From an uncultured Kangiella sp. (GTDB taxonomy: Bacteria; Pseudomonadota; Gammaproteobacteria; Enterobacterales; Kangiellaceae), in the NCBI GenBank assembly GCA_947503435.1, contig CANNDL010000005.1, positions 1-64,000 on the forward strand: DNA of 64,000 nt, read 5' to 3'. The notes under the pieces were generated by a model. The model saw nothing but the letters and a program-made list of their open reading frames with translations, was not told the DNA's origin and made no database searches. Positions 1 through 64,000 of the stretch are shown here, piece after piece; the first letter of the stretch is position 1, and the number at the start of each line of letters is the position of its first letter. The position numbers and the translations under genes were made by a program.

Positions 1-647
1 ACCGCCCCGTTGACCGTGCTCACCGTGCCGCCTTCGGCAACCGTGGCACTGTCGTCAACCGCCACCGGCGCATCGTTATTAACTACCAAAGTATCCGATG
101 CATCTGAAATAGATCCAGCTACATTGGCTAAACCAAAAGCAGCGTTAGTAGCTGAGATGGTATTTAAATGACTGCCAACGGTTGAGCTACTAACGTTAAT
201 AGTAATTGAGCAAGACCCGCTAGCAGGGATTACGGAGCCAGAATCAAAAGTAACGCTGCTAGCGTTTGAACTTGCTGTAGCAGTTGCACAAACCGAAATT
301 ACAGCGCCAGAAGTTGTGACGTTTGTCGGTAACGTATCAGTAATCGCACTTTGAAGTGTTAGCGGGAAAGCATTCGGGTTTGTAATGGTTAAAGTTAAAA
401 GTGATGTTTGGCCAGATAATATTGAAGAGGCGTTAAAAGATTTACCAAGCGTAGGTAAGCTTGCGCTCAGATTATTAGAATCCGTGGCACTGTTATTAGT
501 AAGATCGGAATCGGATACCCCAGCCGGCAAGGTGACTGTTGCAGTATTATCAACAGTAGCAGGATAATCATCCGCTAAAACAGAATGCGTAAATGCTGAT
601 GCTAAGATCAGCCCCCCCGAAATTATCAAGCGCTTGAATATATTCAT
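1..647 (-). CDS. Secreted repeat-domain surface protein, N-terminal part (runs off window)
   Basis: An open frame reads from an ATG at 647 to the left edge without a stop, about 215 codons. Residues 1-26 form a Sec signal peptide (basic start, hydrophobic core, VLA then DD). The mature part is Ser/Thr/Asn-rich with a DUF11/CARDB-like beta segment: regular T-N-P spacing, paired cysteines, and an ITIN strand near residue 150. It then enters a segment with NDAPVAVDDSATVAEGG, typical of cadherin-like or VCBS tandem repeats in giant adhesins. Codon use changes abruptly in the last ~75 nt, which are very GC-rich compared with the rest. I infer an exported, probably surface-exposed, repetitive protein; function and full length are unknown. 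Confidence 0.75.
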   Translation of the reverse strand, partial: MNIFKRLIISGGLILASAFTHSVLADDYPATVDNTATVTLPAGVSDSDLTNNSATDSNNLSASLPTLGKSFNASSILSGQTSLLTLTITNPNAFPLTLQSAITDTLPTNVTTSGAVISVCATATASSNASSVTFDSGSVIPASGSCSITINVSSSTVGSHLNTISATNAAFGLANVAGSISDASDTLVVNNDAPVAVDDSATVAEGGTVSTVNGA

Positions 648-1081
648 ATTTTTCTTTTTAGACCGCAGTCCCAAAACTCTCATCAAACTTGCCTAGTTGG
701 TAACTGCCTTGTATGTTTTAAACTAAACTTTCCCCACGCTTAGCATTATATTTCAAATTAACTTATTTGCTATATGTTATTGATAAACAATGAAAAATCT
801 TTAAATGTAAAATCCACAATACATGCAAAATATCTTTTATATCAATGACTTATAATGCATATTTGCATTGTAAGTGAGCGAAAATATTACATTTCCTAAA
901 AAAAGCACTAAGTTACATAAATGAAATTATTAACAAAATCAGTAAGTTAAACGACAATAGTTACAATTATTGTCACTTTACTATTTGCGGATAAATTGTA
1001 CTAGATTACATACTTTATGAGAACTAGATCACGATAAATTGCTACAAAACAACGACAAATGGTAGAGGCTATTCGTTAGAT
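648..1081. other. AT-rich intergenic region upstream of the repeat protein
   Basis: About 430 nt between the start of the 1-647 gene and the stop of the 1082-2314 gene, both on the minus strand. It is strongly AT-rich. I saw no convincing ORF, RNA gene or T-run terminator. It presumably holds the promoter of the repeat protein, but no site can be assigned. Confidence 0.4.
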
Positions 1082-2314
1082 TTAGTAACTCGAAGGGTTA
1101 TCAGAATAAGTTACTTGAACTGAAATAGTGACGATTTCCTGATTAGCAATATCCATAGTTACTGTGACGTCTTGTCCTACCTGATTAATGCTGCAGGAAG
1201 CGCCAATATTGCAGGACACGGAATCGATAGTTAAACCCGCAGGAATTGAATCCGTTACTTGCGCTCCTGAAAGACCAGCCGGACCTTTATTGGTTACGGT
1301 AATCAAATAGGTTGAAGTCTGTCCGGGAGTATAACTTACACTAGCATCCGATTTAGCAATTTCTAGATCCGCTTGCTGTCTATTAGTGAAAGTACAAGTG
1401 GTACGATCGGCCACTCCCATAGTAAGCCCAGTTACCGCCCCTGAAGTTAGATTGACTGTACCGATAGCGTTATTATCTCTATCGACACAACTGAGTGAAG
1501 TAAGTCCCCAGTTTGTTGGGACAGTCTCAGCAATTGAATACACTCCGGGTGTTACATCAATAATAGTTCCGCCATCACCCACAATGACATCATTCTGAGA
1601 AAAACCGCCTAAAGAAGTGGTATTAAATGCAAAATTTGTAGAATCATCTGGGCTGGCATCTTTTAACAAAAATATCTGTGCGCCACCAATTGATTGCACA
1701 CAGTCTTTTGGTGCTGAGGTAGGAGATGCCGAAGTATAAGAGCAGAAATTTATTTGTAAGCCGCCTGCCGGAATATCTGAGGTGCTAATGGTGCAAGTAA
1801 CTTTGCCGTCATTAGGATAAGAGCTTCCGCCTATAAATGGATCGTCACTTACAGGGGAAGTAACGCTACAAGTTGTACCAGCAGAAAGAGATAATAAAAC
1901 TTCGCCTCCGCATGCTACTTGAGAATTAGGTGTATTACACTGATATGCATAGGGAGAACCTAGTTCAAGCTCATAAGGATTATCCCCCAACTGAACACAT
2001 ATCGCATAATCGATTAAACCCAATGCATCACCATCAGTATCAAAAAGCGCACACCCGTCGGAAGTATTCTTACCGCTGATACCAGTTTCATCCCAATTTA
2101 AAGTAATGTCATAAGATGTGGGCAAATTAGAATTGTCATAGCAAATTTGAGTTACATCTGCTTGAGAACTGCCTGCAGTATCATTAACCCCACCCACATC
2201 GTTAGCACAAATGAATTCTGCATTTGCATTTGGCGCAAACAGTAACGACGAAAATAAGATGAAAAAGACAATTGATAAATACTTCAAAACAACCCCAATA
2301 GTGATCCACGTCAC
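1082..2314 (-). CDS. Secreted DUF11-domain protein
   Basis: 410 aa. Residues 1-32 are a signal peptide ending in ANA. The mature chain has many paired cysteines and a SpaA/prealbumin-like segment around residues 210-310 (VDVTPGVYSIAETVP, then CTFTN). The C-terminal ~95 residues form one DUF11 domain (IAKSDASVSYTPGQ, then TVTNKGPAGLSG, then DSIPAGL). Such domains occur in secreted or cell-surface proteins of unknown role. The protein ends directly after the DUF11 beta strand at DNPSSY, with no sorting tail or membrane anchor visible. Another DUF11 protein in this window (17743-18681) ends the same way. No neighbour suggests a substrate. Confidence 0.8.
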   Translation of the reverse strand: MTWITIGVVLKYLSIVFFILFSSLLFAPNANAEFICANDVGGVNDTAGSSQADVTQICYDNSNLPTSYDITLNWDETGISGKNTSDGCALFDTDGDALGLIDYAICVQLGDNPYELELGSPYAYQCNTPNSQVACGGEVLLSLSAGTTCSVTSPVSDDPFIGGSSYPNDGKVTCTISTSDIPAGGLQINFCSYTSASPTSAPKDCVQSIGGAQIFLLKDASPDDSTNFAFNTTSLGGFSQNDVIVGDGGTIIDVTPGVYSIAETVPTNWGLTSLSCVDRDNNAIGTVNLTSGAVTGLTMGVADRTTCTFTNRQQADLEIAKSDASVSYTPGQTSTYLITVTNKGPAGLSGAQVTDSIPAGLTIDSVSCNIGASCSINQVGQDVTVTMDIANQEIVTISVQVTYSDNPSSY

Positions 2315-2387
2315 AATACTACTATAAAAAACTATAGTGATACTACCGTTAGTTCAGTGGAATTGGAAACTTTTGTAAAAGAAAAAT

Positions 2388-2464
2388 TGGTCGGAATGAG
2401 AGGATTTGAACCTCCGACCCCTTGCACCCCATGCAAGTGCGCTACCAAGCTGCGCTACATTCCG
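2388..2464 (-). tRNA. tRNA-Pro (anticodon GGG)
   Basis: A 77-nt cloverleaf can be read on the minus strand. The acceptor stem is CGGAATG/CATTCCG. The D-arm is GCGC..GCGC, and the anticodon stem CTTGC/GCAAG encloses loop ATGGGGT, giving anticodon GGG. The T-arm contains GGTTCAAATCC, and the CCA end is encoded. It closely resembles the E. coli proL tRNA. The gene sits downstream of merR, a usual place for tRNA-Pro next to the ihfA cluster in gammaproteobacteria. Confidence 0.95.
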
Positions 2465-2515
2465 ATTTTGAAGTGAGTGTTATGACTTATGGAGTCTATA
2501 CTCTTTTGATAAGGC

Positions 2516-2546
2516 ATTAAAAATGCGGTGCCAATGGTACCGCATC
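2516..2546 (-). terminator. Rho-independent terminator of the pheST-ihfA-merR operon
   Basis: Minus-strand hairpin ATGCGGTACC/GGCACCGCAT (one mismatch, 3-nt loop) followed by TTTTTAATG. It lies 36 nt after the merR stop and before the tRNA-Pro gene, so it separates the protein operon from the tRNA unit. Confidence 0.7.
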
Positions 2547-2581
2547 TTAATGGATTTGCAACCGCTTAATTAAGAATAAAT

Positions 2582-2938
2582 TTAGGCGACTAACAACTCT
2601 TTAATTTTTTCTAACTCTTCAATCAACTCATCAATTTGAGCCTTTGAAGGTCCGCCTGTATCAGCTTCAGCATCACCATCAATTAAACACTGTCGAGCAC
2701 CGCCAATGGTATAGCCATGTTCATATAATAATGAACGAATTTGACGAACTACTAAAACATCATCCCGTTGATAATAACGACGATTCCCACGCCTTACGGG
2801 ATTTAGTTGTTCAAACTCTTGCTCCCAATAGCGTAATACGTGCGGTTTTACTGCGCAAAGCTCGCTAACTTCACCAATGGTGAAATAACGCTTCGCCGGA
2901 ATCGGCGGTAATTCATTATTATTGGTCGGTTCCAACAT
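2582..2938 (-). CDS. MerR-family regulator next to ihfA
   Basis: 118 aa. A winged helix-turn-helix spans about residues 18-75, with the MerR signatures [17 protein letters not shown] and RRGNRRYY. A short acidic coiled coil follows (residues ~98-118). There is no effector-binding domain or metal-binding Cys pair, so it belongs to the short MerR-like group found beside ihfA in many gammaproteobacteria; its target is not established. Its ATG lies inside the ihfA 3' end (20-nt overlap), so it is likely translationally coupled to ihfA. A terminator follows the stop. Confidence 0.9.
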
Positions 2939-3218
2939 AGTCCGTTACTTTCCCTCTTAACTTTTGACCTGGCTTGAAAGTCACTACGCGACGAGCACTA
3001 ATAGCAACTTCTTCACCTGTTTTCGGATTACGCCCTGGACGCGATGCTTTATCGCGCAACTCAAAGTTTCCGAACCCTGATAATTTCACATTATAACCAT
3101 CTTCTAAAGCATCCCGAATTTCTTCGAAAAATGCCTCTACAATTTCCTTTGACTCTCGTTTATTCAAGCCTAGCTCTTCATATAAACGCTCAGCCATATC
3201 GGCTTTGGTCAACGCCAT
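2919..3218 (-). CDS. ihfA: Integration host factor subunit alpha
   Basis: 99 aa, the usual IHF-alpha length. The HU/IHF fold is complete: the N-terminal helices ([17 protein letters not shown]), a [11 protein letters not shown] strand, and the DNA-intercalating arm [12 protein letters not shown] with its Pro, followed by [16 protein letters not shown]-alpha pairs with IHF-beta (not in the window) to bend DNA by about 160 degrees. The gene follows pheT by 53 nt, the standard gammaproteobacterial order, and overlaps merR downstream. Confidence 0.97.
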
Positions 3219-3270
3219 AATTTATTCCTCAATTCAATCAATCAAAGCGCGCTTTGTTGTTTATCGCAAC

Positions 3271-5649
3271 CTAAGCACGCAATGTTGCTGAGAAGCTCTG
3301 CTCCAATCCGTTGATAATTTTATCCATAACCTTATTGATTTCTGCTTCTTCCAAAGTTTTCTCTGGATGCTGCAAAGTCATGGCTAAAGCAACGCTTTTC
3401 TTGCCAGCTTCAAGATGCTCACCTTTGTATATATCAAAAATACGCACATCTGTCATCAGACCATCGCCATTTTTTACAATAAAATCAATCAATTCCGCAC
3501 CTTTCACCTGATCTTCGACTACTAAAGCTAAATCTCGACGAATTGATGGGAATTTCGATAAGCTCTTGAATTTTGGTAATTGACGCTCAGAAATAGCTTC
3601 TAAGTCCAGTTGGAACACAAACGTTTCTAAATCTAAATCCAATTCTTGCTGTAAAGCTGGGTGGATTTTGCCAATGTAGCCAATTTCAGTGCCTTTCAAC
3701 CTAATAGCTGCTGATTGACCAGGATGCAAGATAGCTTTTTCAGTGGCTTCAAAATTATAAGAAAGGTTAGTTAGGTCCAATAATGATTCTAAATCGCCTT
3801 TGATATCATAGAAATCAACTTTCTCTCCTTCTTCGTTCCACTGCTCTGGTAAACGCGAACCGCAAATTAATCCGGCAATAGTTGGAATTTGTTTCAATTC
3901 ATCGCCAGAATTATCAAAACGCAAACCTAATTCAAAGAAGCGAACACGCGATTGCTGACGATTCACATTGAACTTGGCGGCTTGAACTAAACCAGCAAGT
4001 AAATTAGTACGCATTACCCCTAACTCACTCGAAATCGGATTCATTAGTGGCAAAGGCTCTTCACCTGGCTGTAATTTCTTTTGCAGCTCTGGCTCAACGA
4101 ATGAATAAGTAATCGCTTCTTGGTAACCACGGTCAACCAATACTTCGCGCATTTGATTTTTCCAAACGCGGTCTTCTGGCTGACGGTACATAGTCATTTC
4201 GGCTACCGGCTTTCGCATTGGTAAGTTGTTATAACCATACACACGAACTAACTCTTCGATGAGCGACTCTTCATTATCAATATCGAAACGGAAAGAAGGA
4301 ACTAAAACATCCCAGCCTTCGTTGTTAGTTGAAAGTTCTAAGCCTAAGCGCGTTAAAATGTCTTCAACTTGAGCATCTTCAAATGCAAAGCCGACTAAAC
4401 GCTCAATACGTGTACGACGTAAAACTAAATTGCGTTGTTTAGGTAAATGGTCAGTATTGACTGCTTCAATAATTTCGCCCGCTTCACCACCAACGATTTC
4501 TAATAATAATTCAGTGGCGCGTTCCATAGCAGTGCGTTGCAATTCAAAATCAACGCCGCGTTCATAACGGTGCGAAGCATCGGTATGTAAACCGTATTGT
4601 CTTGCACGGCCAGCAATCGCCACTTGATCAAAGTAAGCAGACTCTAAAAATACATCTTTGGTTTCAGTGTTTATACCTGAGAACTCGCCGCCCATCACGC
4701 CAGCAATGGCTAATGGCTTTTTGTGATCAGCGATCATTAAAGTGTTATCAGAAAGTTCAACTTCTTGGCCATCCAATAAAGTTAATTTTTCACCTTGCTT
4801 TGCCATACGCACATCAATTCCGCCATCGATATTATTCAAATCGAAAGCGTGCATAGGATGACCAAGCTCTAATAAAACAAAATTAGTAATATCAACTACA
4901 GGATCAATTGAACGAACACCAGAACGTTCAATTTTTCTCACCATCCAATCAGGAGTTTTTACTGATGGATTAATGCCTTTAATGACTCGACCCAAATAAC
5001 GTGGGCAAGCTTGTGGTGCAGAAAGCTCGATCGGTAAAACATCTGATATACTAGGCTCAATCGCTTTCACTGCCACTTCATTAACTTCAGATTGAGTTAA
5101 TACACCAACTTCTCGTGCGACACCACGAATGCCTAAACAATCACCACGATTGGGAGTTAAGTCCACATCAATTTGCGTGTCATTTAATTGCATATAATCC
5201 ACGAAGTCTTGTCCTAATGGAGCATCAGAAGCCAACTCCATAATACCGTCGTGATCTTCGCCTAAATTAAGTTCTTTGGTAGAACATAACATACCAAACG
5301 AAGCAACGCCGCGAAGCTTTGCTTTCTTAATTTTAAAGTCACCAGGAAGTACGGCACCAATCATAGCAACGGCAACTTTGATGCCTTTACGTGCATTTGG
5401 AGCACCGCAAATGATCTGTAAATTTTCTTCAGACTTATCGCCAACGTTAATAGTACAAACTCGTAACTTATCAGCATCAGGATGTTGCCCAGCTTCTAAA
5501 ACTTCACCGACAACAATGCCAGAAAAGTTATCACCTAAGAAATCAAACGCATCAACTTCTAATCCAGCCATTGTTAATTTTTCTACTAACTCTTCCGTAG
5601 AAATATTCGGATTAACCCACTCTCTTAACCAATTTTCACTAAATTTCAT
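3271..5649 (-). CDS. pheT: Phenylalanine-tRNA ligase beta subunit
   Basis: 792 aa against 795 in E. coli. In order: a tRNA-binding OB domain (about 40-150, with HPDADKLRVC), the B3/B4 editing region (about 210-390, with HPMHAFDL), the B5 domain (about 400-475), the catalytic-like core (YSFVEPELQ, then NPISSELGVMR) and a C-terminal anticodon-binding FDX-ACB domain (about 700-792, starting SKFPSIRRDLAL). The subunit forms the alpha2-beta2 enzyme with PheS and edits mischarged Tyr-tRNA-Phe. The start lies 12 nt after the pheS stop, so the two are one transcriptional unit. Confidence 0.98.
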   Translation of the reverse strand: MKFSENWLREWVNPNISTEELVEKLTMAGLEVDAFDFLGDNFSGIVVGEVLEAGQHPDADKLRVCTINVGDKSEENLQIICGAPNARKGIKVAVAMIGAVLPGDFKIKKAKLRGVASFGMLCSTKELNLGEDHDGIMELASDAPLGQDFVDYMQLNDTQIDVDLTPNRGDCLGIRGVAREVGVLTQSEVNEVAVKAIEPSISDVLPIELSAPQACPRYLGRVIKGINPSVKTPDWMVRKIERSGVRSIDPVVDITNFVLLELGHPMHAFDLNNIDGGIDVRMAKQGEKLTLLDGQEVELSDNTLMIADHKKPLAIAGVMGGEFSGINTETKDVFLESAYFDQVAIAGRARQYGLHTDASHRYERGVDFELQRTAMERATELLLEIVGGEAGEIIEAVNTDHLPKQRNLVLRRTRIERLVGFAFEDAQVEDILTRLGLELSTNNEGWDVLVPSFRFDIDNEESLIEELVRVYGYNNLPMRKPVAEMTMYRQPEDRVWKNQMREVLVDRGYQEAITYSFVEPELQKKLQPGEEPLPLMNPISSELGVMRTNLLAGLVQAAKFNVNRQQSRVRFFELGLRFDNSGDELKQIPTIAGLICGSRLPEQWNEEGEKVDFYDIKGDLESLLDLTNLSYNFEATEKAILHPGQSAAIRLKGTEIGYIGKIHPALQQELDLDLETFVFQLDLEAISERQLPKFKSLSKFPSIRRDLALVVEDQVKGAELIDFIVKNGDGLMTDVRIFDIYKGEHLEAGKKSVALAMTLQHPEKTLEEAEINKVMDKIINGLEQSFSATLRA

Positions 5650-5661
5650 CTTGGCAAATCC

Positions 5662-6714
<1,053 letters not shown>

Positions 6715-6736
6715 TTAAATAAATAATTATTACAAA

Positions 6737-6770
6737 TAAAAAAGGAAGGACATCGCTGCCCTTCCTTTTT
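6737..6770 (-). terminator. Terminator/attenuator-like hairpin in the rplT-pheS gap
   Basis: Minus-strand hairpin AAAAAGGAAGG/CCTTCCTTTTT followed by TTTTTTATTTG, placed 46 nt after the rplT stop and 47 nt before pheS. It can terminate the infC-rpmI-rplT transcript. In E. coli the same gap carries the pheM leader and attenuator of pheST. Here an 8-codon frame with its own AGGAAGG Shine-Dalgarno overlaps the hairpin itself (6730-6753), so translation could disrupt termination. That regulatory reading is inference. Confidence 0.75.
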
Positions 6771-6815
6771 AAAGAAGCTACTTTCTAACTGTTACAGTTT
6801 AAAAAATAGTGTTGC

Positions 6816-7175
6816 TTATGCTTCTAGGGCAGTTTTTGCTTGTTCTGCAAAAGCAGCAAAAGCCACTTTATCAAACACTGCCAATTCAGCTAGCATCTTA
6901 CGGTCAATTTCAATATTTGATTTTTTCAAACCATTAATGAATTTGCTGTAAGACAAACCGTTTACACGAGATTCAGCGTTAATACGAGCAATCCATAAAG
7001 CACGGAATTGACGTTTACGTTGACGACGGTCACGGTATGCATATTGACCAGCTTTAATTACAGCTTGCTTTGCTACACGATATACACGTGAACGTGCACC
7101 GTAATAACCTTTAGCTTGCTTTAATACTTTTTTGTGACGAGCGTGTGCTGTCACACCACGTTTTACTCTAGGCAT
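6816..7175 (-). CDS. rplT: 50S ribosomal protein L20
   Basis: 119 aa, typical L20 length. It starts [20 protein letters not shown] and contains the conserved [16 protein letters not shown] segment and a C-terminal globular domain with [12 protein letters not shown]20 binds 23S rRNA early in 50S assembly and in E. coli represses translation of rpmI-rplT. It lies 15 nt after rpmI in the same operon and is followed by a terminator-like hairpin. Confidence 0.98.
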
Positions 7176-7190
7176 CTTTTAAATCCTCTA

Positions 7191-7388
7191 TTAACCGTTA
7201 GGAAGCATACGATCGATTTGCTTGGTATCGGCAGCATCTACCAATTTACCATGACGCAAATGACGCTTACGCTTAGTGGATTTCTTGGTCAAAATATGAC
7301 GCAAGTGTGCTTGTTTGTGCTTGTAACGGCCTGAAGCTGTTTTCTTAAAACGCTTCGCTGCACCGCTATCAGTTTTCATTTTTGGCAT
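7191..7388 (-). CDS. rpmI: 50S ribosomal protein L35
   Basis: 65 aa, very basic, beginning [20 protein letters not shown], the L35 signature, with the conserved [16 protein letters not shown] tail region. It is part of the large ribosomal subunit. It lies between infC (157 nt upstream) and rplT. In E. coli the infC-rpmI region carries the L20-responsive leader; I could not identify the pseudoknot here by eye. Confidence 0.98.
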
Positions 7389-7545
7389 AGTTAAATACTC
7401 GCATTAGTTACCCGTTAAGGCCATTGTTCAACAGTTCTAAATAAGAACTTTCGTCAATCGTTAAAAGCCATAACTAGTTACAAAAACGGATGTTCGGGTT
7501 ACAAAACCTTCTCATCCAACCTATATCAAGAGAAATTAAGCGAAC

Positions 7546-8088
7546 TTACTTTCTCTTCTTGGGACCTATCATCATCGTCATTTGACGACCTTCCATAGAC
7601 GGACGACTCTCAACATTGCCGTATTCTTCCAGGTCTTTTTCGACACGCTTCAATAACTCCATTCCGAGTTCTTGGTGCGCCATCTCACGACCACGGAAGC
7701 GAACTGTGATTTTCGCCTTGTCCCCGTCTTCTAGGAAACGTATCAGGTTGCGTAGTTTTACCTGATAATCCCCTATATCAGTTCCTGGTCGGAACTTGAT
7801 TTCTTTTACTTGGGTCACTTTTTGCTTCTTCTTAGCAGCTGCTTTCGCTTTTTTCTGCTCAAAAAGATGCTTACCATAATCCATAACTTTGCAAACTGGC
7901 GGTTCAGCTTCTGGTGATATTTCAACCAAGTCTAACTTTGAACCCTGTGCAGATTTCATTGCTTCATCTAGTGAAACCACACCGACATTGTCGCCTTCGG
8001 CATTAATCAATCGCACTTCGCGTGCAGTAATTGCATCATTTATACGCTGCCTGTTCTTAAAACCGCCGCGCTTATCGTTATTTCTAAT
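7546..8088 (-). CDS. infC: Translation initiation factor IF-3 (AUU start)
   Basis: 180 aa when started at the ATT codon at 8088, exactly the length of E. coli IF-3. The frame stays open upstream into thrS, but that extension has no IF-3 similarity. The ATT is preceded by AGAGGG with 8-nt spacing, right after the thrS stop. The N-domain ([14 protein letters not shown]), lysine-rich linker ([12 protein letters not shown]) and C-domain ([29 protein letters not shown]) are all present. E. coli infC also uses AUU, which lets IF-3 repress its own translation by rejecting non-canonical starts; the same control is inferred here. Confidence 0.95.
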
Positions 8089-8113
8089 GGTATTAACCCT
8101 CTGTATGTAATTA

Positions 8114-10033
8114 TTAGCTTTGCTTACGACCCTTTTGGGCAACTGCCTTCTCAAGCAGTTCAGCAAAGGCATCAATGCTCATGTTTCCTAAGTCTTCACC
8201 CTCTCGAGTTCTAACCGCAACATGACCATTTTCGACTTCTCGATCACCAACGACCAAGAGGTATGGCACACGTGCCAAAGTCTGACCGCGAATTTTAAAG
8301 CCGATCTTCTCATTTCTCAAGTCTAAATTGACTCTAAACCCTTTATTTTTCAAAGTTTCTGCTGTTTTTTCGCAAAATTCGGCCTGTTTGTCCGTAATGT
8401 TCATAATTACGGCCTGAGTTGGTGCCAACCAAGCTGGAAATTTGCCCGCATATTCTTCAATCAAAATACCAATAAATCGCTCTAAAGATCCCAAAATGGC
8501 ACGGTGCAACATCACTGGAACCGCTTTATCACCATTTTCGTCAATATACTCTGCGCCTAATCGGTCAGGCATTGAGAAATCCACCTGCATAGTCCCGCAC
8601 TGCCAATGACGCCCCAAGCAATCTTTTAGAGTAAACTCGATTTTTGGACCATAGAAAGCACCCTCACCTGGTAAATATTCAAATTCAATATTACTGGCTT
8701 TTAAGGATTCCGCTAATGCACTTTCCGCTTTGTCCCAAACTTCATCAGAACCTACACGCTTTTCTGGGCGAGTAGATAACTTCACAATAACGTCAGTAAA
8801 GCCAAAATCGGCATAAACGTCATATAACATTTCGATGAACTTGGATACTTCATCCTGCAACTGCACTTCAGTACAGAAGATGTGAGCATCATCTTGTACA
8901 AAATTCCGCAAACGCATAATTCCATGCAATGCGCCTGATGGCTCATTACGGTGACAAGAACCAAACTCAGCCATGCGTAATGGTAAATCACGATAAGACT
9001 TTAAACCCACATTAAAAATCTGAACATGGCATGGGCAGTTCATCGGTTTAATGGCGTAGTCACGCTGATCCGACTCTAAAGTAAACATACCATCAGAGAA
9101 TTTATCCCAATGACCAGACTTTTCCCAAAGAGTACGATCGACTATCTGCGGCGTCTTTACTTCTTGATAGTCATGAGCTTTTAAGCGATCGCGAATATAT
9201 TGTTCTAAAGTACGATATATTGTCCACCCATTATCATGCCAAAACACCATTCCTGGCGCTTCTTCTTGCAAGTGAAATAAATCTTGTGCTTTACCAATCT
9301 TACGGTGATCACGTTTTTCGGCTTCTTCTAAACGATGAAGATAAGCTTTTAAATCGTCTTTTTTCGGCCAAGCTGTTCCGTAAACCCTTTGTAACATAGG
9401 TTTCGTTGGATCGCCACGCCAGTAAGCACCTGCTACTTTCATGAGTTTAAATGCTTTTAATTTAGCCGTTGAAGGAACGTGTGGACCACGGCATAAATCA
9501 ATAAAGTCACCTTGCTTGTATAAAGACAATTCTTCGCCAGCAGGAATTTCTTCAATGATTTCCGCTTTATACTCTTCGCCCATATCACGGAAGAAACTAA
9601 TTGCTTCATCGCGTCCCATAGTCGAGCGCTCCACTTTTAAGTTTTGCTTAACGATACGATTCATCTCTTTTTCAATGGCTTTTAAATCTTCATCGGTAAA
9701 AGGACGCTCGGTAGCAAAATCGTAGAAAAAACCATCTTCAACCACAGGACCGACAGTAACTTGAACATTATCAAATAAACGCTGAGTGGCTTGTGCCAAT
9801 AAATGCGCAGTTGAGTGGCGAATCACTTCTAAACCATCTTCATCGCGATCCGTAATAATGGCTAGCTGCGAATCTTTATCCATCACGAAACTGGTATCCA
9901 CCATTTCGCCATCGACTTTTCCGGCTAAAGCCGCTTTGGCTAAACCTGGACTAATATTATGGGCAACGTCGTAAACCGACACCGATTCATCAAACTCGCG
10001 TTTGCTACCATCAGGCAATGTAATAACTGGCAT
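8114..10033 (-). CDS. thrS: Threonine-tRNA ligase
   Basis: 639 aa (E. coli 642). Domains in order: N-terminal TGS (1-60), the editing domain with [10 protein letters not shown] (His pair near residues 73 and 77), a class II core with the Zn-binding MNCPCH cysteine and motif 2 region [15 protein letters not shown], motif 3 [13 protein letters not shown], and a C-terminal anticodon-binding domain (about 535-639). It charges tRNA-Thr and hydrolyses Ser-tRNA-Thr. It is the first gene of the cluster; its stop lies 25 nt before the infC AUU codon, so the two are probably co-transcribed. Confidence 0.98.
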
Positions 10034-10424
10034 TTTCTTCTCTCTTTGTTTTCAATAAGCCCTACCAATGGCCTATATAAAGTCATGATTTGTACTTGCT
10101 CATTGGCTCGTTTGACTAACATAACCAAATTTTGCAACTAGAAACTGCAATGTTAGTGGATTTGAAGGGATTTGCAACAGATTTAATGACTGCGTTAACG
10201 CAATTCCCATCAGGTTAAATACTAGCTCGCTTTGCTTTTATTAAGTGATTGATTTTGTTATGGTTTGAAAAGTGTTACGGGAACGACTTTAGGAGTACCT
10301 TTAGGTACCAAATTGTCCGCTTTACAGGGGTAATTAAGAGCAAAAGGGATCTAAAAAATAAATGTCTTATAAATCAATCAATTATGTGCGATGCCGCATA
10401 GTCAGCTGTTATAAATACTAATTC
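10034..10424. other. thrS leader and spacer to the attC-flanked ORFs
   Basis: About 390 nt. The part next to thrS is its 5' leader on the minus strand, ending in a purine-rich Shine-Dalgarno just before the ATG. E. coli thrS is autoregulated by tRNA-like hairpins in its leader, but I could not draw a convincing match here. Further right, a small palindrome GTACCT-TT-AGGTAC lies near 10295-10310. No longer ORF and no second attC-like element is visible before the ORF at 10425. Confidence 0.4.
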
Positions 10425-10691
10425 ATGATCAAATGGTATCGTAAAAGAAAGCTCGTAATCCTGGTGACAAGGTTAGCCGCCTATAATGACAAAGGATTTG
10501 AATGGAGCAAACATAATGATCAACAGATTGAGCACGAACGACAAAAATTGATAAATTTAATTAAAAGCCAAATAAAAAAAATTGGTGAAGCTAAAGTTTC
10601 AAATACACTTTTAGCTGCAGTTGAAACTGGTAGTTTAAAAACCGATATAACAGGCATGTATATTCAATATGCAAAGCAAACAAAATTATAA
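10425..10691 (+). CDS. Small unknown protein, possible integron cassette ORF
   Basis: 88 aa, basic at the N-terminus, then a Lys/Glu/Gln-rich helical region (about 25-65). No signal peptide or domain recognised. No strong Shine-Dalgarno precedes the ATG. The stop codon falls inside the left core of an attC-like element (10686-10784), the arrangement of integron gene cassettes, where the ORF ends at the start of attC. Function unknown; it may not be expressed unless from an outside promoter. Confidence 0.55.
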   Translation: MIKWYRKRKLVILVTRLAAYNDKGFEWSKHNDQQIEHERQKLINLIKSQIKKIGEAKVSNTLLAAVETGSLKTDITGMYIQYAKQTKL

Positions 10692-10784
10692 CAAGCTGCA
10701 GCACGTACAGCCCAGCAAGCTGGGCTCGGACCTCCACTACGCGGTTTCACCGCTGCGTTTCGGCCCGTGTGCAAGGCGTTAGAC
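10686..10784 (+). repeat. attC-like (59-base element) recombination site
   Basis: The left end reads TTATAACAAGCTGCAGCACG and the right end CGTGTGCAAGGCGTTAGAC. The right core GTTAGAC fits the attC R' consensus GTTRRRY. The ends pair imperfectly (TAAC, GC, TGCA, CACG blocks), as attC bottom strands do. The middle holds two further hairpins: AGCCCAGC/GCTGGGCT and GCGGT/ACCGC. It is GC-rich against AT-rich flanks and sits between two short same-strand ORFs. No integrase gene or other attC is visible in the window, so this would be a lone site. Confidence 0.65.
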
Positions 10785-10793
10785 GCTATTCTA

Positions 10794-11144
10794 ATGAGAA
10801 AGACAGACAAGAAAATAGATAAAGCTATTAGGCAAGCCTTAACTGAAGTTTGCGAAATCGCTCAAGAACATTATGACGGTTTTCAATGGCTAACTCATTT
10901 TGTTAATTACCATAAATTTCCAAGTTCTCTTTCGGTGGTCTGTATTTATAATCGCAATGAAGAACTTGAAAATACCGATGTGCAAGGCTTGCTTTCCCTT
11001 ATCAATGAAAAATTAGCAGCGACTGATATCATTCTAAAAAATATCAATCGACACGTAACTTTTGATACTGAGGAAAACTGCTTTAACGAAAATAGTGGTC
11101 ATTGGAATGAACGTTTCAAAAATCAACGTTTATTGTTGCACTAA
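10794..11144 (+). CDS. Conserved hypothetical protein downstream of attC-like site
   Basis: 116 aa from the ATG at 10794, which lies 9 nt after the GTTAGAC core. The frame could be extended to a GTG at 10767, but that lies inside the attC-like element, so I reject it. The sequence is mixed alpha/beta with segments EVCEIAQEHYDGFQWLTHFV and FPSSLSVVCIY. Similar proteins, as I recall, occur in marine gammaproteobacteria and are sometimes labelled Fis-family regulators; I see no helix-turn-helix that supports that label. Function unknown. Confidence 0.7.
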   Translation: MRKTDKKIDKAIRQALTEVCEIAQEHYDGFQWLTHFVNYHKFPSSLSVVCIYNRNEELENTDVQGLLSLINEKLAATDIILKNINRHVTFDTEENCFNENSGHWNERFKNQRLLLH

Positions 11145-11171
11145 TTTTTTAATCTAAACACAACACATAAT

Positions 11172-12107
11172 ATGAAATCACTTTTAGTTTTACTGCTTTT
11201 AGTTTCGATTAACCCTCTATCCCAAGCCAAAGAAATTGCCATTACTTTCGATGATTCGCCTCGTATGGCCAAAGGTTATTTTAGTGGTCCTGAACGAGCG
11301 AAAAAACTAATAGCGGAGTTAAAAAAGCATAAGGTACCGAAAGTAGTTTTCTTTTCTAATAGTGGGAAGCTCGATGCCGAAGGTATTCGGCGATTAGAAG
11401 CTTATAGCCAAGCTGGACATATTATTGCCAACCATACTCATGACCACCTTGATTTTAATACAACCAACTTAAAAGATTATATTCATAACGTTTCACTTGC
11501 AGATGAAAAACTTAAGCAGTTCAAAACCTTTAAGAAACTATTCCGTTATCCTTACCTTCGTGAAGGCGACAGCCTAGAAAAGCGCGATGGTATGCGAAAG
11601 TGGCTAGAAGAGCACGACTACATCAATGCATACATCACCTTAAATAATTACGACTGGTACCTAGAAAGTTTATTTCAAAGCGCGTTCAAAAAAGATACTC
11701 AATTAGATCTCAAACGTATGCGTAATTTTTATGTTTCAGTGATGGTGGAAAGTATCGAGTATTACGATGAAATGGCGCAAACTCACTTAGGTCGCTCGCC
11801 CAAGCATATTTTACTTTTGCATGAGATGGACATCTCGGCATTGTTTATTGGAGATTTGGTGAGTGAGCTTCGTAGCAAAGGCTGGAAGATAATTTCAACC
11901 GAAGAGGCCTACACCGACAAAATTGCCGAATATCAATCACAACGAACATTTCGGTATAACCCAGGCAAAATTGGCGAAATTGCTCATAGCAAAGGGCAAA
12001 AGAAAGGTCTATGGCACAAAAGCCTTGATGAGAAGTATCTTAAAACACGATTTAACCAAGAAGTGCTAAACTCTAACAAGATACACTTGAAAGGAAGCGG
12101 AGAATGA
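11172..12107 (+). CDS. Exported polysaccharide deacetylase family protein (NodB fold)
   Basis: 311 aa with a signal peptide (1-19). NodB motifs are visible: TFDDSP (Asp27/Asp28, catalytic base and metal ligand), NHTHDH (His88/His92, metal ligands) and RYPYLREGD (motif 3). This family removes N- or O-acetyl groups from chitooligosaccharides, peptidoglycan or other glycans with a divalent metal. The C-terminal ~90 residues have no familiar motif. The stop overlaps the start of the next gene (ATGA), so the two are translationally coupled. Substrate not determinable; the signal peptide places it in the periplasm. Confidence 0.88.
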   Translation: MKSLLVLLLLVSINPLSQAKEIAITFDDSPRMAKGYFSGPERAKKLIAELKKHKVPKVVFFSNSGKLDAEGIRRLEAYSQAGHIIANHTHDHLDFNTTNLKDYIHNVSLADEKLKQFKTFKKLFRYPYLREGDSLEKRDGMRKWLEEHDYINAYITLNNYDWYLESLFQSAFKKDTQLDLKRMRNFYVSVMVESIEYYDEMAQTHLGRSPKHILLLHEMDISALFIGDLVSELRSKGWKIISTEEAYTDKIAEYQSQRTFRYNPGKIGEIAHSKGQKKGLWHKSLDEKYLKTRFNQEVLNSNKIHLKGSGE

Positions 12108-12799
12108 ACACAAGCCAAGTCATGCAACTTTTAGAAGCCAATCAAAACGATCGCGGAATTGAGCATTGGCAACGTCTTTATCCAAACAGCAAACTAAAAA
12201 GCTTTGGTATTGGTTTAACGGTTCAGCGTAAGCTGGCCAAGCAGATTGGTAAAAACCACGAGCTTGCTATGGAGTTATGGCAAAGCGATTATTACGATGC
12301 CAAGGTTATAGCTTTGCTGATCGATGAGCCAAAACTACTTACTCGTGAACAAGCCGAACAGCAAGTCGAGCAACTTGATGGCGGTATGCTGACTCATGTG
12401 TTTTCTTCCTGCGATGCGACTCTGGCTAAAACTCCCTTTGTGGTTGAGCTAGCGAGTGACTGGGTTGATAGCCGCGATCCTGTTCGTCGAAGCTGTGCTT
12501 ATGGCTTGCTGTATGAGATTTCTAAATGGAAAAAGAAAAGCGCTCCCGATGATGAGTTTTTCCTTGATCGAATGAAGCATATCGAAAATACTTTCGCCGA
12601 TGAATCACGCTCAGTACAAGGCTCAATGGGCGGTGCACTTCTAGGTATTGGCAAACGTAATGTTGTCCTTAATGGAGCTGCATTGAAGCTGGCGAAACAA
12701 CTTGGCCCCATTAAGTTCGACGATGATGAAAAATGCGAACCGATGAACCTCGTTAAACACCTTACCAGTGACTATTTAAAAAAGAAGTTCGCTCAATGA
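12104..12799 (+). CDS. AlkD-like HEAT-repeat protein (DNA alkylation repair family)
   Basis: 231 aa, all-helical, with the AlkD-type pattern: YDAKVIALLID, then a region ending CDATLAKTPFV, then SDWVDSRDPVRRSCAYGLL. AlkD enzymes excise N3/N7-alkylated purines with HEAT-like repeats, while many distant members lack proven activity. The AlkD catalytic Asp/Trp/Arg residues cannot be assigned with certainty here; D-P-V-R-R is a candidate. It starts inside the stop of the deacetylase (ATGA overlap). Confidence 0.7.
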   Translation: MNTSQVMQLLEANQNDRGIEHWQRLYPNSKLKSFGIGLTVQRKLAKQIGKNHELAMELWQSDYYDAKVIALLIDEPKLLTREQAEQQVEQLDGGMLTHVFSSCDATLAKTPFVVELASDWVDSRDPVRRSCAYGLLYEISKWKKKSAPDDEFFLDRMKHIENTFADESRSVQGSMGGALLGIGKRNVVLNGAALKLAKQLGPIKFDDDEKCEPMNLVKHLTSDYLKKKFAQ

Positions 12800-12815
12800 T
12801 TAAGGGTTATTCGAG

Positions 12816-12977
12816 TTAAAGTTCTTCGGTTGGTTCGTCTTGTTTTGTAAGAATACCTTGTTGTTCAAGTTGTTTTTTTAATTCATCAAATTCTTTTTTC
12901 AGATTGCTCACTTGTCCCCAAGCCATGATTGCAAAACTCAATCCAGCCATCCCAAAAATATATCCTAAAGTTTCCAT
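12816..12977 (-). CDS. 53-aa membrane/coiled-coil peptide
   Basis: A complete small frame: ATG at 12977, TAA at 12816. The product starts METLGYIFGMAGLSFAIMAW, one predicted transmembrane helix (about 3-20). A charged heptad-like coiled coil follows (VSNLKKEFDELKKQLEQQG, about 23-41), then an acidic tail. The composition is that of a real bitopic small protein, not random sequence. It lies between the convergent AlkD-like gene and the large serine hydrolase. Similar tiny proteins occur in gammaproteobacteria, as I recall, but their function is unknown. Confidence 0.7.
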   Translation of the reverse strand: METLGYIFGMAGLSFAIMAWGQVSNLKKEFDELKKQLEQQGILTKQDEPTEEL

Positions 12978-13057
12978 TAACTACCTCGGCTTATTATTTG
13001 AATAATGCACTCTGCCATTTAATGCAAAGTGCATTTGTTATTGCTTTATTGTGGACT

Positions 13058-15475
13058 TTAATCTGATTCCTTAACCACAAATTTATCAGCAGGTATATCC
13101 ACATTGGTATCGACGGTATCAAGCTCCATAACCAGCTTGCCCATCATTTGGTTTTCCATGGTGCTTTTAAACGGTATTCTTAAACCATCTATATCACGGT
13201 AATCTGAAAAGGTGTAAGTCATAGGTATCGAACCTACAATGGGGACTAATTGACTCGACTTGCGCTTCAGAACATCCCCTGTTTTCGCATCAACGTATAA
13301 CACCACCGTTGGTAGGCCTTCATTTTTTAACTGTACCCGATAAGCTTTGCTCTCTCCTAACACCTCTGAACCAGTTACTTTTATCGATTGGTAGAAGTCC
13401 CTCCAATCGACATCTGCAGCAAAGTGATCCGCACGAGCTTGATCTAAGTATTTACCTTGTAACTCTCTATATTGCTGAATACCGTCAGATGCTCCGCCAT
13501 CCGAATTAAAAGCAGTGCGAATATAACCATAATCGCCCAGATCCATATTCACCAAAAGACTATCTTTGCCTTTTGCCGCAGTTTGAATTTTCCCAACCAA
13601 ACCTGAATGAACAAAATTAACCTTGCCGTTTAACTCGATATTACCAGCTTTGGCGTACGCCTTTTTACGTTGCTCTGTTTTACGAAGCGCTAAAATATCG
13701 TCGAGCGTTGGTAATACCTCTACCTCAGACTCTATTCGAGTTGCAGTGTCAATTAACTGTTCACCTTTATAAATTTTTATCGCAGTAACTTGTTCTGATT
13801 TATTTTTATCAAAAACGGCTTTCATATCAGCATTAATTCGGAAAAGTCTTTCCTGCTTGTCATTAGGTAACTGCAATTCAAAAACCATTTGTCCTGGCAC
13901 ATCTAATGCCAAACGGTGATTTTGAATAACGGCTTTGATAATGCCTTTAAAAGTATCTGATTGATATGAACCTATAAAAGGTTGTAATGCTTGCGGATCA
14001 ATCTCGGGCTTAATTACCACTCCCTTTCTTGGAATTTCAAAATTCATGCCTGCTTGCTGCATTCTCATAGCAGTCACATGGCCATTAGCGTCCTTATCAA
14101 ACGATACCGAAATGGTGTCGGTTAATTCAAATAGCCATAAACCCTTTTCATTTGGCTCTTTTAGTGCGTAATTAGTTTGACCTGGTACATTTACGTGTAA
14201 TGTTCCATTAGTATCTGACACGGTAAAAGTGGCATCTTTAAAAGGCCCAAAGTTAGCAATATAATCACCGAAATATTGGTCGTGACCAGAGACATTACTT
14301 GCCACTTTTGTAGCATCTTGTGGTTTTTCATCGCCAAGTAAAGTATCCCAAACAATATTCATTGAAGCTTGCTGTAAGGGAGTTGCCGTTACATTGGTTA
14401 AAAGCACAAATCCTAAATTAGATTCAGGCAAAAAAGCTACTTGAGCGCCAAAGCCCGCAATATTTCCACCATGCTCTATCACTGGCTGCCCATTCCACTC
14501 TCTGACAAACCAGCCCAGTCCATAATGAATTGACTTAGCTAATGATATTTGAGGAGTGTGTGTTTCTTTTAGAGCCTCTTCACTGATAAGGCGCTTTCCA
14601 TCAACAACTCCATTATTCAATTGAAACTTTAACCATTTAGCCATATCCAATACATTTGAATTAATCGCTCCAGCTGGTGCAATATTGGTTAAGTCTTGCA
14701 TGGTTTGATGCTGATAATCCTTTGACTCTTCACGCCAAATATAGCCTTGCGAAAGGTTTGGATCTAGTTGAGCTTGGTCAAATCTTGAAGTCGTGTTGCT
14801 CATTCCTAGAGGCTTTAATAAGCGTGCTTCTAACAAAGAGTCCCAATCTGTTTTCGACTGCTGCGCAGACGCCACACCTACACCCAAAAACATCACATTA
14901 TTGTAGTTGAATTTTTCATGGTAACCGCTGTAAGGCTCTGCATTTATTGAGGCACGCAAAATAGTATCTCTATCTACTTTACCATTTGCCCACAAAATGT
15001 CATTGCGTGTAAAACCGCTTCTATGAGACAGCATATCCCTAATTGTTACTTGTTCGTCTTTATCTGCTAAAGAATATTTTAAGTAAGAAATATAATCGGT
15101 AATTGGTGCATCCCAAGCCATCTTCTTATCGTCAACTTGCATCCCAACTAATGTCGCGGTAAATGCTTTTGAAGTAGATCCAATAGCAAATAAAGTTTCA
15201 GGAGTGACCTTAATGTTTTTTTCAAGGTCGCTTAGCCCAAAGCCTTCAGCCATAATAACCTTATTTCCTTTTACGACCGCAATGGCCATCCCTGGAATAT
15301 GTAGTTCTTGTCGCTTTTGCTCCAATTTCTGGCTTAGCTTGCCAAGTCTAGACTGCATATCTTTAGCAGTTATAGTTGCTGGCGTATCTGAAAATACCGA
15401 ACCGGCATATAAAACTACACCAATCAACAGCATCACCTTGATGGCTTTAAATTTAATATTTCTCGCTATACTCAT
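13058..15475 (-). CDS. Large exported serine hydrolase (beta-lactamase/PBP fold) with C-terminal extension
   Basis: 805 aa from the ATG at 15475 (AAGGAA 9 nt upstream); an upstream TTG at 15508 is rejected. A signal peptide (about 1-30) precedes a serine beta-lactamase-like domain (about 45-380) with the SxxK motif STSK (Ser100, Lys103), a YNN motif (FNYNNVMF) and an EHGGNIAGFG region equivalent to the KTG/HxG box. A middle beta-rich region (about 380-590) is DUF3471-like. The C-terminal ~190 residues resemble LolA-type lipid-binding folds (NMDLGDYGYIRTAF, then YTFSDYRDIDGLRIPFKS). Probably a periplasmic esterase or peptidase; substrate unknown. Confidence 0.85.
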   Translation of the reverse strand: MSIARNIKFKAIKVMLLIGVVLYAGSVFSDTPATITAKDMQSRLGKLSQKLEQKRQELHIPGMAIAVVKGNKVIMAEGFGLSDLEKNIKVTPETLFAIGSTSKAFTATLVGMQVDDKKMAWDAPITDYISYLKYSLADKDEQVTIRDMLSHRSGFTRNDILWANGKVDRDTILRASINAEPYSGYHEKFNYNNVMFLGVGVASAQQSKTDWDSLLEARLLKPLGMSNTTSRFDQAQLDPNLSQGYIWREESKDYQHQTMQDLTNIAPAGAINSNVLDMAKWLKFQLNNGVVDGKRLISEEALKETHTPQISLAKSIHYGLGWFVREWNGQPVIEHGGNIAGFGAQVAFLPESNLGFVLLTNVTATPLQQASMNIVWDTLLGDEKPQDATKVASNVSGHDQYFGDYIANFGPFKDATFTVSDTNGTLHVNVPGQTNYALKEPNEKGLWLFELTDTISVSFDKDANGHVTAMRMQQAGMNFEIPRKGVVIKPEIDPQALQPFIGSYQSDTFKGIIKAVIQNHRLALDVPGQMVFELQLPNDKQERLFRINADMKAVFDKNKSEQVTAIKIYKGEQLIDTATRIESEVEVLPTLDDILALRKTEQRKKAYAKAGNIELNGKVNFVHSGLVGKIQTAAKGKDSLLVNMDLGDYGYIRTAFNSDGGASDGIQQYRELQGKYLDQARADHFAADVDWRDFYQSIKVTGSEVLGESKAYRVQLKNEGLPTVVLYVDAKTGDVLKRKSSQLVPIVGSIPMTYTFSDYRDIDGLRIPFKSTMENQMMGKLVMELDTVDTNVDIPADKFVVKESD

Positions 15476-15632
15476 ACTCACTATTTCCTTACTTCTGCAA
15501 ACACACAATTATTGAACGTAACGGTAAAAGTTGTTGACGACATCATTTCGACAACCGCCCTCAAATTCTTAACTTCGCGTGACTTTCACCGTATCGAATA
15601 CTATTTTCATTATTTATTAACACGCAATTTGC

Positions 15633-16520
15633 TTAAATATTCCCACTTTCGAGCTCTTGAGTTTGATTATTTTTATAAACATCAAAATCAATCCTGCTAA
15701 TTGGCAGTGTTTGTAATGGCGTACCTAATGATATTAGAGCTATTATTTGCAAGAATGAACTCATCATCACCGGCATCACAAATTCCCACTTAAAGTAACT
15801 CGAAGCCATCATCAGCACCATAAAAATGCTCATGGCGATACTCAAATAAGTCAGAGATTTAACTACGGTCTCTATAATTCTCTTTCGATCTTCATATGCC
15901 TGATAAGGGTCTAGTTTTTTGCCACGTAAATTCCAAGCAATAATGGCAATAAACAGCAGATTACCCGAGGCTAAAACTAAAATACTCGACATGGGCTTAC
16001 CACCAAAACTAAAATCGAAGTCATACAAATAGAGAACAAAAACTGCAAAACCAATAAACATCGCCACAGCTACAGCAACTAGTCCCGGGGCAACAAAGTC
16101 AAACAACCTTCTTGGTGCTAAATTCGCTTTGCGTGATTTATTAGTATTAGCTTCTCGCATCATTTTGGCCTGTTTAAAACTAAAAACCTCTGTCAGCATG
16201 GATGGAATCATTTGAATCATAAAATATGCCCAAGGTACCATCTGCAATCCTTTTTCTTCCCCTACTTCAAACTCGGGGATAATCAGGAACATAATGCCGA
16301 TACCTAAAAGAATATTAAAATTGTTGAAGTTTCTAAAAAAATCTCGACGGCTTTCAAAGTACTCCACGGGTCTTGGATAAAGTTTAGGATACTCCTCGGG
16401 CGAATAATTTTTTAAAACATAATTGATACGGGCCACAATTTTTCGTGGCAAATAAAAGGACAAAATAAATATTTGACTGATAAATACTAAATATAACAAC
16501 CAGTTATCAGGTAAGTTCAT
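15633..16520 (-). CDS. Multi-pass membrane protein paired with GntR regulator
   Basis: 295 aa from the ATG at 16520 (GGAG 7 nt upstream); a TTG at 16532 is rejected. About seven hydrophobic segments: residues 5-25, 70-90, 95-115, 145-170, 180-200, 225-245 and 250-275. The longest loops are basic and cytoplasmic-looking (SFKQAKMMREANTNKSRKAN). No transporter motif is recognised. It lies 19 nt after a YtrA-type GntR regulator, an arrangement in which the regulator usually controls an adjacent membrane transporter or stress protein. Function unknown. Confidence 0.75.
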   Translation of the reverse strand: MNLPDNWLLYLVFISQIFILSFYLPRKIVARINYVLKNYSPEEYPKLYPRPVEYFESRRDFFRNFNNFNILLGIGIMFLIIPEFEVGEEKGLQMVPWAYFMIQMIPSMLTEVFSFKQAKMMREANTNKSRKANLAPRRLFDFVAPGLVAVAVAMFIGFAVFVLYLYDFDFSFGGKPMSSILVLASGNLLFIAIIAWNLRGKKLDPYQAYEDRKRIIETVVKSLTYLSIAMSIFMVLMMASSYFKWEFVMPVMMSSFLQIIALISLGTPLQTLPISRIDFDVYKNNQTQELESGNI

Positions 16521-16539
16521 ACAATTCTCCAAGCTCCTG

Positions 16540-16920
16540 TTAAGAGCTTTTTCTATTCATTAAATGATTAAAGGCAATACGGATTTCAGAATCCGTCACA
16601 CCTTTTGCTCTAAAAGAGCCAATTGTTTGCTCAAGTTTCTCATTCACCCAAGCATTTAAATCTACTGAGCAGTTGGCTTTGGCATCCTTATGGATAAATG
16701 TGCCACGGTAGCCTTTAGTTTGAATCACTGAATCTCGTTCTAACAAACGATAAGCTTTAGCTACCGTTTTATTGTTAATTTCTAGATCATTGGCTAATTG
16801 ACGGATTGATGGCAATGGATCGCCTGGCGCAATTTCATTTTTCATTACCGCCTCTTTTATCCGATTAATCAGCTGATTAAACATTGGCACAGCATCATCA
16901 ATATCGATAACTATCTGCAT
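16540..16920 (-). CDS. GntR-family regulator, YtrA subgroup
   Basis: 126 aa. The winged helix-turn-helix covers about residues 12-78 (PMFNQLINRIKEAV, then GDPLPSIRQLANDLEINNKT, then RLLERDSVIQTKGYRGTFI). Only ~48 residues follow, so there is no FadR, HutC or MocR effector domain; this short form is the YtrA subgroup, usually self-regulating and linked to membrane transport operons. An inverted repeat that could be its operator lies at 16949-16975. It is the first gene of a two-gene operon. Confidence 0.9.
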   Translation of the reverse strand: MQIVIDIDDAVPMFNQLINRIKEAVMKNEIAPGDPLPSIRQLANDLEINNKTVAKAYRLLERDSVIQTKGYRGTFIHKDAKANCSVDLNAWVNEKLEQTIGSFRAKGVTDSEIRIAFNHLMNRKSS

Positions 16921-16948
16921 AATCTCTCACAAAAATAAGTATAAATTT

Positions 16949-16975
16949 GTTCATCGTTAACTAAAAAAGATGAAC
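16949..16975. promoter_or_regulatory. Putative GntR (YtrA) operator, inverted repeat
   Basis: Perfect 7-bp arms GTTCATC and GATGAAC separated by 13 nt, 29-55 nt upstream of the GntR start. Position and symmetry fit an autoregulatory operator, but YtrA sites are usually written GTGTA..TACAC-like and this sequence differs, so the assignment is inference. Confidence 0.4.
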
Positions 16976-17200
16976 CACTTGACCCAAGGGTACAACTATT
17001 CCATGATTTGGTCAATATTTTTCTAGAACAAGATTACTGAGAGCATGCATTTTGCATGATTGAAGAGGATTCAAATCTTGCTTAGCTGGCTAAAACAATC
17101 GTTGTTTTGGGCTTTAATATTAGATTGAGTTTGAAATGGGTCGAATGGATCTAGAGGAGCAATACAAAGGGTTTTTAAATAGCAATAAAGACTGGAACAT

Positions 17201-17226
17201 TAAAAAGCCCACAATAGTGGGCTTTT
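17201..17226 (-). terminator. Rho-independent terminator
   Basis: Minus-strand stem AAAAGCCCAC/GTGGGCTTTT with a 5-nt loop and T-run, 3-28 nt after the stop of the 17229 gene. The A/T flanks would also allow plus-strand termination. Confidence 0.85.
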
Positions 17227-17228
17227 CG

Positions 17229-17624
17229 TTATTCGCTTTCAGTCTGCTCTAACCCAGTAAAATACCCTAAGAATTCTTTTGAGTTGAGATAGCCGCGTAA
17301 GCCAAGTAGGTATAGCGTTAAGAATAAGGAACCTAAACACTTGAAGAATCCAGCCACAGTAAATAAGTCTGCAAGTGAAGCCACTAAAAATAAAGCTATT
17401 AATAACGCCAATACATAAATAATGGCTCTAAGCATATTCCACAATTTGCGGCCTTTATACATGACCACCATTTGGCAGAGAAACAAACCGCCAATAATGG
17501 CTGCACTTAAAAAAGCCATAAAGTATTCGGACTGCCAATTGATATAGACTTGGAAAGCTAAAATCAGCAACCCAATCATAATGATGGAGTTTATGGTTAA
17601 AACGGTTTTGGCACTTTTAGGCAT
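17229..17624 (-). CDS. Small four-helix membrane protein of unknown function
   Basis: 131 aa with four hydrophobic helices (about residues 8-27, 35-56, 65-86, 88-110) and a charged C-terminal tail (GYLNSKEFLGYFTGLEQTESE). No signal cleavage site and no family motif recognised. It is monocistronic, with its own terminator. Inner-membrane location is inferred from hydrophobicity. Confidence 0.75.
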   Translation of the reverse strand: MPKSAKTVLTINSIIMIGLLILAFQVYINWQSEYFMAFLSAAIIGGLFLCQMVVMYKGRKLWNMLRAIIYVLALLIALFLVASLADLFTVAGFFKCLGSLFLTLYLLGLRGYLNSKEFLGYFTGLEQTESE

Positions 17625-17742
17625 TTTGCTTTCTCTTTATAAATGGCGCGGCTAACTTATGCTATAAAACGATACATTAAATCGATTGCTCGTCTTTTGA
17701 AGCTTATATACAATCGCGCCGATTTTATAATATTTGCGCACC

Positions 17743-18681
17743 ATGTATAAATTTTTATTCAGTTGTATCTTGCTATTAGCTTCATCATTCCTTTCAGCTC
17801 AAACTTGCTTGATTTGGGAAGATGAAGGCTTTGCCACAAATTATACGGTCGATGGCTTGGGCGTGACTTTAACCATAACCGATAACTTTTTCAATACCGC
17901 AGACTTACAACCTGAAAGTGACGTCGATGCCACAGGCACCCAAGGCAACCACACTGGTTACTTATTTAGTCATTTCAATAATAACAATGAAAACACTGAT
18001 GAACGCGTTTTCGTTACTTTTACATTTGCGAATCCGGTCCGAAATTTAGAATTTTTAGTCTTGGACGTAGATTCCGGTAACTATGATGATAATGTCATTA
18101 TTGAGTATGATGGGACTAATGCTACCACCGGTACTTTTGTAACTACTTTAGGTTCTGGCGTAGTAAGAGATAACGAAAGTTATTTTGAAGGTTGGGAAGG
18201 TGCAAATTTTGTGACTGAGAATTCCACGAGCGGAAATTTGCAATTCGACTCTTCGTCCACTGCAATTACCTCCTTAACTATTACATATTTTGGAGGGGAT
18301 GATGGCCCTGCGGATCCTGGATATCAAATCATAGGTATTAGTGATATGTGTTGGGATACTGAGGTTGATATTAGTATTACAAAATCCGATCTAAGCACTC
18401 AATTTTCTCCTGGTGGTATAGGAACCTATACCATAAACGTTAGCAATGGTGGCCCCATGGACGCAAATGGCGTAACCATTCAGGATATTTTGCCCTCTGG
18501 ATTAAGCTTGTCAGAAGATTGGAGTTGTACGACTACGACTGCTAGCTGCGTTTCAGGCAGTCCGATTGGTACTGGTGCGACAGGTAGCTCTAATATAAAT
18601 CAGGTTGTAGATTTGCCTGTTGGAAGCAATCTAGAATTTACGGTAAAAGTTAATTACGCAGCCGATCCAGGAGCTTATTAG
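17743..18681 (+). CDS. Secreted DUF11-domain protein
   Basis: 312 aa from the ATG at 17743; a TTG three codons upstream is rejected, though no clear Shine-Dalgarno supports either. Signal peptide about 1-20 (ending LSAQ). Residues ~25-210 form a beta-rich domain with acidic loops (LVLDVDSGNYDDN, YFGGDDGPADPGYQ), perhaps calcium-binding. The C-terminal ~100 residues are one DUF11 domain (ITKSDLSTQFSPGG, then NVSNGGPMDANG, then DILPSGLSL). The protein ends at DPGAY, right after the last beta strand, as the 1082-2314 protein ends at DNPSSY. Its stop interlocks with that of gloA. Confidence 0.8.
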   Translation: MYKFLFSCILLLASSFLSAQTCLIWEDEGFATNYTVDGLGVTLTITDNFFNTADLQPESDVDATGTQGNHTGYLFSHFNNNNENTDERVFVTFTFANPVRNLEFLVLDVDSGNYDDNVIIEYDGTNATTGTFVTTLGSGVVRDNESYFEGWEGANFVTENSTSGNLQFDSSSTAITSLTITYFGGDDGPADPGYQIIGISDMCWDTEVDISITKSDLSTQFSPGGIGTYTINVSNGGPMDANGVTIQDILPSGLSLSEDWSCTTTTASCVSGSPIGTGATGSSNINQVVDLPVGSNLEFTVKVNYAADPGAY

Positions 18682-19070
18682 GCGTTGTGCCTATCTTCTA
18701 ACAATTCGATTTTATAGCCATCCGGATCTTCGACAAAGGCTAAGACGGTCGAACCATGCTTCATTGGCCCCGGCTCGCGAGTGATCTTACCGCCAGCGGC
18801 GCGTATTCTGTCACAAGCTTGATAAACATCATTCACTGCTATCGCTAAATGGCCAAAACCATTACCTAAATCATATTCTTTGGTATCCCAGTTATGGGTC
18901 AACTCAATAACCGTAGAGTCTTTTTCTTCGCCATAGCCGACAAAAGCTAAAGTAAAACGACCTGATTCATAATCATGTTTACGGAGAAGCTTCATACCTA
19001 AAATGTCAGTATAAAACTCAACGGAATTATCAAGATCGCCAACTCGGATCATGGTGTGGAGCATTCTCAT
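18678..19070 (-). CDS. gloA: Lactoylglutathione lyase (glyoxalase I)
   Basis: 130 aa. All four metal ligands of the Ni-type bacterial enzyme are in place: His5, Glu56, His74, Glu122. The signatures MLHTMIRVGDLDNSVEFY and VEDPDGYKIELLE are canonical. The enzyme isomerises the methylglyoxal-glutathione hemithioacetal to S-lactoylglutathione in the cytosol. In Pseudomonas gloA1 lies close to pyrC and rnt, as here. It overlaps the convergent DUF11 gene by 4 nt and is divergent from pyrC. Confidence 0.97.
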   Translation of the reverse strand: MRMLHTMIRVGDLDNSVEFYTDILGMKLLRKHDYESGRFTLAFVGYGEEKDSTVIELTHNWDTKEYDLGNGFGHLAIAVNDVYQACDRIRAAGGKITREPGPMKHGSTVLAFVEDPDGYKIELLEDRHNA

Positions 19071-19172
19071 GGACTTACCTTAAAACTAGTTACACTATTG
19101 AATGGACTTGCGTATAATAGCCCGCCAATCGAGATTATAAAACTGTTTTCAATTCCAGCGGTCTAAATTTTT

Positions 19173-20207
19173 ATGGATACAATAACCATTACTCAACCTG
19201 ACGATTGGCACATCCACTTACGCTCAGGCGCCGCCTTGCAGCACACAGTACAAGATGCAGCACGTCAATTTGCGCGCGCTATTGTGATGCCTAATCTAGT
19301 GCCGCCAGTAACTACGGTTGAGATGGCCGAAGACTATTACAAGTCAATTAAGCGCTATACCCCGTCTGGTGTTTCACTTGAGCCATTGATGGTTTTATAC
19401 CTAACGGATAATACGACGGTTAAAGACATTGAAGAAGCAGTTGCTTCGGACAAGGTCTATGCTTGTAAGCTCTACCCTGCTGGTGCCACTACCAATTCTG
19501 ACTCTGGATTAACCAATATTAAAAATGCTTATCCCGTGTTTGAAAAGATGACTGAGCTTGGCTTGCCATTATTAGTACATGGCGAGGTAACGGACTCTCA
19601 TATTGATATTTTCGATCGTGAAGCTGAATTTATCGATACTATCTTAAAGCCACTATTGACCAAGTTCCCAACCCTGCGACTAGTGCTAGAGCATATCACT
19701 ACTAAACAAGCGGTAGACTTTGTGAATAGCCAAGGTGATAACGTAGCAGCAACAATTACGGCTCATCATTTATTACACAACCGTAATGACATGTTAGTAG
19801 GCGGTATTCGCCCACACTTGTATTGCTTACCAATTTTAAAGCGCTCAGAGCATCAAATTGCTTTAAATGAAGCAGCAACTTCTGGCTCTAAAAAATTCTT
19901 CTTAGGAACAGACAGCGCTCCTCACTCGCAAGACGCTAAAGAATCTTCTTGCGGCTGCGCAGGTGCATACACCGCTTACGCCGCGATGGAACTTTATGCT
20001 GAAGCTTTCGAGAAGGAAAATGCTTTAGATAAATTAGAAGCATTCGCCAGCTTTAATGGCCCAGACTTTTATGGCTTACCACGTAACGAAGGCACCATTA
20101 CTTTAGTTAAAAAGCAGTGGAAAATGCCAAAGAAATTAAACCTAGGCAACGAAGACTTGATCCCATTCCGCGCGGATGAAATGATTGAGTGGAAACTTAA
20201 AAAATAA
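19173..20207 (+). CDS. pyrC: Dihydroorotase
   Basis: 344 aa, class II dihydroorotase length. Binuclear Zn motif [10 protein letters not shown] (His13, His15, substrate Arg17), carboxylated Lys99 in [10 protein letters not shown], and further ligands in VHGEV and EHITTKQA. The Asp of [10 protein letters not shown] is catalytic. It closes carbamoyl-aspartate to dihydroorotate in pyrimidine synthesis. It is followed by rnt 44 nt downstream, the same order as in Pseudomonas. Confidence 0.97.
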
Positions 20208-20251
20208 ATCTATAATTTAAAACACCGACTACTAAAGTCTAAGGATATTAA

Positions 20252-20851
20252 GTGGCATTTGAAATGAAAGACCGCTTTCGCGGCTTCTTCCCAGTAATTG
20301 TTGACGTTGAAACCGGCGGCTTTGAATCAAGTACAGACGCCCTACTGGAAATTGCTGCAGTTACTACTCGTTTTGATAAACAAGGTCGTTTGGAAGTTGC
20401 CAATTCTTATCATTTTCATGTTGAGCCGTTTGAAGGTGCTAACGTTGAACAAAAAGCATTAGACTTTACCGGCATTGATATTAAAAACCCGTTACGCGGT
20501 GCGGTTGATGAAAAGTGGGCGTTACAAGAAATTTTTAAGAATTTGCGCATGGAGCAAAAAGCAACGGGCTGTAACCGCTGCGTATTAGTCGGTCATAATG
20601 CTTGGTTTGATTTAAGCTTTGTTAACGCTGCCGTTGAGCGCACCAACATCAAACGAAACCCTTTCCATCCTTTTACTAGCTTTGATACCGCTTCGTTATC
20701 CGCTTTGGTTTTAGGCCATACCGTCTTAGCACAAGCTTGTGAATTAGCACATATTCCTTTTAGCCAGAAAGATGCTCATTCGGCACTTTATGACGCTAAA
20801 AAAACCGCCGAATTATTTTGTTATTTAGTCAATAACACAAAGAAAGTTTAG
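20252..20851 (+). CDS. rnt: Ribonuclease T
   Basis: 199 aa. DEDDh exonuclease motifs: Exo I VDVETGG (Asp18, Glu20), Exo II HNAWFDLSF and Exo III HSALYDAKKTA, plus the conserved KRNPFHPFTSFDTA stretch. RNase T trims 3' ends of tRNA, 5S and 23S rRNA as a dimer. The start is a GTG with AAGGA 6 nt upstream; no in-frame ATG precedes the conserved DRFRGFFPV block except MKD five codons later. The stop interlocks with that of the convergent 20848 gene. Confidence 0.96.
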   Translation: MAFEMKDRFRGFFPVIVDVETGGFESSTDALLEIAAVTTRFDKQGRLEVANSYHFHVEPFEGANVEQKALDFTGIDIKNPLRGAVDEKWALQEIFKNLRMEQKATGCNRCVLVGHNAWFDLSFVNAAVERTNIKRNPFHPFTSFDTASLSALVLGHTVLAQACELAHIPFSQKDAHSALYDAKKTAELFCYLVNNTKKV

Positions 20852-21096
20852 TCGACTTCTGTAACGCCAGTAGCAGCCATTTGCTCACTGGCGTATTGCA
20901 ATATTAAACGTTTCACAATTCTCTTAAGACCTACTTTATCGATCCGGTTAAGTTCCGAGTAGCTTATTACGCCGTTTGAAAATAATCGGCCTAAGGCGGA
21001 ACCAGCCCATTTTGCAACTATATTTCCAGATTCTGTTTCTATTACTGAAAGTTCCGGAGTTTCTTTATCCAGCCAAGCATTGATTGTAAAAGTCAT
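20848..21096 (-). CDS. 82-aa protein of unknown function under a Fur box
   Basis: 82 aa with no signal peptide. A beta-type N-terminus (FTINAWLDKETPELSVIE) is followed by helices with a basic patch (VGLKRIVKRLILQYASEQ). No family recognised. A perfect 21-bp palindrome matching the Fur box lies 20-40 nt upstream of the ATG, so expression is probably iron-repressed. It sits between rnt and the isoaspartyl peptidase gene, within the neighbourhood that in Pseudomonas contains bfd and bfr, which fits a role in iron-limited growth; the role itself is unknown. Confidence 0.75.
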   Translation of the reverse strand: MTFTINAWLDKETPELSVIETESGNIVAKWAGSALGRLFSNGVISYSELNRIDKVGLKRIVKRLILQYASEQMAATGVTEVD

Positions 21097-21115
21097 TATG
21101 ATTCCTTCAATTTTT

Positions 21116-21136
21116 AAATGAGAATAATTCTCATTT
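21116..21136. promoter_or_regulatory. Fur box (perfect palindrome)
   Basis: A perfect 10-1-10 palindrome with half-site AAATGAGAAT. The NAATGAGAATN half is a classical Fur-site variant. It lies 20 nt upstream of the 20848-21096 ATG (minus) and 100 nt upstream of the 21236 gene (plus), so it could control either, most likely the 82-aa gene. Confidence 0.85.
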
Positions 21137-21235
21137 AAAAATATTGCAAGTGATTTCTAGAAATAACATTCAAATTAGTGAAATTGTTTATATTTGACAT
21201 TATGCTATGACTAAAAATATTCAAAAGGATTCAAC

Positions 21236-22252
21236 ATGCGCATTATTCAATATGTTTGTCTTAGTCTTTTCTTTATAAGCATACCATTGCTGGCAGAGTC
21301 TGAAGCGCCCACAGATAAAGGCCCCGTCGCCATCGTCATTCATGGCGGCGCTGGCACTATCCTTAAGGAAAATATGACGGCTAATTTAGAGGAGCAGTAC
21401 AAGGCAGCTCTGAAAGAAGCATTAATAGCAGGCTATCATGTATTGATAAATAATGGTTCAAGCACAGACGCTGTTAAAACGGCCATTGTGATTTTAGAAG
21501 ACTCCCCTCTTTTTAATGCCGGCAAAGGCTCAGTTTTTACTCATGATGAAAAGAATTCGTTAGACGCCTCTATAATGGTGGGTAATGACTTATCTGCTGG
21601 CGCTGTAGCTGGAGTAGAAGTTATTAAAAACCCTATTTTACTTGCTGATAAAGTTCGTACTGATTCAGTTCACGTGATGATGTCGGGTAAAGGTGCTGAA
21701 GAGTTCGCACAAGCTAATGAAATTCAAAAAGTAGACTCAAAATACTTCTACACTAAGCGCCGCTGGATAATGCTGCAAAAGGCTAAATCCAAAGATGAAG
21801 GCAAGGCATTTATCCCAACTGACGAAGCTAACAACTTTAAGTTTGGCACCGTTGGCGCGGTAGCATTAGATCACAGTGGCCTTATAACCGCAGGAACTTC
21901 AACGGGCGGCATGACTAATAAACGTTATGGGCGCATTGGTGACTCGCCCATTATTGGCGCTGGCACTTATGCTAATAAAAACTGTGGGATTTCCGCCACA
22001 GGTCATGGTGAATACTTTATTCGAGCGGCGGTTACTCATGATATTTGCGCGCTTATGGAATACAAAGGCCTTAGTATTAACCAAGCCGCAGATCATGTGA
22101 TAAACGAAAAATTAAAAGCCATGGGTGGCGATGGTGGCGTGATTGGACTCGATGCTAATGGCGAAGTCATGATGACTTTTAATACCGCAGGTATGTATCG
22201 CGCTAGTATTGATACATCAGGTAATATTTCTATCAAAATTTTTAAAGACTAA
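21236..22252 (+). CDS. Exported isoaspartyl peptidase / L-asparaginase (Ntn hydrolase)
   Basis: 338 aa with a signal peptide (1-20, ending LLA). Plant-type asparaginase signatures: VIHGGAGT near the start, NAGKGSVF, then the autocleavage/nucleophile site GTVGAVALD with Thr205, and later TAGTSTGGM and GDSPIIGAGTYA. The precursor cleaves before the Thr to give alpha and beta chains that hydrolyse beta-aspartyl dipeptides and asparagine. Secretion suggests a periplasmic role in peptide scavenging. A glutathione transferase gene follows 25 nt downstream, so the two may be co-transcribed. Confidence 0.93.
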   Translation: MRIIQYVCLSLFFISIPLLAESEAPTDKGPVAIVIHGGAGTILKENMTANLEEQYKAALKEALIAGYHVLINNGSSTDAVKTAIVILEDSPLFNAGKGSVFTHDEKNSLDASIMVGNDLSAGAVAGVEVIKNPILLADKVRTDSVHVMMSGKGAEEFAQANEIQKVDSKYFYTKRRWIMLQKAKSKDEGKAFIPTDEANNFKFGTVGAVALDHSGLITAGTSTGGMTNKRYGRIGDSPIIGAGTYANKNCGISATGHGEYFIRAAVTHDICALMEYKGLSINQAADHVINEKLKAMGGDGGVIGLDANGEVMMTFNTAGMYRASIDTSGNISIKIFKD

Positions 22253-22277
22253 TTATCAAGTCATTGAGGATATAAGC

Positions 22278-22874
22278 ATGAAAGTTTACGGCGATATGGT
22301 TTCTGGCAATTGCTACAAGGTAGCGCTCACTTGCGCCCTGCTCGATATTGAACATGAATGGGTTGCAATGAATCTTTTAAAAGGCGAAGCAAGAACACCA
22401 GAGTTTAAAGCTAAGAATCCCGCCGCAAAAACTCCAACGCTTGAATTAGATGATGGACGCACCCTATGGGAATCCAATGCCATCATTAACTATCTCGCAG
22501 ATAATTCAGATTTAATGCCAACCGACGCTTGGCAAATGGCAAAAGTGCAACAATGGCAGTTCTTCGAGCAATACAGCCATGAACCTTTTATTGCCGTCGC
22601 TCGGTTTATCAATAAGTACTTAGGTTTACCAGATGATAAAAAAGCCGAATACGAATCCAAACAAGTTGGTGGTCATAAGGCACTAAAGGTTATGGAACAA
22701 CAGCTAGAACAAACGCCTTATCTAGTTGGCGATCAAATCACCACCGCCGATATTAGCCTCTATGCCTATACCCATGTTGCCCATGAAGGTGGCTTTGATT
22801 TATCTGGCTATCCAGCGATTAATGCTTGGATGGAAAGAATACAGCGAGCTACTAATTACATTGGAATGGATTAA
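22278..22874 (+). CDS. Glutathione S-transferase family protein
   Basis: 198 aa from the ATG at 22278, preceded by GAGG; an upstream extension overlapping the previous gene is rejected. An N-terminal thioredoxin-like domain (1-75; YGDMVSGNCYKVAL, NPAAKTPTLELDDG with the cis-Pro, WESNAIINYLA as the glutathione-binding loop) precedes an all-helical C-terminal domain (85-198; DQITTADISLYAYTHVA). It conjugates or reduces using glutathione; substrate unknown. Three nt separate it from a DoxX-like gene, so they form an operon. Confidence 0.9.
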   Translation: MKVYGDMVSGNCYKVALTCALLDIEHEWVAMNLLKGEARTPEFKAKNPAAKTPTLELDDGRTLWESNAIINYLADNSDLMPTDAWQMAKVQQWQFFEQYSHEPFIAVARFINKYLGLPDDKKAEYESKQVGGHKALKVMEQQLEQTPYLVGDQITTADISLYAYTHVAHEGGFDLSGYPAINAWMERIQRATNYIGMD

Positions 22875-22877
22875 AAT

Positions 22878-23219
22878 ATGAAAAAGCTTATTTTAGGATT
22901 AACTATTGTTATTGCACTTCTCAACATCGCAGCTGGCGTAGCAAAAGTTATGCAAACACCTCAAGAAGTAGAGTTTTTAACAAGCCAAGGATTAAGCCTA
23001 AACATGATATTGGCTTTTGGGATTATCCAAATACTGGGCGGGGTTTTACTACTAGTTCCAAAAACTAAATTTATTGGAGCTGTAATCAGTTTAATAGCCT
23101 TTGCAGCATCAGCGGTACTGATCTTTAAATCAGGAGATTTAACTTTTGGGTTAATTTCAATAGTGCCAGTTGCGATTTTGATATACATATTATTTCAGAA
23201 TATAAAAAAATATAAATAA
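22878..23219 (+). CDS. DoxX-like small membrane protein
   Basis: 113 aa with four hydrophobic helices (about 4-22, 40-60, 65-85, 88-108) and the DoxX-type spacing LNIAAGVAKVMQTPQEVEFLTSQGLS followed by GIIQILGGVLLLVPK. Proteins of this family accompany thiol and redox genes and have no settled biochemical role. It is the middle gene of the GST-DoxX-lipoprotein run. Confidence 0.75.
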   Translation: MKKLILGLTIVIALLNIAAGVAKVMQTPQEVEFLTSQGLSLNMILAFGIIQILGGVLLLVPKTKFIGAVISLIAFAASAVLIFKSGDLTFGLISIVPVAILIYILFQNIKKYK

Positions 23220-23233
23220 AGAGAATATAAAGT

Positions 23234-24331
23234 ATGTTTAGTAAAGCCACATCTATTTTAGCACTCCTTTTATTATTAATTTCGTGCAGTAAAGATCCGA
23301 ATACCACGCCATTGGAAGTTAAACTCGATGGAAATATCCATTCTAATTTTAAAGGCTTTTATGAGCACAATAGGCTTACTCTCTTTAATGGTAAAGGAAT
23401 ATCACCGGAGTATGATGATCCAATAAAAATCATTGTATGGTTAGAGGACAAAAACCATCAAAACTCTACAGTCAACATTAACAAAGATACATGGGCAACT
23501 AATGTAACTATCGACCTCCATGATCCCGATTCTAATTTAAACATCGACTGGACCAAAGAATATGACGTTACCTTAACTTTCGGTAATGAAAAAGACTTCA
23601 AAATCCCCATTGTTGTGCAAGGACACGCTAAAGGAGAAAAAAACGAAGTGCACTTTTTGGGAAGTTTTCTTGCCCGAACTAAGGCTATAGAAATGAAAAA
23701 TGGTATCTTAGATACAAGCATTGATACTTTAGAAACTATCCAATGGCTAACTAAAGCGAAAATTAAAGAAAAAAGCCCAAATGCTGTAATTTCAGAATCT
23801 GTTGATGCCTGTGCAATGAGTTCACCATATGCTTGGTGCTCATACCTTTACACGAATAGCGATAACCAAAATTATATTTTAAAATTACAATTCCAGAAAA
23901 TAGAAAGCAAATGGCAAATTGTAAATGAGCTTGATAGTAATGAGACATTCTCCGCTAATAGTTTAGTTCCACTATTCCAAAATACTCCTCCTTATATATT
24001 CTCACCCCTTGCTTCAAAAAAATTCGAATCAGAAGTTTATAATACGCAGGGAGGTTATTTGCATATTTCCGAGCCACCCGTTATCTCATGCAGCGGTGGA
24101 CAATCTGAAGGTACTCCAGGAGTTTGTGAAATAGGCTTCCAAAGATTTTCCGAACCTAGAGAGTTAAACTCTATACCTAATGTGCACTGCGAGTTTATAA
24201 CTTACTTATTAGAAAAGAACTCCAAAGGGATTTGGGATATCAATAAGACTCTTGATGATAGTAAGAAGTATAATATTTTCAAAAATCAAATAGAACAAAG
24301 AACAGACAATGATAGGGTTGTTTGCTTTTAA
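23234..24331 (+). CDS. Lipoprotein of unknown function
   Basis: 365 aa. The signal peptide ends in a lipobox LISC (Cys near residue 18), so it is likely lipid-anchored in the envelope. The mature part is beta-rich and carries seven further cysteines, some probably disulphide-bonded (CAMSSPYAWC, CSGGQSEGTPGVC). No family recognised. It ends the three-gene run that starts with the GST, with a terminator right after the stop. Confidence 0.8.
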   Translation: MFSKATSILALLLLLISCSKDPNTTPLEVKLDGNIHSNFKGFYEHNRLTLFNGKGISPEYDDPIKIIVWLEDKNHQNSTVNINKDTWATNVTIDLHDPDSNLNIDWTKEYDVTLTFGNEKDFKIPIVVQGHAKGEKNEVHFLGSFLARTKAIEMKNGILDTSIDTLETIQWLTKAKIKEKSPNAVISESVDACAMSSPYAWCSYLYTNSDNQNYILKLQFQKIESKWQIVNELDSNETFSANSLVPLFQNTPPYIFSPLASKKFESEVYNTQGGYLHISEPPVISCSGGQSEGTPGVCEIGFQRFSEPRELNSIPNVHCEFITYLLEKNSKGIWDINKTLDDSKKYNIFKNQIEQRTDNDRVVCF

Positions 24332-24335
24332 ATAT

Positions 24336-24366
24336 AAAAAAAGCCGCAAATTAATGCGGCTTTTTA
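24336..24366. terminator. Bidirectional terminator
   Basis: Stem AAAAAGCCGCA/TGCGGCTTTTT with a short AT loop, flanked by A- and T-runs. It lies 5 nt after the lipoprotein stop (plus) and 130 nt after the peroxiredoxin stop (minus), and can serve both. Confidence 0.85.
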
Positions 24367-24495
24367 AATCCCAATAACGCAGGAAAATTGTTCTTAGGCG
24401 AGGCGCGGAATTATTTTTAACGCGGAGTTGGCTATGGCCAATGAGCATTTAATAATAACTTTGCAACGAAGCATAAGGACAATTTAACCAGTTAT

Positions 24496-25101
24496 TTATA
24501 GGTTGCCTGCTTCTTCAGACAAGTACTTAGCAACACCGTCTGGGCTAGCGTTCATACCTTTATCACCTTGATTCCAGCCAGCTGGGCAAACTTCGCCGTG
24601 CTCTTCGTGGAATTGTAATGCGTCAACCATACGAATCATTTCGTCAACGTTACGGCCTAATGGTAAGTCGTTTACTACTTGGTGACGAACAGTACCTTCT
24701 TTGTCGATTAAGAAAGAACCACGGAAAGCTACGCCTTCTGCTGGGTGCTCAACGTCGTACGCTTGGCAGATTTCATGCTTCATGTCAGCTACTAGTGTGT
24801 AACCTACTTGGCCAATACCACCGTCATTGATGTCTGTGTTTCTCCAAGCGTTGTGTGAGAAGTGAGAATCGATAGATACACCGATTACTTCAACGCCACG
24901 CTTAGTGAACTCTGCTAAACGCTTGTCGAAAGCGATTAACTCAGAAGGACATACGAATGTGAAATCTAATGGGTAGAAGAAAACTACAGCTGGCTTGCCT
25001 TTAGTAGCTTCTGCAAAGTTAAAGTTATCAACGATTTCACCGTTACCTAGTACGGCTGGAGCTGTGAAGTCTGGTGCTTTACGGCTTACTAATACGCCCA
25101 T
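24496..25101 (-). CDS. Typical 2-Cys peroxiredoxin (AhpC/TSA)
   Basis: 201 aa. The peroxidatic Cys51 lies in FYPLDFTFVCPSE and the resolving Cys172 in GEVCPAGW, as in typical 2-Cys peroxiredoxins. The GGIGQVGYT and C-terminal YL helix that make the enzyme sensitive to over-oxidation are present. It reduces H2O2, peroxynitrite and alkyl peroxides in the cytosol using thioredoxin or AhpF/D-like donors. In Pseudomonas the orthologue (tsaA) lies between rnt and bfd; here it is divergent from bfd. Confidence 0.96.
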   Translation of the reverse strand: MGVLVSRKAPDFTAPAVLGNGEIVDNFNFAEATKGKPAVVFFYPLDFTFVCPSELIAFDKRLAEFTKRGVEVIGVSIDSHFSHNAWRNTDINDGGIGQVGYTLVADMKHEICQAYDVEHPAEGVAFRGSFLIDKEGTVRHQVVNDLPLGRNVDEMIRMVDALQFHEEHGEVCPAGWNQGDKGMNASPDGVAKYLSEEAGNL

Positions 25102-25309
25102 GATAATCCTCCAATGGATTCAATTTATGCTTTATATCCAACTGTTAAAACAACAGTTAGGGTTTAAATTTTGAATGGGGATTATAGCGCCCTGCATTGG
25201 GAAAATCTTTTACTTTTTTATGATCCTGTCAATTCCCTATGGCATTAATAGATTCTTCCTATTACAAGCCCGGCGATGAATATTTAATATTCTTGAAATG
25301 CAGTTGTTG

Positions 25310-25370
25310 ACAGCCATTCTCATTTGCGTACAATTCGCATTATCAACTGTAAGTCATTCTTATTATCAAT
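25310..25370. promoter_or_regulatory. Fur-like sites upstream of bfd
   Basis: Two partly matching stretches: one includes CATTCTCATTTGCG at 25316-25329 with GCATTATC near 25337-25344, the other TCATTCTTATTATCAA near 25354-25369. Each has GATAAT/CATTAT-type half-sites but only moderate identity to the 19-bp Fur box. The bfd gene is iron-regulated in other bacteria, which supports the reading. Confidence 0.5.
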
Positions 25371-25375
25371 AGTTT

Positions 25376-25579
25376 ATGTACGTTTGTCTTTGTAAAGCCG
25401 TCACTGATTCCCAGATCCGCCAAGCCGCTGAGAGCGGTTGTTCTACCATGCGCTGCCTTAATAAAGAATTAGGCGTGGCGACTCAATGTGGTAAATGCGC
25501 CAAGGATGCTCGTCAAATTTTAAAGACAGTTAAGCAAGAGCGTCAATCTTTCGATTTCGACTTAGCAGTACCTGCATAA
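25376..25579 (+). CDS. bfd: Bacterioferritin-associated ferredoxin
   Basis: 67 aa. The four [2Fe-2S] ligands Cys4, Cys6, Cys38 and Cys41 are all present in the Bfd pattern (YVCLCKAVT and TQCGKCAKDA). Bfd docks on bacterioferritin and passes electrons to the heme to release stored iron. It lies 163 nt upstream of bfr with Fur-like sites before both genes. Confidence 0.97.
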   Translation: MYVCLCKAVTDSQIRQAAESGCSTMRCLNKELGVATQCGKCAKDARQILKTVKQERQSFDFDLAVPA

Positions 25580-25632
25580 GAATATCTCTTTTAAGAATCA
25601 ATTGTATTTGAGACTCGTTCACATTCAAGAAC

Positions 25633-25651
25633 GATTCTAATTATCATTATA
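25633..25651. promoter_or_regulatory. Fur-like box upstream of bfr
   Basis: GATTCTAATTATCATTATA matches the 19-bp Fur consensus at 14 positions by direct comparison. It lies 92 nt upstream of the bfr ATG. Confidence 0.55.
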
Positions 25652-25742
25652 TATCAATAACTTATAGAGCAACTTGGTTGCTATTGTCCTTTTCTAGGCG
25701 TAGACTGAAATTAATCCAACAACGATTAAATAAGGACAAGCA

Positions 25743-26222
25743 ATGAAGGGCGATCCCAAGGTTATTGAATTTTTAAACAAAGCTTTAGGCAATGAACTGA
25801 TTGCCATTAATCAATACTTCTTACATGCCCGTATGTATAAGGATTGGGGATTAAAGGAATTAGCCGAACATGAGTATGAAGAGTCGATTGATGAAATGAA
25901 GCATGCAGATATGTTGGTGGATCGGATTTTATTCTTAGAAGGCCTACCGAATATGCAGGATCTAGGCAAATTAAGAATTGGTGAAGATACCAAGGAAATG
26001 TTGGAGTGCGATCTAGCCTTAGAAATGGACGCTATTCCAGACTTACGAACAGGTATCGCCTATTGTGAAAGCGCTCGTGATTTTGTGAGTCGTGATATTT
26101 TAAATGAAATCTTAGAAAGCGAAGAAGAGCATGTGGATTGGCTAGAAACTCAACTTGGTCTGATTGATAAGATTGGCATCCAGAACTACTTATCTGAAAA
26201 GATGGATGATGGTGGTAACTAG
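25743..26222 (+). CDS. bfr: Bacterioferritin
   Basis: 159 aa. All ferroxidase ligands are visible: Glu18, Glu51, His54, Glu94, Glu127 and His130, with Met52 as the axial heme ligand between subunits. The 24-mer stores iron as a ferric mineral. AAGGA precedes the ATG. It follows bfd on the same strand, and a terminator follows. The bfd-bfr pair next to a peroxiredoxin and rnt matches the Pseudomonas order. Confidence 0.97.
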
Positions 26223-26235
26223 GTTCAATTTACGC

Positions 26236-26270
26236 TTAAAAGGCCTGTTATAAGTAAGCAGGCCTTTTTA
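26236..26270 (+). terminator. Rho-independent terminator after bfr
   Basis: Stem AAAAGGCCTG/CAGGCCTTTTT with an 11-nt AT-rich loop and a T-run, 14 nt after the bfr stop. Confidence 0.9.
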
Positions 26271-26447
26271 TTATCCAATCAAAACCATTAAAAGCTTTAT
26301 AAGAATTAGAAGTCCAGAAAATGTCAGGATGACAAGAGACTTCCTTCGTCTAACTTCTAATAGCTCTTCAATTACGCTCCCATTGGGTGCAACTAACTTA
26401 GAACGCCATAATAAAAGCCAAATAATTTTTAAATGATACTGTTCGCC
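26271..26447 (-). other. Open frame without a start codon in the bfr-MFS gap
   Basis: On the minus strand a frame stays open for 58 codons and ends at 26271. It reads like membrane protein: WLLLWRSKLVAPNGS, then a charged EELLEVRRRKS, then a long hydrophobic stretch ending LLMVLIG. No ATG, GTG or TTG lies near its beginning (the only ATG is six codons from the stop). It may be a gene remnant, a frame with a very unusual start, or chance. The rest of the gap (26448-26617) shows nothing that I can name. Confidence 0.25.
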
Positions 26448-26617
26448 TTACACCAATAATTTGTTATTACGAAAAGATAAAAATAGTAATAAACAAGAGT
26501 ATATTTGTTTGTCATTAGCAAACAATTTAAAACGACTGGTTAAGCGATCATATGTTACTTTCCACTCTAAGCCATTTAACTGGTGTGCTTGACTTTGATA
26601 TCGCTTGAATAGCATTA

Positions 26618-27928
26618 CTAGGCTTCTTTTTTAATAGCAGTTATACGCTCACCGATACCATCGTATTTTCGTCCGAGATAGACCGCCAAAGCTCCCCAAG
26701 CAGCGGCTATTCCAGCGCCCACTAACGAGATAGCAGCTAAACCCAATCCTAGACCTTCACTCAACAACGCAAAAATCGAGCCACTGACGGCATCACCACC
26801 ACGATAGACCACTATGTCTATTACTGGCTTAGCTTTAAATCGTTCGTCTTTAGTCACATCGGTAAATAACATTTCACGAGCAGGTCGAGTAACCGCATAA
26901 TTGCCAGCCCTTCTCGTTACCTGTAATGCCAATAAAACTACTATGATAGGTGCAAATGCTAAAACTATCATTCCTGCCATAATGATGAATGGCACCAATG
27001 CTAAAGTAGCTGCCATTCCTAGTTTAGTTGCCATTCTGCCGGTAACAAAGAATGCCAATACAAAGGTTAAGGTGTTAGTTATCCAATCGATGCTGCCAAG
27101 AATTTGTGTTCTATCAGCTCGGGAGTAATCCGCTAATAGATTCTTTTGTTCAAAATAAACAAATGAACCGATAAAGACATACAGTAAAATAAACGCAGCT
27201 ATACCTAGCAAGGTTTTATTAGTAACTACCGCTTTAAATCCAGTCCACCATTGAGCGTTCAATTTTGCTTGCGATAGATCTGCCTCTAAAGCTTCATTAA
27301 GCAAATCTTCCGACTTTAAGCGATACATATAAATCACCAACGGTACCACTAACATAAGTCCTACAGCGGCTATTAGCATCAGATTATCTAGGCCAAGCTT
27401 CTCTGCAAAAATAGTCGGTATTGCTGGTCCAACAATTGCACCTAAACTTGCCCCCGCAGCAACAATTGAAAACACTCTTTTGGATTGTTCCTTGTTAAAG
27501 GTATCAGCCATGAAGCTCCAAAAAACTGATATATGGAACAAGCTAAAAGCACTAACCCAAACATAAAAACTTTTTTCGACTAAAGTTGGATCGGGGAAAA
27601 GTGGTACTAAAAAATAGAAAGCCAAAAAGCTTACTGCAAAAGCGGTGTAAACCAGCGGAACAACATTTTTAAATTTTAGCTTAGAAATAATTAAGCCGTA
27701 TAAAGAAACAATAGCAATGCTAATAAAAAACTGTAGATTCCATAAAAAGCTTACTTCGGAGTCGGACCAATCACTGGCCATCGCATCACGCACAGGGCGC
27801 AATACAAAATAAGACGCCATCAATATAAATATGATGGCGAAAGAAATAATGGTCGCTTTAAGTTCATTAGGATGAACTTTAGAAACGCGATCAATTAATC
27901 GCGTTAATGGGTTTGAACTTAAAGTCAT
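26618..27928 (-). CDS. MFS transporter
   Basis: 436 aa with about 12 hydrophobic helices in two halves, joined by a cytoplasmic loop near residues 210-235. The first helix pair contains FVLRPVRDAMASD, a stretch common to a group of MFS proteins distantly related to NTP/NDP exchangers; the conserved TRRAGNYAVTRPAREMLFT segment lies in the second half. Substrate cannot be read from sequence. Its ATG is separated by 1 nt from the stop of the upstream SDR gene, so the two are co-translated. Confidence 0.88.
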   Translation of the reverse strand: MTLSSNPLTRLIDRVSKVHPNELKATIISFAIIFILMASYFVLRPVRDAMASDWSDSEVSFLWNLQFFISIAIVSLYGLIISKLKFKNVVPLVYTAFAVSFLAFYFLVPLFPDPTLVEKSFYVWVSAFSLFHISVFWSFMADTFNKEQSKRVFSIVAAGASLGAIVGPAIPTIFAEKLGLDNLMLIAAVGLMLVVPLVIYMYRLKSEDLLNEALEADLSQAKLNAQWWTGFKAVVTNKTLLGIAAFILLYVFIGSFVYFEQKNLLADYSRADRTQILGSIDWITNTLTFVLAFFVTGRMATKLGMAATLALVPFIIMAGMIVLAFAPIIVVLLALQVTRRAGNYAVTRPAREMLFTDVTKDERFKAKPVIDIVVYRGGDAVSGSIFALLSEGLGLGLAAISLVGAGIAAAWGALAVYLGRKYDGIGERITAIKKEA

Positions 27929-27929
27929 A

Positions 27930-28892
27930 TTATTTTGCTTTTGATTCTACGGGAGATAATTTTTCTAATTCTTGATCCAGAATTTTTATCAACTCATCTC
28001 GACTAAAGCTAAACTGATGATTATGATTCATTTGTGCCATTCGCTTAATCATGCCGCGAATAGCCCACTCACCTTCACTTTTAACTGGCACTACCATATA
28101 TCGAGCTTTGGGAGTGCTGCTGAATAAAGCATCAACAACAGCCGCAGAAACATCATCGGGTTCTTTATTCCGAGGACGGTCATTCGCTAAATATTGCAAC
28201 AACCCATTGAAATCATCTTCATATAAGCTCTTATCCGCTTTCTTTTTCATACGCTTCAATGCACTGTCAACAATTCTTGAGTTATAGTTTCCTGGCTCGA
28301 CTACACTTACTTTTACACCGAATTTTTCCATTTCTAAATAGAGTGCATCGGTAAAGGCTTCAACCGCAAATTTACTCATGCCATAAGCACCTAAGAAACG
28401 ACTCACGTTTGCCCCTGAAATTGAGCTAATGGTACTGATACGGCCTTTGCTTTCGATAATCAAAGGAGCAAATGCTTTGGTTACGCGATAAGGCCCAAAA
28501 ACGTTCACATCCATTTGAAATTGAATGTCATCTTCAGACATCTCAATCAATGGTGCGAAAACCCCTACACCAGCGTTGTTAATTAAACCGTAAAGCCCAC
28601 GCCCTTGTTTTGCTATAAAATCGACGGCTTTATCAATATCCTCTTGAACGGTAACGTCTAGGCGAACGGCCTGAATATTAGGGATCTTGTTTAACGCATC
28701 CATATCTTTTTGTTTACGCGCGCCGGCATATACAAAGTAGCCCTTATCCGCTAATGTCAGAGCAATGTTTTTGCCAATTCCCGAGGTAGCTCCAGTCACC
28801 AGAATTGCTTTTTGCTTATCTTGCTGCTCAGCTTTAACAACTCCTAAAACTGTAAAGCTAATTATTATCAGTCCAATTAATGTTTTTCGCAT
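27930..28892 (-). CDS. Exported short-chain dehydrogenase/reductase
   Basis: 320 aa from the ATG at 28892; a TTG at 28904 is rejected. An N-terminal hydrophobic signal or anchor (about 4-20, then KAE) precedes a classical SDR: TGATSGIG (33-40), NNAG (105-108), the Ser of STISSISG and the catalytic Tyr170-x3-Lys174. A signal sequence is unusual for this NAD(P)-dependent cytosolic family; it could be an uncleaved membrane anchor. It is the first gene of the SDR-MFS pair. Confidence 0.87.
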   Translation of the reverse strand: MRKTLIGLIIISFTVLGVVKAEQQDKQKAILVTGATSGIGKNIALTLADKGYFVYAGARKQKDMDALNKIPNIQAVRLDVTVQEDIDKAVDFIAKQGRGLYGLINNAGVGVFAPLIEMSEDDIQFQMDVNVFGPYRVTKAFAPLIIESKGRISTISSISGANVSRFLGAYGMSKFAVEAFTDALYLEMEKFGVKVSVVEPGNYNSRIVDSALKRMKKKADKSLYEDDFNGLLQYLANDRPRNKEPDDVSAAVVDALFSSTPKARYMVVPVKSEGEWAIRGMIKRMAQMNHNHQFSFSRDELIKILDQELEKLSPVESKAK

Positions 28893-29118
28893 ATCCTTCC
28901 CCAATTTCTAATGAGCAACTACTCTAATCAATCCCTACATAAGATACAAATCGGCCGCAATGAGCTTTACGCTATATTTACAAGCTATTAACAATCAAAC
29001 ATATCTGCCTTACTCATCACGCAATACTTAGTTACAGTTTGTCATTTGCCGACTTTTTCAGGTCTTGTTAGGGTAAGTTGCAATTATTCAGGATTATTTA
29101 TTAGGGTAGGAGTTTATT

Positions 29119-30240
29119 ATGGCTAATCGTCGCCAGTTTCTAAAAAATTCACTAATTGCCTCAGCAGGCCTTGCCACTGCATGCCAAGCAAAGTCTGTGT
29201 TACCTCAATCCTCTAAACCCTTAAATATTTTATTTATGGGTGGAACGGGCTTTCTTGGACCACATACAGTCAAGGCCGCAGTCGATGCTGGTCATAAGGT
29301 GACTCTTTTTAATCGCGGTAAAACTAAACCTACTTTGTACCCTGAGCTATTAGCTACATTGCCTTTGATTAAGGGTGATCGTAAAACTGATGATATTAAG
29401 CAGTTGAAAGATACTAAGTGGGATCTAGTTATTGATACCTCTAGTTATTATCCAAGAGTAGTCAATATGTTATTGGATGAAGTAGGCGATAATGTTGGCC
29501 AATATATTTTAATTTCCACCATTTCTGTTTATGGCGACTGGACTCAAAAGAACATGGATGAAACCGCTGCGGTTGGCACCATAGATGATCCTACTGATGA
29601 AAAAGTAACGGGCGCAAGCTACGGACCGTTAAAAGCATTATGTGAAAAAGCAGCAGTTGATCGCATGGGTAGCAAGGCCACTATTATCCGCCCTGGTTTA
29701 ATTGTGGGGCCGGGTGATAAGACCGATCGTTTTACTTATTGGCCAGTTAGGGTTGCTAAAGGTGGCGATGTACTTTGTCCAAGCGAAGGTAAAGACTTTA
29801 TTCAAATCATCGACGTACGCGATTTGGCTGAATGGACAGTGCATTGCGGCAATAAAAATATTACTGGCACTTTCAATGCGCAAACCAATGGTAGTGATAT
29901 GACTATTGGTGAGTTACTGACTAACTGCAAGATGACTTTAAACCCTAAGGCTAATCTAGTTTGGGTGCCAACTGAATTTTTAGAAAGCCAATCGGTTGCG
30001 CCTTGGGGTGAGATGCCCACTTGGTTCCCGCCCAAAGGTGACTTTGCTGGCGCTGGAACTATGAGCTCGAAAAAAGCTTATGCCAACGGATTAAAGCAAC
30101 GTCCTTTAAAGACCATTATTAAAGACACGCATGATTGGTTTGTGACTTTACCTGCAGAACGTCAAGAAACATTACGTGCAGGCATAAAAGCTGAGAAAGA
30201 AGTGAAAGTACTGGCTGCTTGGAAAGAAAAGAATAGTTAA
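29119..30240 (+). CDS. Tat-exported NAD-dependent epimerase/dehydratase family protein
   Basis: 373 aa. The N-terminus MANRRQFLKNSLIASAGLA is a twin-arginine (Tat) signal, followed by ATAC, which might be a lipobox. The mature part is an extended-SDR Rossmann protein: FMGGTGFLG nucleotide loop, TSSYYPRVV, and S-x-Y-K-like residues (ISTISVYGDW, then ASYGPLKALCE with Tyr-x3-Lys). Tat export fits a protein folded around its cofactor in the cytosol. Substrate unknown. AGGAG precedes the ATG. Its stop interlocks with the convergent GDPD gene. Confidence 0.87.
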   Translation: MANRRQFLKNSLIASAGLATACQAKSVLPQSSKPLNILFMGGTGFLGPHTVKAAVDAGHKVTLFNRGKTKPTLYPELLATLPLIKGDRKTDDIKQLKDTKWDLVIDTSSYYPRVVNMLLDEVGDNVGQYILISTISVYGDWTQKNMDETAAVGTIDDPTDEKVTGASYGPLKALCEKAAVDRMGSKATIIRPGLIVGPGDKTDRFTYWPVRVAKGGDVLCPSEGKDFIQIIDVRDLAEWTVHCGNKNITGTFNAQTNGSDMTIGELLTNCKMTLNPKANLVWVPTEFLESQSVAPWGEMPTWFPPKGDFAGAGTMSSKKAYANGLKQRPLKTIIKDTHDWFVTLPAERQETLRAGIKAEKEVKVLAAWKEKNS

Positions 30241-30905
30241 GTATTAACTCTATCAGGGAAGTCGGTGAAGATTCCATCGACTCCCAACATCTCCATCCGT
30301 TTAATATCTTCTGGCTCATTGACCGTATGGACAAATAGCTTCATGCCAAATGCTTGTGTTTGCTCCACTAGCTCTTGGGTCACCGCCGCCAAGCAGGGGT
30401 GGAATGAGTAAGCATTGATAGACTGAGCAAACATCAGAGTCTCTTCAATATCTTCGTCGGCGATCACTGCCAATCGAATATTGGAATCTAACTCTCTACA
30501 AAGTTTTAATTCATCTAAGTGGTAAGATGATAATAGTAAGAGCTCTCGGTGAGTTATCTGAAAATTGATTAAGTCTTGAATGAGCTCAACGGTATTTAAC
30601 CCTTTTAACTCAATATTGATAAAGATTCGGTCGCCAATTAATTCACACACCTCATCTAGAGTTGGTATTTGCTCACCACCGCCAGCATCCAATAGTCGTA
30701 ACTCACTAAAACTATAGTCACAAACTTTGCCCGAACCATTAGTGGTTCTATCCAAAGTATCGTCGTGAAAAACAATTAACTGTTGATCAATATTTTGCAC
30801 ATCAAACTCGACCCCATAAACTCCACACTCCATAGCCTTACGCATCGAAGCTAAAGTATTTTCAGGAGCTAATCCCATAGCGCCACGATGACCAATGATA
30901 AGCAT
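30237..30905 (-). CDS. Glycerophosphodiester phosphodiesterase (cytosolic type)
   Basis: 222 aa without signal peptide. GDPD motifs: GHRGAMGLAPENT (His6, Arg7), EFD (Glu33, Asp35), the catalytic HDDTLDRTT (His47) and a later IELKG. The TIM-barrel enzyme hydrolyses glycerophosphodiesters to sn-glycerol-3-phosphate and an alcohol. The length and lack of export match UgpQ-type enzymes, but no ugp transporter genes are nearby, so no symbol is given. A two-component operon lies 13 nt upstream on the same strand. Confidence 0.92.
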   Translation of the reverse strand: MLIIGHRGAMGLAPENTLASMRKAMECGVYGVEFDVQNIDQQLIVFHDDTLDRTTNGSGKVCDYSFSELRLLDAGGGEQIPTLDEVCELIGDRIFINIELKGLNTVELIQDLINFQITHRELLLLSSYHLDELKLCRELDSNIRLAVIADEDIEETLMFAQSINAYSFHPCLAAVTQELVEQTQAFGMKLFVHTVNEPEDIKRMEMLGVDGIFTDFPDRVNT

Positions 30906-30918
30906 TTTTTAATCTAAC

Positions 30919-32130
30919 CTATGATCTTGAAACATTAGCTTTAGTTTCAACTCTGACAATAAACTCTGAGTCAGAATCATCTACTGATAAAAACAAATTA
31001 AAACGATCAGCAAGTCTCTTCGCAAGTGACAATCCTAGTCCAAAGCCTTCACTGCCCTTAGAGTTCTGATGATAATCATTTTTAATTGAAAAGCCTACTT
31101 CAAACGTAGCAATTTCTATGATCGAAGGCACTACGCAATGATTTAAAGCATTTTGCAATAAATTACTTAAAATCACCTCAATGACTTCTTTTGGAGCAGC
31201 GATATTTAATGGACAGTTATTTTGTGCTTTTATTGCAATGCTCGAACTAGTCGTTACTTTTTCCTGTCTAGCAATTAAGTCATCAATACTACTATTAACA
31301 TTGGACTTACCCTCGAATTTTTCTGAGCTACTAAGCCATAGAAAAGATAAAACGATGCTTTCAAGTTGCTCGCTAGCTGATTGCAATCGCCGAATACTTT
31401 TAGCGCTATTTATATTTTCATCATTCGATTTGATGATTTCTACTGAGTTTTGAATGATCTGCAAAGGGGTTCTTAATTCATGGCTGATACCTTGATTAAA
31501 AAGAATATTTTCTTCAAGTAACCGTTGTTTTTCATCTATATTTTGTAGCAGTTTTACAGCAACTTTCTTTACGTCTTGATATTCAATGTCTTGAGTATCA
31601 GTTGATGACACTTTTGGCTCTTCTACTTGCTTTAATAAAAATTGAAATGGCCTGACAATTCGTTGACTCATTTTTTTGGCTAATAACCAGTAAAACACCG
31701 CCAAGAATAAAATAGCAAGCAAGAAAATACCGATAATTTCCTGCAAGGCACGATTGATAATAATATAGTCTGTAGCATCTAGCACCAACCAGCCTTGGAC
31801 ATTATTAAAATCAACTTTACGTGCATGATAGTTTTTACCCGAATCAATATATTCAAGGTCAGCTATAGCATTAGTTTGTATCCGTTGCGCTAATGCCACT
31901 GGAGTTTCTGCAATCGAATAATACTTAATGGCTTCAGGTAGCGGTTTATCGGTTTTAAAGTTTTGCTCGGCCCGAGCTAGCATTCGCTCTAGAAAAACAT
32001 CCTCGATAGAATATAAAACCACAATAGCAGTCGCTAAAGTTACTACAAACACCAAAGCACCTAATAGTAGGTAACTCTTAAAAACTCCTTGGCGCAGCGT
32101 TTTTGCTTTAATCCAATTAGTCCACAACAT
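30919..32130 (-). CDS. Sensor histidine kinase (system 1)
   Basis: 403 aa from the ATG at 32130, overlapping the regulator stop by 14 nt. TM1 about 19-41, a periplasmic sensor of ~90 residues, TM2 about 131-150, HisKA with GISHELRTP (His217), then HATPase with an N-box LLQNALNH and a G2 box GFGLGLSLAKRL. The usual G1 box (DxGxG) is not found between them; the chain reads SIKNDYHQNSKGSEG instead. The 51741-52955 kinase shows the same gap. Signal unknown. Confidence 0.9.
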   Translation of the reverse strand: MLWTNWIKAKTLRQGVFKSYLLLGALVFVVTLATAIVVLYSIEDVFLERMLARAEQNFKTDKPLPEAIKYYSIAETPVALAQRIQTNAIADLEYIDSGKNYHARKVDFNNVQGWLVLDATDYIIINRALQEIIGIFLLAILFLAVFYWLLAKKMSQRIVRPFQFLLKQVEEPKVSSTDTQDIEYQDVKKVAVKLLQNIDEKQRLLEENILFNQGISHELRTPLQIIQNSVEIIKSNDENINSAKSIRRLQSASEQLESIVLSFLWLSSSEKFEGKSNVNSSIDDLIARQEKVTTSSSIAIKAQNNCPLNIAAPKEVIEVILSNLLQNALNHCVVPSIIEIATFEVGFSIKNDYHQNSKGSEGFGLGLSLAKRLADRFNLFLSVDDSDSEFIVRVETKANVSRS

Positions 32131-32806
32131 CAATTGAGTAACCTCGACCTTTAGTAGTTTTTATTTGACAGTTAATATTAAAGCCTTTAATCACTTGACG
32201 TAATTTATAGATTTGAGCACGTAACGGTTCACTCTGAGGAATTTGCTCTCCCCAAAGTAACTCAGATAATTTTTCCGTTGATACAATTCCAGGCGCTTGC
32301 TCTATCAATTTTTTTAGCAATATGTGTAAGTTTCGTTGTAATTTGACTGAAACATCATCACAGAAAATTTCATCCGTTTTTAAGTTGATCTTTAAACTAT
32401 TAAATTGAACCAATTGTTGCTGGCTCAAGTTATTACGCGCTAACAAAGAATAAACCCGTGCTTTAAGTTCTTTAAATGAAAAGGGCTTAGTTAAATAATC
32501 CCAAGCCCCTACTTCAAAACCCAATAGCTTATCGTCTAGTTCTGCTTTGGCTGTCATCATTAATACTGGCACTGGTGCCAATTGATTTTGAGTAAGCTTT
32601 TTGCATACTTCGATACCGTTTATTCCTGGAAGATTGATATCAAGCAAGATCAAATCGTATCGATTGGTTTCAATTAAACTTAAAGCCGTATCGCCACGAT
32701 AAGCAAAGTCGACTTCAAAGCCGTCGGCCTCTAGAAAATCAGCGAGACCTTCGGCTAAGTCGACCGTATCTTCCACGATTAAGATAGTTTGTTTATTGTT
32801 TGCCAT
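32117..32806 (-). CDS. OmpR-family response regulator (system 1)
   Basis: 229 aa. Receiver domain with acidic pocket VED and phospho-acceptor Asp56 (LILLDINLPG), switch Thr in MMTAKA and Lys in LTKPF; C-terminal winged helix ending KTTKGRGYSIDVV. It overlaps the upstream serine hydrolase by 14 nt and the kinase downstream by 14 nt, so the three genes are tightly coupled. Target genes unknown. Confidence 0.95.
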   Translation of the reverse strand: MANNKQTILIVEDTVDLAEGLADFLEADGFEVDFAYRGDTALSLIETNRYDLILLDINLPGINGIEVCKKLTQNQLAPVPVLMMTAKAELDDKLLGFEVGAWDYLTKPFSFKELKARVYSLLARNNLSQQQLVQFNSLKINLKTDEIFCDDVSVKLQRNLHILLKKLIEQAPGIVSTEKLSELLWGEQIPQSEPLRAQIYKLRQVIKGFNINCQIKTTKGRGYSIDVVD

Positions 32807-33962
32807 AGTACTGATATATTTTTGGTGTTAGCCAACGATCCATTTTTCTCCAACCGTCTTCTAATTGAATCATTCCAACAACTACTAGATTATTTTCCGG
32901 ATCACCCCAGAAAAAAGTTCCGCCTCTTCCCGCCCAAAAGAAACTGCCTTTGGGCCTTATATCTTGCTCGCCCACTTTGATCCCAATGCCATAACCATAA
33001 CTGCCATTAGTATAAAGCTTGGGCAAAAACCAAGTATCCATATCTTTGGCATGATCCGCTAGCATCATTTCAACATATTGAGCGCCAATGATTCTTTTAT
33101 CTTGATACTGCCCCTTATGCAAAAGCAATTGTACGAACTTTGCATAGTCAGTAGCGGTTGAAACTAAGCCACCACCGCCAGAGTGCAAATTTGGAGCTTC
33201 CAAATAATCACTTTTACGCGCCAGCTCGCTTAAATCCACTTCTTGATCTTCGTATTCATACATATCCACTAATCGTGGCGCCATCTTGCTATCAACAATA
33301 AATGAAGTTTCCGTCATCCCCAATGGCTTGAAAATATGCTCTTGAAAATAATCCTCTAGCCTTTGGCCGGTAACCTTTTCAACAATAGCACCCTGCAGAT
33401 CGCTCGCGATGCTATAACGCCATTGGGCACCAGGTTTATGCTTTAGCTCTATTCCCGAAACATCACTAATCAATTCGTCGGTAGTGTTATCTCTGTCATT
33501 AGGATCGAGTATTAAATATAAGAAATCATTCCAGCTAGAGAAGCCACCAAAATATCCTAAACCGGCAGTATGAGATAACAATTGGTGAACAGTAATTGTG
33601 ACTTCTTGACCATCATATTCAAAGAGCTCAAGCGCTGGTAAATACTCACGGATATCAGAATCTAATTGAACTTTCCCAGCTTCCACCAATTGCAGCAATG
33701 CTAAAGCTGTAATAGGCTTTGTCATGGAATAAATGCGAAAAATATGATCTTTTTGAATTGGGCTTTGTTGTTTTAAATTATTGGAGCCAATGGCAGAAAA
33801 GTGCACTATCTCGTCATCTTTCAAAACCAAGGTAACCATCCCAGGAAATTGATTCTGTTCTAAGTATGACGCTATATCATTCTCAAGTTTTTTCTCCGCA
33901 TTTACGGCAGATATCAATAAACCGCTAATGGCTAGAGCACAAGTTACTATTTCTTTTAACAT
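32793..33962 (-). CDS. Exported serine hydrolase (beta-lactamase-like, class C/esterase VIII type)
   Basis: 389 aa. A signal peptide (1-22, ending VNA) precedes a serine beta-lactamase-type fold with SMTK (Ser79, Lys82), a Tyr motif in WRYSIASD and GRGGTFFW in place of the KTG box. Such enzymes include D-aminopeptidases, esterases and PBP-like proteins. Its 3' end overlaps the response regulator by 14 nt, which ties this periplasmic enzyme to a signalling operon; it may produce or remove the signal. That link is inference. Confidence 0.88.
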   Translation of the reverse strand: MLKEIVTCALAISGLLISAVNAEKKLENDIASYLEQNQFPGMVTLVLKDDEIVHFSAIGSNNLKQQSPIQKDHIFRIYSMTKPITALALLQLVEAGKVQLDSDIREYLPALELFEYDGQEVTITVHQLLSHTAGLGYFGGFSSWNDFLYLILDPNDRDNTTDELISDVSGIELKHKPGAQWRYSIASDLQGAIVEKVTGQRLEDYFQEHIFKPLGMTETSFIVDSKMAPRLVDMYEYEDQEVDLSELARKSDYLEAPNLHSGGGGLVSTATDYAKFVQLLLHKGQYQDKRIIGAQYVEMMLADHAKDMDTWFLPKLYTNGSYGYGIGIKVGEQDIRPKGSFFWAGRGGTFFWGDPENNLVVVGMIQLEDGWRKMDRWLTPKIYQYYGKQ

Positions 33963-34055
33963 GATGTTATATCCTAAGTTTTATAGAGAACCTAGAATAC
34001 GAAACTCTATGTAACCTAAATGTAACTTACCTAATAAGTTTGGCTTCATTTAGGC

Positions 34056-34086
34056 ACAAAAAAGCCGACTTAATGTCGGCTTTTAA
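34056..34086 (-). terminator. Rho-independent terminator after grxD
   Basis: Minus-strand stem AAAAGCCGACA/GTCGGCTTTTTT with a 4-nt loop and T-run, starting 3 nt after the grxD stop. It can also stop plus-strand reading. Confidence 0.85.
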
Positions 34087-34088
34087 AA

Positions 34089-34436
34089 TTAAGCTTCTGG
34101 CGATTTACCATAAGACTCATCAAGCACTTCTTGTAACTCACCGGCTTGTGCCATTTCTAAGATAATATCGCAGCCGCCCTGCAACTCACCATCAACCCAC
34201 AGTTGGGGGAAAGTTGGCCAGTTGGCGTACTTTGGTAATTCTGTACGGATGTCTGGATTTTGTAGGATATCTACATAAGCAAACTCATGGCCGCACTGCA
34301 TTAGCGCTTGTACAGCTTGTGCTGAGAAGCCACACATTGGCAATTTTGGTGAGCCTTTCATATAAAGTACGACTTTATTGTCAGCAATTTGCTTTTTGAT
34401 TTGCTCTACAGTTTCGTTTACTACGTTCTCGCTCAT
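34089..34436 (-). CDS. grxD: Monothiol glutaredoxin (Grx4 type)
   Basis: 115 aa from the ATG at 34436 (GAGGA upstream); a TTG four codons earlier is rejected. CGFS active site at Cys35-Ser38, followed by the conserved WPTFPQLWVDGELQGGCDI segment that binds glutathione. These proteins coordinate [2Fe-2S] clusters with BolA and glutathione and take part in Fe-S delivery and iron sensing. In Pseudomonas grxD lies just beyond bfr; here about 8 kb of other genes separate the two. Confidence 0.96.
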   Translation of the reverse strand: MSENVVNETVEQIKKQIADNKVVLYMKGSPKLPMCGFSAQAVQALMQCGHEFAYVDILQNPDIRTELPKYANWPTFPQLWVDGELQGGCDIILEMAQAGELQEVLDESYGKSPEA

Positions 34437-34582
34437 GGGATTCCTCAAAATATAACTTAGTACAGCTTCAATAATGGGCGCTATTATACGGATTTCAAGT
34501 CGCTTGTCGCGCCTTTATAGACTTGTATTGAACAGTTTTCATTTGATACTTTGCAACTGCTTGATTGATGGTTACAATAGAG

Positions 34583-34601
34583 GCAAATGATAATCAATAT
34601 C
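34583..34601. promoter_or_regulatory. Fur box over the promoter of the ABC ATPase
   Basis: GCAAATGATAATCAATATC matches the 19-bp Fur consensus at 16 positions by direct comparison. A -10-like TACAAT lies at 34573-34578, so the box covers the likely transcription start. The ATG at 34568 would place the box inside coding sequence, which argues for the later ATG at 34613. Confidence 0.75.
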
Positions 34602-34612
34602 AATTAGCCTTA

Positions 34613-35731
34613 ATGAGCCAACCGCCAATCCTTGAGCTACAACACGTCGAATGCCGCCATGATGATCAAATGGTGGTAAAGGATATTGCTTTTGCTTTAA
34701 AGGCAGGTGAGTCAGCTTGCTTGTTAGGCCCTAGTGGTTGCGGCAAAACTACATTATTAAGAGCCATTGCGGGACTGGAGCCAATCTATAATGGCCAAAT
34801 CGCAATTCATGGCAAAGTCTGCTCTTCCAATCAGCTGCTAACTCCTCCTGAAAAAAGACACCTGGGTTTAGTATTTCAAGATCACGCCCTCTTCCCTCAT
34901 TTATCTATCAATGACAATGTGGCTTTTGGTTTGCGCAAATTATCGCGTAAAGCAAAAGCAAAACGAGTGGATGAGTGCCTAGAGCTAGTTGGCTTGGATG
35001 GATTAGGTGAACGATTCCCCCACCAAATTTCTGGCGGCCAACAACAAAGAGTGGCCTTGGCTAGAACCATTGCACCTAAACCAAAGTTAATCTTATTGGA
35101 TGAAGCTTTTTCTAGTTTAGATACGCATCTTAGACGTTCTTTGGCGCGTGAACTTAAGGGCTTATTAAAATCTCAAGGAATAGCCTCTTTATTAGTGACA
35201 CATGACCAACAAGAAGCTTTTGCTATGGCTGACTATATCGGCGTCATGCATCAAGGCCAATTACTTCAATGGGATACACCATACAATTTATATCACCAAC
35301 CGAGCGATCCGCAAATTGCCAGTTTTATCGGTGATGGTCACTTTATTAGTGGCGTGATCCACAATGATATGGATCAAGCAGAACACTCTGCCGACGATAC
35401 GCCAACGGTTAGCACTATCTTAGGTGATTTCCCTATCGCCAATATTAACAATCCGGATTCTAACAACCATTATCGATTTTCCGATCACGAGCAAGTTTTG
35501 GTTTTGATGCGACCGGATGATATTACTCCCAATCCGAGCTCCTCTCTGCGCGCTAGAGTGACTCATAGGGTGTTTAGAGGGGCAATCATCGAGTATGAGC
35601 TAGAACTCGCTAATAAGGAGTCTCTGAAGGCCCTGTTCGCTAGCCATCACGATTATCCCTTAACCCAAGATATTGGGTTGGATTTAGATGTGCAACACTT
35701 GATCGTGTATCCCAATAAAATCGAACTGTAA
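34613..35731 (+). CDS. ABC transporter ATPase, ferric-iron type (FbpC-like)
   Basis: 372 aa from the ATG at 34613; earlier starts at 34565/34568 are rejected because a promoter and Fur box occupy that stretch. Walker A GPSGCGKTT (39-47), Q-loop VFQDHALFPHLS, signature ISGGQQQRVALART, Walker B LILLDEAFSSLD, H-switch VTHDQQEA and a C-terminal TOBE-like domain (about 260-372). FbpC/PotA-type ATPases energise import of Fe3+, polyamine or similar through a periplasmic-binding system. No permease or binding protein is adjacent, so its partners must lie elsewhere. The Fur box favours iron. Confidence 0.9.
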   Translation: MSQPPILELQHVECRHDDQMVVKDIAFALKAGESACLLGPSGCGKTTLLRAIAGLEPIYNGQIAIHGKVCSSNQLLTPPEKRHLGLVFQDHALFPHLSINDNVAFGLRKLSRKAKAKRVDECLELVGLDGLGERFPHQISGGQQQRVALARTIAPKPKLILLDEAFSSLDTHLRRSLARELKGLLKSQGIASLLVTHDQQEAFAMADYIGVMHQGQLLQWDTPYNLYHQPSDPQIASFIGDGHFISGVIHNDMDQAEHSADDTPTVSTILGDFPIANINNPDSNNHYRFSDHEQVLVLMRPDDITPNPSSSLRARVTHRVFRGAIIEYELELANKESLKALFASHHDYPLTQDIGLDLDVQHLIVYPNKIEL

Positions 35732-35826
35732 AATTTTCTGACAGCTAAAAAAAGTTTTTTTCCCTTGACTCCGCTCAACATCAAGCGACTCAAGGCTTAG
35801 CGCCCAATCTAAAGTTTTCCCACATT

Positions 35827-35835
35827 TTATCCACA
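35827..35835 (+). promoter_or_regulatory. DnaA box in the nrdA promoter region
   Basis: TTATCCACA, identical to the strong R1-type DnaA box. About 15 nt upstream TTTTCCCACA is a weaker match. E. coli nrdAB is also controlled by tandem DnaA boxes, which link dNTP supply to initiation of replication. Confidence 0.65.
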
Positions 35836-35875
35836 AGATATTCCACTAAATATACCCTTGCCAAGGGGAAAAAAA

Positions 35876-35921
35876 CGCACTATCTTGTATCTGTGTTCAA
35901 ACCGAGCACTATATATTGACA
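35876..35921. promoter_or_regulatory. Two NrdR-like boxes
   Basis: GCACTATCTTGTAT (35877-35890) and GCACTATATATTGAC (35906-35920) resemble the NrdR consensus ACACTATATATTGTGT, with CACTAT starts 29 nt apart. NrdR boxes normally occur as pairs about 31 nt apart, so the spacing is slightly short. NrdR represses ribonucleotide reductase genes when dATP is abundant. Confidence 0.55.
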
Positions 35922-36076
35922 ATTAAGAGTTTGCGCTAACCTATTGATATTTGGTTAACGGAAGCTCAAAGTAAGAAATTTATGGTTAAATTTCAACCGA
36001 TTTGTGTTTTAACCATAAAAAACAAAAATTTTAATAAGACAATAATGACTGAAATTAATAAGAGGTTCGTGGATTA

Positions 36077-38959
36077 ATGGAAACCGAAGCCGGTAAACAA
36101 GCTAGCCAAAATGCCGAACAAGGCGCTGCGCCAGCAACTCCTTCAGAGACTAATCACCCTGAAATTCAAGCAACTAAACCTGGGGAAATTCGTGTAATTC
36201 GTCGTAACGGTAAAGTAACACCGTACGAAGATTCGAAAATTGAAGTTGCAATGACTAAAGCATTCTTAGCAGTAGAAGGTGGGGCTGCAGCTGCTTCAGG
36301 TCGTGTACATGAAACGGTTAAACAATTAACGCAAATGATCAGTGATGCTTTCAAGCGCCGTTTACCAGCGGGCGGAACTATCCATATTGAAGATATTCAA
36401 GATCAAGTTGAGCTAGCTTTAATGCGTAATGGCGAGCAAAAAATTGCTCGTGCTTACGTTTTATATCGTGAAGAACGTTCAAAAGAGCGTGCCGAAAGAG
36501 ACAGCGCCAAGTTAGATGCTATCGTCGGCGATCATCAGTACATGGTAACGGTTGAAGATGGCTCGCAACGTCCTTTAGACGTACAGCGTTTACACACAGT
36601 AGTATTAGAAGCTTGTAAAGACTTGGACGACGTTGATGCTGACGGCATCATCAAAGAAACCATGCGTAACCTATATGATGGTGTAGCGATCAAAGACGTT
36701 TACCAAGCCATGGTTATGACAGCACGCACCATGATTGAAAATGAGCCAAACTATACTTATGTAACAGCTCGATTATTAATGGATTCTATTCGCACAGAAG
36801 CTTTGCAAGCTTTAGGTGTCGCCAAACGCGCCACTCAAGCGGAAATGACGGCTATCTATCCACAAGCCTTTAAAGCTTACTTGCAACTGGGTGTGGATAA
36901 CGAATTATTAAGCCCTGAATTATTAACATTTGATTTGGATCGCTTAGCAGCAGCCATTAAGCCTGAACGCGACATGCAGTTCACTTACCTTGGCATTCAA
37001 ACTTTATTCGATCGTTATTTCATTCATAAAGATGAAGTGCGTATCGAGTTACCACAGATATTCTGGATGCGTGTTTGTATGGGCCTAGCGGTTCGCGAAG
37101 ACGACCGTGAAGCAAGAGCTATCGAGTTCTACGATAACTTATCAAGCTTCCACTACATGAGCTCAACGCCTACTCTATTTAATTCTGGTACTTTACGTCC
37201 TCAGTTATCAAGCTGCTATTTAACCAACGTTCCAGATGACTTAGATGGCATCTATGGCGCAATTAAAGATAACGCCATGTTATCGAAGTTTGCTGGCGGT
37301 TTAGGTAATGATTGGACGCCTGTTCGAAGCTTAGGCGCTTACATCAAAGGCACTAACGGTAAATCACAAGGCGTTGTACCTTTCTTAAAAGTTGCCAACG
37401 ATACTGCGGTTGCGGTTAACCAAGGTGGTAAGCGTAAAGGCGCAGTTTGTGCCTACTTAGAAACTTGGCACAGTGACATCGAAGAGTTCTTAGAGCTACG
37501 TAAAAATACCGGCGATGATCGTCGTCGTACACACGATATGAATTCAGCTAACTGGGTTCCTGATTTATTCTTAAAGCGTGTGGCAACTGATGGCGAGTGG
37601 ACTTTGTTCAGCCCACACGAAGTGCCTGACTTACACGATTTATACGGTAAAGCTTTTGAAGAGCGTTACGAGTATTACGAAGAGATGGCAAGATACGGCA
37701 AAATCAAAACAGCCAAAACTATGGTTGCTAAAGATTTATGGCGCAAAATGCTTTCGATGTTATTTGAAACGGGTCACCCTTGGATCACATTTAAAGATCC
37801 TTGTAACATTCGCTCGCCACAGCAACACGCAGGCGTGGTACACAGTTCAAACTTGTGTACAGAGATTACGCTTAACACTAAAGCGCGCGAAGAAATTGCG
37901 GTATGTAACTTAGGTTCTGTGAATCTTCCTAAGCACATGAAAGATGGCAAACTAGATTTAGAACAGCTTGAAAAAACCGTTAATACTTCGGTACGTATGT
38001 TGGATAACGTTATCGACATTAACTTCTATCCGGTTGAGACAGCCAAAGCTTCTAACATGCGCCACCGCCCTATCGGCTTAGGCATGATGGGTTTCCAAGA
38101 TGCGATATACATGCAGAATATTGCTTACTCGTCTGACGCAGCAGTTGAGTTTGCGGATCGTGCGATGGAAGCTATTTCTTACTACGCTATCCAAGCTTCA
38201 ACTAACTTGGCAGAAGAGCGTGGCTCCTACGAAACCTATGAAGGTTCTTTATGGTCACAAGGCATCTTGCCAATTGATTCAGTACAGAAATTAATTGATG
38301 AGCGCGGTAGCGACTTTATCGAAGTAGACCAATCACAGACTATGGATTGGAATACTTTACGTAGTCGAGTTGAAACCGTGGGCATGCGTAACTCAAACGT
38401 TATGGCGATTGCTCCAACCGCGACTATTTCAAACATCACTGGTGTTTCTCAATCAATTGAGCCGACTTACCAAAACCTATACGTGAAATCGAACCTTTCT
38501 GGTGAGTTCACGGTAGTTAACCCATACATGGTGAACGAGCTTAAAGCTCGCAACTTGTGGGACAAGGTAATGGTTAATGATTTGAAATACTACGAAGGTA
38601 GCTTAACTCAAATCGACCGAATTCCTGATGATGTAAAACACTTATTCTCGACAGCTTTCGAAATTGAGCCGAAATGGTTAGTAGAAGCTGCGAGTCGTCG
38701 TCAAAAATGGATTGACCAAGCGCAATCATTAAACCTATACATGAGCGAACCTTCGGGTAAGAAGCTGGATATGGTTTATCGTATGGCTTGGTTCCGTGGC
38801 CTGAAAACCACATACTATTTGCGCTCTTTAGGTGCAACTAGCACGGAAAAATCAACCATTAGCGATGGCAAACTGAACGCCGTAGCCGCAGCGCCCGTAG
38901 GCTCTGCTGCGCCACAAGCATGTTCGATTGATGATCCTGATTGCGAGGCTTGTCAATAA
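36077..38959 (+). CDS. nrdA: Class Ia ribonucleotide reductase alpha subunit
   Basis: 960 aa, longer than E. coli NrdA (761) because of two N-terminal ATP-cone regions (about 38-140 and 155-245), as in Pseudomonas. Catalytic residues: Cys of LSSCYLTNV, the thiyl-radical Cys and Glu in SSNLCTEITLN, Cys of EIAVCNLGSVN, the radical-transfer Tyr pair in TTYYLRSLG, and the C-terminal C-x2-C (CEAC) that is re-reduced by thioredoxin or glutaredoxin. It reduces NDPs to dNDPs. nrdB follows after a 252-nt palindrome-rich spacer. Confidence 0.97.
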   Translation: METEAGKQASQNAEQGAAPATPSETNHPEIQATKPGEIRVIRRNGKVTPYEDSKIEVAMTKAFLAVEGGAAAASGRVHETVKQLTQMISDAFKRRLPAGGTIHIEDIQDQVELALMRNGEQKIARAYVLYREERSKERAERDSAKLDAIVGDHQYMVTVEDGSQRPLDVQRLHTVVLEACKDLDDVDADGIIKETMRNLYDGVAIKDVYQAMVMTARTMIENEPNYTYVTARLLMDSIRTEALQALGVAKRATQAEMTAIYPQAFKAYLQLGVDNELLSPELLTFDLDRLAAAIKPERDMQFTYLGIQTLFDRYFIHKDEVRIELPQIFWMRVCMGLAVREDDREARAIEFYDNLSSFHYMSSTPTLFNSGTLRPQLSSCYLTNVPDDLDGIYGAIKDNAMLSKFAGGLGNDWTPVRSLGAYIKGTNGKSQGVVPFLKVANDTAVAVNQGGKRKGAVCAYLETWHSDIEEFLELRKNTGDDRRRTHDMNSANWVPDLFLKRVATDGEWTLFSPHEVPDLHDLYGKAFEERYEYYEEMARYGKIKTAKTMVAKDLWRKMLSMLFETGHPWITFKDPCNIRSPQQHAGVVHSSNLCTEITLNTKAREEIAVCNLGSVNLPKHMKDGKLDLEQLEKTVNTSVRMLDNVIDINFYPVETAKASNMRHRPIGLGMMGFQDAIYMQNIAYSSDAAVEFADRAMEAISYYAIQASTNLAEERGSYETYEGSLWSQGILPIDSVQKLIDERGSDFIEVDQSQTMDWNTLRSRVETVGMRNSNVMAIAPTATISNITGVSQSIEPTYQNLYVKSNLSGEFTVVNPYMVNELKARNLWDKVMVNDLKYYEGSLTQIDRIPDDVKHLFSTAFEIEPKWLVEAASRRQKWIDQAQSLNLYMSEPSGKKLDMVYRMAWFRGLKTTYYLRSLGATSTEKSTISDGKLNAVAAAPVGSAAPQACSIDDPDCEACQ

Positions 38960-39211
38960 GCTTAGCTTAAAGACGAACTTCATGATCTAACTCAAGATCA
39001 AGCATGCTTAATTGTCGATAGGATTTAGATGTTTTAAATCCAATCGACGTAAAACAAAAGAGAAGTAAGGGCATTTAAATGCCTAATGACAACTAGAAAA
39101 GTTAGGGGAGATGGTTCTCGTTCTCCATATTTAAGAGAGAACCCAAATAAATTTGAGAGGTTTATTTGCACTCTCCCCACTTTTTAAATTGAACAATTTT
39201 ACGAGGTAACT
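38960..39211 (+). other. Palindrome-rich nrdA-nrdB spacer (candidate structured RNA)
   Basis: 252 nt packed with inverted repeats. TGATCT/AGATCA (38983-39000) and palindrome AAGCATGCTT (39001-39010) come first. GTCGATAGGATTTA pairs with TAAATCCAATCGAC around a 7-nt loop (39015-39049, one A-A mismatch). Palindrome GGCATTTAAATGCC follows (39070-39083). Last is a three-way junction: outer stem GGGGAGA/TCTCCCC (39105-39111 with 39172-39178), arm GGTTCTC/GAGAACC (39113-39119 with 39137-39143) and arm AAATAAA/TTTATTT (39145-39151 with 39161-39167). A TTTTT run comes right after the junction, then the nrdB Shine-Dalgarno. No ORF is present. Confidence 0.65.
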
Positions 39212-40507
39212 ATGTTCAACTGGGATGACTACAATAAAGAAGACCAAGTAGAAGCTAAAAAACCGGCTCAAGAAGCGGTTAAATCAGTTTCGCAAGCAGC
39301 GCCTGTGGTTGAGGAAGCCCCTCAAGCAACAGTGACGCCTGCGCCTACGGCGACCAATACACAAGCAGCAGCGCAAGTTGCTGAACCAAAAGCAGATTAC
39401 TCCAATATTTCTGATCCAGCAGCTCGAGCTAAAGCTGGTTTAGAAAAGTTAGACGTAGCAGCCGGTTTAGAAGAGCTAGAAATGGGTGCGGCTCGCGTTC
39501 AAGTTGATGATAAAAAAATGATCAACTCACGTGCCGACTTAAACCAGTTAGTACCATTCAAATATGACTGGGCTTGGCAAAAATATCTTGATGGTTGTGC
39601 CAACCATTGGATGCCACAAGAAGTTAACATGACCAAAGATGTTGCTACTTGGAAAGATCCTGAAGGTCTATCGGATGATGAACGTCGTATCGTAATGCGC
39701 TCTTTAGGTTATTTCTCAACGGCCGATTCTTTAGTTGCCAACAACCTAGTATTAGCGATTTACCGTTTAATCACTAACCCAGAATGCCGCCAATACATCT
39801 TGCGTCAGGCATTCGAAGAAGCTATCCATACTCACGCTTACCAATATTGTGTTGAATCATTAGGTATGGACGAAGCTGAAGTATTTAACATGTATCGCGA
39901 AGTACCAAGCATCGCTAAAAAAGCCGCTTGGAGTATTGAGCACACCAAAGGTATTTCAAACCCTTCATTCCAAACAGGTACCACTGAATCGGATCAAGAG
40001 TTATTACGTAACTTGATAGGTTTCTACTGTGTTACCGAAGGTGTTTTCTTCTACTGTGGCTTCACCCAAATTCTATCAATGGGTCGTCGTAACAAGATGA
40101 CTGGTGTTGCTGAGCAATTCCAATACATCTTACGTGACGAGTCAATGCACTTGAACTTTGGTGTAGATGTTATCAACCAAATCAAATTGGAAAACCCACA
40201 TCTTTGGACTGAAGAGTTCCAACAAGAAGTTATCCAAATGATCTTGGAAGGTACCGAGCTTGAAATCGAATATGCGCGTGACACTATGCCACGCGGCGTA
40301 CTAGGCATGAACGCCAGCATGATGGAAGAATACTTACAATTCATCTGTAACCGTCGTCTAGCGCAACTAGGCCTACCAGAGCAATTCCAAGGCGTTTCAA
40401 ACCCATTCCCATGGATGTCTGAAATCATGGATCTTAAGAAAGAGAAAAACTTCTTTGAAACTCGCGTAATCGAGTATCAAACTGGTGGGGCTCTTAGCTG
40501 GGATTAA
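39212..40507 (+). CDS. nrdB: Class Ia ribonucleotide reductase beta subunit
   Basis: 431 aa. The di-iron ligands are visible in KDVATWKD (Asp), [14 protein letters not shown] (Glu, His and the radical Tyr), TEGVFFYCG (Glu) and [10 protein letters not shown] (Glu, His). The N-terminal ~90 residues are an Ala/Pro/Gln-rich, poorly ordered extension starting [11 protein letters not shown], as in Pseudomonas-type NrdB. NrdB makes the stable tyrosyl radical used by NrdA. Shine-Dalgarno ACGAGGT precedes the ATG. A strong terminator lies 87 nt after the stop. Confidence 0.97.
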
Positions 40508-40514
40508 TGCGTTG

Positions 40515-40585
40515 AAGCGTGAGGCGACACATAAATCCAGATTTGCGACACATAAGTCCAGATTATAGTGACGCACTTCACGCTT
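40515..40585. repeat. Tandem 20-nt repeat inside an inverted repeat
   Basis: GCGACACATAAATCCAGATT (40524-40543) is repeated as GCGACACATAAGTCCAGATT (40545-40564), one difference, period 21. Perfect 8-bp arms AAGCGTGA (40515-40522) and TCACGCTT (40578-40585) enclose the pair. No coding role; it lies in the nrdB 3' region before the terminator. Confidence 0.8.
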
Positions 40586-40593
40586 AGTTCTAA

Positions 40594-40625
40594 ACAAAAA
40601 AGCCTGACATTGTCAGGCTTTTTTA
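40594..40625 (+). terminator. Rho-independent terminator after nrdB
   Basis: Stem AAAAAAGCCTGACA/TGTCAGGCTTTTTT with a 2-4-nt loop and T-run. Confidence 0.9.
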
Positions 40626-40812
40626 ATGGTTAAAATTTATAGCTGCAAACGACCGCTAAGTTCGAAAAGCAGACATTGATAGAGTAAATCGCCACCTAGC
40701 ATAACAATTTAAATCTACCAATAAAATAAAAATGCACTCCATTCATAGGTTCGCCTCATATTTAGCTGCACATTAAAAGCCGTATACTAGTCAGGATTTT
40801 TATTATAGTACG

Positions 40813-41046
40813 TTAAATATTTTCAAATAGCTCTGAAACTGTCATGTTAAAAGCTGAAGAAAGTGCTTCAATGGTAAATAACGATGGATTTTTCTTCCCT
40901 CGTTCGATATCTGAGATGAAGTTTAAATGAAGGTCTGCTTTCTTACCTAGCTCTCCCTGAGTAAGTTTCATAGCGTATCTTAATTGACGAACACGTATTC
41001 CAAACGCTTCATTGATTGGTCTTTTTAACTCAGTTGTATTAAGCAC
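40813..41046 (-). CDS. XRE-family small transcriptional regulator
   Basis: 77 aa, essentially one helix-turn-helix of the Cro/C1 type: RVRQLRYAMKLTQGELGKKA, then FISDIERGKKNPSLFTIEALS and a final helix MTVSELFENI. No second domain. Similar stand-alone regulators occur in restriction-modification, toxin-antitoxin and general contexts; no such partner is adjacent. It is preceded by a terminator of the upstream gene, so it has its own promoter. Confidence 0.9.
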   Translation of the reverse strand: MLNTTELKRPINEAFGIRVRQLRYAMKLTQGELGKKADLHLNFISDIERGKKNPSLFTIEALSSAFNMTVSELFENI

Positions 41047-41080
41047 TGGATTGCTCCTGCAGGGACGGGTTCTAAGGAAT

Positions 41081-41121
41081 AAAAAGGCCCTAACCGAAGA
41101 AAGTTTTAACAGGTTAGGGCA
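41081..41121 (-). terminator. Rho-independent terminator
   Basis: Minus-strand stem GCCCTAACC/GGTTAGGGC with a 16-nt loop followed by CCTTTTTATT, 27 nt after the stop of the 41148 gene. Confidence 0.75.
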
Positions 41122-41147
41122 AAGGAGTTCTTCGTGGGGTAATATAA

Positions 41148-42245
41148 TTAACGACGAACTCTAGTTCTTGAACGGCTGTTTAGCTTTCTACCTTCTTGGG
41201 TTCTATTGAAGGAGCCTCTTCGTTCTAATGTATTTCCTGTGCCATTTGCATTGCTACGGTTTCTTTTTGATTCGTAAGTGCCGTTCCCATTGGAATCTAC
41301 CGTCGAACGAGCTTCGCGAGATAGCGTTGTACTTCTGCCTTCACCATTTGAAATAGTGTTAGTGCTAGAGAAGTCTCTTCCGCCTTCCTCATTATTGCTC
41401 CATTGGCCATTTCGCTCTCGAGTAACGCTATTCGTTTCGCCGTAAGCATTTGTGGCTGTAGCATTAGTTGTACCGTTAAAACTGCCTGAGCCATCTGAAT
41501 TTTGCGTCAAATTACCCGAACGTTCTTTTGAGTAAGATTGACCATTTGAACCTTGAACGTTTCGCTCTGAATCTAAGTTATATCCACCATTACCATCTTG
41601 AGAGATTTCAACACTATTGTTTGAGGTATAAGACTGTCCATTTTGACCTGTAACCGTTCTTTCGCGATCATAAGTGACAGAGCCGTCATCATTTTGAACC
41701 ACTGAACCAGATACATTCGAATCAACTCGTTGGCTGTTAAAGCTCGCTGAATCATCACGAGTCCAAGTAGCACCATTATCTAACTCAGTGACATCTGTTG
41801 AGCGGCTTCTACTTACAGAATTACCTGTAGTTTCGTTGGTTACAGTACGGTTGTAATCACGAGAGGTAGTATTGCCATTTACACTTACTTGATCGGTCGT
41901 GCTGCCTGTATACAGTTGCCCAGTATTGGTTGCAACAACAGTATTACTTGTGAAAGTTTGACTGTTGCTCGTTGATGACACTGATTGGCTTCTTACGCCA
42001 ACAGCCGTTGGATAAATCACCGTAGGGCTTACTACGACAACACCTGCATGGTTATGTGTGTGAGGCACAGCTCGGTATACAACCGTATGCAAATGCTCAC
42101 AACTATTATCTGAATGATGAAGAGAACCATCTGTATGAATAACAATATTTGCATAATAAGTATGAGCTTCTGAGTTTAGACTATAGGTAGCAGCCGCTAT
42201 AGTTGTAGCCACTAGAAGCATTAATTTAGATAATTTGAATTTCAT
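41148..42245 (-). CDS. Secreted Ser/Asn/Gly/Thr-rich repetitive protein
   Basis: 365 aa from the ATG at 42245 (a GTG at 42254 is possible). Signal peptide about 1-27 (ending SEA). After a His-rich stretch (residues ~28-70: HTYYANIVIH, SLHHSDNSCEHLH, PHTHNHAG) that could bind metal, the chain becomes repeats of roughly 30 residues, each with a T-V-x-G-x-NG-x-SY core and Arg-Ser/Glu-Arg pairs. It ends in a basic tail (SRSRTRVRR). Low in hydrophobic residues, so likely extended or disordered; function unknown. A GTAAA-N5-GTAAC box lies 69 nt upstream. Confidence 0.8.
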   Translation of the reverse strand: MKFKLSKLMLLVATTIAAATYSLNSEAHTYYANIVIHTDGSLHHSDNSCEHLHTVVYRAVPHTHNHAGVVVVSPTVIYPTAVGVRSQSVSSTSNSQTFTSNTVVATNTGQLYTGSTTDQVSVNGNTTSRDYNRTVTNETTGNSVSRSRSTDVTELDNGATWTRDDSASFNSQRVDSNVSGSVVQNDDGSVTYDRERTVTGQNGQSYTSNNSVEISQDGNGGYNLDSERNVQGSNGQSYSKERSGNLTQNSDGSGSFNGTTNATATNAYGETNSVTRERNGQWSNNEEGGRDFSSTNTISNGEGRSTTLSREARSTVDSNGNGTYESKRNRSNANGTGNTLERRGSFNRTQEGRKLNSRSRTRVRR

Positions 42246-42313
42246 AACCTTCACCGTTTCCGTTGTTGATGATGTTATCTTAACTAATGCAATGAAAGGT
42301 AACGTGCACTAGT

Positions 42314-42328
42314 GTAAAGAAGTGTAAC
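42314..42328 (+). promoter_or_regulatory. CpxR-like box upstream of the repeat-rich secreted protein
   Basis: GTAAA-GAAGT-GTAAC. It matches the CpxR consensus GTAAA-N5-GTAAA at 9 of 10 positions and lies 69 nt upstream of the ATG at 42245. Two similar boxes occur nearby with the same orientation relative to their genes. Confidence 0.55.
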
Positions 42329-42351
42329 GCCACCTAGCTTGCTGATATTAG

Positions 42352-42380
42352 TAAAATTCCGCCCAGAAATTGGGCGGAAC
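42352..42380 (-). terminator. Rho-independent terminator
   Basis: Minus-strand stem TTCCGCCCAA/TGGGCGGAA with a 4-nt loop, followed by TTTTACT, 9 nt after the stop of the lipoprotein gene. Confidence 0.8.
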
Positions 42381-42388
42381 GTTGGCCA

Positions 42389-43768
42389 TTATTGAGAAAT
42401 GACAGATACTTGATATCCGCTAATGCTCGTTTCTGAGGGTTCTAATACTACGATATGGCTTTTTGTGGGATCGAAATCTAAAAAGTCAGTTTCATCAAGT
42501 GACCTCAAATTTCCATTGTCGTCCATAGTGGTAACAACAATCTTGTAGGTTTGCTCTTCAACTGTCTGCTTTACGTGTTCGGAATAGTCCACTGTATCGA
42601 ATATATATCGGGCAGTACTTAATGATTCATCTAGTGCGACAAAATAAAATGAGACATCTTGCTCAGGCTCACCTATATTAACGACTGAAATGGTAGTTTC
42701 ACCTAAGATTTGTCGGGATGATGGCTCTACCACTAAAGTTTGATACGCATCATCAGCATTTAGATAATTAAATATTGTCAATGCTTGATCGGCTCTTACA
42801 TCGACCAACAAATTCGGTACAAGAATGCTGCTAGATTCTCCAGCAACTGAGCTACTAATCAAGTAAGTATCTGCTGCTAGCGATAATGACGCAGATAACG
42901 AACCCATTGCTAAATTTGATATTTCAGGCTCCTCATCGATACCATTGATATGAATATCAATATCGGTATTTAAAGAAAGGCTCGCATAAAAGTTGAGCTT
43001 ATTTAAGATATTAACGTCTTTAAAACTATTAACGATTGTTGAGTTTGAGATCTGATCAAGAGCCACTCCGCTTAAACCAGGATCATCACGAGTTATAAGA
43101 ACAAACGTCTGAAGGCTGGAAAATGATACTGGTTCACTCTCAAAAACTAATGACATAGTGCCAGATTCTGTCAAATAGAACTTATAATTGTCTTGAGCAA
43201 GTACATTTAATTCCGAGAAGTTATTGGAGCCTAAGCTCGTTAAGTAGATAGCACTTGAGAAATCGCTATCGTCTTTGGAATAATAAACATCGACTTGATC
43301 ATACTTTGACATTAAATTAGCTACGTACAATTCGAATTGATCTGATTCAGGATCGAGTTCCTCAATACTGGTGCTGTCATATTGAAATTCAAAAAATGAC
43401 GGTTGTTCTACATCGCCTGTAATAGCAAAAAAAGAATGCATGTCTGTTTCTAGATTCGCACTTAATTCAGCAATATTTAATGTTTCATTATTTGTAGAGT
43501 CTACTCGCTTAGCAATAACGTTATAACTAGAAACTTCTAACGAAATAAATCCCGAAACGTCAGCAAACTCAATGATGCTATGACGCGTTTCGTCTTCATC
43601 TGAGTTTTCCTGCATGTAGAATTCAATTTCATTAGAGTTAATAGAAGCATTGTAGAACTTAAACAGACCTGTTTTAGTAGATTCAGAACTTGACTCTGAA
43701 TCACTAGAGCATGACGTGGTAAATGTTATTGACGATAACAGCAATAAACAAAGGGATAACTTTTTCAT
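42389..43768 (-). CDS. Lipoprotein with DUF4397-like repeats
   Basis: 459 aa. The signal peptide ends TTSC (Cys20), followed by a Ser/Glu-rich linker, so an outer-membrane lipoprotein is likely. The mature part is built of repeated beta-sandwich units that begin with a KFYNASINSNEIEFYMQ, KLNFYASLSLNTDIDIHING or TISVVNIGEPEQDVSFYFV type strand, the DUF4397 pattern of nucleotide-like surface proteins. Function unknown. It lies between the Cpx-like operon and the repeat-rich protein on the same strand, but has its own terminator. Confidence 0.75.
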   Translation of the reverse strand: MKKLSLCLLLLSSITFTTSCSSDSESSSESTKTGLFKFYNASINSNEIEFYMQENSDEDETRHSIIEFADVSGFISLEVSSYNVIAKRVDSTNNETLNIAELSANLETDMHSFFAITGDVEQPSFFEFQYDSTSIEELDPESDQFELYVANLMSKYDQVDVYYSKDDSDFSSAIYLTSLGSNNFSELNVLAQDNYKFYLTESGTMSLVFESEPVSFSSLQTFVLITRDDPGLSGVALDQISNSTIVNSFKDVNILNKLNFYASLSLNTDIDIHINGIDEEPEISNLAMGSLSASLSLAADTYLISSSVAGESSSILVPNLLVDVRADQALTIFNYLNADDAYQTLVVEPSSRQILGETTISVVNIGEPEQDVSFYFVALDESLSTARYIFDTVDYSEHVKQTVEEQTYKIVVTTMDDNGNLRSLDETDFLDFDPTKSHIVVLEPSETSISGYQVSVISQ

Positions 43769-43859
43769 GGCAAACCTTTTGGGTTAGTTATTAAAGTTTG
43801 CTATTGTAAAAACTGTTACGAAAGTAAGTTCGCAGAAATGCTAAGAAATGTAATTATTA

Positions 43860-45194
43860 TTAGTTATTTAATGGTAGCTTGAACTCAACGACCAATCCTC
43901 CACTGTTGTGATTCATGGCCTTTACAGAACCGTTGTGTAATTTCATGCTTCTGAAAGCAATTGCCAAGCCAATACCTCCACCGCCCATGCCATGAACTCT
44001 TCCTTCTTCTACTCTAAAGAACGGCTCAAATAAAGTATCGAGATCTTCTTCTGGTACGCCAGAACCATGATCGCGAATTTTAACTATTACATTCTGTGAA
44101 TTAATATTTATAGAAACCAAAACATTAGTGTTATTTGGAGTGTATCTAAGAGCATTTCTTATTACATTTTCAAAAGCACTGTGAATCATCGCACTATCAA
44201 CTTGTAGTATACATTGCTCGATTCCAGAAATTAGAACATCCTTATTGTGCTCAAGGCCTTCAATTGCAGCATCTTCTGCTATGACATTGAGAAGATCGAC
44301 AATATCTGTAGTATGCCTGTTTATTGCTTTATTGGAGTTAAGGCGAGCAAACTTGAGAATTTCTTCAATTAAATTGTTGAGCCTCTCCGCTTCTGATTCC
44401 ATTTTGGCCAAAGTATCTTCATCGAGAGCGTCTTCACCCAACTCCATATTTTGCTTCGAGATAGAGAGCAATGCTTGTAATCGTGCAAGCGGAGACCGTA
44501 ATTCATGCGATACATCTCTCATCAATCGTTGTTGCGAGTTCAACAACTCTTCCACTTTCTCAGTCATTACATCGAAATCGTGAGCTAGCTTGGCGATATC
44601 ATCTTCACGGTTTTTAACTGTATGAGAGACTCTTACACTTAAGTCCCCGTTAGCCACTTTTTGTCCAGCTAATCTAAGCCGCCTAACTGGGTCAACAATA
44701 TAGCTAGAAAGCATGTACGAAATGGCTATGCTAATGAAAATAGCTGAAAAAAGGAGTATCAAACGTGCTCCTGGTTTTATTAATATCTCATTAAGGGGGT
44801 AGCGTTTTTGCTGAGCCACGATTTTATAACCTTGCAATCCTTCAATGATTTCTATCCTATGGTGACTAAATCGAGCACCTAATTGAAACCTAGGCTTGCG
44901 ACTTTGCTCTAATGAGCCCAAAAGTAACTTTCCTTGAGGCGAGATAATGGATACTTGTATTAAGCTGTCGTTGGGTACAGTCAGATTGTTAGTAACAAAA
45001 GAGTTAGATAGTCTTGGATTGATTTTTAGCTCTTGTCTTAGATCTTCCGCTAAATGCTCTGCCACATACTCATAAATTTTTTTCCCTGACTGCTCTCCAC
45101 TTGGTAGAAGTTGTGCCACTAGAAAGGTCAATAGTAAAGTCCCAACCGATACTAACCAAACTGATATTAAAATTCGACTAAAGAAACTCTTCAT
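43860..45194 (-). CDS. CpxA-like sensor histidine kinase
   Basis: 444 aa. TM1 about 10-29, a periplasmic domain of ~115 residues, TM2 about 144-165, HAMP (about 163-215, starting at SYIVDPVRRL), HisKA with RDVSHELRSPLARLQ (His230), and HATPase with N-box NVIRNALRYTPNN, full G1 box DHGSGVPEEDL and G2 GGGGIGLAIA. The HisKA motif and layout match CpxA. The gene starts 2 nt after the regulator stop. It probably senses envelope protein stress. Confidence 0.92.
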   Translation of the reverse strand: MKSFFSRILISVWLVSVGTLLLTFLVAQLLPSGEQSGKKIYEYVAEHLAEDLRQELKINPRLSNSFVTNNLTVPNDSLIQVSIISPQGKLLLGSLEQSRKPRFQLGARFSHHRIEIIEGLQGYKIVAQQKRYPLNEILIKPGARLILLFSAIFISIAISYMLSSYIVDPVRRLRLAGQKVANGDLSVRVSHTVKNREDDIAKLAHDFDVMTEKVEELLNSQQRLMRDVSHELRSPLARLQALLSISKQNMELGEDALDEDTLAKMESEAERLNNLIEEILKFARLNSNKAINRHTTDIVDLLNVIAEDAAIEGLEHNKDVLISGIEQCILQVDSAMIHSAFENVIRNALRYTPNNTNVLVSININSQNVIVKIRDHGSGVPEEDLDTLFEPFFRVEEGRVHGMGGGGIGLAIAFRSMKLHNGSVKAMNHNSGGLVVEFKLPLNN

Positions 45195-45196
45195 AA

Positions 45197-45898
45197 TTAA
45201 GCCACGTAAAGATAGCCTTTTCCTCGAACCGTTTTAATTCGTTGTTGCCCGTTCGGCAACGGGCCTAGCTTCTTCCGTAAATGTCCAACATGAGCATCGA
45301 CACTACGATCATACGGCATACTTCTTCTCCCTAAAGCATGTTTAGATATCGTGTCCTTATCGATTACTTGGCCTGCAGATTGGGCAAGTACCTCTAAAAC
45401 CAAAAACTCTGCACCAGTTAGAGAAACATGTTCGCCATTCTTTTCTACTGACTGAGAGCTAGTTTTGATCTTCAAATCTCCTAAAATAATTACATTCTCA
45501 CTTTCATTGGATTTCGAGCCACTAGTTCGACGATATATAGCCTTTATACGACCGTACAATTCTCTTAAATGGCAAGGCTTAGGCACATAATCATCAGCAC
45601 CTATTTCAAACCCTACAATTCGGTCAAAATCATCACCACGTGCAGTTAACATTAAAACGGGTGTGTCTTTGTGTTTTCTAATTTCCTTAAGAGCATCAAA
45701 GCCGTTCATTTTAGGCATAGAGACATCCAATACGATGACATCGTAATCTTTTGCGAGTGCAGCTTCGACACCTGACATACCATCAAACCGCTCTGTTATA
45801 CAAATATCTCCCTCCCTGGAGAAAAAATCTTTGACTGACTGAGTTAGTACCTCATCATCATCAACCATTAATACGCTTATTACAGAGTTAGATTCCAT
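45197..45898 (-). CDS. CpxR-like response regulator
   Basis: 233 aa from the ATG at 45898. OmpR-type: acidic pocket VDDDE, phospho-acceptor Asp58 (VIVLDVSMPKMNG), Thr in MLTARG, Lys in VPKPC, then a C-terminal winged helix with LTGAEFLVLEVLAQ and RSVDAHVGHLRKKLG, the CpxR-type signature. In E. coli CpxR activates envelope folding factors through GTAAA-N5-GTAAA sites. Three genes nearby carry such boxes. A CpxP-like gene lies directly upstream on the same strand. Confidence 0.93.
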   Translation of the reverse strand: MESNSVISVLMVDDDEVLTQSVKDFFSREGDICITERFDGMSGVEAALAKDYDVIVLDVSMPKMNGFDALKEIRKHKDTPVLMLTARGDDFDRIVGFEIGADDYVPKPCHLRELYGRIKAIYRRTSGSKSNESENVIILGDLKIKTSSQSVEKNGEHVSLTGAEFLVLEVLAQSAGQVIDKDTISKHALGRRSMPYDRSVDAHVGHLRKKLGPLPNGQQRIKTVRGKGYLYVA

Positions 45899-45978
45899 CA
45901 ATATACCTATTATTCGTTTCTACGGTACGATATCAGTGTAAAGCCGTTGCTTTGGATATTAACATTTATATGAAAGAG

Positions 45979-46404
45979 TTATTTTCTGCTTTCTTTAATT
46001 CGGGCTTTAAGCTTCTCACTCATTTCTTCTTGAATAAGCTGGTATTCTTCCATCTGCTCTGGCGTCAATACTGTAGAAAGTTTTGATAATGTTTTTTCTT
46101 TTTCGTCAGAAAGCTCGCCTTTAAGTTTGCGCATTTTTCGAAATCCAAGTTTTGACTTCGAATCCGAGTTTCTATTTTCTAAATCAATGCCATACTTTTT
46201 CAGAATTACCTTTCGGGTTTCCATACCATCTTCAAGAATGAATCCTACCTTGTCTGATTGCTCTCCAGAAAGATTCATTCTTTGCTTGATTGAAGCTACT
46301 TTCTGTTGAATATCATTTAAGTTTTGATTCGTCTGGGCAACTAAGCTGCTAGACAGAACCACTAACAGCGTAGTTATAATAGCTATAAAGTGTATTTTTT
46401 TCAT
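45979..46404 (-). CDS. CpxP/Spy-like periplasmic protein (copy 1)
   Basis: 141 aa with a signal peptide (1-23, ending LVA). The mature part is alpha-helical and charged with the Spy/CpxP pattern: KQRMNLSGEQSDKV, then MRKLKGELSDEKEKTLSKLSTVLTPEQMEEYQ; the LTxxQ motif appears in diverged form (LSGEQ, LTPEQ). CpxP inhibits CpxA and Spy chaperones unfolded proteins. It is a paralogue of 48124-48543 (shared YGIDLEN, L-G-F-x-K-M-x-KL-x-GELSDE). It lies 78 nt upstream of the CpxR-like gene. A 5'-leader hairpin precedes it. Confidence 0.85.
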   Translation of the reverse strand: MKKIHFIAIITTLLVVLSSSLVAQTNQNLNDIQQKVASIKQRMNLSGEQSDKVGFILEDGMETRKVILKKYGIDLENRNSDSKSKLGFRKMRKLKGELSDEKEKTLSKLSTVLTPEQMEEYQLIQEEMSEKLKARIKESRK

Positions 46405-46420
46405 TTCGCTCTCCTATACA

Positions 46421-46451
46421 CCGTTAACCTATTATGAGATTAGGTTAACGG
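46421..46451 (-). promoter_or_regulatory. Leader hairpin before the CpxP-like gene
   Basis: CCGTTAACCTA and TAGGTTAACGG form a perfect 11-bp stem with a 9-nt loop, ending about 16 nt before the ATG of the 45979-46404 gene and next to its AGGAGAG Shine-Dalgarno. There is no T-run, so a terminator is unlikely. It may be a protein-binding site or an mRNA leader structure. Confidence 0.5.
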
Positions 46452-46513
46452 GGATTAATTACTAGTTACCTATCAAGAGTAACAGTTTTAAACTAAATTT
46501 CAGAGTAATTATA

Positions 46514-46993
46514 CTAAGGTTTTTTTACAACAATATAAGCGTCATTATCGTAAATGTAATACGTATTATTAGCATGATAATAGCGCTTTCCTCTAATGAC
46601 GACCACATTATAGTCATAAGGTAGGACTCGTATGCGTGCACCAATCGGAGCTCTTACAACAACATACCCACTTTTGTTTGACTGGTAATATACGCCAGCA
46701 TGGTAGTAATAGTGATGACCTGCTACTGCTAATCGTACTCTAGCTGCAGGTATAGTTGTGAGCCTGAATCCGATAGGTCTAAGTCTGTAGTACTTTGCTC
46801 TATCATGTCTTAGATCTTGTCGGAAATCTCTAACTTCCCGTCGATCGTCTCGTCGATCTAAACGATTTTCGACTCTATCACTTGCTGCGTAAAAAACATT
46901 TTTGCTTATTACTTCGTTAGCTTGAACATCAGAAGAAAAACTTAAAGCAATTAATACTGCTGAAAATGAAATTTTAAATAATAATTTAGTCAT
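46514..46993 (-). CDS. Secreted DUF6515/RcnB-like protein
   Basis: 159 aa. Signal peptide about 1-25 (ending VQA). An Arg/Asp-rich helical segment (RVENRLDRRDDRREVRDFRQ) is followed by a Tyr/Val-rich beta domain with the repeating pattern H-Y-Y-Y-H-A-G-V-Y-Y, YVVVRAPIGARIRVLP and RYYHANNTYY. This is the DUF6515 pattern seen in periplasmic proteins of proteobacteria, with unknown role. A GAAAA-N5-GTAAA box lies 88 nt upstream, suggesting control by the Cpx-like system. Confidence 0.8.
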   Translation of the reverse strand: MTKLLFKISFSAVLIALSFSSDVQANEVISKNVFYAASDRVENRLDRRDDRREVRDFRQDLRHDRAKYYRLRPIGFRLTTIPAARVRLAVAGHHYYYHAGVYYQSNKSGYVVVRAPIGARIRVLPYDYNVVVIRGKRYYHANNTYYIYDNDAYIVVKKP

Positions 46994-47080
46994 ATGTGTA
47001 ACCTTTTACTTTCAAATTAAAGTTAATGTTTATTGATGTGTATATATTAACTATATGAATGTAATGTAACGATATTGAAT

Positions 47081-47095
47081 GAAAAGAAGTGTAAA
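47081..47095 (+). promoter_or_regulatory. CpxR-like box upstream of the DUF6515-like gene
   Basis: GAAAA-GAAGT-GTAAA, 9 of 10 positions of GTAAA-N5-GTAAA, 88 nt upstream of the ATG at 46993. It has the same strand orientation relative to its gene as the boxes at 42314 and 48613. Confidence 0.5.
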
Positions 47096-47129
47096 GCTAG
47101 CTTCATTCCATCATTTCAGATGCTTAAAT

Positions 47130-48104
47130 TTAACTTCCATTATTATCACTAATTTTGAACATATTAATATGTTCAAAATTAGGCTCTTTAAGCTCTTTTT
47201 CACGCTTGAAATCTCCCTTATACCAGTCAATTTGCGGTTTAAAGAGTATTTTCAGAGGATTGTATGAGTAAAAACCTGTTGTTACACCATATTTAATAGG
47301 AGCACTTTCAGGTGTGTAAGTCCTGTGTATCAAGTCCCAAATCATGAGCATTCCTCCATAATTCTTATCAATACAATACTTGTTTGCCCCATGGTGCACA
47401 CGGTGTTTAGAAGGAGTATTAAAACCAATATGCTCAAACCAGCCTAACTTAGGGATGGTTTGAGTGTGTAAGAAGAACTGGTATATCAATGACATCACTA
47501 AGCCAGCCATAATATACTCTGGCTTGAACCCCATAATAATCATCGGCAAATATACGATTGGAGAAAATATTCGGCCAAATGTATGCAAGCGGAAAGCTAT
47601 TGATAAATTCAGGCTTTGTGCCGAGTGGTGCGTATGATGAATTGACCACAGGAATGGACTTTCATGACTGACTCTATGATACCAATAGTAAGCACCTTCA
47701 AATAATACGACGGTTATAACAAAAGGAAATAACCCATCGCCTATTTGGAATAGTGCAAAATGCTCTACATACTTAAGTAAAGAGTACAAATAGAGCAAAG
47801 TTATTGGTGTAGCAAAGATATTTATAAGATATACACCGACACTGGCCATACTGTCCCCTACATCGTAAGGGTGCTTTTTCTTTTGAAAGTACAACACGAT
47901 GATTTCTAATAGTACAAATATGACTATATACTTGATCCCTCCAAAGTTTAACGACTCTAAATAGCCCTTAGAGGTTATATCTGGGGTAAACGCATTAGAT
48001 ACCCTGATAAGATCAACTTGGAAAAAATAGAATAATGAGGCAACAATTGCGCACAGCGCATAGAAGCTAAGAATCCCAGTCTTTGTTTTTGATAAAAATT
48101 TCAT
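47130..48104 (-). CDS. Sterol desaturase / fatty acid hydroxylase family membrane protein
   Basis: 324 aa with about six hydrophobic helices. Di-iron His clusters are complete: HRVSH (143-147), HHTHH (156-160) and HRVHHGANKYCIDKNYGG (from about 234). The family hydroxylates or desaturates lipids such as fatty acids, ornithine lipids or carotenoids in the inner membrane. The C-terminal 10-12 residues (EPNFEHINMFK) are encoded by a perfect 34-bp palindrome, so this tail may be a late addition. It is followed by the DUF6515-like gene and preceded by the second CpxP-like gene, with only 19 nt between stop and start. Confidence 0.92.
   Translation of the reverse strand: MKFLSKTKTGILSFYALCAIVASLFYFFQVDLIRVSNAFTPDITSKGYLESLNFGGIKYIVIFVLLEIIVLYFQKKKHPYDVGDSMASVGVYLINIFATPITLLYLYSLLKYVEHFALFQIGDGLFPFVITVVLFEGAYYWYHRVSHESPFLWSIHHTHHSAQSLNLSIAFRLHTFGRIFSPIVYLPMIIMGFKPEYIMAGLVMSLIYQFFLHTQTIPKLGWFEHIGFNTPSKHRVHHGANKYCIDKNYGGMLMIWDLIHRTYTPESAPIKYGVTTGFYSYNPLKILFKPQIDWYKGDFKREKELKEPNFEHINMFKISDNNGS
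47149..47182. repeat. Perfect 34-bp palindrome at the 3' end of the desaturase gene
   Basis: Half-site CTAATTTTGAACATATT, mirrored exactly without a spacer. It covers codons just before the stop of the 47130-48104 gene. A perfect palindrome this long can extrude as a cruciform or fold as a hairpin in RNA; the A/T-rich end could aid termination. Neither function is shown. Confidence 0.85.
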
Positions 48105-48123
48105 AAGAGTCCCCCTTTTTAGT

Positions 48124-48543
48124 CTACTTACGATTTGCCATGATCCGAGCTTTTATTTTCTCTCGGATTTCATCTTGGACTTTCTCAAATTCATCCATTT
48201 GTTCATCAGACAAGATTTTCTCTAGTTCTTCCTTTGTGAGTCCTCTTTCGTCAGATAGCTCGCCACGAAGTTTCATTAATTTCATAAATCCTAAATTAGA
48301 CTTCTTTTCTAAGTTTTCCAGATCTATTCCATAATCAGCCAATATGGTCTTACGGTTTTTAGCAGCTTTCTCAAGAATTGGCTTAATTTGCTTTTCTTGA
48401 GACTCAGTTAAATTCAAACGCTCTTTAACAGAGCTGGCTTGTGCTTTCATTTTCTCGACATCATATTGCTCTTTAGCTTTAACTAACGTTGAGAATAGAG
48501 AAAGGGCGAACACAAATATTGATACGGATATAAAGGTCTTCAT
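48124..48543 (-). CDS. CpxP/Spy-like periplasmic protein (copy 2)
   Basis: 139 aa with a signal peptide (1-23, ending VKA). Helical, charged, with KERLNLTESQEKQIKPILEK (LTxxQ motif in LTESQ), then LRGELSDERGLTKEELEKILSDEQMDEFE. Closely similar in layout to the copy at 45979-46404. The two copies bracket the DUF6515 and desaturase genes, which suggests a local duplication. A GAAAA-N5-GTAAA box lies 70 nt upstream. Confidence 0.85.
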   Translation of the reverse strand: MKTFISVSIFVFALSLFSTLVKAKEQYDVEKMKAQASSVKERLNLTESQEKQIKPILEKAAKNRKTILADYGIDLENLEKKSNLGFMKLMKLRGELSDERGLTKEELEKILSDEQMDEFEKVQDEIREKIKARIMANRK

Positions 48544-48612
48544 AGCTACACCTAAAGTTAAGTTTGTATCTAGGTAGTGTAATGAGAACTAAGTAAATGA
48601 ACGGAAAGGAGT

Positions 48613-48627
48613 GAAAAGAAATGTAAA
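48613..48627 (+). promoter_or_regulatory. CpxR-like box upstream of CpxP-like copy 2
   Basis: GAAAA-GAAAT-GTAAA, 9 of 10 positions of GTAAA-N5-GTAAA, 70 nt upstream of the ATG at 48543. Confidence 0.5.
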
Positions 48628-48793
48628 GCAATAACTTATAGCTCCAACGTCCGTTGTGTGACGTTTACAGACTGCTCAGTTCGAGCAATGGACATTGGTT
48701 TAACTATTCCTAAGATTTCAGTTAACCATGAATCAACAGTCTCTCTTAAGCAAACTCCAAATCAGTCCAACTTGTGCTGAAGAGGCACACTGT

Positions 48794-49570
48794 TTAGTTC
48801 TTAAAAACGTACATCATCCCTTTGAATAGAGACAAGTAATAACCGGTTATATGTGTTTGATCGGCCAGAAGCTCATATTTCCAATTAAATTTTTCTGGGG
48901 ATTTCTCTTCTAGCTTTTCAGAAAATGCCTTGAGTGCATCCATTACTCTCTCGCCTTCCTCAGCTTGATTTGCTGATGAAAAATATAGAGATTTATCAAG
49001 ACTTTTATGGCTTACAATCTTTTTATAAAAATCTGTCACTTTAGTTTGTAACGGCGGCCCCGCGGCGATGTAATTATCGAATAGTTCTGGACGATTGGCT
49101 AATAAGTTTACTGTGTAATAGCCAGCTAACGAATGGCCATATAATGTGTTTGAGCCATTAGTTCGATAATTATCATGAACATAAGCCATCACTTCATTTT
49201 TTAGAAACGCTGTAAAGCTATCAGTATTAAGGCCTAAGTCTCTTTGACGAGTATCGCCATTCACATTAGGGATAGCCACAATAATCAGTTCAGGAGCAAA
49301 GTTCTGCTCTTGTAATAGCCGATAAGCCAGAATTGAATGAGCAAAATGACGTTCACCATCAAGTAAATATAATACTGGGTATTTGTCATTACCTTTAGCA
49401 TAGCCACTAGGCAAATGAATCAATAAATTTCTTTCTTCCTTTAAAATTTCTGAGTCAAATACAACACGCTCACCAGCACCAATTGAAATATCTTCTTTGA
49501 TAACACTTTTCGACATTACCGACGAGCTAATTAGGATAGCGATAAATGCTAATAATCTATAAATCTTCAA
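48794..49570 (-). CDS. Exported alpha/beta-hydrolase esterase (Fes/EstD type)
   Basis: 258 aa with a signal peptide (about 1-20). Esterase-D/Fes-like fold: YPVLYLLDGERHF, nucleophile elbow GHSLAG (Ser147), and an acid/His region ending LLADQTHITGYY. Related enzymes hydrolyse siderophore esters or acyl esters. No siderophore genes lie beside it, so the substrate cannot be named. It is followed after ~40 nt by nothing recognised. Confidence 0.85.
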   Translation of the reverse strand: MKIYRLLAFIAILISSSVMSKSVIKEDISIGAGERVVFDSEILKEERNLLIHLPSGYAKGNDKYPVLYLLDGERHFAHSILAYRLLQEQNFAPELIIVAIPNVNGDTRQRDLGLNTDSFTAFLKNEVMAYVHDNYRTNGSNTLYGHSLAGYYTVNLLANRPELFDNYIAAGPPLQTKVTDFYKKIVSHKSLDKSLYFSSANQAEEGERVMDALKAFSEKLEEKSPEKFNWKYELLADQTHITGYYLSLFKGMMYVFKN

Positions 49571-49656
49571 AGCAAGTTTCCTTTAATGTTAATTCTCAAT
49601 ACTAAATACATCTTATATATTCTCGATAATGCTAGGAAATTATTAAATAACTTACA

Positions 49657-50400
49657 CTACACCTTAGGGAATTTACTCACAATATCCCAGTGCTCAACTA
49701 CCTTGCCGTTATCGTCTAACCTGAAGATATCAATCGCAGCATTATGGAAGTTCGCTCCCGATGAACCATACTCAACTAGAGCCGCCACTAAATCACCTTG
49801 CGCCACTATTTGTTTTATTTTCGCTGGGAAGCCTTGTCCTTGCTGCGGAATAAAGCTTAAAACAGCTTCCTTACCATTTGGCACTCTTGGATTGTGTTGG
49901 GTATATTCATTACCAAAAAGCTTCACTAGCGTTGCTTTGTCACCTTGAGCAAAGCCTTTTTGAATAAAATCAATTACTGTATTTTTATTTCTTTCGAGTT
50001 CAGCCTTGCTTAATGTTTTAGTAACGTCTCCTCCGCCATCAATCATTGAGTTTCCATTAGCCGTTTTTGCTTTAGGCACTTCTTTTTGAATAACTTCCCA
50101 CTCATTGCTTAGCTTTCCATCAATTACTCGTAGCAAATTGCCAACAATGTCTGACTCACCGTCAGAACTGGTGACTTTGGATTGAGTAATTATGAGATCG
50201 CCTTCAGCAACCACTCTTACTAATTGCCTTTTAGCATTAACTTTATCGGTTTTGCTAAAAAATTTGGAGATGCCTGATGTGCTGACTACAGTCTCTGATT
50301 GAATGTTTACAACGGATTTTGATTTTGAAATTGCTCCTGCACAAGCACTGACGCTAATAAGGGCAGTTAAAGCCAACCCAATTAATTTAACTAGTTTCAT
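49657..50400 (-). CDS. Lipoprotein with SnoaL-like (NTF2 fold) domain
   Basis: 247 aa. The signal peptide ends VSAC (Cys20), a lipobox. A degenerate first NTF2-like half (about 30-105) is followed by a clear SnoaL-like domain (about 125-245): NKNTVIDFIQKGFAQGDKATLVKLFGNEYTQHNPRVPNG, with IDIFRLDDNGKVVEHWDI. The second His/Asp set is of the type used in ester and aldol chemistry, but many such proteins are binding proteins only. Located next to the esterase on the same strand; role unknown. Confidence 0.82.
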   Translation of the reverse strand: MKLVKLIGLALTALISVSACAGAISKSKSVVNIQSETVVSTSGISKFFSKTDKVNAKRQLVRVVAEGDLIITQSKVTSSDGESDIVGNLLRVIDGKLSNEWEVIQKEVPKAKTANGNSMIDGGGDVTKTLSKAELERNKNTVIDFIQKGFAQGDKATLVKLFGNEYTQHNPRVPNGKEAVLSFIPQQGQGFPAKIKQIVAQGDLVAALVEYGSSGANFHNAAIDIFRLDDNGKVVEHWDIVSKFPKV

Positions 50401-50524
50401 TATTGTCCCTTAAAGGCTTTCTAAATTTACAATCAGGTATTATTTGATAGCTGATGATAACAACGGTACTGCAAACATCTACGCCATTTACAGTACCGTA
50501 ATACTCTTTACATACCGCTTACGT

Positions 50525-51646
50525 TTAAGGTTGTTTATTAACCAATGCATCTAATTGCTCGAGCAATTGGTGCTCTGGGTACGCAAGCTTAAACTTATCA
50601 AATCCAGATTCAGCTTTACTCTGAAAGCCCTGCTCCATCTGAGCCTTAATTAACTTAGCTTGGTACATAGGGTGTTCGAAATAGTTATCAATCGTCTCCA
50701 TAATTTCGAGCTCTTTAAGTTTATCGCTTTTTTTTTGTGCTAAGTCATAGGCATAGAAGCCATACAAAGCCATGTAATTCAGATCATATAACTCAGGCTG
50801 AGTTTTAATGGCGATATCTATTAAGTAGCTACCCGCATCCCTAGCTTGAGAGATTAGCAATAAAGTTGCTTCATCTTTGTAGGGCTTACGTGCCTTTATT
50901 TCCACTCCCATTTTAGCTAGTAAAGCTTCAGTGGCTTTAGCTACTGCACCAGGATTTTGAGCTGTGATAAGGTTCTTATCGACCGCAATATAAGGAAGCA
51001 TAGGAGCATTGCTTACAAATTTGGCACCATTCTCATTTAACTTATCTTCTAGCAAAAATGGTAATTGGTTGATAACATCACCGCCAAAAGCCTGCTCTTC
51101 AAGATTAGTAAAAGCATTAACTTTTTTCCCTGCAACAAAATAAGAGCCGTCCCCTAACCTAATATTTACCAATGCAGCTGGGCCATGACAGACAGCTGCC
51201 ATTGGTCGATCATTTTGTGCAAAGTGCGTTAATAGATTTTGCGTTGCCTTGTCTTTTGGTAAATCAAACATAGCGCCATTACCACCTATGACAAGAACAC
51301 CATCATAAGATTGAGTAACAGCGTCTTTAGTCGCTATGGTTGAAGCCAACTGGTTTAAGGCAGGCGTTTCAGTTTTAAACCTTTTGATATACGCTAAGTC
51401 ATCTTTATTATTTTTGACCAACACAGCGCCGCCCTTAGGGCTTAAAATGTCAATGGATACACCATTGTCATGCAATACTAAATAGGCTTGTGCTAGCTCT
51501 TCCAAGTCGTAACTGAGATTCTCTCGCCCTTCTTCGCCATAACTTGAAACTAGGACGGCTACTTTTTTCGGATTTTGAGTAGGCTCAGCATGAGCAATAG
51601 AAAAGGAGATTAATCCTATTAGTAAAAGCGTAATAATAAATCGCAT
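50525..51646 (-). CDS. Exported DJ-1/PfpI (Hsp31-like) protein with helical C-terminal region
   Basis: 373 aa from the ATG at 51646, with a signal peptide ending AHA (residue ~20); an upstream extension is rejected. DJ-1/PfpI domain: VAVLVSSYGEEG, LVIGGNGAMFDLP, the nucleophile AAVCHGPAAL (Cys153) and a conserved Glu in YGEEGRE. The C-terminal ~110 residues are helical with TPR-like spacing. This family includes glyoxalase III/chaperone and amidase-like members; periplasmic location is unusual. It lies 94 nt after kinase 3, so it may belong to that operon. Confidence 0.85.
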   Translation of the reverse strand: MRFIITLLLIGLISFSIAHAEPTQNPKKVAVLVSSYGEEGRENLSYDLEELAQAYLVLHDNGVSIDILSPKGGAVLVKNNKDDLAYIKRFKTETPALNQLASTIATKDAVTQSYDGVLVIGGNGAMFDLPKDKATQNLLTHFAQNDRPMAAVCHGPAALVNIRLGDGSYFVAGKKVNAFTNLEEQAFGGDVINQLPFLLEDKLNENGAKFVSNAPMLPYIAVDKNLITAQNPGAVAKATEALLAKMGVEIKARKPYKDEATLLLISQARDAGSYLIDIAIKTQPELYDLNYMALYGFYAYDLAQKKSDKLKELEIMETIDNYFEHPMYQAKLIKAQMEQGFQSKAESGFDKFKLAYPEHQLLEQLDALVNKQP

Positions 51647-51740
51647 AATATTCTCATCAAGTGTTTGTTTAATTTGAATAAAGAATAGCAAGCGTAATGT
51701 CGTGCTTTTGTGAAGTTGCGATTGCCGAATATGCTATTTT

Positions 51741-52955
51741 TTAATAGCTCATGGTCAAACGAAAACGTTCCGCCTCAACACTAACCTCTACTTCCCAGCC
51801 AAAGACCTGGCAGACTCGTTTGACGAGATATAAACCCAAACCTAAACCATGACTTGAATTTCTTTTTACATTCGGCTCAAGAGGATTATGCGCGTGAATA
51901 TAGCTGGTATCATTCTCAAAAGTGATAGCACTCGTATCTGCTTTAATAAGCAGATGACTTGATGACGCATATTGAAGAGCATTCGATAGTAAATTATTAA
52001 CTAACAATGTTAACAAGTTCTCATTAGCCATCACTTTTAAGTCACTGGATAAATCCAGGTCAATCACAAAGTTGTCACGTTTTGATAATTCATAGTGACT
52101 AACAATGCAATCTTCAAGTATATCCATGAGTTTCACATGAGATAGTATTCCTGACTCTTCCCTAGCCAGGGCTAGCAAGGTAGCAATGGTTTGCTCCATT
52201 TGGTTAGTGCTTTCATTAAGATAGCTCAACTGCTTTGCTGATAGCTCAGGCTTATTTTTCAAATCGGCAATAACGTTTTTGAGTACCGTTATGGGGGTTC
52301 TCAGTTCGTGACTAACATCACGTGTAAAGTTTTCCTCTCTTTTTAGTAAAGATTGAACTTTATGAAAACTATCTTCTATCGTCTCTGCCAACAAACCAAC
52401 TTCATTATTTGGAAACTCCTCAGCAAAACCCTTTTCAACAATGCTAGTTTGTTGAACCTTTTCAGTTAATATTCTTAAAGGTTTAATGGCATTTTTAGCT
52501 AACAGATAAGCTGTTATTAGTGCAGCACTAATGATGATGAGCAGCAAGGCAACTAAACTAAGAAAGACAATTGGCAAGTAATCTTTACCAACTTCGTATT
52601 TGGAAATATCTGCCACTAAAACAGCCGTTGAACCATCTATAGCTAATGGTTGAACATAAATACTTTTACCGTCAGCAGTTTTAAACTCGACTTGCTGAAG
52701 GTCTTTTAAATGCTGTAGATAAATTTCTTGAGGTAATTGATTCCATTCATCATATAAGGTTAAAAATGGAGCTCTAGGTTTAACAAGAGTTTGATTCTGT
52801 TTATAGTTATCTTCGATATAGGCAGCTTCTTCGGATACGATCCGGTTGAAAATGTTATCTTCAACAATCCACGAATACCCCATTAATAATACGCTATATA
52901 TAACCGATATAAGAAATACAAACCCAACGAATAATGTAATGATTCGGGATTGAAT
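51741..52955 (-). CDS. Sensor histidine kinase (system 3), probable AUU start
   Basis: 404 aa when started at ATT 52955, which is preceded by AAGGA with 7-nt spacing. The first ATG (52883) would remove the N-terminal TM helix (ITLFVGFVFLISVIYSVLL), which a membrane sensor needs. A ~100-residue periplasmic domain, TM2 (about 126-150), HisKA with DVSHELRTP (His216) and HATPase with N-box NLLSNALQYA and G2 HGLGLGLYLVKRV follow. The G1 box DxGxG is missing (FENDTSYIHAHN). It resembles kinase 1 in layout. It lies 20 nt after the regulator. Confidence 0.88.
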   Translation of the reverse strand: MQSRIITLFVGFVFLISVIYSVLLMGYSWIVEDNIFNRIVSEEAAYIEDNYKQNQTLVKPRAPFLTLYDEWNQLPQEIYLQHLKDLQQVEFKTADGKSIYVQPLAIDGSTAVLVADISKYEVGKDYLPIVFLSLVALLLIIISAALITAYLLAKNAIKPLRILTEKVQQTSIVEKGFAEEFPNNEVGLLAETIEDSFHKVQSLLKREENFTRDVSHELRTPITVLKNVIADLKNKPELSAKQLSYLNESTNQMEQTIATLLALAREESGILSHVKLMDILEDCIVSHYELSKRDNFVIDLDLSSDLKVMANENLLTLLVNNLLSNALQYASSSHLLIKADTSAITFENDTSYIHAHNPLEPNVKRNSSHGLGLGLYLVKRVCQVFGWEVEVSVEAERFRLTMSY

Positions 52956-52975
52956 ACTTTTATCCTTGTAATTTA

Positions 52976-53650
52976 TTACTCTATTAATCTGAATCCTACT
53001 CCATGAATGGTTTTGATCATAGGATAAGCAAATGGTTTATCTACAGCTTTTCGCAATGTGTATATATGCGATCTTAAAGCATCACTATCTGGAAAATCAT
53101 CAGCCCACACTTTTTTGGTCAACTCATTTCTACTAATGGCGCTTGGAAAAGCCTTTACCAACTCTAACAAGATATTAAAATCCGTAACGCTCAAGTTAAT
53201 ATGTTTAGACTCTCGGGTAACAACCTGCTTGCTACTATCAATAACCAAATCACCAATCGTTATACTGTTGCTTTGATTAAGATCACGTCTTTTAGAAAGC
53301 GCTATACAGCGCATTGCAACTTCTTCAAGTTCAAACGGCTTTGTTAAGTAATCATCTGTGCCTGATTCAAAGCCTTTTATTTTATCTTCTAAACTATCTC
53401 TAGCCGTTAACATTAGAATAGGAATATTGTTATTGCTCTCCAGACGTATTTTTTCACAAAGGTCTAGTCCACCAATATCAGGAAGCATCAAATCTAGAAT
53501 AATGACATCGAATTGATTGTCTTGCAGTAGTTGTAAACCTAGTCGCCCGTTGTGAGCATAATCGACAATAAAACCTTTGCTGGTTAAATAGTCAATTAAT
53601 TGCCCTGCAATAGACTGATTATCTTCGATAATTAATAGGTTTATATTCAT
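52976..53650 (-). CDS. OmpR-family response regulator (system 3)
   Basis: 224 aa from the ATG at 53650. Receiver with IEDN acidic pocket, Asp53 (VIILDLMLPDIGG), Thr in MLTARD and Lys in LTKPF; winged helix ending MIKTIHGVGFRLIE. It resembles the regulator at 32117-32806 in the DNA-binding half (LRSHIYTLRKAV against LRAQIYKLRQVI). It follows the S41 peptidase gene by 24 nt and precedes the kinase by 20 nt, so all three are probably one transcript. Confidence 0.94.
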   Translation of the reverse strand: MNINLLIIEDNQSIAGQLIDYLTSKGFIVDYAHNGRLGLQLLQDNQFDVIILDLMLPDIGGLDLCEKIRLESNNNIPILMLTARDSLEDKIKGFESGTDDYLTKPFELEEVAMRCIALSKRRDLNQSNSITIGDLVIDSSKQVVTRESKHINLSVTDFNILLELVKAFPSAISRNELTKKVWADDFPDSDALRSHIYTLRKAVDKPFAYPMIKTIHGVGFRLIE

Positions 53651-53674
53651 CAAATTACTATTTCAATAACTCTT

Positions 53675-55069
53675 TTATTTTTGATTTATTAATTCTAGCG
53701 CTTTATTAACCTCAGGGTCATTATCATTTGATAACGTAGCTTCATTTACTTCAGTTACATGATGAGGCTTAACTCCGCCCGGTGCAAGTGAGCCACTTGG
53801 ACGCACCAACATGCGCGTAGTTATATAAGCTCTTAACTTTGAATGCGGTAAATTGAATAAGTTACCTTGAGCCGTTTGATTAGCGTTACCACCTGTTTCT
53901 TGACCAATAAGAGTTGCGAACTTATGGTCTTTCATCGTTGAAGCAAACACAATCCCTGAAGAGTAAGTTATTGGGCTTATAAGCACATAAACATCTCCGC
54001 TAAAACCATTAGCATTGACAGGCTTAAGCCAGTCATCCCATTGCTCTTCAATGATATCACCAGGTTCTCCTCTATAGTTAAATATACCAGCATTATCGGT
54101 GTTGATTTTCTCTTTAATGCTAGAAATCATTCGGAATTTATCATTAGCTAGGTATCGAGATAAATAAGTCGCTGTATCAGTGTTACCTCCAGTATTGTCT
54201 CTAACATCCACTATCAAAGCAGTAATTCCTTCTTCTTGTATTTGTTCAAAAGTATTATTTGCAAACTCTTCAAACCAATCAGGATCAACATCAAAACTGC
54301 CAACGTATAGATAACCGATACCAGACTCTAGTGTATTGTAATAGAAGTCTTGCTTAGACTTATCATCCACATTTGCAGGCTCCCAGCTATCACTGTTACG
54401 AACCACTACATTGGAAACATCACCATTATTTTCAACTACAAGGTTAAAATCATCGATAAAACCATAAACAGCCCATAAATAGATGCCTATACGTCCCGCT
54501 GCAAACTGTTTTCGAAGATAGCCTGACTCACCGCCGGTATATTGTTGCATTGTGTTAAATAACTCTTCGACAGGAACTCCATTTATTTCAAGCAGTTTAG
54601 TACCTGATGCAATAGCATCTTTACCTTGATGGTTATAGCTTTTCTTAAAAAAGACTTGGTTATCGCTATTAATGGTTATCGCAAAAGGAAATGGTTTACT
54701 CCCTGACTCGGTAATTTGATTGAACTCTTGATAAGGCCACAAAAGCATTGAGTGCCCATCATTAAACTTATGAGTTAATTGCCCAACGACTTTAAAGAAT
54801 TCAGCCCGTGTCATAGGCTTATCCATTTTGGCTTTTAAATCTGAAACTTTTTTAGCCAATTCTTCTTTATTCGCATATTTCTCTAAATTAGGGTGTCTTT
54901 CTAGAGCCCCAAAATAATACGCATCAATGTCTTCTTTTAATTTTGCAGGCTCAATCTTCGCTTGGACAAGTTGAGGATCTTCCAATTTAGGAAAGATTTC
55001 TAAATGTGAACTAGAGCAGCCATATAAAAATACAGAGGCCAATAAGCCACTAAAAATTTTGAAATTCAT
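53675..55069 (-). CDS. S41-family peptidase lipoprotein
   Basis: 464 aa from the ATG at 55069 (an in-frame ATG at 55102 is possible). Lipobox LYGC (Cys18). The C-terminal ~200 residues form the S41 tail-specific peptidase domain: GYLYVGSFD, ALIVDVRDNTGGNTD, VYVLISPITYSSGIVFAST (nucleophile Ser in YSSG), GQETGGNANQ. A degenerate N-terminal domain (about 45-190) binds or positions substrate. S41 members process or degrade secreted and envelope proteins. It is upstream of a response regulator by 24 nt, paralleling the serine hydrolase before system 1. Confidence 0.88.
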   Translation of the reverse strand: MNFKIFSGLLASVFLYGCSSSHLEIFPKLEDPQLVQAKIEPAKLKEDIDAYYFGALERHPNLEKYANKEELAKKVSDLKAKMDKPMTRAEFFKVVGQLTHKFNDGHSMLLWPYQEFNQITESGSKPFPFAITINSDNQVFFKKSYNHQGKDAIASGTKLLEINGVPVEELFNTMQQYTGGESGYLRKQFAAGRIGIYLWAVYGFIDDFNLVVENNGDVSNVVVRNSDSWEPANVDDKSKQDFYYNTLESGIGYLYVGSFDVDPDWFEEFANNTFEQIQEEGITALIVDVRDNTGGNTDTATYLSRYLANDKFRMISSIKEKINTDNAGIFNYRGEPGDIIEEQWDDWLKPVNANGFSGDVYVLISPITYSSGIVFASTMKDHKFATLIGQETGGNANQTAQGNLFNLPHSKLRAYITTRMLVRPSGSLAPGGVKPHHVTEVNEATLSNDNDPEVNKALELINQK

Positions 55070-55227
55070 GAGTAGATGCCATATTGCTAACTTTGATGGC
55101 ATCTTAATCGATTAGGTGTGAAGACTTTGTTAAGGAATGTGCCGTTCATTGGGTCATACCTAAAGTAATCTTTAGCCCTACAGACTTTAAACTTCTGGAG
55201 CCATTGGCTCAATCTCTAGAATAAAAC

Positions 55228-55689
55228 TTAAGACCTATCATCCTTTGATGACTCCATAACTACATGGGTGGATATAGTAGTTACTTGCTTTATTTTACCC
55301 AGTGTCTTGGCATGAAAAGCTTTAAACGCTTTTAAGTCTTTAGTTTCAACCCTGAGCAAATATTCAAAAGGGCCGGTGACATTATGGCACTCTTTTACTT
55401 CGTCGGATAATTCAATGGCTTGCTCGAAGGCTAGCTGGGACTCGGTTGAGTGCTCTCTAAGCCCGACCGCAACATAGGCGATAAAGCTATTGCCCATTAA
55501 CTCATGATCTAATATGGCTCTGTAACCTTTGATAAGCCCCACATTTTCTAGCTCCTGGACTCGTCTTAAGCAGGCCGACGGCGATAATCCGATTTTCTCT
55601 GCCAGCTCTGAATTGGCGATCCGCCCATTCCTTGCAAGTTCGCGCAATATTATTTCGCTATATCTATCTTTTTTATACTTTTCTTTCAT
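55228..55689 (-). CDS. Lrp/AsnC-family transcriptional regulator
   Basis: 153 aa from the ATG at 55689; an extension to 55752 is rejected because it has no conserved residues. Helix-turn-helix about 22-60 (NSELAEKIGLSPSACLRRV) and a RAM effector domain (about 70-150; FIAYVAVGLREHS, NVTGPFEYLLRVE). It is divergent from a LysE-family exporter, the usual arrangement in which the regulator senses an amino acid and activates export. Its specific ligand is not readable. Confidence 0.93.
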   Translation of the reverse strand: MKEKYKKDRYSEIILRELARNGRIANSELAEKIGLSPSACLRRVQELENVGLIKGYRAILDHELMGNSFIAYVAVGLREHSTESQLAFEQAIELSDEVKECHNVTGPFEYLLRVETKDLKAFKAFHAKTLGKIKQVTTISTHVVMESSKDDRS

Positions 55690-55783
55690 AAAATCACATA
55701 AATTCAAACTATAACGCTTAACAATTGTATTTTTAAGCCTATAAAATTGCAATCATTCATTATTTGAGAGGAAATAAGAAATT

Positions 55784-56374
55784 ATGAGCATGGAATTATT
55801 TATTGGTTTAGTGGTTTTTTCATTTGTGTCCTCGATTACCCCTGGTCCTAACAATTTAATGCTAATGAATTCTGGGGCTGATTATGGCGTAAAGAAAACA
55901 CTGCCTCATCTATTTGGAGTCACTATCGGCTTTACCATTATGGTGTTTTTGGTTGGCATTGGAGTCATGAACCTCTTTGAAAGATTCCCGGTTATTTATA
56001 CCGTTTTAAAGGTTCTATGTATTCTTTACTTGCTTTACTTAGCCTACAAGATCGCCCAAAGCAGTGAGTTAACCAACAATCAGGAATCTGGCAAAAAGCC
56101 ATTTACATTCTTACAAGCGGCACTGTTTCAGTGGGTTAACCCAAAAGCTTGGACTATGGCCTTAACGGCTATTAGTCTTTACGCCACAACAGAAAGCATC
56201 ATTTCAGTTTTATTGACCGCCATTATTTTTGGGTTAGTCAACTTACCCTGCGTTTTTAGTTGGGTGAAGCTGGGCGAAAAATTGCAACGCTTCTTGAAAA
56301 ATCCTAAGCGCCTAAAAGTCTTTAACATCACAATGGCTTGCTTACTGGTGATATCCATTATCCCTGCACTTTAG
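55784..56374 (+). CDS. LysE/RhtB-family amino acid exporter
   Basis: 196 aa with six hydrophobic helices and the family signature SSITPGPNNLMLMNSGADYG in the first loop, then FQWVNPKAWTMAL in the middle. The family exports amino acids or homoserine lactones by proton exchange. It is divergent from an Lrp-type regulator, so likely Lrp-controlled and responding to the exported amino acid. GAGAGGA lies 11 nt before the ATG; the next ATG (55790) is also possible. Confidence 0.9.
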   Translation: MSMELFIGLVVFSFVSSITPGPNNLMLMNSGADYGVKKTLPHLFGVTIGFTIMVFLVGIGVMNLFERFPVIYTVLKVLCILYLLYLAYKIAQSSELTNNQESGKKPFTFLQAALFQWVNPKAWTMALTAISLYATTESIISVLLTAIIFGLVNLPCVFSWVKLGEKLQRFLKNPKRLKVFNITMACLLVISIIPAL

Positions 56375-56537
56375 AATGCAAAGGATTTTTAAAAAAATGA
56401 TCACAAAATTAGGTTAACTACCGTGATTTAAAACTAGGTATAATTGTATTTCCAGTCACTTAAACAAAAGCTAGCAATTCTCCAAATTTAGTTCATATAA
56501 TACTGCTCATTTAACAAAAGAACTTTGCACTTTAGTC

Positions 56538-57719
56538 TTGAAAATAAATATTATTGGTCTTGGCACAGCGGGTTTAGCTTCCGCTATTTTTCTAACGGAG
56601 CGAGGCCATGAAGTGACTGTCTATGAAGCTGCCGATGAATTAAAGCCAGTTGGTGCCGGTTTATTGCTACAGCCCACAGGGTTAGAAGCTCTAATTCAGC
56701 TTGGTTTACAAGAAGAAGCCTTAAAATACGGGGCTAGAATAGATTCACTAATTGGCTCAACGCTATCTGATCGAAAAGTTTTAGATCTTCACTATAAAGA
56801 TCTACAGGCCTCCAGTTTTGGCTTGGGTATTCATAGAGCTTCTTTATTCCACATTCTTTTTAGCAAATTTCAATCACTCAATATAAAACTAGTAACGGGA
56901 TCTTCTATCATTAAATATCATCACTACTGTGAACAAGTCGAGATATATGATGACAATGGTTATATCAATTCTTGTGATTTATTGGTTGTTGCTAATGGCG
57001 CCCGATCTAAGTTAAGAAAACAGTCACCATACTTTATTTCTGATAAAGAATACCCATGGGGGGCTATCTGGGGAATTACACCTTTAACTCAGGATGTTAA
57101 ACAGCATTGTTTACAACAAAAATACCAACTGGCACACACTATGATTGGTTTATTGCCCACAGGTAAGCTGCCTAATTCCAAGCAAGAATTGGTCAGTTTG
57201 TTTTGGAGTTTACCCGTTAGTATGCTTAATTCGCTTAGTGAGTTTGACTTAGACAACTGGAAAGATAAGTGTGCTCAACAATGGCCTCTAACTGAGTCGA
57301 TACTAGATCAGATTGGTTGCAAAGAACAGATTGCTTTTGCCACTTACCGTGATGTCAAAATGCGGCAGTTCAACCACAAGCAGGTAGTTTATATTGGCGA
57401 CGCCGCCCATGGTATGAGTCCACAATTAGGTCAAGGCGCAAACATGGCTTTGATAGATGCTTACTTTCTCTCCAAAATTATCTGCAAAAAAGCATCAATC
57501 GAAAATAGTCTAAAACAATATAATCAACTTCGGATAAAACACATAAATTACTATCAGTTCATGAGTCGCTGGCTGACACCTTTTTATCAATCTAACAGTC
57601 GTATTTTGGGTAGTATAAAGGACTACACTTCTTACCCTGCTTCAAAAGTTCCTTTTATCAAAAATCAGATGCTCAATACACTATTTGGTAAGGCTAAATA
57701 TGGTGGGTTACTAGAGTAA
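56538..57719 (+). CDS. FAD-dependent monooxygenase (TTG start)
   Basis: 393 aa from TTG at 56538. The FAD GxGxxG motif (GLGTAG, residues 7-12) follows directly, and the frame upstream contains no ATG or GTG, so the TTG is the likely start. A later DG-like motif (NGARSKLR) and GD motif (YIGDAAHGMSPQLGQGANMA) are those of PHBH-type aromatic hydroxylases and related tryptophan/kynurenine oxidases. It uses FAD and NAD(P)H to hydroxylate a small substrate; substrate unknown. It stands alone, with an amidohydrolase gene downstream. Confidence 0.88.
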   Translation: MKINIIGLGTAGLASAIFLTERGHEVTVYEAADELKPVGAGLLLQPTGLEALIQLGLQEEALKYGARIDSLIGSTLSDRKVLDLHYKDLQASSFGLGIHRASLFHILFSKFQSLNIKLVTGSSIIKYHHYCEQVEIYDDNGYINSCDLLVVANGARSKLRKQSPYFISDKEYPWGAIWGITPLTQDVKQHCLQQKYQLAHTMIGLLPTGKLPNSKQELVSLFWSLPVSMLNSLSEFDLDNWKDKCAQQWPLTESILDQIGCKEQIAFATYRDVKMRQFNHKQVVYIGDAAHGMSPQLGQGANMALIDAYFLSKIICKKASIENSLKQYNQLRIKHINYYQFMSRWLTPFYQSNSRILGSIKDYTSYPASKVPFIKNQMLNTLFGKAKYGGLLE

Positions 57720-57812
57720 CTGTCATCCTCGATTAACTTTGTTACAAGTTTCATGGAGCATTACTAGTATAAAGCCATTAGACTAGATTCATTATTAATT
57801 CAGAGATGTGTT

Positions 57813-59159
57813 ATGAAAGCTATTAGTATTTCTTTAATGATAGGAGTATTTTTTGTAAGTTTCGCAACTTCGGCTGAAAGCGTTTTATTTAAAAACGCTA
57901 ATGTCATTAGCATGAAGTCACAAGCGGTCGATAAAGCTCAAGACTTATTAGTAGTTGATGGGAAAATTAAAGCCATTGGAAAATCCGGAAGTGTAAAATA
58001 CGGTAATGAAACTCGTATCATAGATGCTTCAGAACATTACATTATGCCTGCCTTGGCAGAAATGCATGCTCACGTATTAGGTGATACGAATATTGAAACT
58101 CGTGATCACTATTTATATCTCTACTTAATCAATGGCATTACCACTATTAGAGGAATGTTAGGTGAACCTTCACATCTTCAACTTCGTTCGGATTTGGCAG
58201 TAAGTAAGATTCTTGGACCCAGGCTAGTCACTTCAGGTCCTTCTTTTAATGGCAACTCAGTCCACTCTGTAAAACAAGCTAGAGAAAAGGTTAAAGCTCA
58301 AGTAGAAGCTGGTTATGATTTTTTGAAATTACATCCAGGCTTATCTCGAAAAGAGTATATTGCCATTACCAATGAAGCGCACAAACATGGAATACCCTTT
58401 GGTGGGCATATCTCGAACGATGTAGGTGTGGAACTAACGTTAACCATGCAACAGGCAACTATTGATCACTTGGATCAGTTTTTTCGCCCTCTTTTTTCCA
58501 CGAAACATCAAGACAAACTTACTGAAAATCAGCAGTTCTTTGGCATCAATTTTGTAGACTATGTTGATCCTAATAAAATCCAACGCTTTGCCAAGCAATT
58601 TGCGGTTTCTGATTCTTGGTTAGTACCTACGGAAACTCTAATGGATAATCTCGCTAATGACATTAGCGCTATAGAGTTAGCGAAAAGGCCCGAAATGCAG
58701 TACGTGAACCCGCAAACTGTCAAAGGCTGGGTCAATGCGAAAGAAGGTTTTAAAGCGCCAAAAAATATTCGTAGTGGCTTTCTTGAATATCGCGCTAAAC
58801 TCTTAAAGGCCATTCAGCAATATGACGGAAAAATATTACTAGGCTCAGACGCACCTCAAATTTTTAATGTGCCGGGATTTTCAGTACACCGTGAGCTTAA
58901 GCTTATGGTTAAAAGTGGTTTAAGTCCTTATCAAGCTTTGAAAACTGGTACAGTAAATGTTGCTGAATTCTTAGGCATGCAAGATAAAATCGGAACTTTG
59001 GAAGTTGGGAAAAATGCTGAATTAATTCTATTAGCCCAAAACCCTCTAGAAAATATAGAAAATAGCTCTAGCATCCAAGGCGTCATGAATAATGGAACCT
59101 GGACAGATAAAAGCACTATTGATGGTTATCTAAATGCTTATCAAAAAAAGGCTAATTAG
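57813..59159 (+). CDS. Exported amidohydrolase
   Basis: 448 aa with a signal peptide (1-21, ending TSA). Metal-dependent amidohydrolase of the imidazolonepropionase-like group: HAH motif EMHAHVLG (His85, His87), a metal-bridging Lys in FLKLHPG, HISNDVG, and GSDAPQIFNVPGFSVHREL with Asp. A periplasmic location and such folds occur in dipeptidases and in enzymes acting on imide or beta-lactam-like substrates; substrate not inferable. Its 3' end includes the left half of a 30-bp palindrome shared with the next gene. Confidence 0.88.
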   Translation: MKAISISLMIGVFFVSFATSAESVLFKNANVISMKSQAVDKAQDLLVVDGKIKAIGKSGSVKYGNETRIIDASEHYIMPALAEMHAHVLGDTNIETRDHYLYLYLINGITTIRGMLGEPSHLQLRSDLAVSKILGPRLVTSGPSFNGNSVHSVKQAREKVKAQVEAGYDFLKLHPGLSRKEYIAITNEAHKHGIPFGGHISNDVGVELTLTMQQATIDHLDQFFRPLFSTKHQDKLTENQQFFGINFVDYVDPNKIQRFAKQFAVSDSWLVPTETLMDNLANDISAIELAKRPEMQYVNPQTVKGWVNAKEGFKAPKNIRSGFLEYRAKLLKAIQQYDGKILLGSDAPQIFNVPGFSVHRELKLMVKSGLSPYQALKTGTVNVAEFLGMQDKIGTLEVGKNAELILLAQNPLENIENSSSIQGVMNNGTWTDKSTIDGYLNAYQKKAN

Positions 59160-59170
59160 CCTTTTTTTGA
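59141..59170. terminator. Bidirectional terminator inside two coding ends (perfect 30-bp palindrome)
   Basis: Half-site TCAAAAAAAGGCTAA, mirrored exactly. Read on either strand it is a hairpin followed by a T-run. It covers the last codons and stops of both the amidohydrolase (plus) and the GDYXXLXY gene (minus), so both proteins end QKKAN. The two genes overlap by 8 nt. Confidence 0.85.
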
Positions 59171-59781
59171 TTTGACTCTACAAATTCTAAAATCGGCACC
59201 TCGTTAATATACAAATCTTCGATGGTTCCTTTACCATTACGTACTCTAACCGCGACATAGACATTGTCTTGACTGTTACGACTTCTGCGGCGCACCTGAT
59301 CTTCAATGGAATAAGCTTTATTCTCAGGCGCATAGTAGCGATCAAAAGGAATTATAATAGATGCACTGTTGTGAATGTTGGAATAGCGAATCTGAACTCT
59401 TAAAAAATTTTCATCGGATTTTGGTCTATCTATCTTTAACTCTGAAAATTTTGCATAGCCCTTTTCGTCCGTAGTAATGATAGCGTATACCCAATCATTC
59501 CGCTTAGGAGCTGATTTAACGTCCTCTGCAGCAATTTTATCATGCGGGCTGTATGGTATGGCATTTGTCACTGCTTCAAAGCTCAAAACGACATATCGAC
59601 CTCGAAAAGGATCATAAGGATCAATTGGTCTAATTTTAAACTTGTGTAACTCGCCGTACTTTAGTGTTTGTTGCTGTTCAAAAATCATATAGGCTGGCAC
59701 CAAGAGCTGTATTAAAAAAACTAGTCCTGCAATAGGCAGCCAGATGTTTTTTTTCCATAATTTATTAAGATAACTAATCAT
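59152..59781 (-). CDS. GDYXXLXY-family membrane-anchored protein
   Basis: 209 aa with one N-terminal hydrophobic helix (about 10-32), then a mostly beta exported domain. The family signature is present as DPYDPFRGRYVVLSFE (RGRY in place of GDY), plus VYVAVRVRNGKGTIEDLYI. Such proteins almost always follow a DUF2157 membrane protein, as here with an 8-nt overlap. The pair is presumed to act together in the envelope; the role is unknown. It shares the 30-bp palindromic terminator with the convergent amidohydrolase gene. Confidence 0.88.
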   Translation of the reverse strand: MISYLNKLWKKNIWLPIAGLVFLIQLLVPAYMIFEQQQTLKYGELHKFKIRPIDPYDPFRGRYVVLSFEAVTNAIPYSPHDKIAAEDVKSAPKRNDWVYAIITTDEKGYAKFSELKIDRPKSDENFLRVQIRYSNIHNSASIIIPFDRYYAPENKAYSIEDQVRRRSRNSQDNVYVAVRVRNGKGTIEDLYINEVPILEFVESNQKKAN

Positions 59782-61135
59782 GGTTTAGCTCCTGTCGTTG
59801 CAACTGTTGTTTACGTTTTTTATTAAACCAGACATTAATTCCTATAAACGCAGAACCTATCAATATAAACACAATACCTTTACCCAATATAGATACGTCA
59901 CTATCAAAAAACCTTAGTGCAATTAAACTGGATAACCAAATCAAACCGGCATTTAGTAATAAGGTCTTCCCTTCTTCAATGGCGCGAATAATAATCAAAC
60001 TTGAACAGACTAAAATATACAGATTCATTCCTATAAATAACCAGCCTAACAATGATATCCATTGAGCAAAATCGAGTAAGGCCAATATTGCTACCAGGCC
60101 AGAGGCTACCATTAGCCATTGATGAAACTTTAGATGTTTAAAATATTTTCCTAAGCCAAAAATTATAAATGCTAAGGCAGAAAAGTATAATCCAAGATCT
60201 ATATAGGACTCCCAATTCAAAATAACGCCTTCTCGCCCATAATAAGAACTTCGATTGCCTTCACTGGAAATTATTATACTGAAAAGTCCTATTCCTATAG
60301 CGCCCAAACTCGATAATGGATTCTTCCAGAAACTATTATTTGCTTTAGCGAATAATATCTTTCCTAACAGAAAGTACGCAGCAGACATAAGTAATAAAAA
60401 AATCACTGGATAGAAATCCAAGAATGAACGCCTAAACAGTGAGCTCAACATTAAGGCGATAGCAAAGCCAATCGCTGCCAACCAGGTACTCCAATAAAAC
60501 GCAGCATTCACTTTATTTTTATAAGCATAGATCCAATATGGAAATAATAATGCGAAAAACAACCAGTAAAGCTTTCCTTCAAAGGTGCATAACCAGACGA
60601 TAAGTATTGTGCAAAGTATAAGAACCATACTTGATCGAAGTAAATACACTAGTGGAATGCCAAGCAATAACCATGTAAGCACAAAGCGTTCTAGGTCACC
60701 GTAAATATGATACGTTTGGCCAATCAAAGCAATACTCGCGGCAATGGTCATAAATACTAAGGTTGCACTTGCTTCCCACCAGGCTGCAGAGTGGGATTGT
60801 TTTTTATAGCTATAAATGGCTAAGGCTTGAGCCAATACCAGGGGTAAAAAGGAAAGAAAAGTACGAACACCTTTTCCTAAATATTCCCAGTTATGGGCAA
60901 ACAGCATAATAATACCGCCACCTATTAAAAGCGCACCTATAGCAACTAAGATTCCGGTAGCCCAATTATTATCACGCGTTGCTTTAGTTCGATAAAGGAT
61001 TTGGATTTGACGTTTTTGTTCCGTAGAAATTATTTCTTCTTGTTGCCAATGCTTTAATTGTTTATCGAGCCAAGTTTTTTGATTTGGCTCAATATCTATC
61101 TTGTTAATTGCTTTCTGCTCTACTTGATCAGTCAT
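59774..61135 (-). CDS. DUF2157 multi-pass membrane protein
   Basis: 453 aa. An N-terminal cytosolic helical segment (about 20-50: TWLDKQLKHWQQEEIISTEQKR) is the DUF2157 signature. About 12 hydrophobic helices follow from residue 60 (TGILVAIGALLIGGGIIML), with a periplasmic loop near 280-305. It overlaps the GDYXXLXY gene by 8 nt, the usual operon. Function unknown. Confidence 0.88.
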   Translation of the reverse strand: MTDQVEQKAINKIDIEPNQKTWLDKQLKHWQQEEIISTEQKRQIQILYRTKATRDNNWATGILVAIGALLIGGGIIMLFAHNWEYLGKGVRTFLSFLPLVLAQALAIYSYKKQSHSAAWWEASATLVFMTIAASIALIGQTYHIYGDLERFVLTWLLLGIPLVYLLRSSMVLILCTILIVWLCTFEGKLYWLFFALLFPYWIYAYKNKVNAAFYWSTWLAAIGFAIALMLSSLFRRSFLDFYPVIFLLLMSAAYFLLGKILFAKANNSFWKNPLSSLGAIGIGLFSIIISSEGNRSSYYGREGVILNWESYIDLGLYFSALAFIIFGLGKYFKHLKFHQWLMVASGLVAILALLDFAQWISLLGWLFIGMNLYILVCSSLIIIRAIEEGKTLLLNAGLIWLSSLIALRFFDSDVSILGKGIVFILIGSAFIGINVWFNKKRKQQLQRQELNHD

Positions 61136-61255
61136 AATAATCTCTTAGCATTTTCTTATTTGAGTTATTTTTGTAGAAAATAGTTCGTTTATTTTTACAT
61201 CTGACTAAAATAATGGCATAAATAGTCTTTAAAAGATAACTAATTCAACCAACCT

Positions 61256-61696
61256 ATGCTGCCAACTTTACTGATTACTTTTTTATTGATTTTTGTTTGT
61301 GTAGTTATTCATTATGAAGCTTTGTATCGATTTACTTACATTAGTCACAGGCTAAAGATTAAAGGGCGACTAAAGGTAGTGGTGGGAACTATTTGGGCGA
61401 TCTTAGCTCATACTGTTGAAGTTTGGTGCTTTGCATTGGGCTATTACTTTCTGACCAATTTTACTTCAGGAAATCTTGTATCGGATCCTGTTAATCAAAC
61501 ATATTCAAGCTTTATGGACATGGTGTACTTTTCTTTTATTTCATACACAAGTTTAGGTTATGGTGATCTAGTCCCTTCCGGCCCATTACGATTTTTGGCT
61601 GGCACCGAAGCATTAGTAGGACTAGTATTTATTGCTTGGACCGCTTCCTTCCTATACCTGAAAATGGAACACTACTGGAAAGAATCTATCAATTAA
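61256..61696 (+). CDS. Two-TM ion channel family protein
   Basis: 146 aa with hydrophobic segments near residues 2-20, 42-66 and 110-130. A pore loop contains FISYTSLGYGDLVPSG, the K+-channel selectivity filter pattern (TxGYGD). No cytosolic RCK/TrkA domain follows, so it is a minimal pore subunit of the Ion_trans_2 type. Its stop interlocks with the convergent 61693 gene by 4 nt. Confidence 0.87.
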   Translation: MLPTLLITFLLIFVCVVIHYEALYRFTYISHRLKIKGRLKVVVGTIWAILAHTVEVWCFALGYYFLTNFTSGNLVSDPVNQTYSSFMDMVYFSFISYTSLGYGDLVPSGPLRFLAGTEALVGLVFIAWTASFLYLKMEHYWKESIN

Positions 61697-62124
61697 TTCA
61701 TAAATTGGACTATTGCTGCTTGTTCTTGATCCGAACTGGCATAAGCTCTTGCTTTGCCTTGATCGTTAGCACAGTTAAACTCAATAGCATTAAACTTAAT
61801 ATTAGCATTACAAAACCTCTCTCTTAAATTCAGTAGTTGATCTTCATTAATGTCTTGAATATCTAAATCCACAAAAAATTCAGAATGATAATCATGGTTA
61901 AGCTCTTGTAAAACACGTTCAACTTTTAGTTCGTTACCAAAGCCGAATTTTGCGTCTTGTGCAAACCCAGGCAAATGCTCTTCTTCAAGATTAGCATCCA
62001 GATAATAAACTTCTGCTTCTTTTTGAGCAGCCATGATTAAAATAGACACTGGGTAGCTGCTCATCAAAGCTTTTAAACGGTTAAGGTAATTCTTAGGTGT
62101 TCTGTTTTCAATCGCTATTAACAT
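61693..62124 (-). CDS. Conserved hypothetical cytosolic protein
   Basis: 143 aa without signal peptide or membrane helix. It starts MLIAIENRTPKNYLNRLKAL and has a mixed alpha/beta composition, acidic overall, with segments AEVYYLDANLEEEHLPGF and FFVDLDIQDINEDQ. No family recognised. It is monocistronic, upstream of a 650-nt gene-poor region. Confidence 0.7.
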   Translation of the reverse strand: MLIAIENRTPKNYLNRLKALMSSYPVSILIMAAQKEAEVYYLDANLEEEHLPGFAQDAKFGFGNELKVERVLQELNHDYHSEFFVDLDIQDINEDQLLNLRERFCNANIKFNAIEFNCANDQGKARAYASSDQEQAAIVQFMN

Positions 62125-62568
62125 CTTAACTTCTCCTATCCTGCTACACGGATTTGATGAATTAGGACAAGTTTAGCGTTGAATCACAGATTGAGGGGTA
62201 GTCCAATCTTAATATTAGATTCGGTAGCTGGCTACCTTAGTGATAACACCTTAGGTCCTTAGCTTTGCGTCATTGGCTTTAACCAACTTTGCCGTTTCGT
62301 CTAAACTTGTAAAATAATTTTAGCAAAACGTTTCTTCATCACAACAAAAACGTTAAATAAGTCACATTTCATTTTTGCATAATTTTGACATCGCTTAAAA
62401 AACTTGTGTAAACAATTGATTTTTAAGATTTTTAAGATTTAAGTGATATATGAGAAAACTACAAAATAGAGTTTTGATATTCAGTGGAAATTTCAATATT
62501 TGTGTGAAAATCAGACAATTTTGCCACACTACTGGCAAAATTTGTCACCGCCACATCAATTCAAAAGC

Positions 62569-62598
62569 AAAAAAAACCCGCTTTAGGGAAAGCGGGTT
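62569..62598 (-). terminator. Strong terminator with no annotated gene before it
   Basis: Minus-strand stem AACCCGCTTT/AAAGCGGGTT with a 4-nt loop and eight Ts. sodB already has its own terminator 136 nt upstream in the reading direction, so this second one implies another minus-strand transcript between them. Confidence 0.85.
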
Positions 62599-62657
62599 AA
62601 GTTCCATTCTCATTTTATAGACTGCCCCTCTGACTTGACAGTCGGAGAACAATGAAC
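62569..62657 (-). ncRNA. Candidate small RNA between sodB and a strong terminator
   Basis: No ORF is present. On the minus strand a promoter-like pair, TTGAAG and CACAAT with 17-nt spacing, precedes a segment that starts GTTCATTGTTCTCCGACTG and later reads CAGTC, GAGAATGGAAC. These halves pair (GTTC with GAAC, TTCTC with GAGAA, GACTG with CAGTC) into a long bulged stem. The RNA would be about 90 nt including the terminator. It matches no RNA family that I know. Both ends and the promoter are inferred. Confidence 0.5.
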
Positions 62658-62733
62658 GGATTTATTGTGCAAATTACTGCCTTGAGCTTCAAGCTTCAAA
62701 TGTAAAAGCTTTGTAAAACAAATTTTATTGAGG

Positions 62734-62766
62734 CAAAAAAAAGCCTCTACTAAAGAGGCTTTTAAA
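62734..62766 (-). terminator. Rho-independent terminator after sodB
   Basis: Minus-strand stem AAAAGCCTCT/AGAGGCTTTT followed by more Ts, 11 nt after the sodB stop. Confidence 0.9.
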
Positions 62767-62776
62767 AAGTTTGCGA

Positions 62777-63358
62777 TTAACCTAAGTTTGCAGCAGCAAA
62801 TTCCCAGTTAATTAGCTCCCAGAAGTGGTTTAAATACTCTGGACGCGCATTACGATAATCAACATAGTAAGCGTGCTCCCAAACATCAACCGTTAATAAA
62901 GGAGTCATGCCTGCTTCTGTTAATGGCGTTGCTGCATTGCTAGTGTTGACGATTTCTAAATCACCAGCTGCATTTTTGCATAACCACGTCCAGCCTGAAC
63001 CAAAGTTGCCAATTGCACTTGCTGTAAATTGATCTTTAAAGTTGTTAAATGAACCAAATGCAGAATTGATAGCATCTGCTAAAGCACCAGTTGGCTCACC
63101 GCCACCATTTGGGCTTAAAGAATTCCAGTAGAAAGTGTGATTCCAAACTTGTGCAGCATTGTTGAACACACCACCTTCAGAAGTACGGATAACTTCTTCC
63201 AATGACATATCTTCCATATCTGTACCAGCTGTTAACTTATTTAAATTAACAACGTATGCGTTGTGGTGCTTGCCATAATGGAAATTAATTGTCTCTTCTG
63301 AGATATGAGGGGCTAATGCATCACGCTCGTATGGTAATGCTGGTAATTCAAATGCCAT
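62777..63358 (-). CDS. sodB: Superoxide dismutase [Fe]
   Basis: 193 aa from the ATG at 63358 (GGAG upstream); a long extension to 63427 is rejected. Metal ligands His27, His74, Asp158 and His162 are in place. Gln70 in NNAAQVWNHTFYWNS, with the FGSFNNFKDQF and VDVWEHAYYVDYRNARPEYL blocks, marks the Fe form. It dismutates superoxide in the cytosol. A Fur-like box lies at 63486-63504, 128 nt upstream. A terminator follows. Confidence 0.97.
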   Translation of the reverse strand: MAFELPALPYERDALAPHISEETINFHYGKHHNAYVVNLNKLTAGTDMEDMSLEEVIRTSEGGVFNNAAQVWNHTFYWNSLSPNGGGEPTGALADAINSAFGSFNNFKDQFTASAIGNFGSGWTWLCKNAAGDLEIVNTSNAATPLTEAGMTPLLTVDVWEHAYYVDYRNARPEYLNHFWELINWEFAAANLG

Positions 63359-63485
63359 TGTTATGCTCCTGATGAATAACGCTAAACTAAAGCGCATAAT
63401 TTTAGCATGAAGCCTGCGACTACCCAATACAATTTATGATTCAAACTAAGGAATATAGCTAATTGTAAACTTGTGTTAGAGCCCT

Positions 63486-63504
63486 AAAAATGATAATTAT
63501 TAAC
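63486..63504. promoter_or_regulatory. Fur-like box between sodB and the 63554 gene
   Basis: AAAAATGATAATTATTAAC matches the 19-bp Fur consensus at 15 positions by direct comparison. It lies 128 nt upstream of the sodB ATG (minus) and 50 nt upstream of the membrane protein ATG (plus). Confidence 0.6.
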
Positions 63505-63553
63505 TGGTAGGATCATTTTAGATACAGACACTCCTATATAGAGGTCAAGGATT

Positions 63554-64000
63554 ATGAGCTCAAAGACAATTTACTCACAAGGCAAGTTACTCGTCGATTG
63601 GTCAGCTGTAGCTTGGGCTGGCACCATTGCAGGGATATTATCGCTTCCTTTTTTATTATTGCTGTTACCAAGCTTATTAGACTTAAGTGTCAATAGTATT
63701 ATTCAGTATTGGGCATCCATGATTTTAGGACAGGATGTTATTACTGTTCCCGCAACTTTTTCAATATGGCTATTGTTAGTAGCGATTTTAAGTCATGTCC
63801 TACTGACATTAATCTTGGCTTCTATCATAGCTACAATATTCCACCGTTTTGGTACTCTGGTTGGAGTTATGGGCGGCGCCTTGATCGGCCTAGCTTACTA
63901 TTTCATTAATATCTATAGCATGACTTATTTTTTCAACTGGATGTTCTTGTTCGAAGGCCCAGTATTCTTATTATTTAATATGTTAGTTGGCGGAATGACT
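63554..64000 (+). CDS. Multi-pass membrane protein, N-terminal part (runs off window)
   Basis: An open frame from ATG 63554 (AAGGA just upstream) to the window end, 149 codons without stop. The start is MSSKTIYSQGKLLVDWSAVA. Hydrophobic helices lie at about residues 18-40, 65-90, 92-115 and 120-145, so it is an inner-membrane protein. No family motif recognised in this part. It lies 50 nt after a Fur-like box. Confidence 0.7.
   Translation, partial: MSSKTIYSQGKLLVDWSAVAWAGTIAGILSLPFLLLLLPSLLDLSVNSIIQYWASMILGQDVITVPATFSIWLLLVAILSHVLLTLILASIIATIFHRFGTLVGVMGGALIGLAYYFINIYSMTYFFNWMFLFEGPVFLLFNMLVGGMT

Follow-up and report, generated by a model that had tools for sequence, protein, structure and literature searches.

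A conserved, terminator-like RNA element in the spacer between nrdA and nrdB of Kangiella

Described elements within operons and the Kangiella nrdA-nrdB locus

Internal terminators and intercistronic stem-loops that set the ratios of messages within an operon are already known, and for this reason the spacer element considered here is placed within a known kind. At the same operon position, E. coli K-12 possesses a spacer of 233 nt that is full of repeats, REP-like by eye, which we take to be REP/BIME arrays. These share dense hairpins with the Kangiella element, but REPs are multi-copy, whereas the Kangiella spacer is found once in its own genome and has an unrelated sequence. In Clostridia, internal terminators whose U-runs pair to upstream A-rich sequence have been described and their partial termination measured (PMC9045158). 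Among them, the terminators of Ruminiclostridium ABC-importer operons resemble the Kangiella element in having a stem-loop and U-run after the first gene, with read-through onward, and in that the U-run can pair with sequence 5' of it; their effect was measured there (PMC9045158), whereas that in Kangiella nrdAB is a proposed one. Unlike theirs, the Kangiella hairpin lies in nrdAB, branches in several species and follows a conserved module of two hairpins whose linker is identical. Intergenic stem-loops also set message ratios in the cip-cel operon, where they act by cleavage and decay (PMC10311766), whereas the Kangiella spacer is not known to be cleaved. Cobalamin riboswitches, again RNA elements of ribonucleotide reductase operons, are described in the 5' UTRs of nrdAB and nrdABS (PMC3848588, PMC4342826); they precede the first gene, and the Kangiella spacer has no Rfam cobalamin match.

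The DNA analysed, called the window below, is a stretch of 64,000 nt. Its NrdB shares 83-93% identity with five named Kangiella records, which stand at the top of the best 80 matches, and the sequence places the source genome in Kangiella or very close to it. Positions 38960-39211 are exactly the nrdA-nrdB spacer, as the last base of nrdA is 38959 and the first of nrdB is 39212. The main features of the locus are as follows:

36077..38959, + strand: nrdA, class I ribonucleotide reductase large subunit, 960 aa (ORF; Pfam PF02867, PF03477, PF00317)
38960..39211, + strand: nrdA-nrdB spacer, the whole element, 252 nt (sequence and fold; single match in its own genome)
39203..39206, + strand: GAGG of the nrdB ribosome-binding site (by eye)
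39212..40507, + strand: nrdB, class I ribonucleotide reductase small subunit, 431 aa (ORF; Pfam PF00268)
40601..40624, + strand: terminator-like hairpin and U-run 3' of nrdB, the presumed operon end (by eye)

A scan of the plus strand of the spacer for sigma-70-like sites, the only kind scanned for, found none, and in the window only 26 nt separate the U-run of the spacer from the nrdB start, so that nrdB most likely depends on read-through.

According to the original prediction, no element with this layout had been described. This agrees with Rfam 15, which gave no match within the spacer at gathering scores, and with the open-access literature on nrdA/nrdB spacer elements, where no description of the Kangiella element was found (subscription journals lay mostly outside the search). 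It does not extend to the general kind, which has been described (PMC9045158, PMC10311766); the Kangiella element is a new, genus-limited version. A permissive Rfam search of the spacer returned six matches, one to a Listeria sRNA and the others to eukaryotic families, and each scored far under its gathering threshold. Membership of a riboswitch or another known Rfam family was rejected, there being neither a covariance-model match nor, in folded prefixes of seven species, two exclusive conserved structures.

Fold and conservation of the spacer

The spacer had been described as densely structured, and its minimum free energy is -65.4 kcal/mol (z -4.2), a stability that 0 of 200 dinucleotide shuffles reach (-46.0, sd 4.6). 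When the plus strand of the window is divided into 253 tiles, each of 252 nt, z is as low in 2 and the energy as low in 20. At least six inverted repeats had been claimed; 20 pairs of at least 6 nt are present and include those named, although several of the remaining pairs are short, AT-rich and expected by chance. The claimed 14-bp hairpin corresponds to GTCGATAGGATTTA/TAAATCCAATCGAC, with arms of 14 nt that are 93% complementary, and further repeats are the palindrome GGCATTTAAA/TTTAAATGCC, GGTTCTC/GAGAACC, TGATCT/AGATCA and GGGGAGA/TCTCCCC (39105-39111/39172-39178). The three-way junction that the last of these was said to close appears in the minimum free energy fold, and ACTTTTT (39179-39185) directly follows its closing helix, with 17 nt between the U-run and the GAGG of the nrdB ribosome-binding site, so that the TTTTT reported before this site is also present. 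The terminal helix is longer than claimed, as the U-run can also pair with the A-rich sequence that precedes the closing helix. The following parts are distinguished, all on the plus strand:

38983..39000, + strand: P0, small hairpin TGATCT/AGATCA (fold and inverted repeats; identical in G016, generality not established)
39002..39011, + strand: J01, GCATGCTTAA; variants recur before P1 in long spacers (by eye)
39013..39049, + strand: P1 hairpin, with lower helix 39013-39020/39042-39049 and upper helix 39021-39029/39033-39041 (fold and compensatory changes)
39050..39065, + strand: J12, linker TAAAACAAAAGAGAAG, which contains AAAAGAGAAG (sequence comparison)
39069..39084, + strand: P2 hairpin GGGCAT/ATGCCT (fold; pairs not formally counted)
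39105..39178, + strand: P3, branched hairpin with closing helix 39105-39111/39172-39178 (fold and inverted repeats)
39113-39119/39137-39143, + strand: P3a, arm of P3
39144-39154/39158-39168, + strand: P3b, arm of P3
39181..39185, + strand: U-run of the terminator-like P3, tail ACTTTTTAAA (sequence and hairpin-plus-U-run test)

Twenty Kangiella genomes were compared, and nrdB was obtained in 18 of them, all 18 spacers being inspected; G008 (55% complete) and G013 (86% complete) yielded none. Long spacers of 252-283 nt are found in seven species (the window, G016, G015, G009, G012, G014 and G010), intermediate ones of 139-147 nt in four (G003, G001, G005 and G011, two of these being identical) and short ones of 79-105 nt in another seven, while the spacer of a sister genus (G034, which is locus L009 of the survey below) has 97 nt. 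The long spacers are built in one order, in which a stretch resembling GCATGCTTAA is followed by P1, the linker with AAAAGAGAAG at its end, P2, P3, CTTTT(T) and lastly the ribosome-binding site of nrdB, and their fold z ranges from -2.1 to -4.9. The purine linker AAAAGAGAAG, mostly single-stranded in predicted folds, is present in 7/7 long, 4/4 intermediate and 0/7 short Kangiella spacers. The sister genus has only AGAGAAG in its place, and in G006 and G007 an AGAGAG...GTGAC stretch was seen by eye 3' of the hairpin. P1, P2 and the linker are all missing in the seven short-spacer species. In the NrdB tree the long spacer type requires two changes, not one, because G010 groups with intermediate and short types; a single origin of the long type may still hold, and on the simplest reading the long form may be old within the genus and have been cut down later.

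P1 pairs were counted in four of the seven long-spacer species, aligned by plain MAFFT. The other three, namely G015 and G009 with a shortened linker and G010 with a shifted one, came out of register and were left out; a P1-like hairpin still folds in each of them. In P1, 29/32 cells are paired and 5/8 pairs are altered on both sides, partners slid out of place pair in 22-47% of cells, and the covariation score is matched by 1/500 shuffles, although the number of pairs changed on both sides, a less favourable measure, is matched by 43/500. P3 folds unbranched, without the three-way junction, in G014 and G010, which were left out of its count, and the junction is therefore established for five species only. 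In these five, 120/125 cells are paired, and the 4/25 pairs in which both sides are altered all belong to P3a and P3b; the covariation score is again matched by 1/500 shuffles, and the weaker measures by 33/500 (pairs changed on both sides) and 160/500 (further pair types). Support for the closing helix amounts to conservation, because 6/7 of its pairs never vary, and the three-way junction is supported through its arms P3a and P3b. P2 was excluded from pair counting, since it is misplaced by MAFFT in G012 and folds differently in G010. All these counts come from small samples (4-5 of the seven long-spacer species) of related species. Covariation in relatives had been put forward with the original prediction as a check on it, and compensatory changes are present in P1 and the P3 arms; the structure is conserved in long-spacer relatives, so that the lack of covariation and of structure conservation named as a refutation is not seen, and the description of the spacer as a candidate regulatory RNA holds.

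Terminator character and occurrence elsewhere

A GC-rich hairpin followed by a U-run, the sequence pattern of intrinsic (Rho-independent) terminators, is found in the Kangiella spacers. The criterion was a U-run together with a GC-closed hairpin at least as stable as -8 kcal/mol; 18/18 Kangiella spacers passed, against 1/28 spacers of other gammaproteobacteria, whose AT content was not matched. This test is lenient for long spacers, as 113/720 shuffles pass it. When shuffles had to match the energy of the real hairpin, at most 1/60 did so in any of the seven long-spacer species and 0/60 in the one short-spacer species tested, while 5/60 and 8/60 did so in two intermediate-spacer species, where the result is weak. 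The hairpin begins 7-8 nt after the nrdA stop in short spacers and lies 33-58 nt before nrdB in long ones where the scoring script picked it; in G016 the script picked another hairpin, and in G012 a weaker one that overlaps the 3' strand of P3. Hairpins are present in the sister genus and the U-run is absent. P3 was missed by a pattern scan, because that scan permits loops of 3-8 only, and it may be a weak terminator or none, because in the window two bases (A, C) separate the closing helix from the U-run.

Spacers from other gammaproteobacteria were surveyed at 28 of 75 loci (L007-L081), namely those with nrdB matched from residue 1 and a spacer of 70-300 nt with no N; the sister-genus locus is included, some genera are repeated, and 37 control spacers were taken from the same loci with a crude ORF caller. 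A z below -2 was found in 22/28 nrdA-nrdB spacers vs 15/37 controls (Fisher P 0.0026, Mann-Whitney P 0.0019, kinship ignored), and nine spacers of 40-69 nt are all unstructured, with z above 0. Structure thus recurs at the nrdA-nrdB spacer with unrelated sequences, the U-run being the Kangiella version. In Acinetobacter loci including L036 and L061, nrdA-nrdB spacers of at least 330 nt seem, by eye, to contain a conserved short ORF that carries HNYMLG close to its beginning.

Copies of the element were sought in the 20 Kangiella genomes with two covariance models, R1 (P1 and the linker, built from four species) and R2 (P3, built from five species), 150 candidates per genome being scored out of 244-1393. 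R1 recovered its own four species at E 1e-12 to 8e-12, then the nrdA-nrdB spacers of G009 and G015 (E 0.08 and 0.11, neither in the model) and five more matches elsewhere (E 0.32 to 0.99), but not the G010 spacer. R2 recovered its own five species at E 1e-15 or better, followed by a G008 site without nrdA or nrdB nearby (E 0.07), the G014 spacer (E 0.24) and a G004 site (E 0.26). Among the candidates scored, neither model found a convincing second place. A mobile or repeated origin was rejected on the single own-genome match and the lack of any plasmid or phage match, and REP/BIME membership, for which many copies are required, on the same single match and on the R1 and R2 results. Two further candidates were set aside: a second exact own-genome match of AAAAGAGAAGNRNG (L114), whose surroundings contain no such element by eye, and a motif common with the nrdA 5' leader (a hairpin, then an A-rich stretch), which the leaders of relatives do not share in sequence.

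Candidate modes of action and neighbouring sequences

With moderate confidence, the spacer RNA is read as a leaky intrinsic terminator inside the operon, which would also stabilise the 3' end and set the nrdA:nrdB message ratio; it is preceded by an upstream module with a putative partner. As the polymerase exits nrdA, P1 and P2 would fold around the linker; P3 would fold next and some transcripts would end at the U-run, while the remaining polymerases would read through into nrdB. Since it is these polymerases that make nrdB, P3 would set the ratio, and it would simultaneously shield the 3' end of the nrdA message. The purine linker between P1 and P2 probably serves a protein or RNA partner that would tune read-through or message life. 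The comparisons show conserved structure and position, compensatory changes, linkage to the nrdA-nrdB locus and, in every Kangiella spacer, a hairpin with a U-run. Among the functions first proposed, the sequence is best matched by control of the NrdA:NrdB ratio through an attenuator or a processing site, whereas sensing of dNTPs or of a protein is without direct support.

On a less likely reading, the spacer would be a processing or stability element without termination: like REP arrays or intercistronic stem-loops, its hairpins would direct cleavage and protect both resulting parts of the message, and the ratio would arise from unequal decay. This reading is favoured by the recurrence of structured spacers in other gammaproteobacteria, mostly without a U-run, by the REP-like repeats of E. 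coli K-12, and by the cip-cel operon, whose ratios are set by stem-loop processing (PMC10311766). The U-run, which stability alone does not need, is nevertheless kept in all 18 Kangiella spacers at any hairpin position. The stability role may be the older one, for which the sister genus and most other gammaproteobacterial spacers speak, being structured without a U-run.

The identity of the linker in 11/11 long and intermediate spacers, while the adjacent helices change, would suit a conditional attenuator, in which P3 is turned on or off by a metabolite (dNTP, ATP), protein or small RNA bound to P1-linker-P2. In folded prefixes of the seven long-spacer species, however, no conserved alternative pairing of GGGGAGA was found with the 3' strand missing, nor does the linker have a partner conserved over these species within 300 nt on either side, although weak pairs between linker and U-run are possible in 3/7. 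Masking of the nrdB ribosome-binding site is likewise not conserved over the seven species: GAGG is mostly paired in 5/7 in prefix folds, and its partners vary by species once flanking sequence is added. Because no conserved antiterminator, leader peptide, alternative terminator-strand pairing or masked ribosome site was found in these species, dNTP sensing and a sensing switch in general are unsupported. The attenuator has no Rfam match either, the seven short-spacer species manage without P1, P2 and the linker, and the conditional switch is on balance decidedly unlikely. The identical linker nevertheless leaves room, on sequence grounds, for a possible protein or RNA partner. An unlikely, more specific proposal is a locus-specific regulatory RNA whose linker AAAAGAGAAG between P1 and P2 would be read by a protein or small RNA that sets the passage of polymerase through P3, thereby regulating, within the operon, the ratio of large to small subunit of ribonucleotide reductase.

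Small RNAs derived from the 3' ends of messages are a known class, and P3 might terminate a stable RNA that is released from the 3' end of nrdA and acts elsewhere via the purine linker; a conserved A-rich stretch, mostly unpaired in predicted probabilities, together with the terminator-like end would fit such an RNA, which we regard as very improbable. Leader-peptide attenuation, in which translation of a 33-aa ORF (39086-39187) that crosses P3 and stops just after the U-run would control the terminator, is scarcely credible: the ORF also stays in frame in G016 (47 aa), but the other 5/7 long-spacer species have no ATG/GTG/TTG frame that starts after the linker and more than 40 nt before the U-run and crosses the latter; with a short ORF through the terminator in only 2/7 species, membership of this class was rejected.

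NrdA and NrdB form one essential enzyme, and the terminator-like RNA of Kangiella, taken with the structured spacers elsewhere, suggests that their doses may often be set apart after transcription start. If the leaky-terminator reading is true, it becomes a testable question whether the spacer sets the NrdA:NrdB ratio and whether this ratio shifts under dNTP stress.

Several other features were observed in and around the locus. Upstream of nrdA (window 35820-35925), TTATCCACA resembles a DnaA box by eye, and CGCACTATCTTGTAT and GCACTATATATTGACA resemble the NrdR-box consensus; comparable stretches precede nrdA in the relatives inspected (by eye). Behind nrdB, at 40525-40564, the direct repeat CGACACATAARTCCAGATT occurs in 2 copies 21 nt apart, with no further copy in its own genome at up to one mismatch, and it resembles the remnant of an insertion-sequence end. 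Only two plus-strand tiles, 27721-27972 and 62497-62748, fold with a z lower than that of the spacer, and the second of these carries terminator-like hairpins on the minus strand (by eye). A c-di-GMP-I riboswitch (Rfam RF01051, 71.8 bits) was identified on the minus strand at 62220-62303, and a 143-aa ORF lies downstream of it on the same strand (61693-62124).
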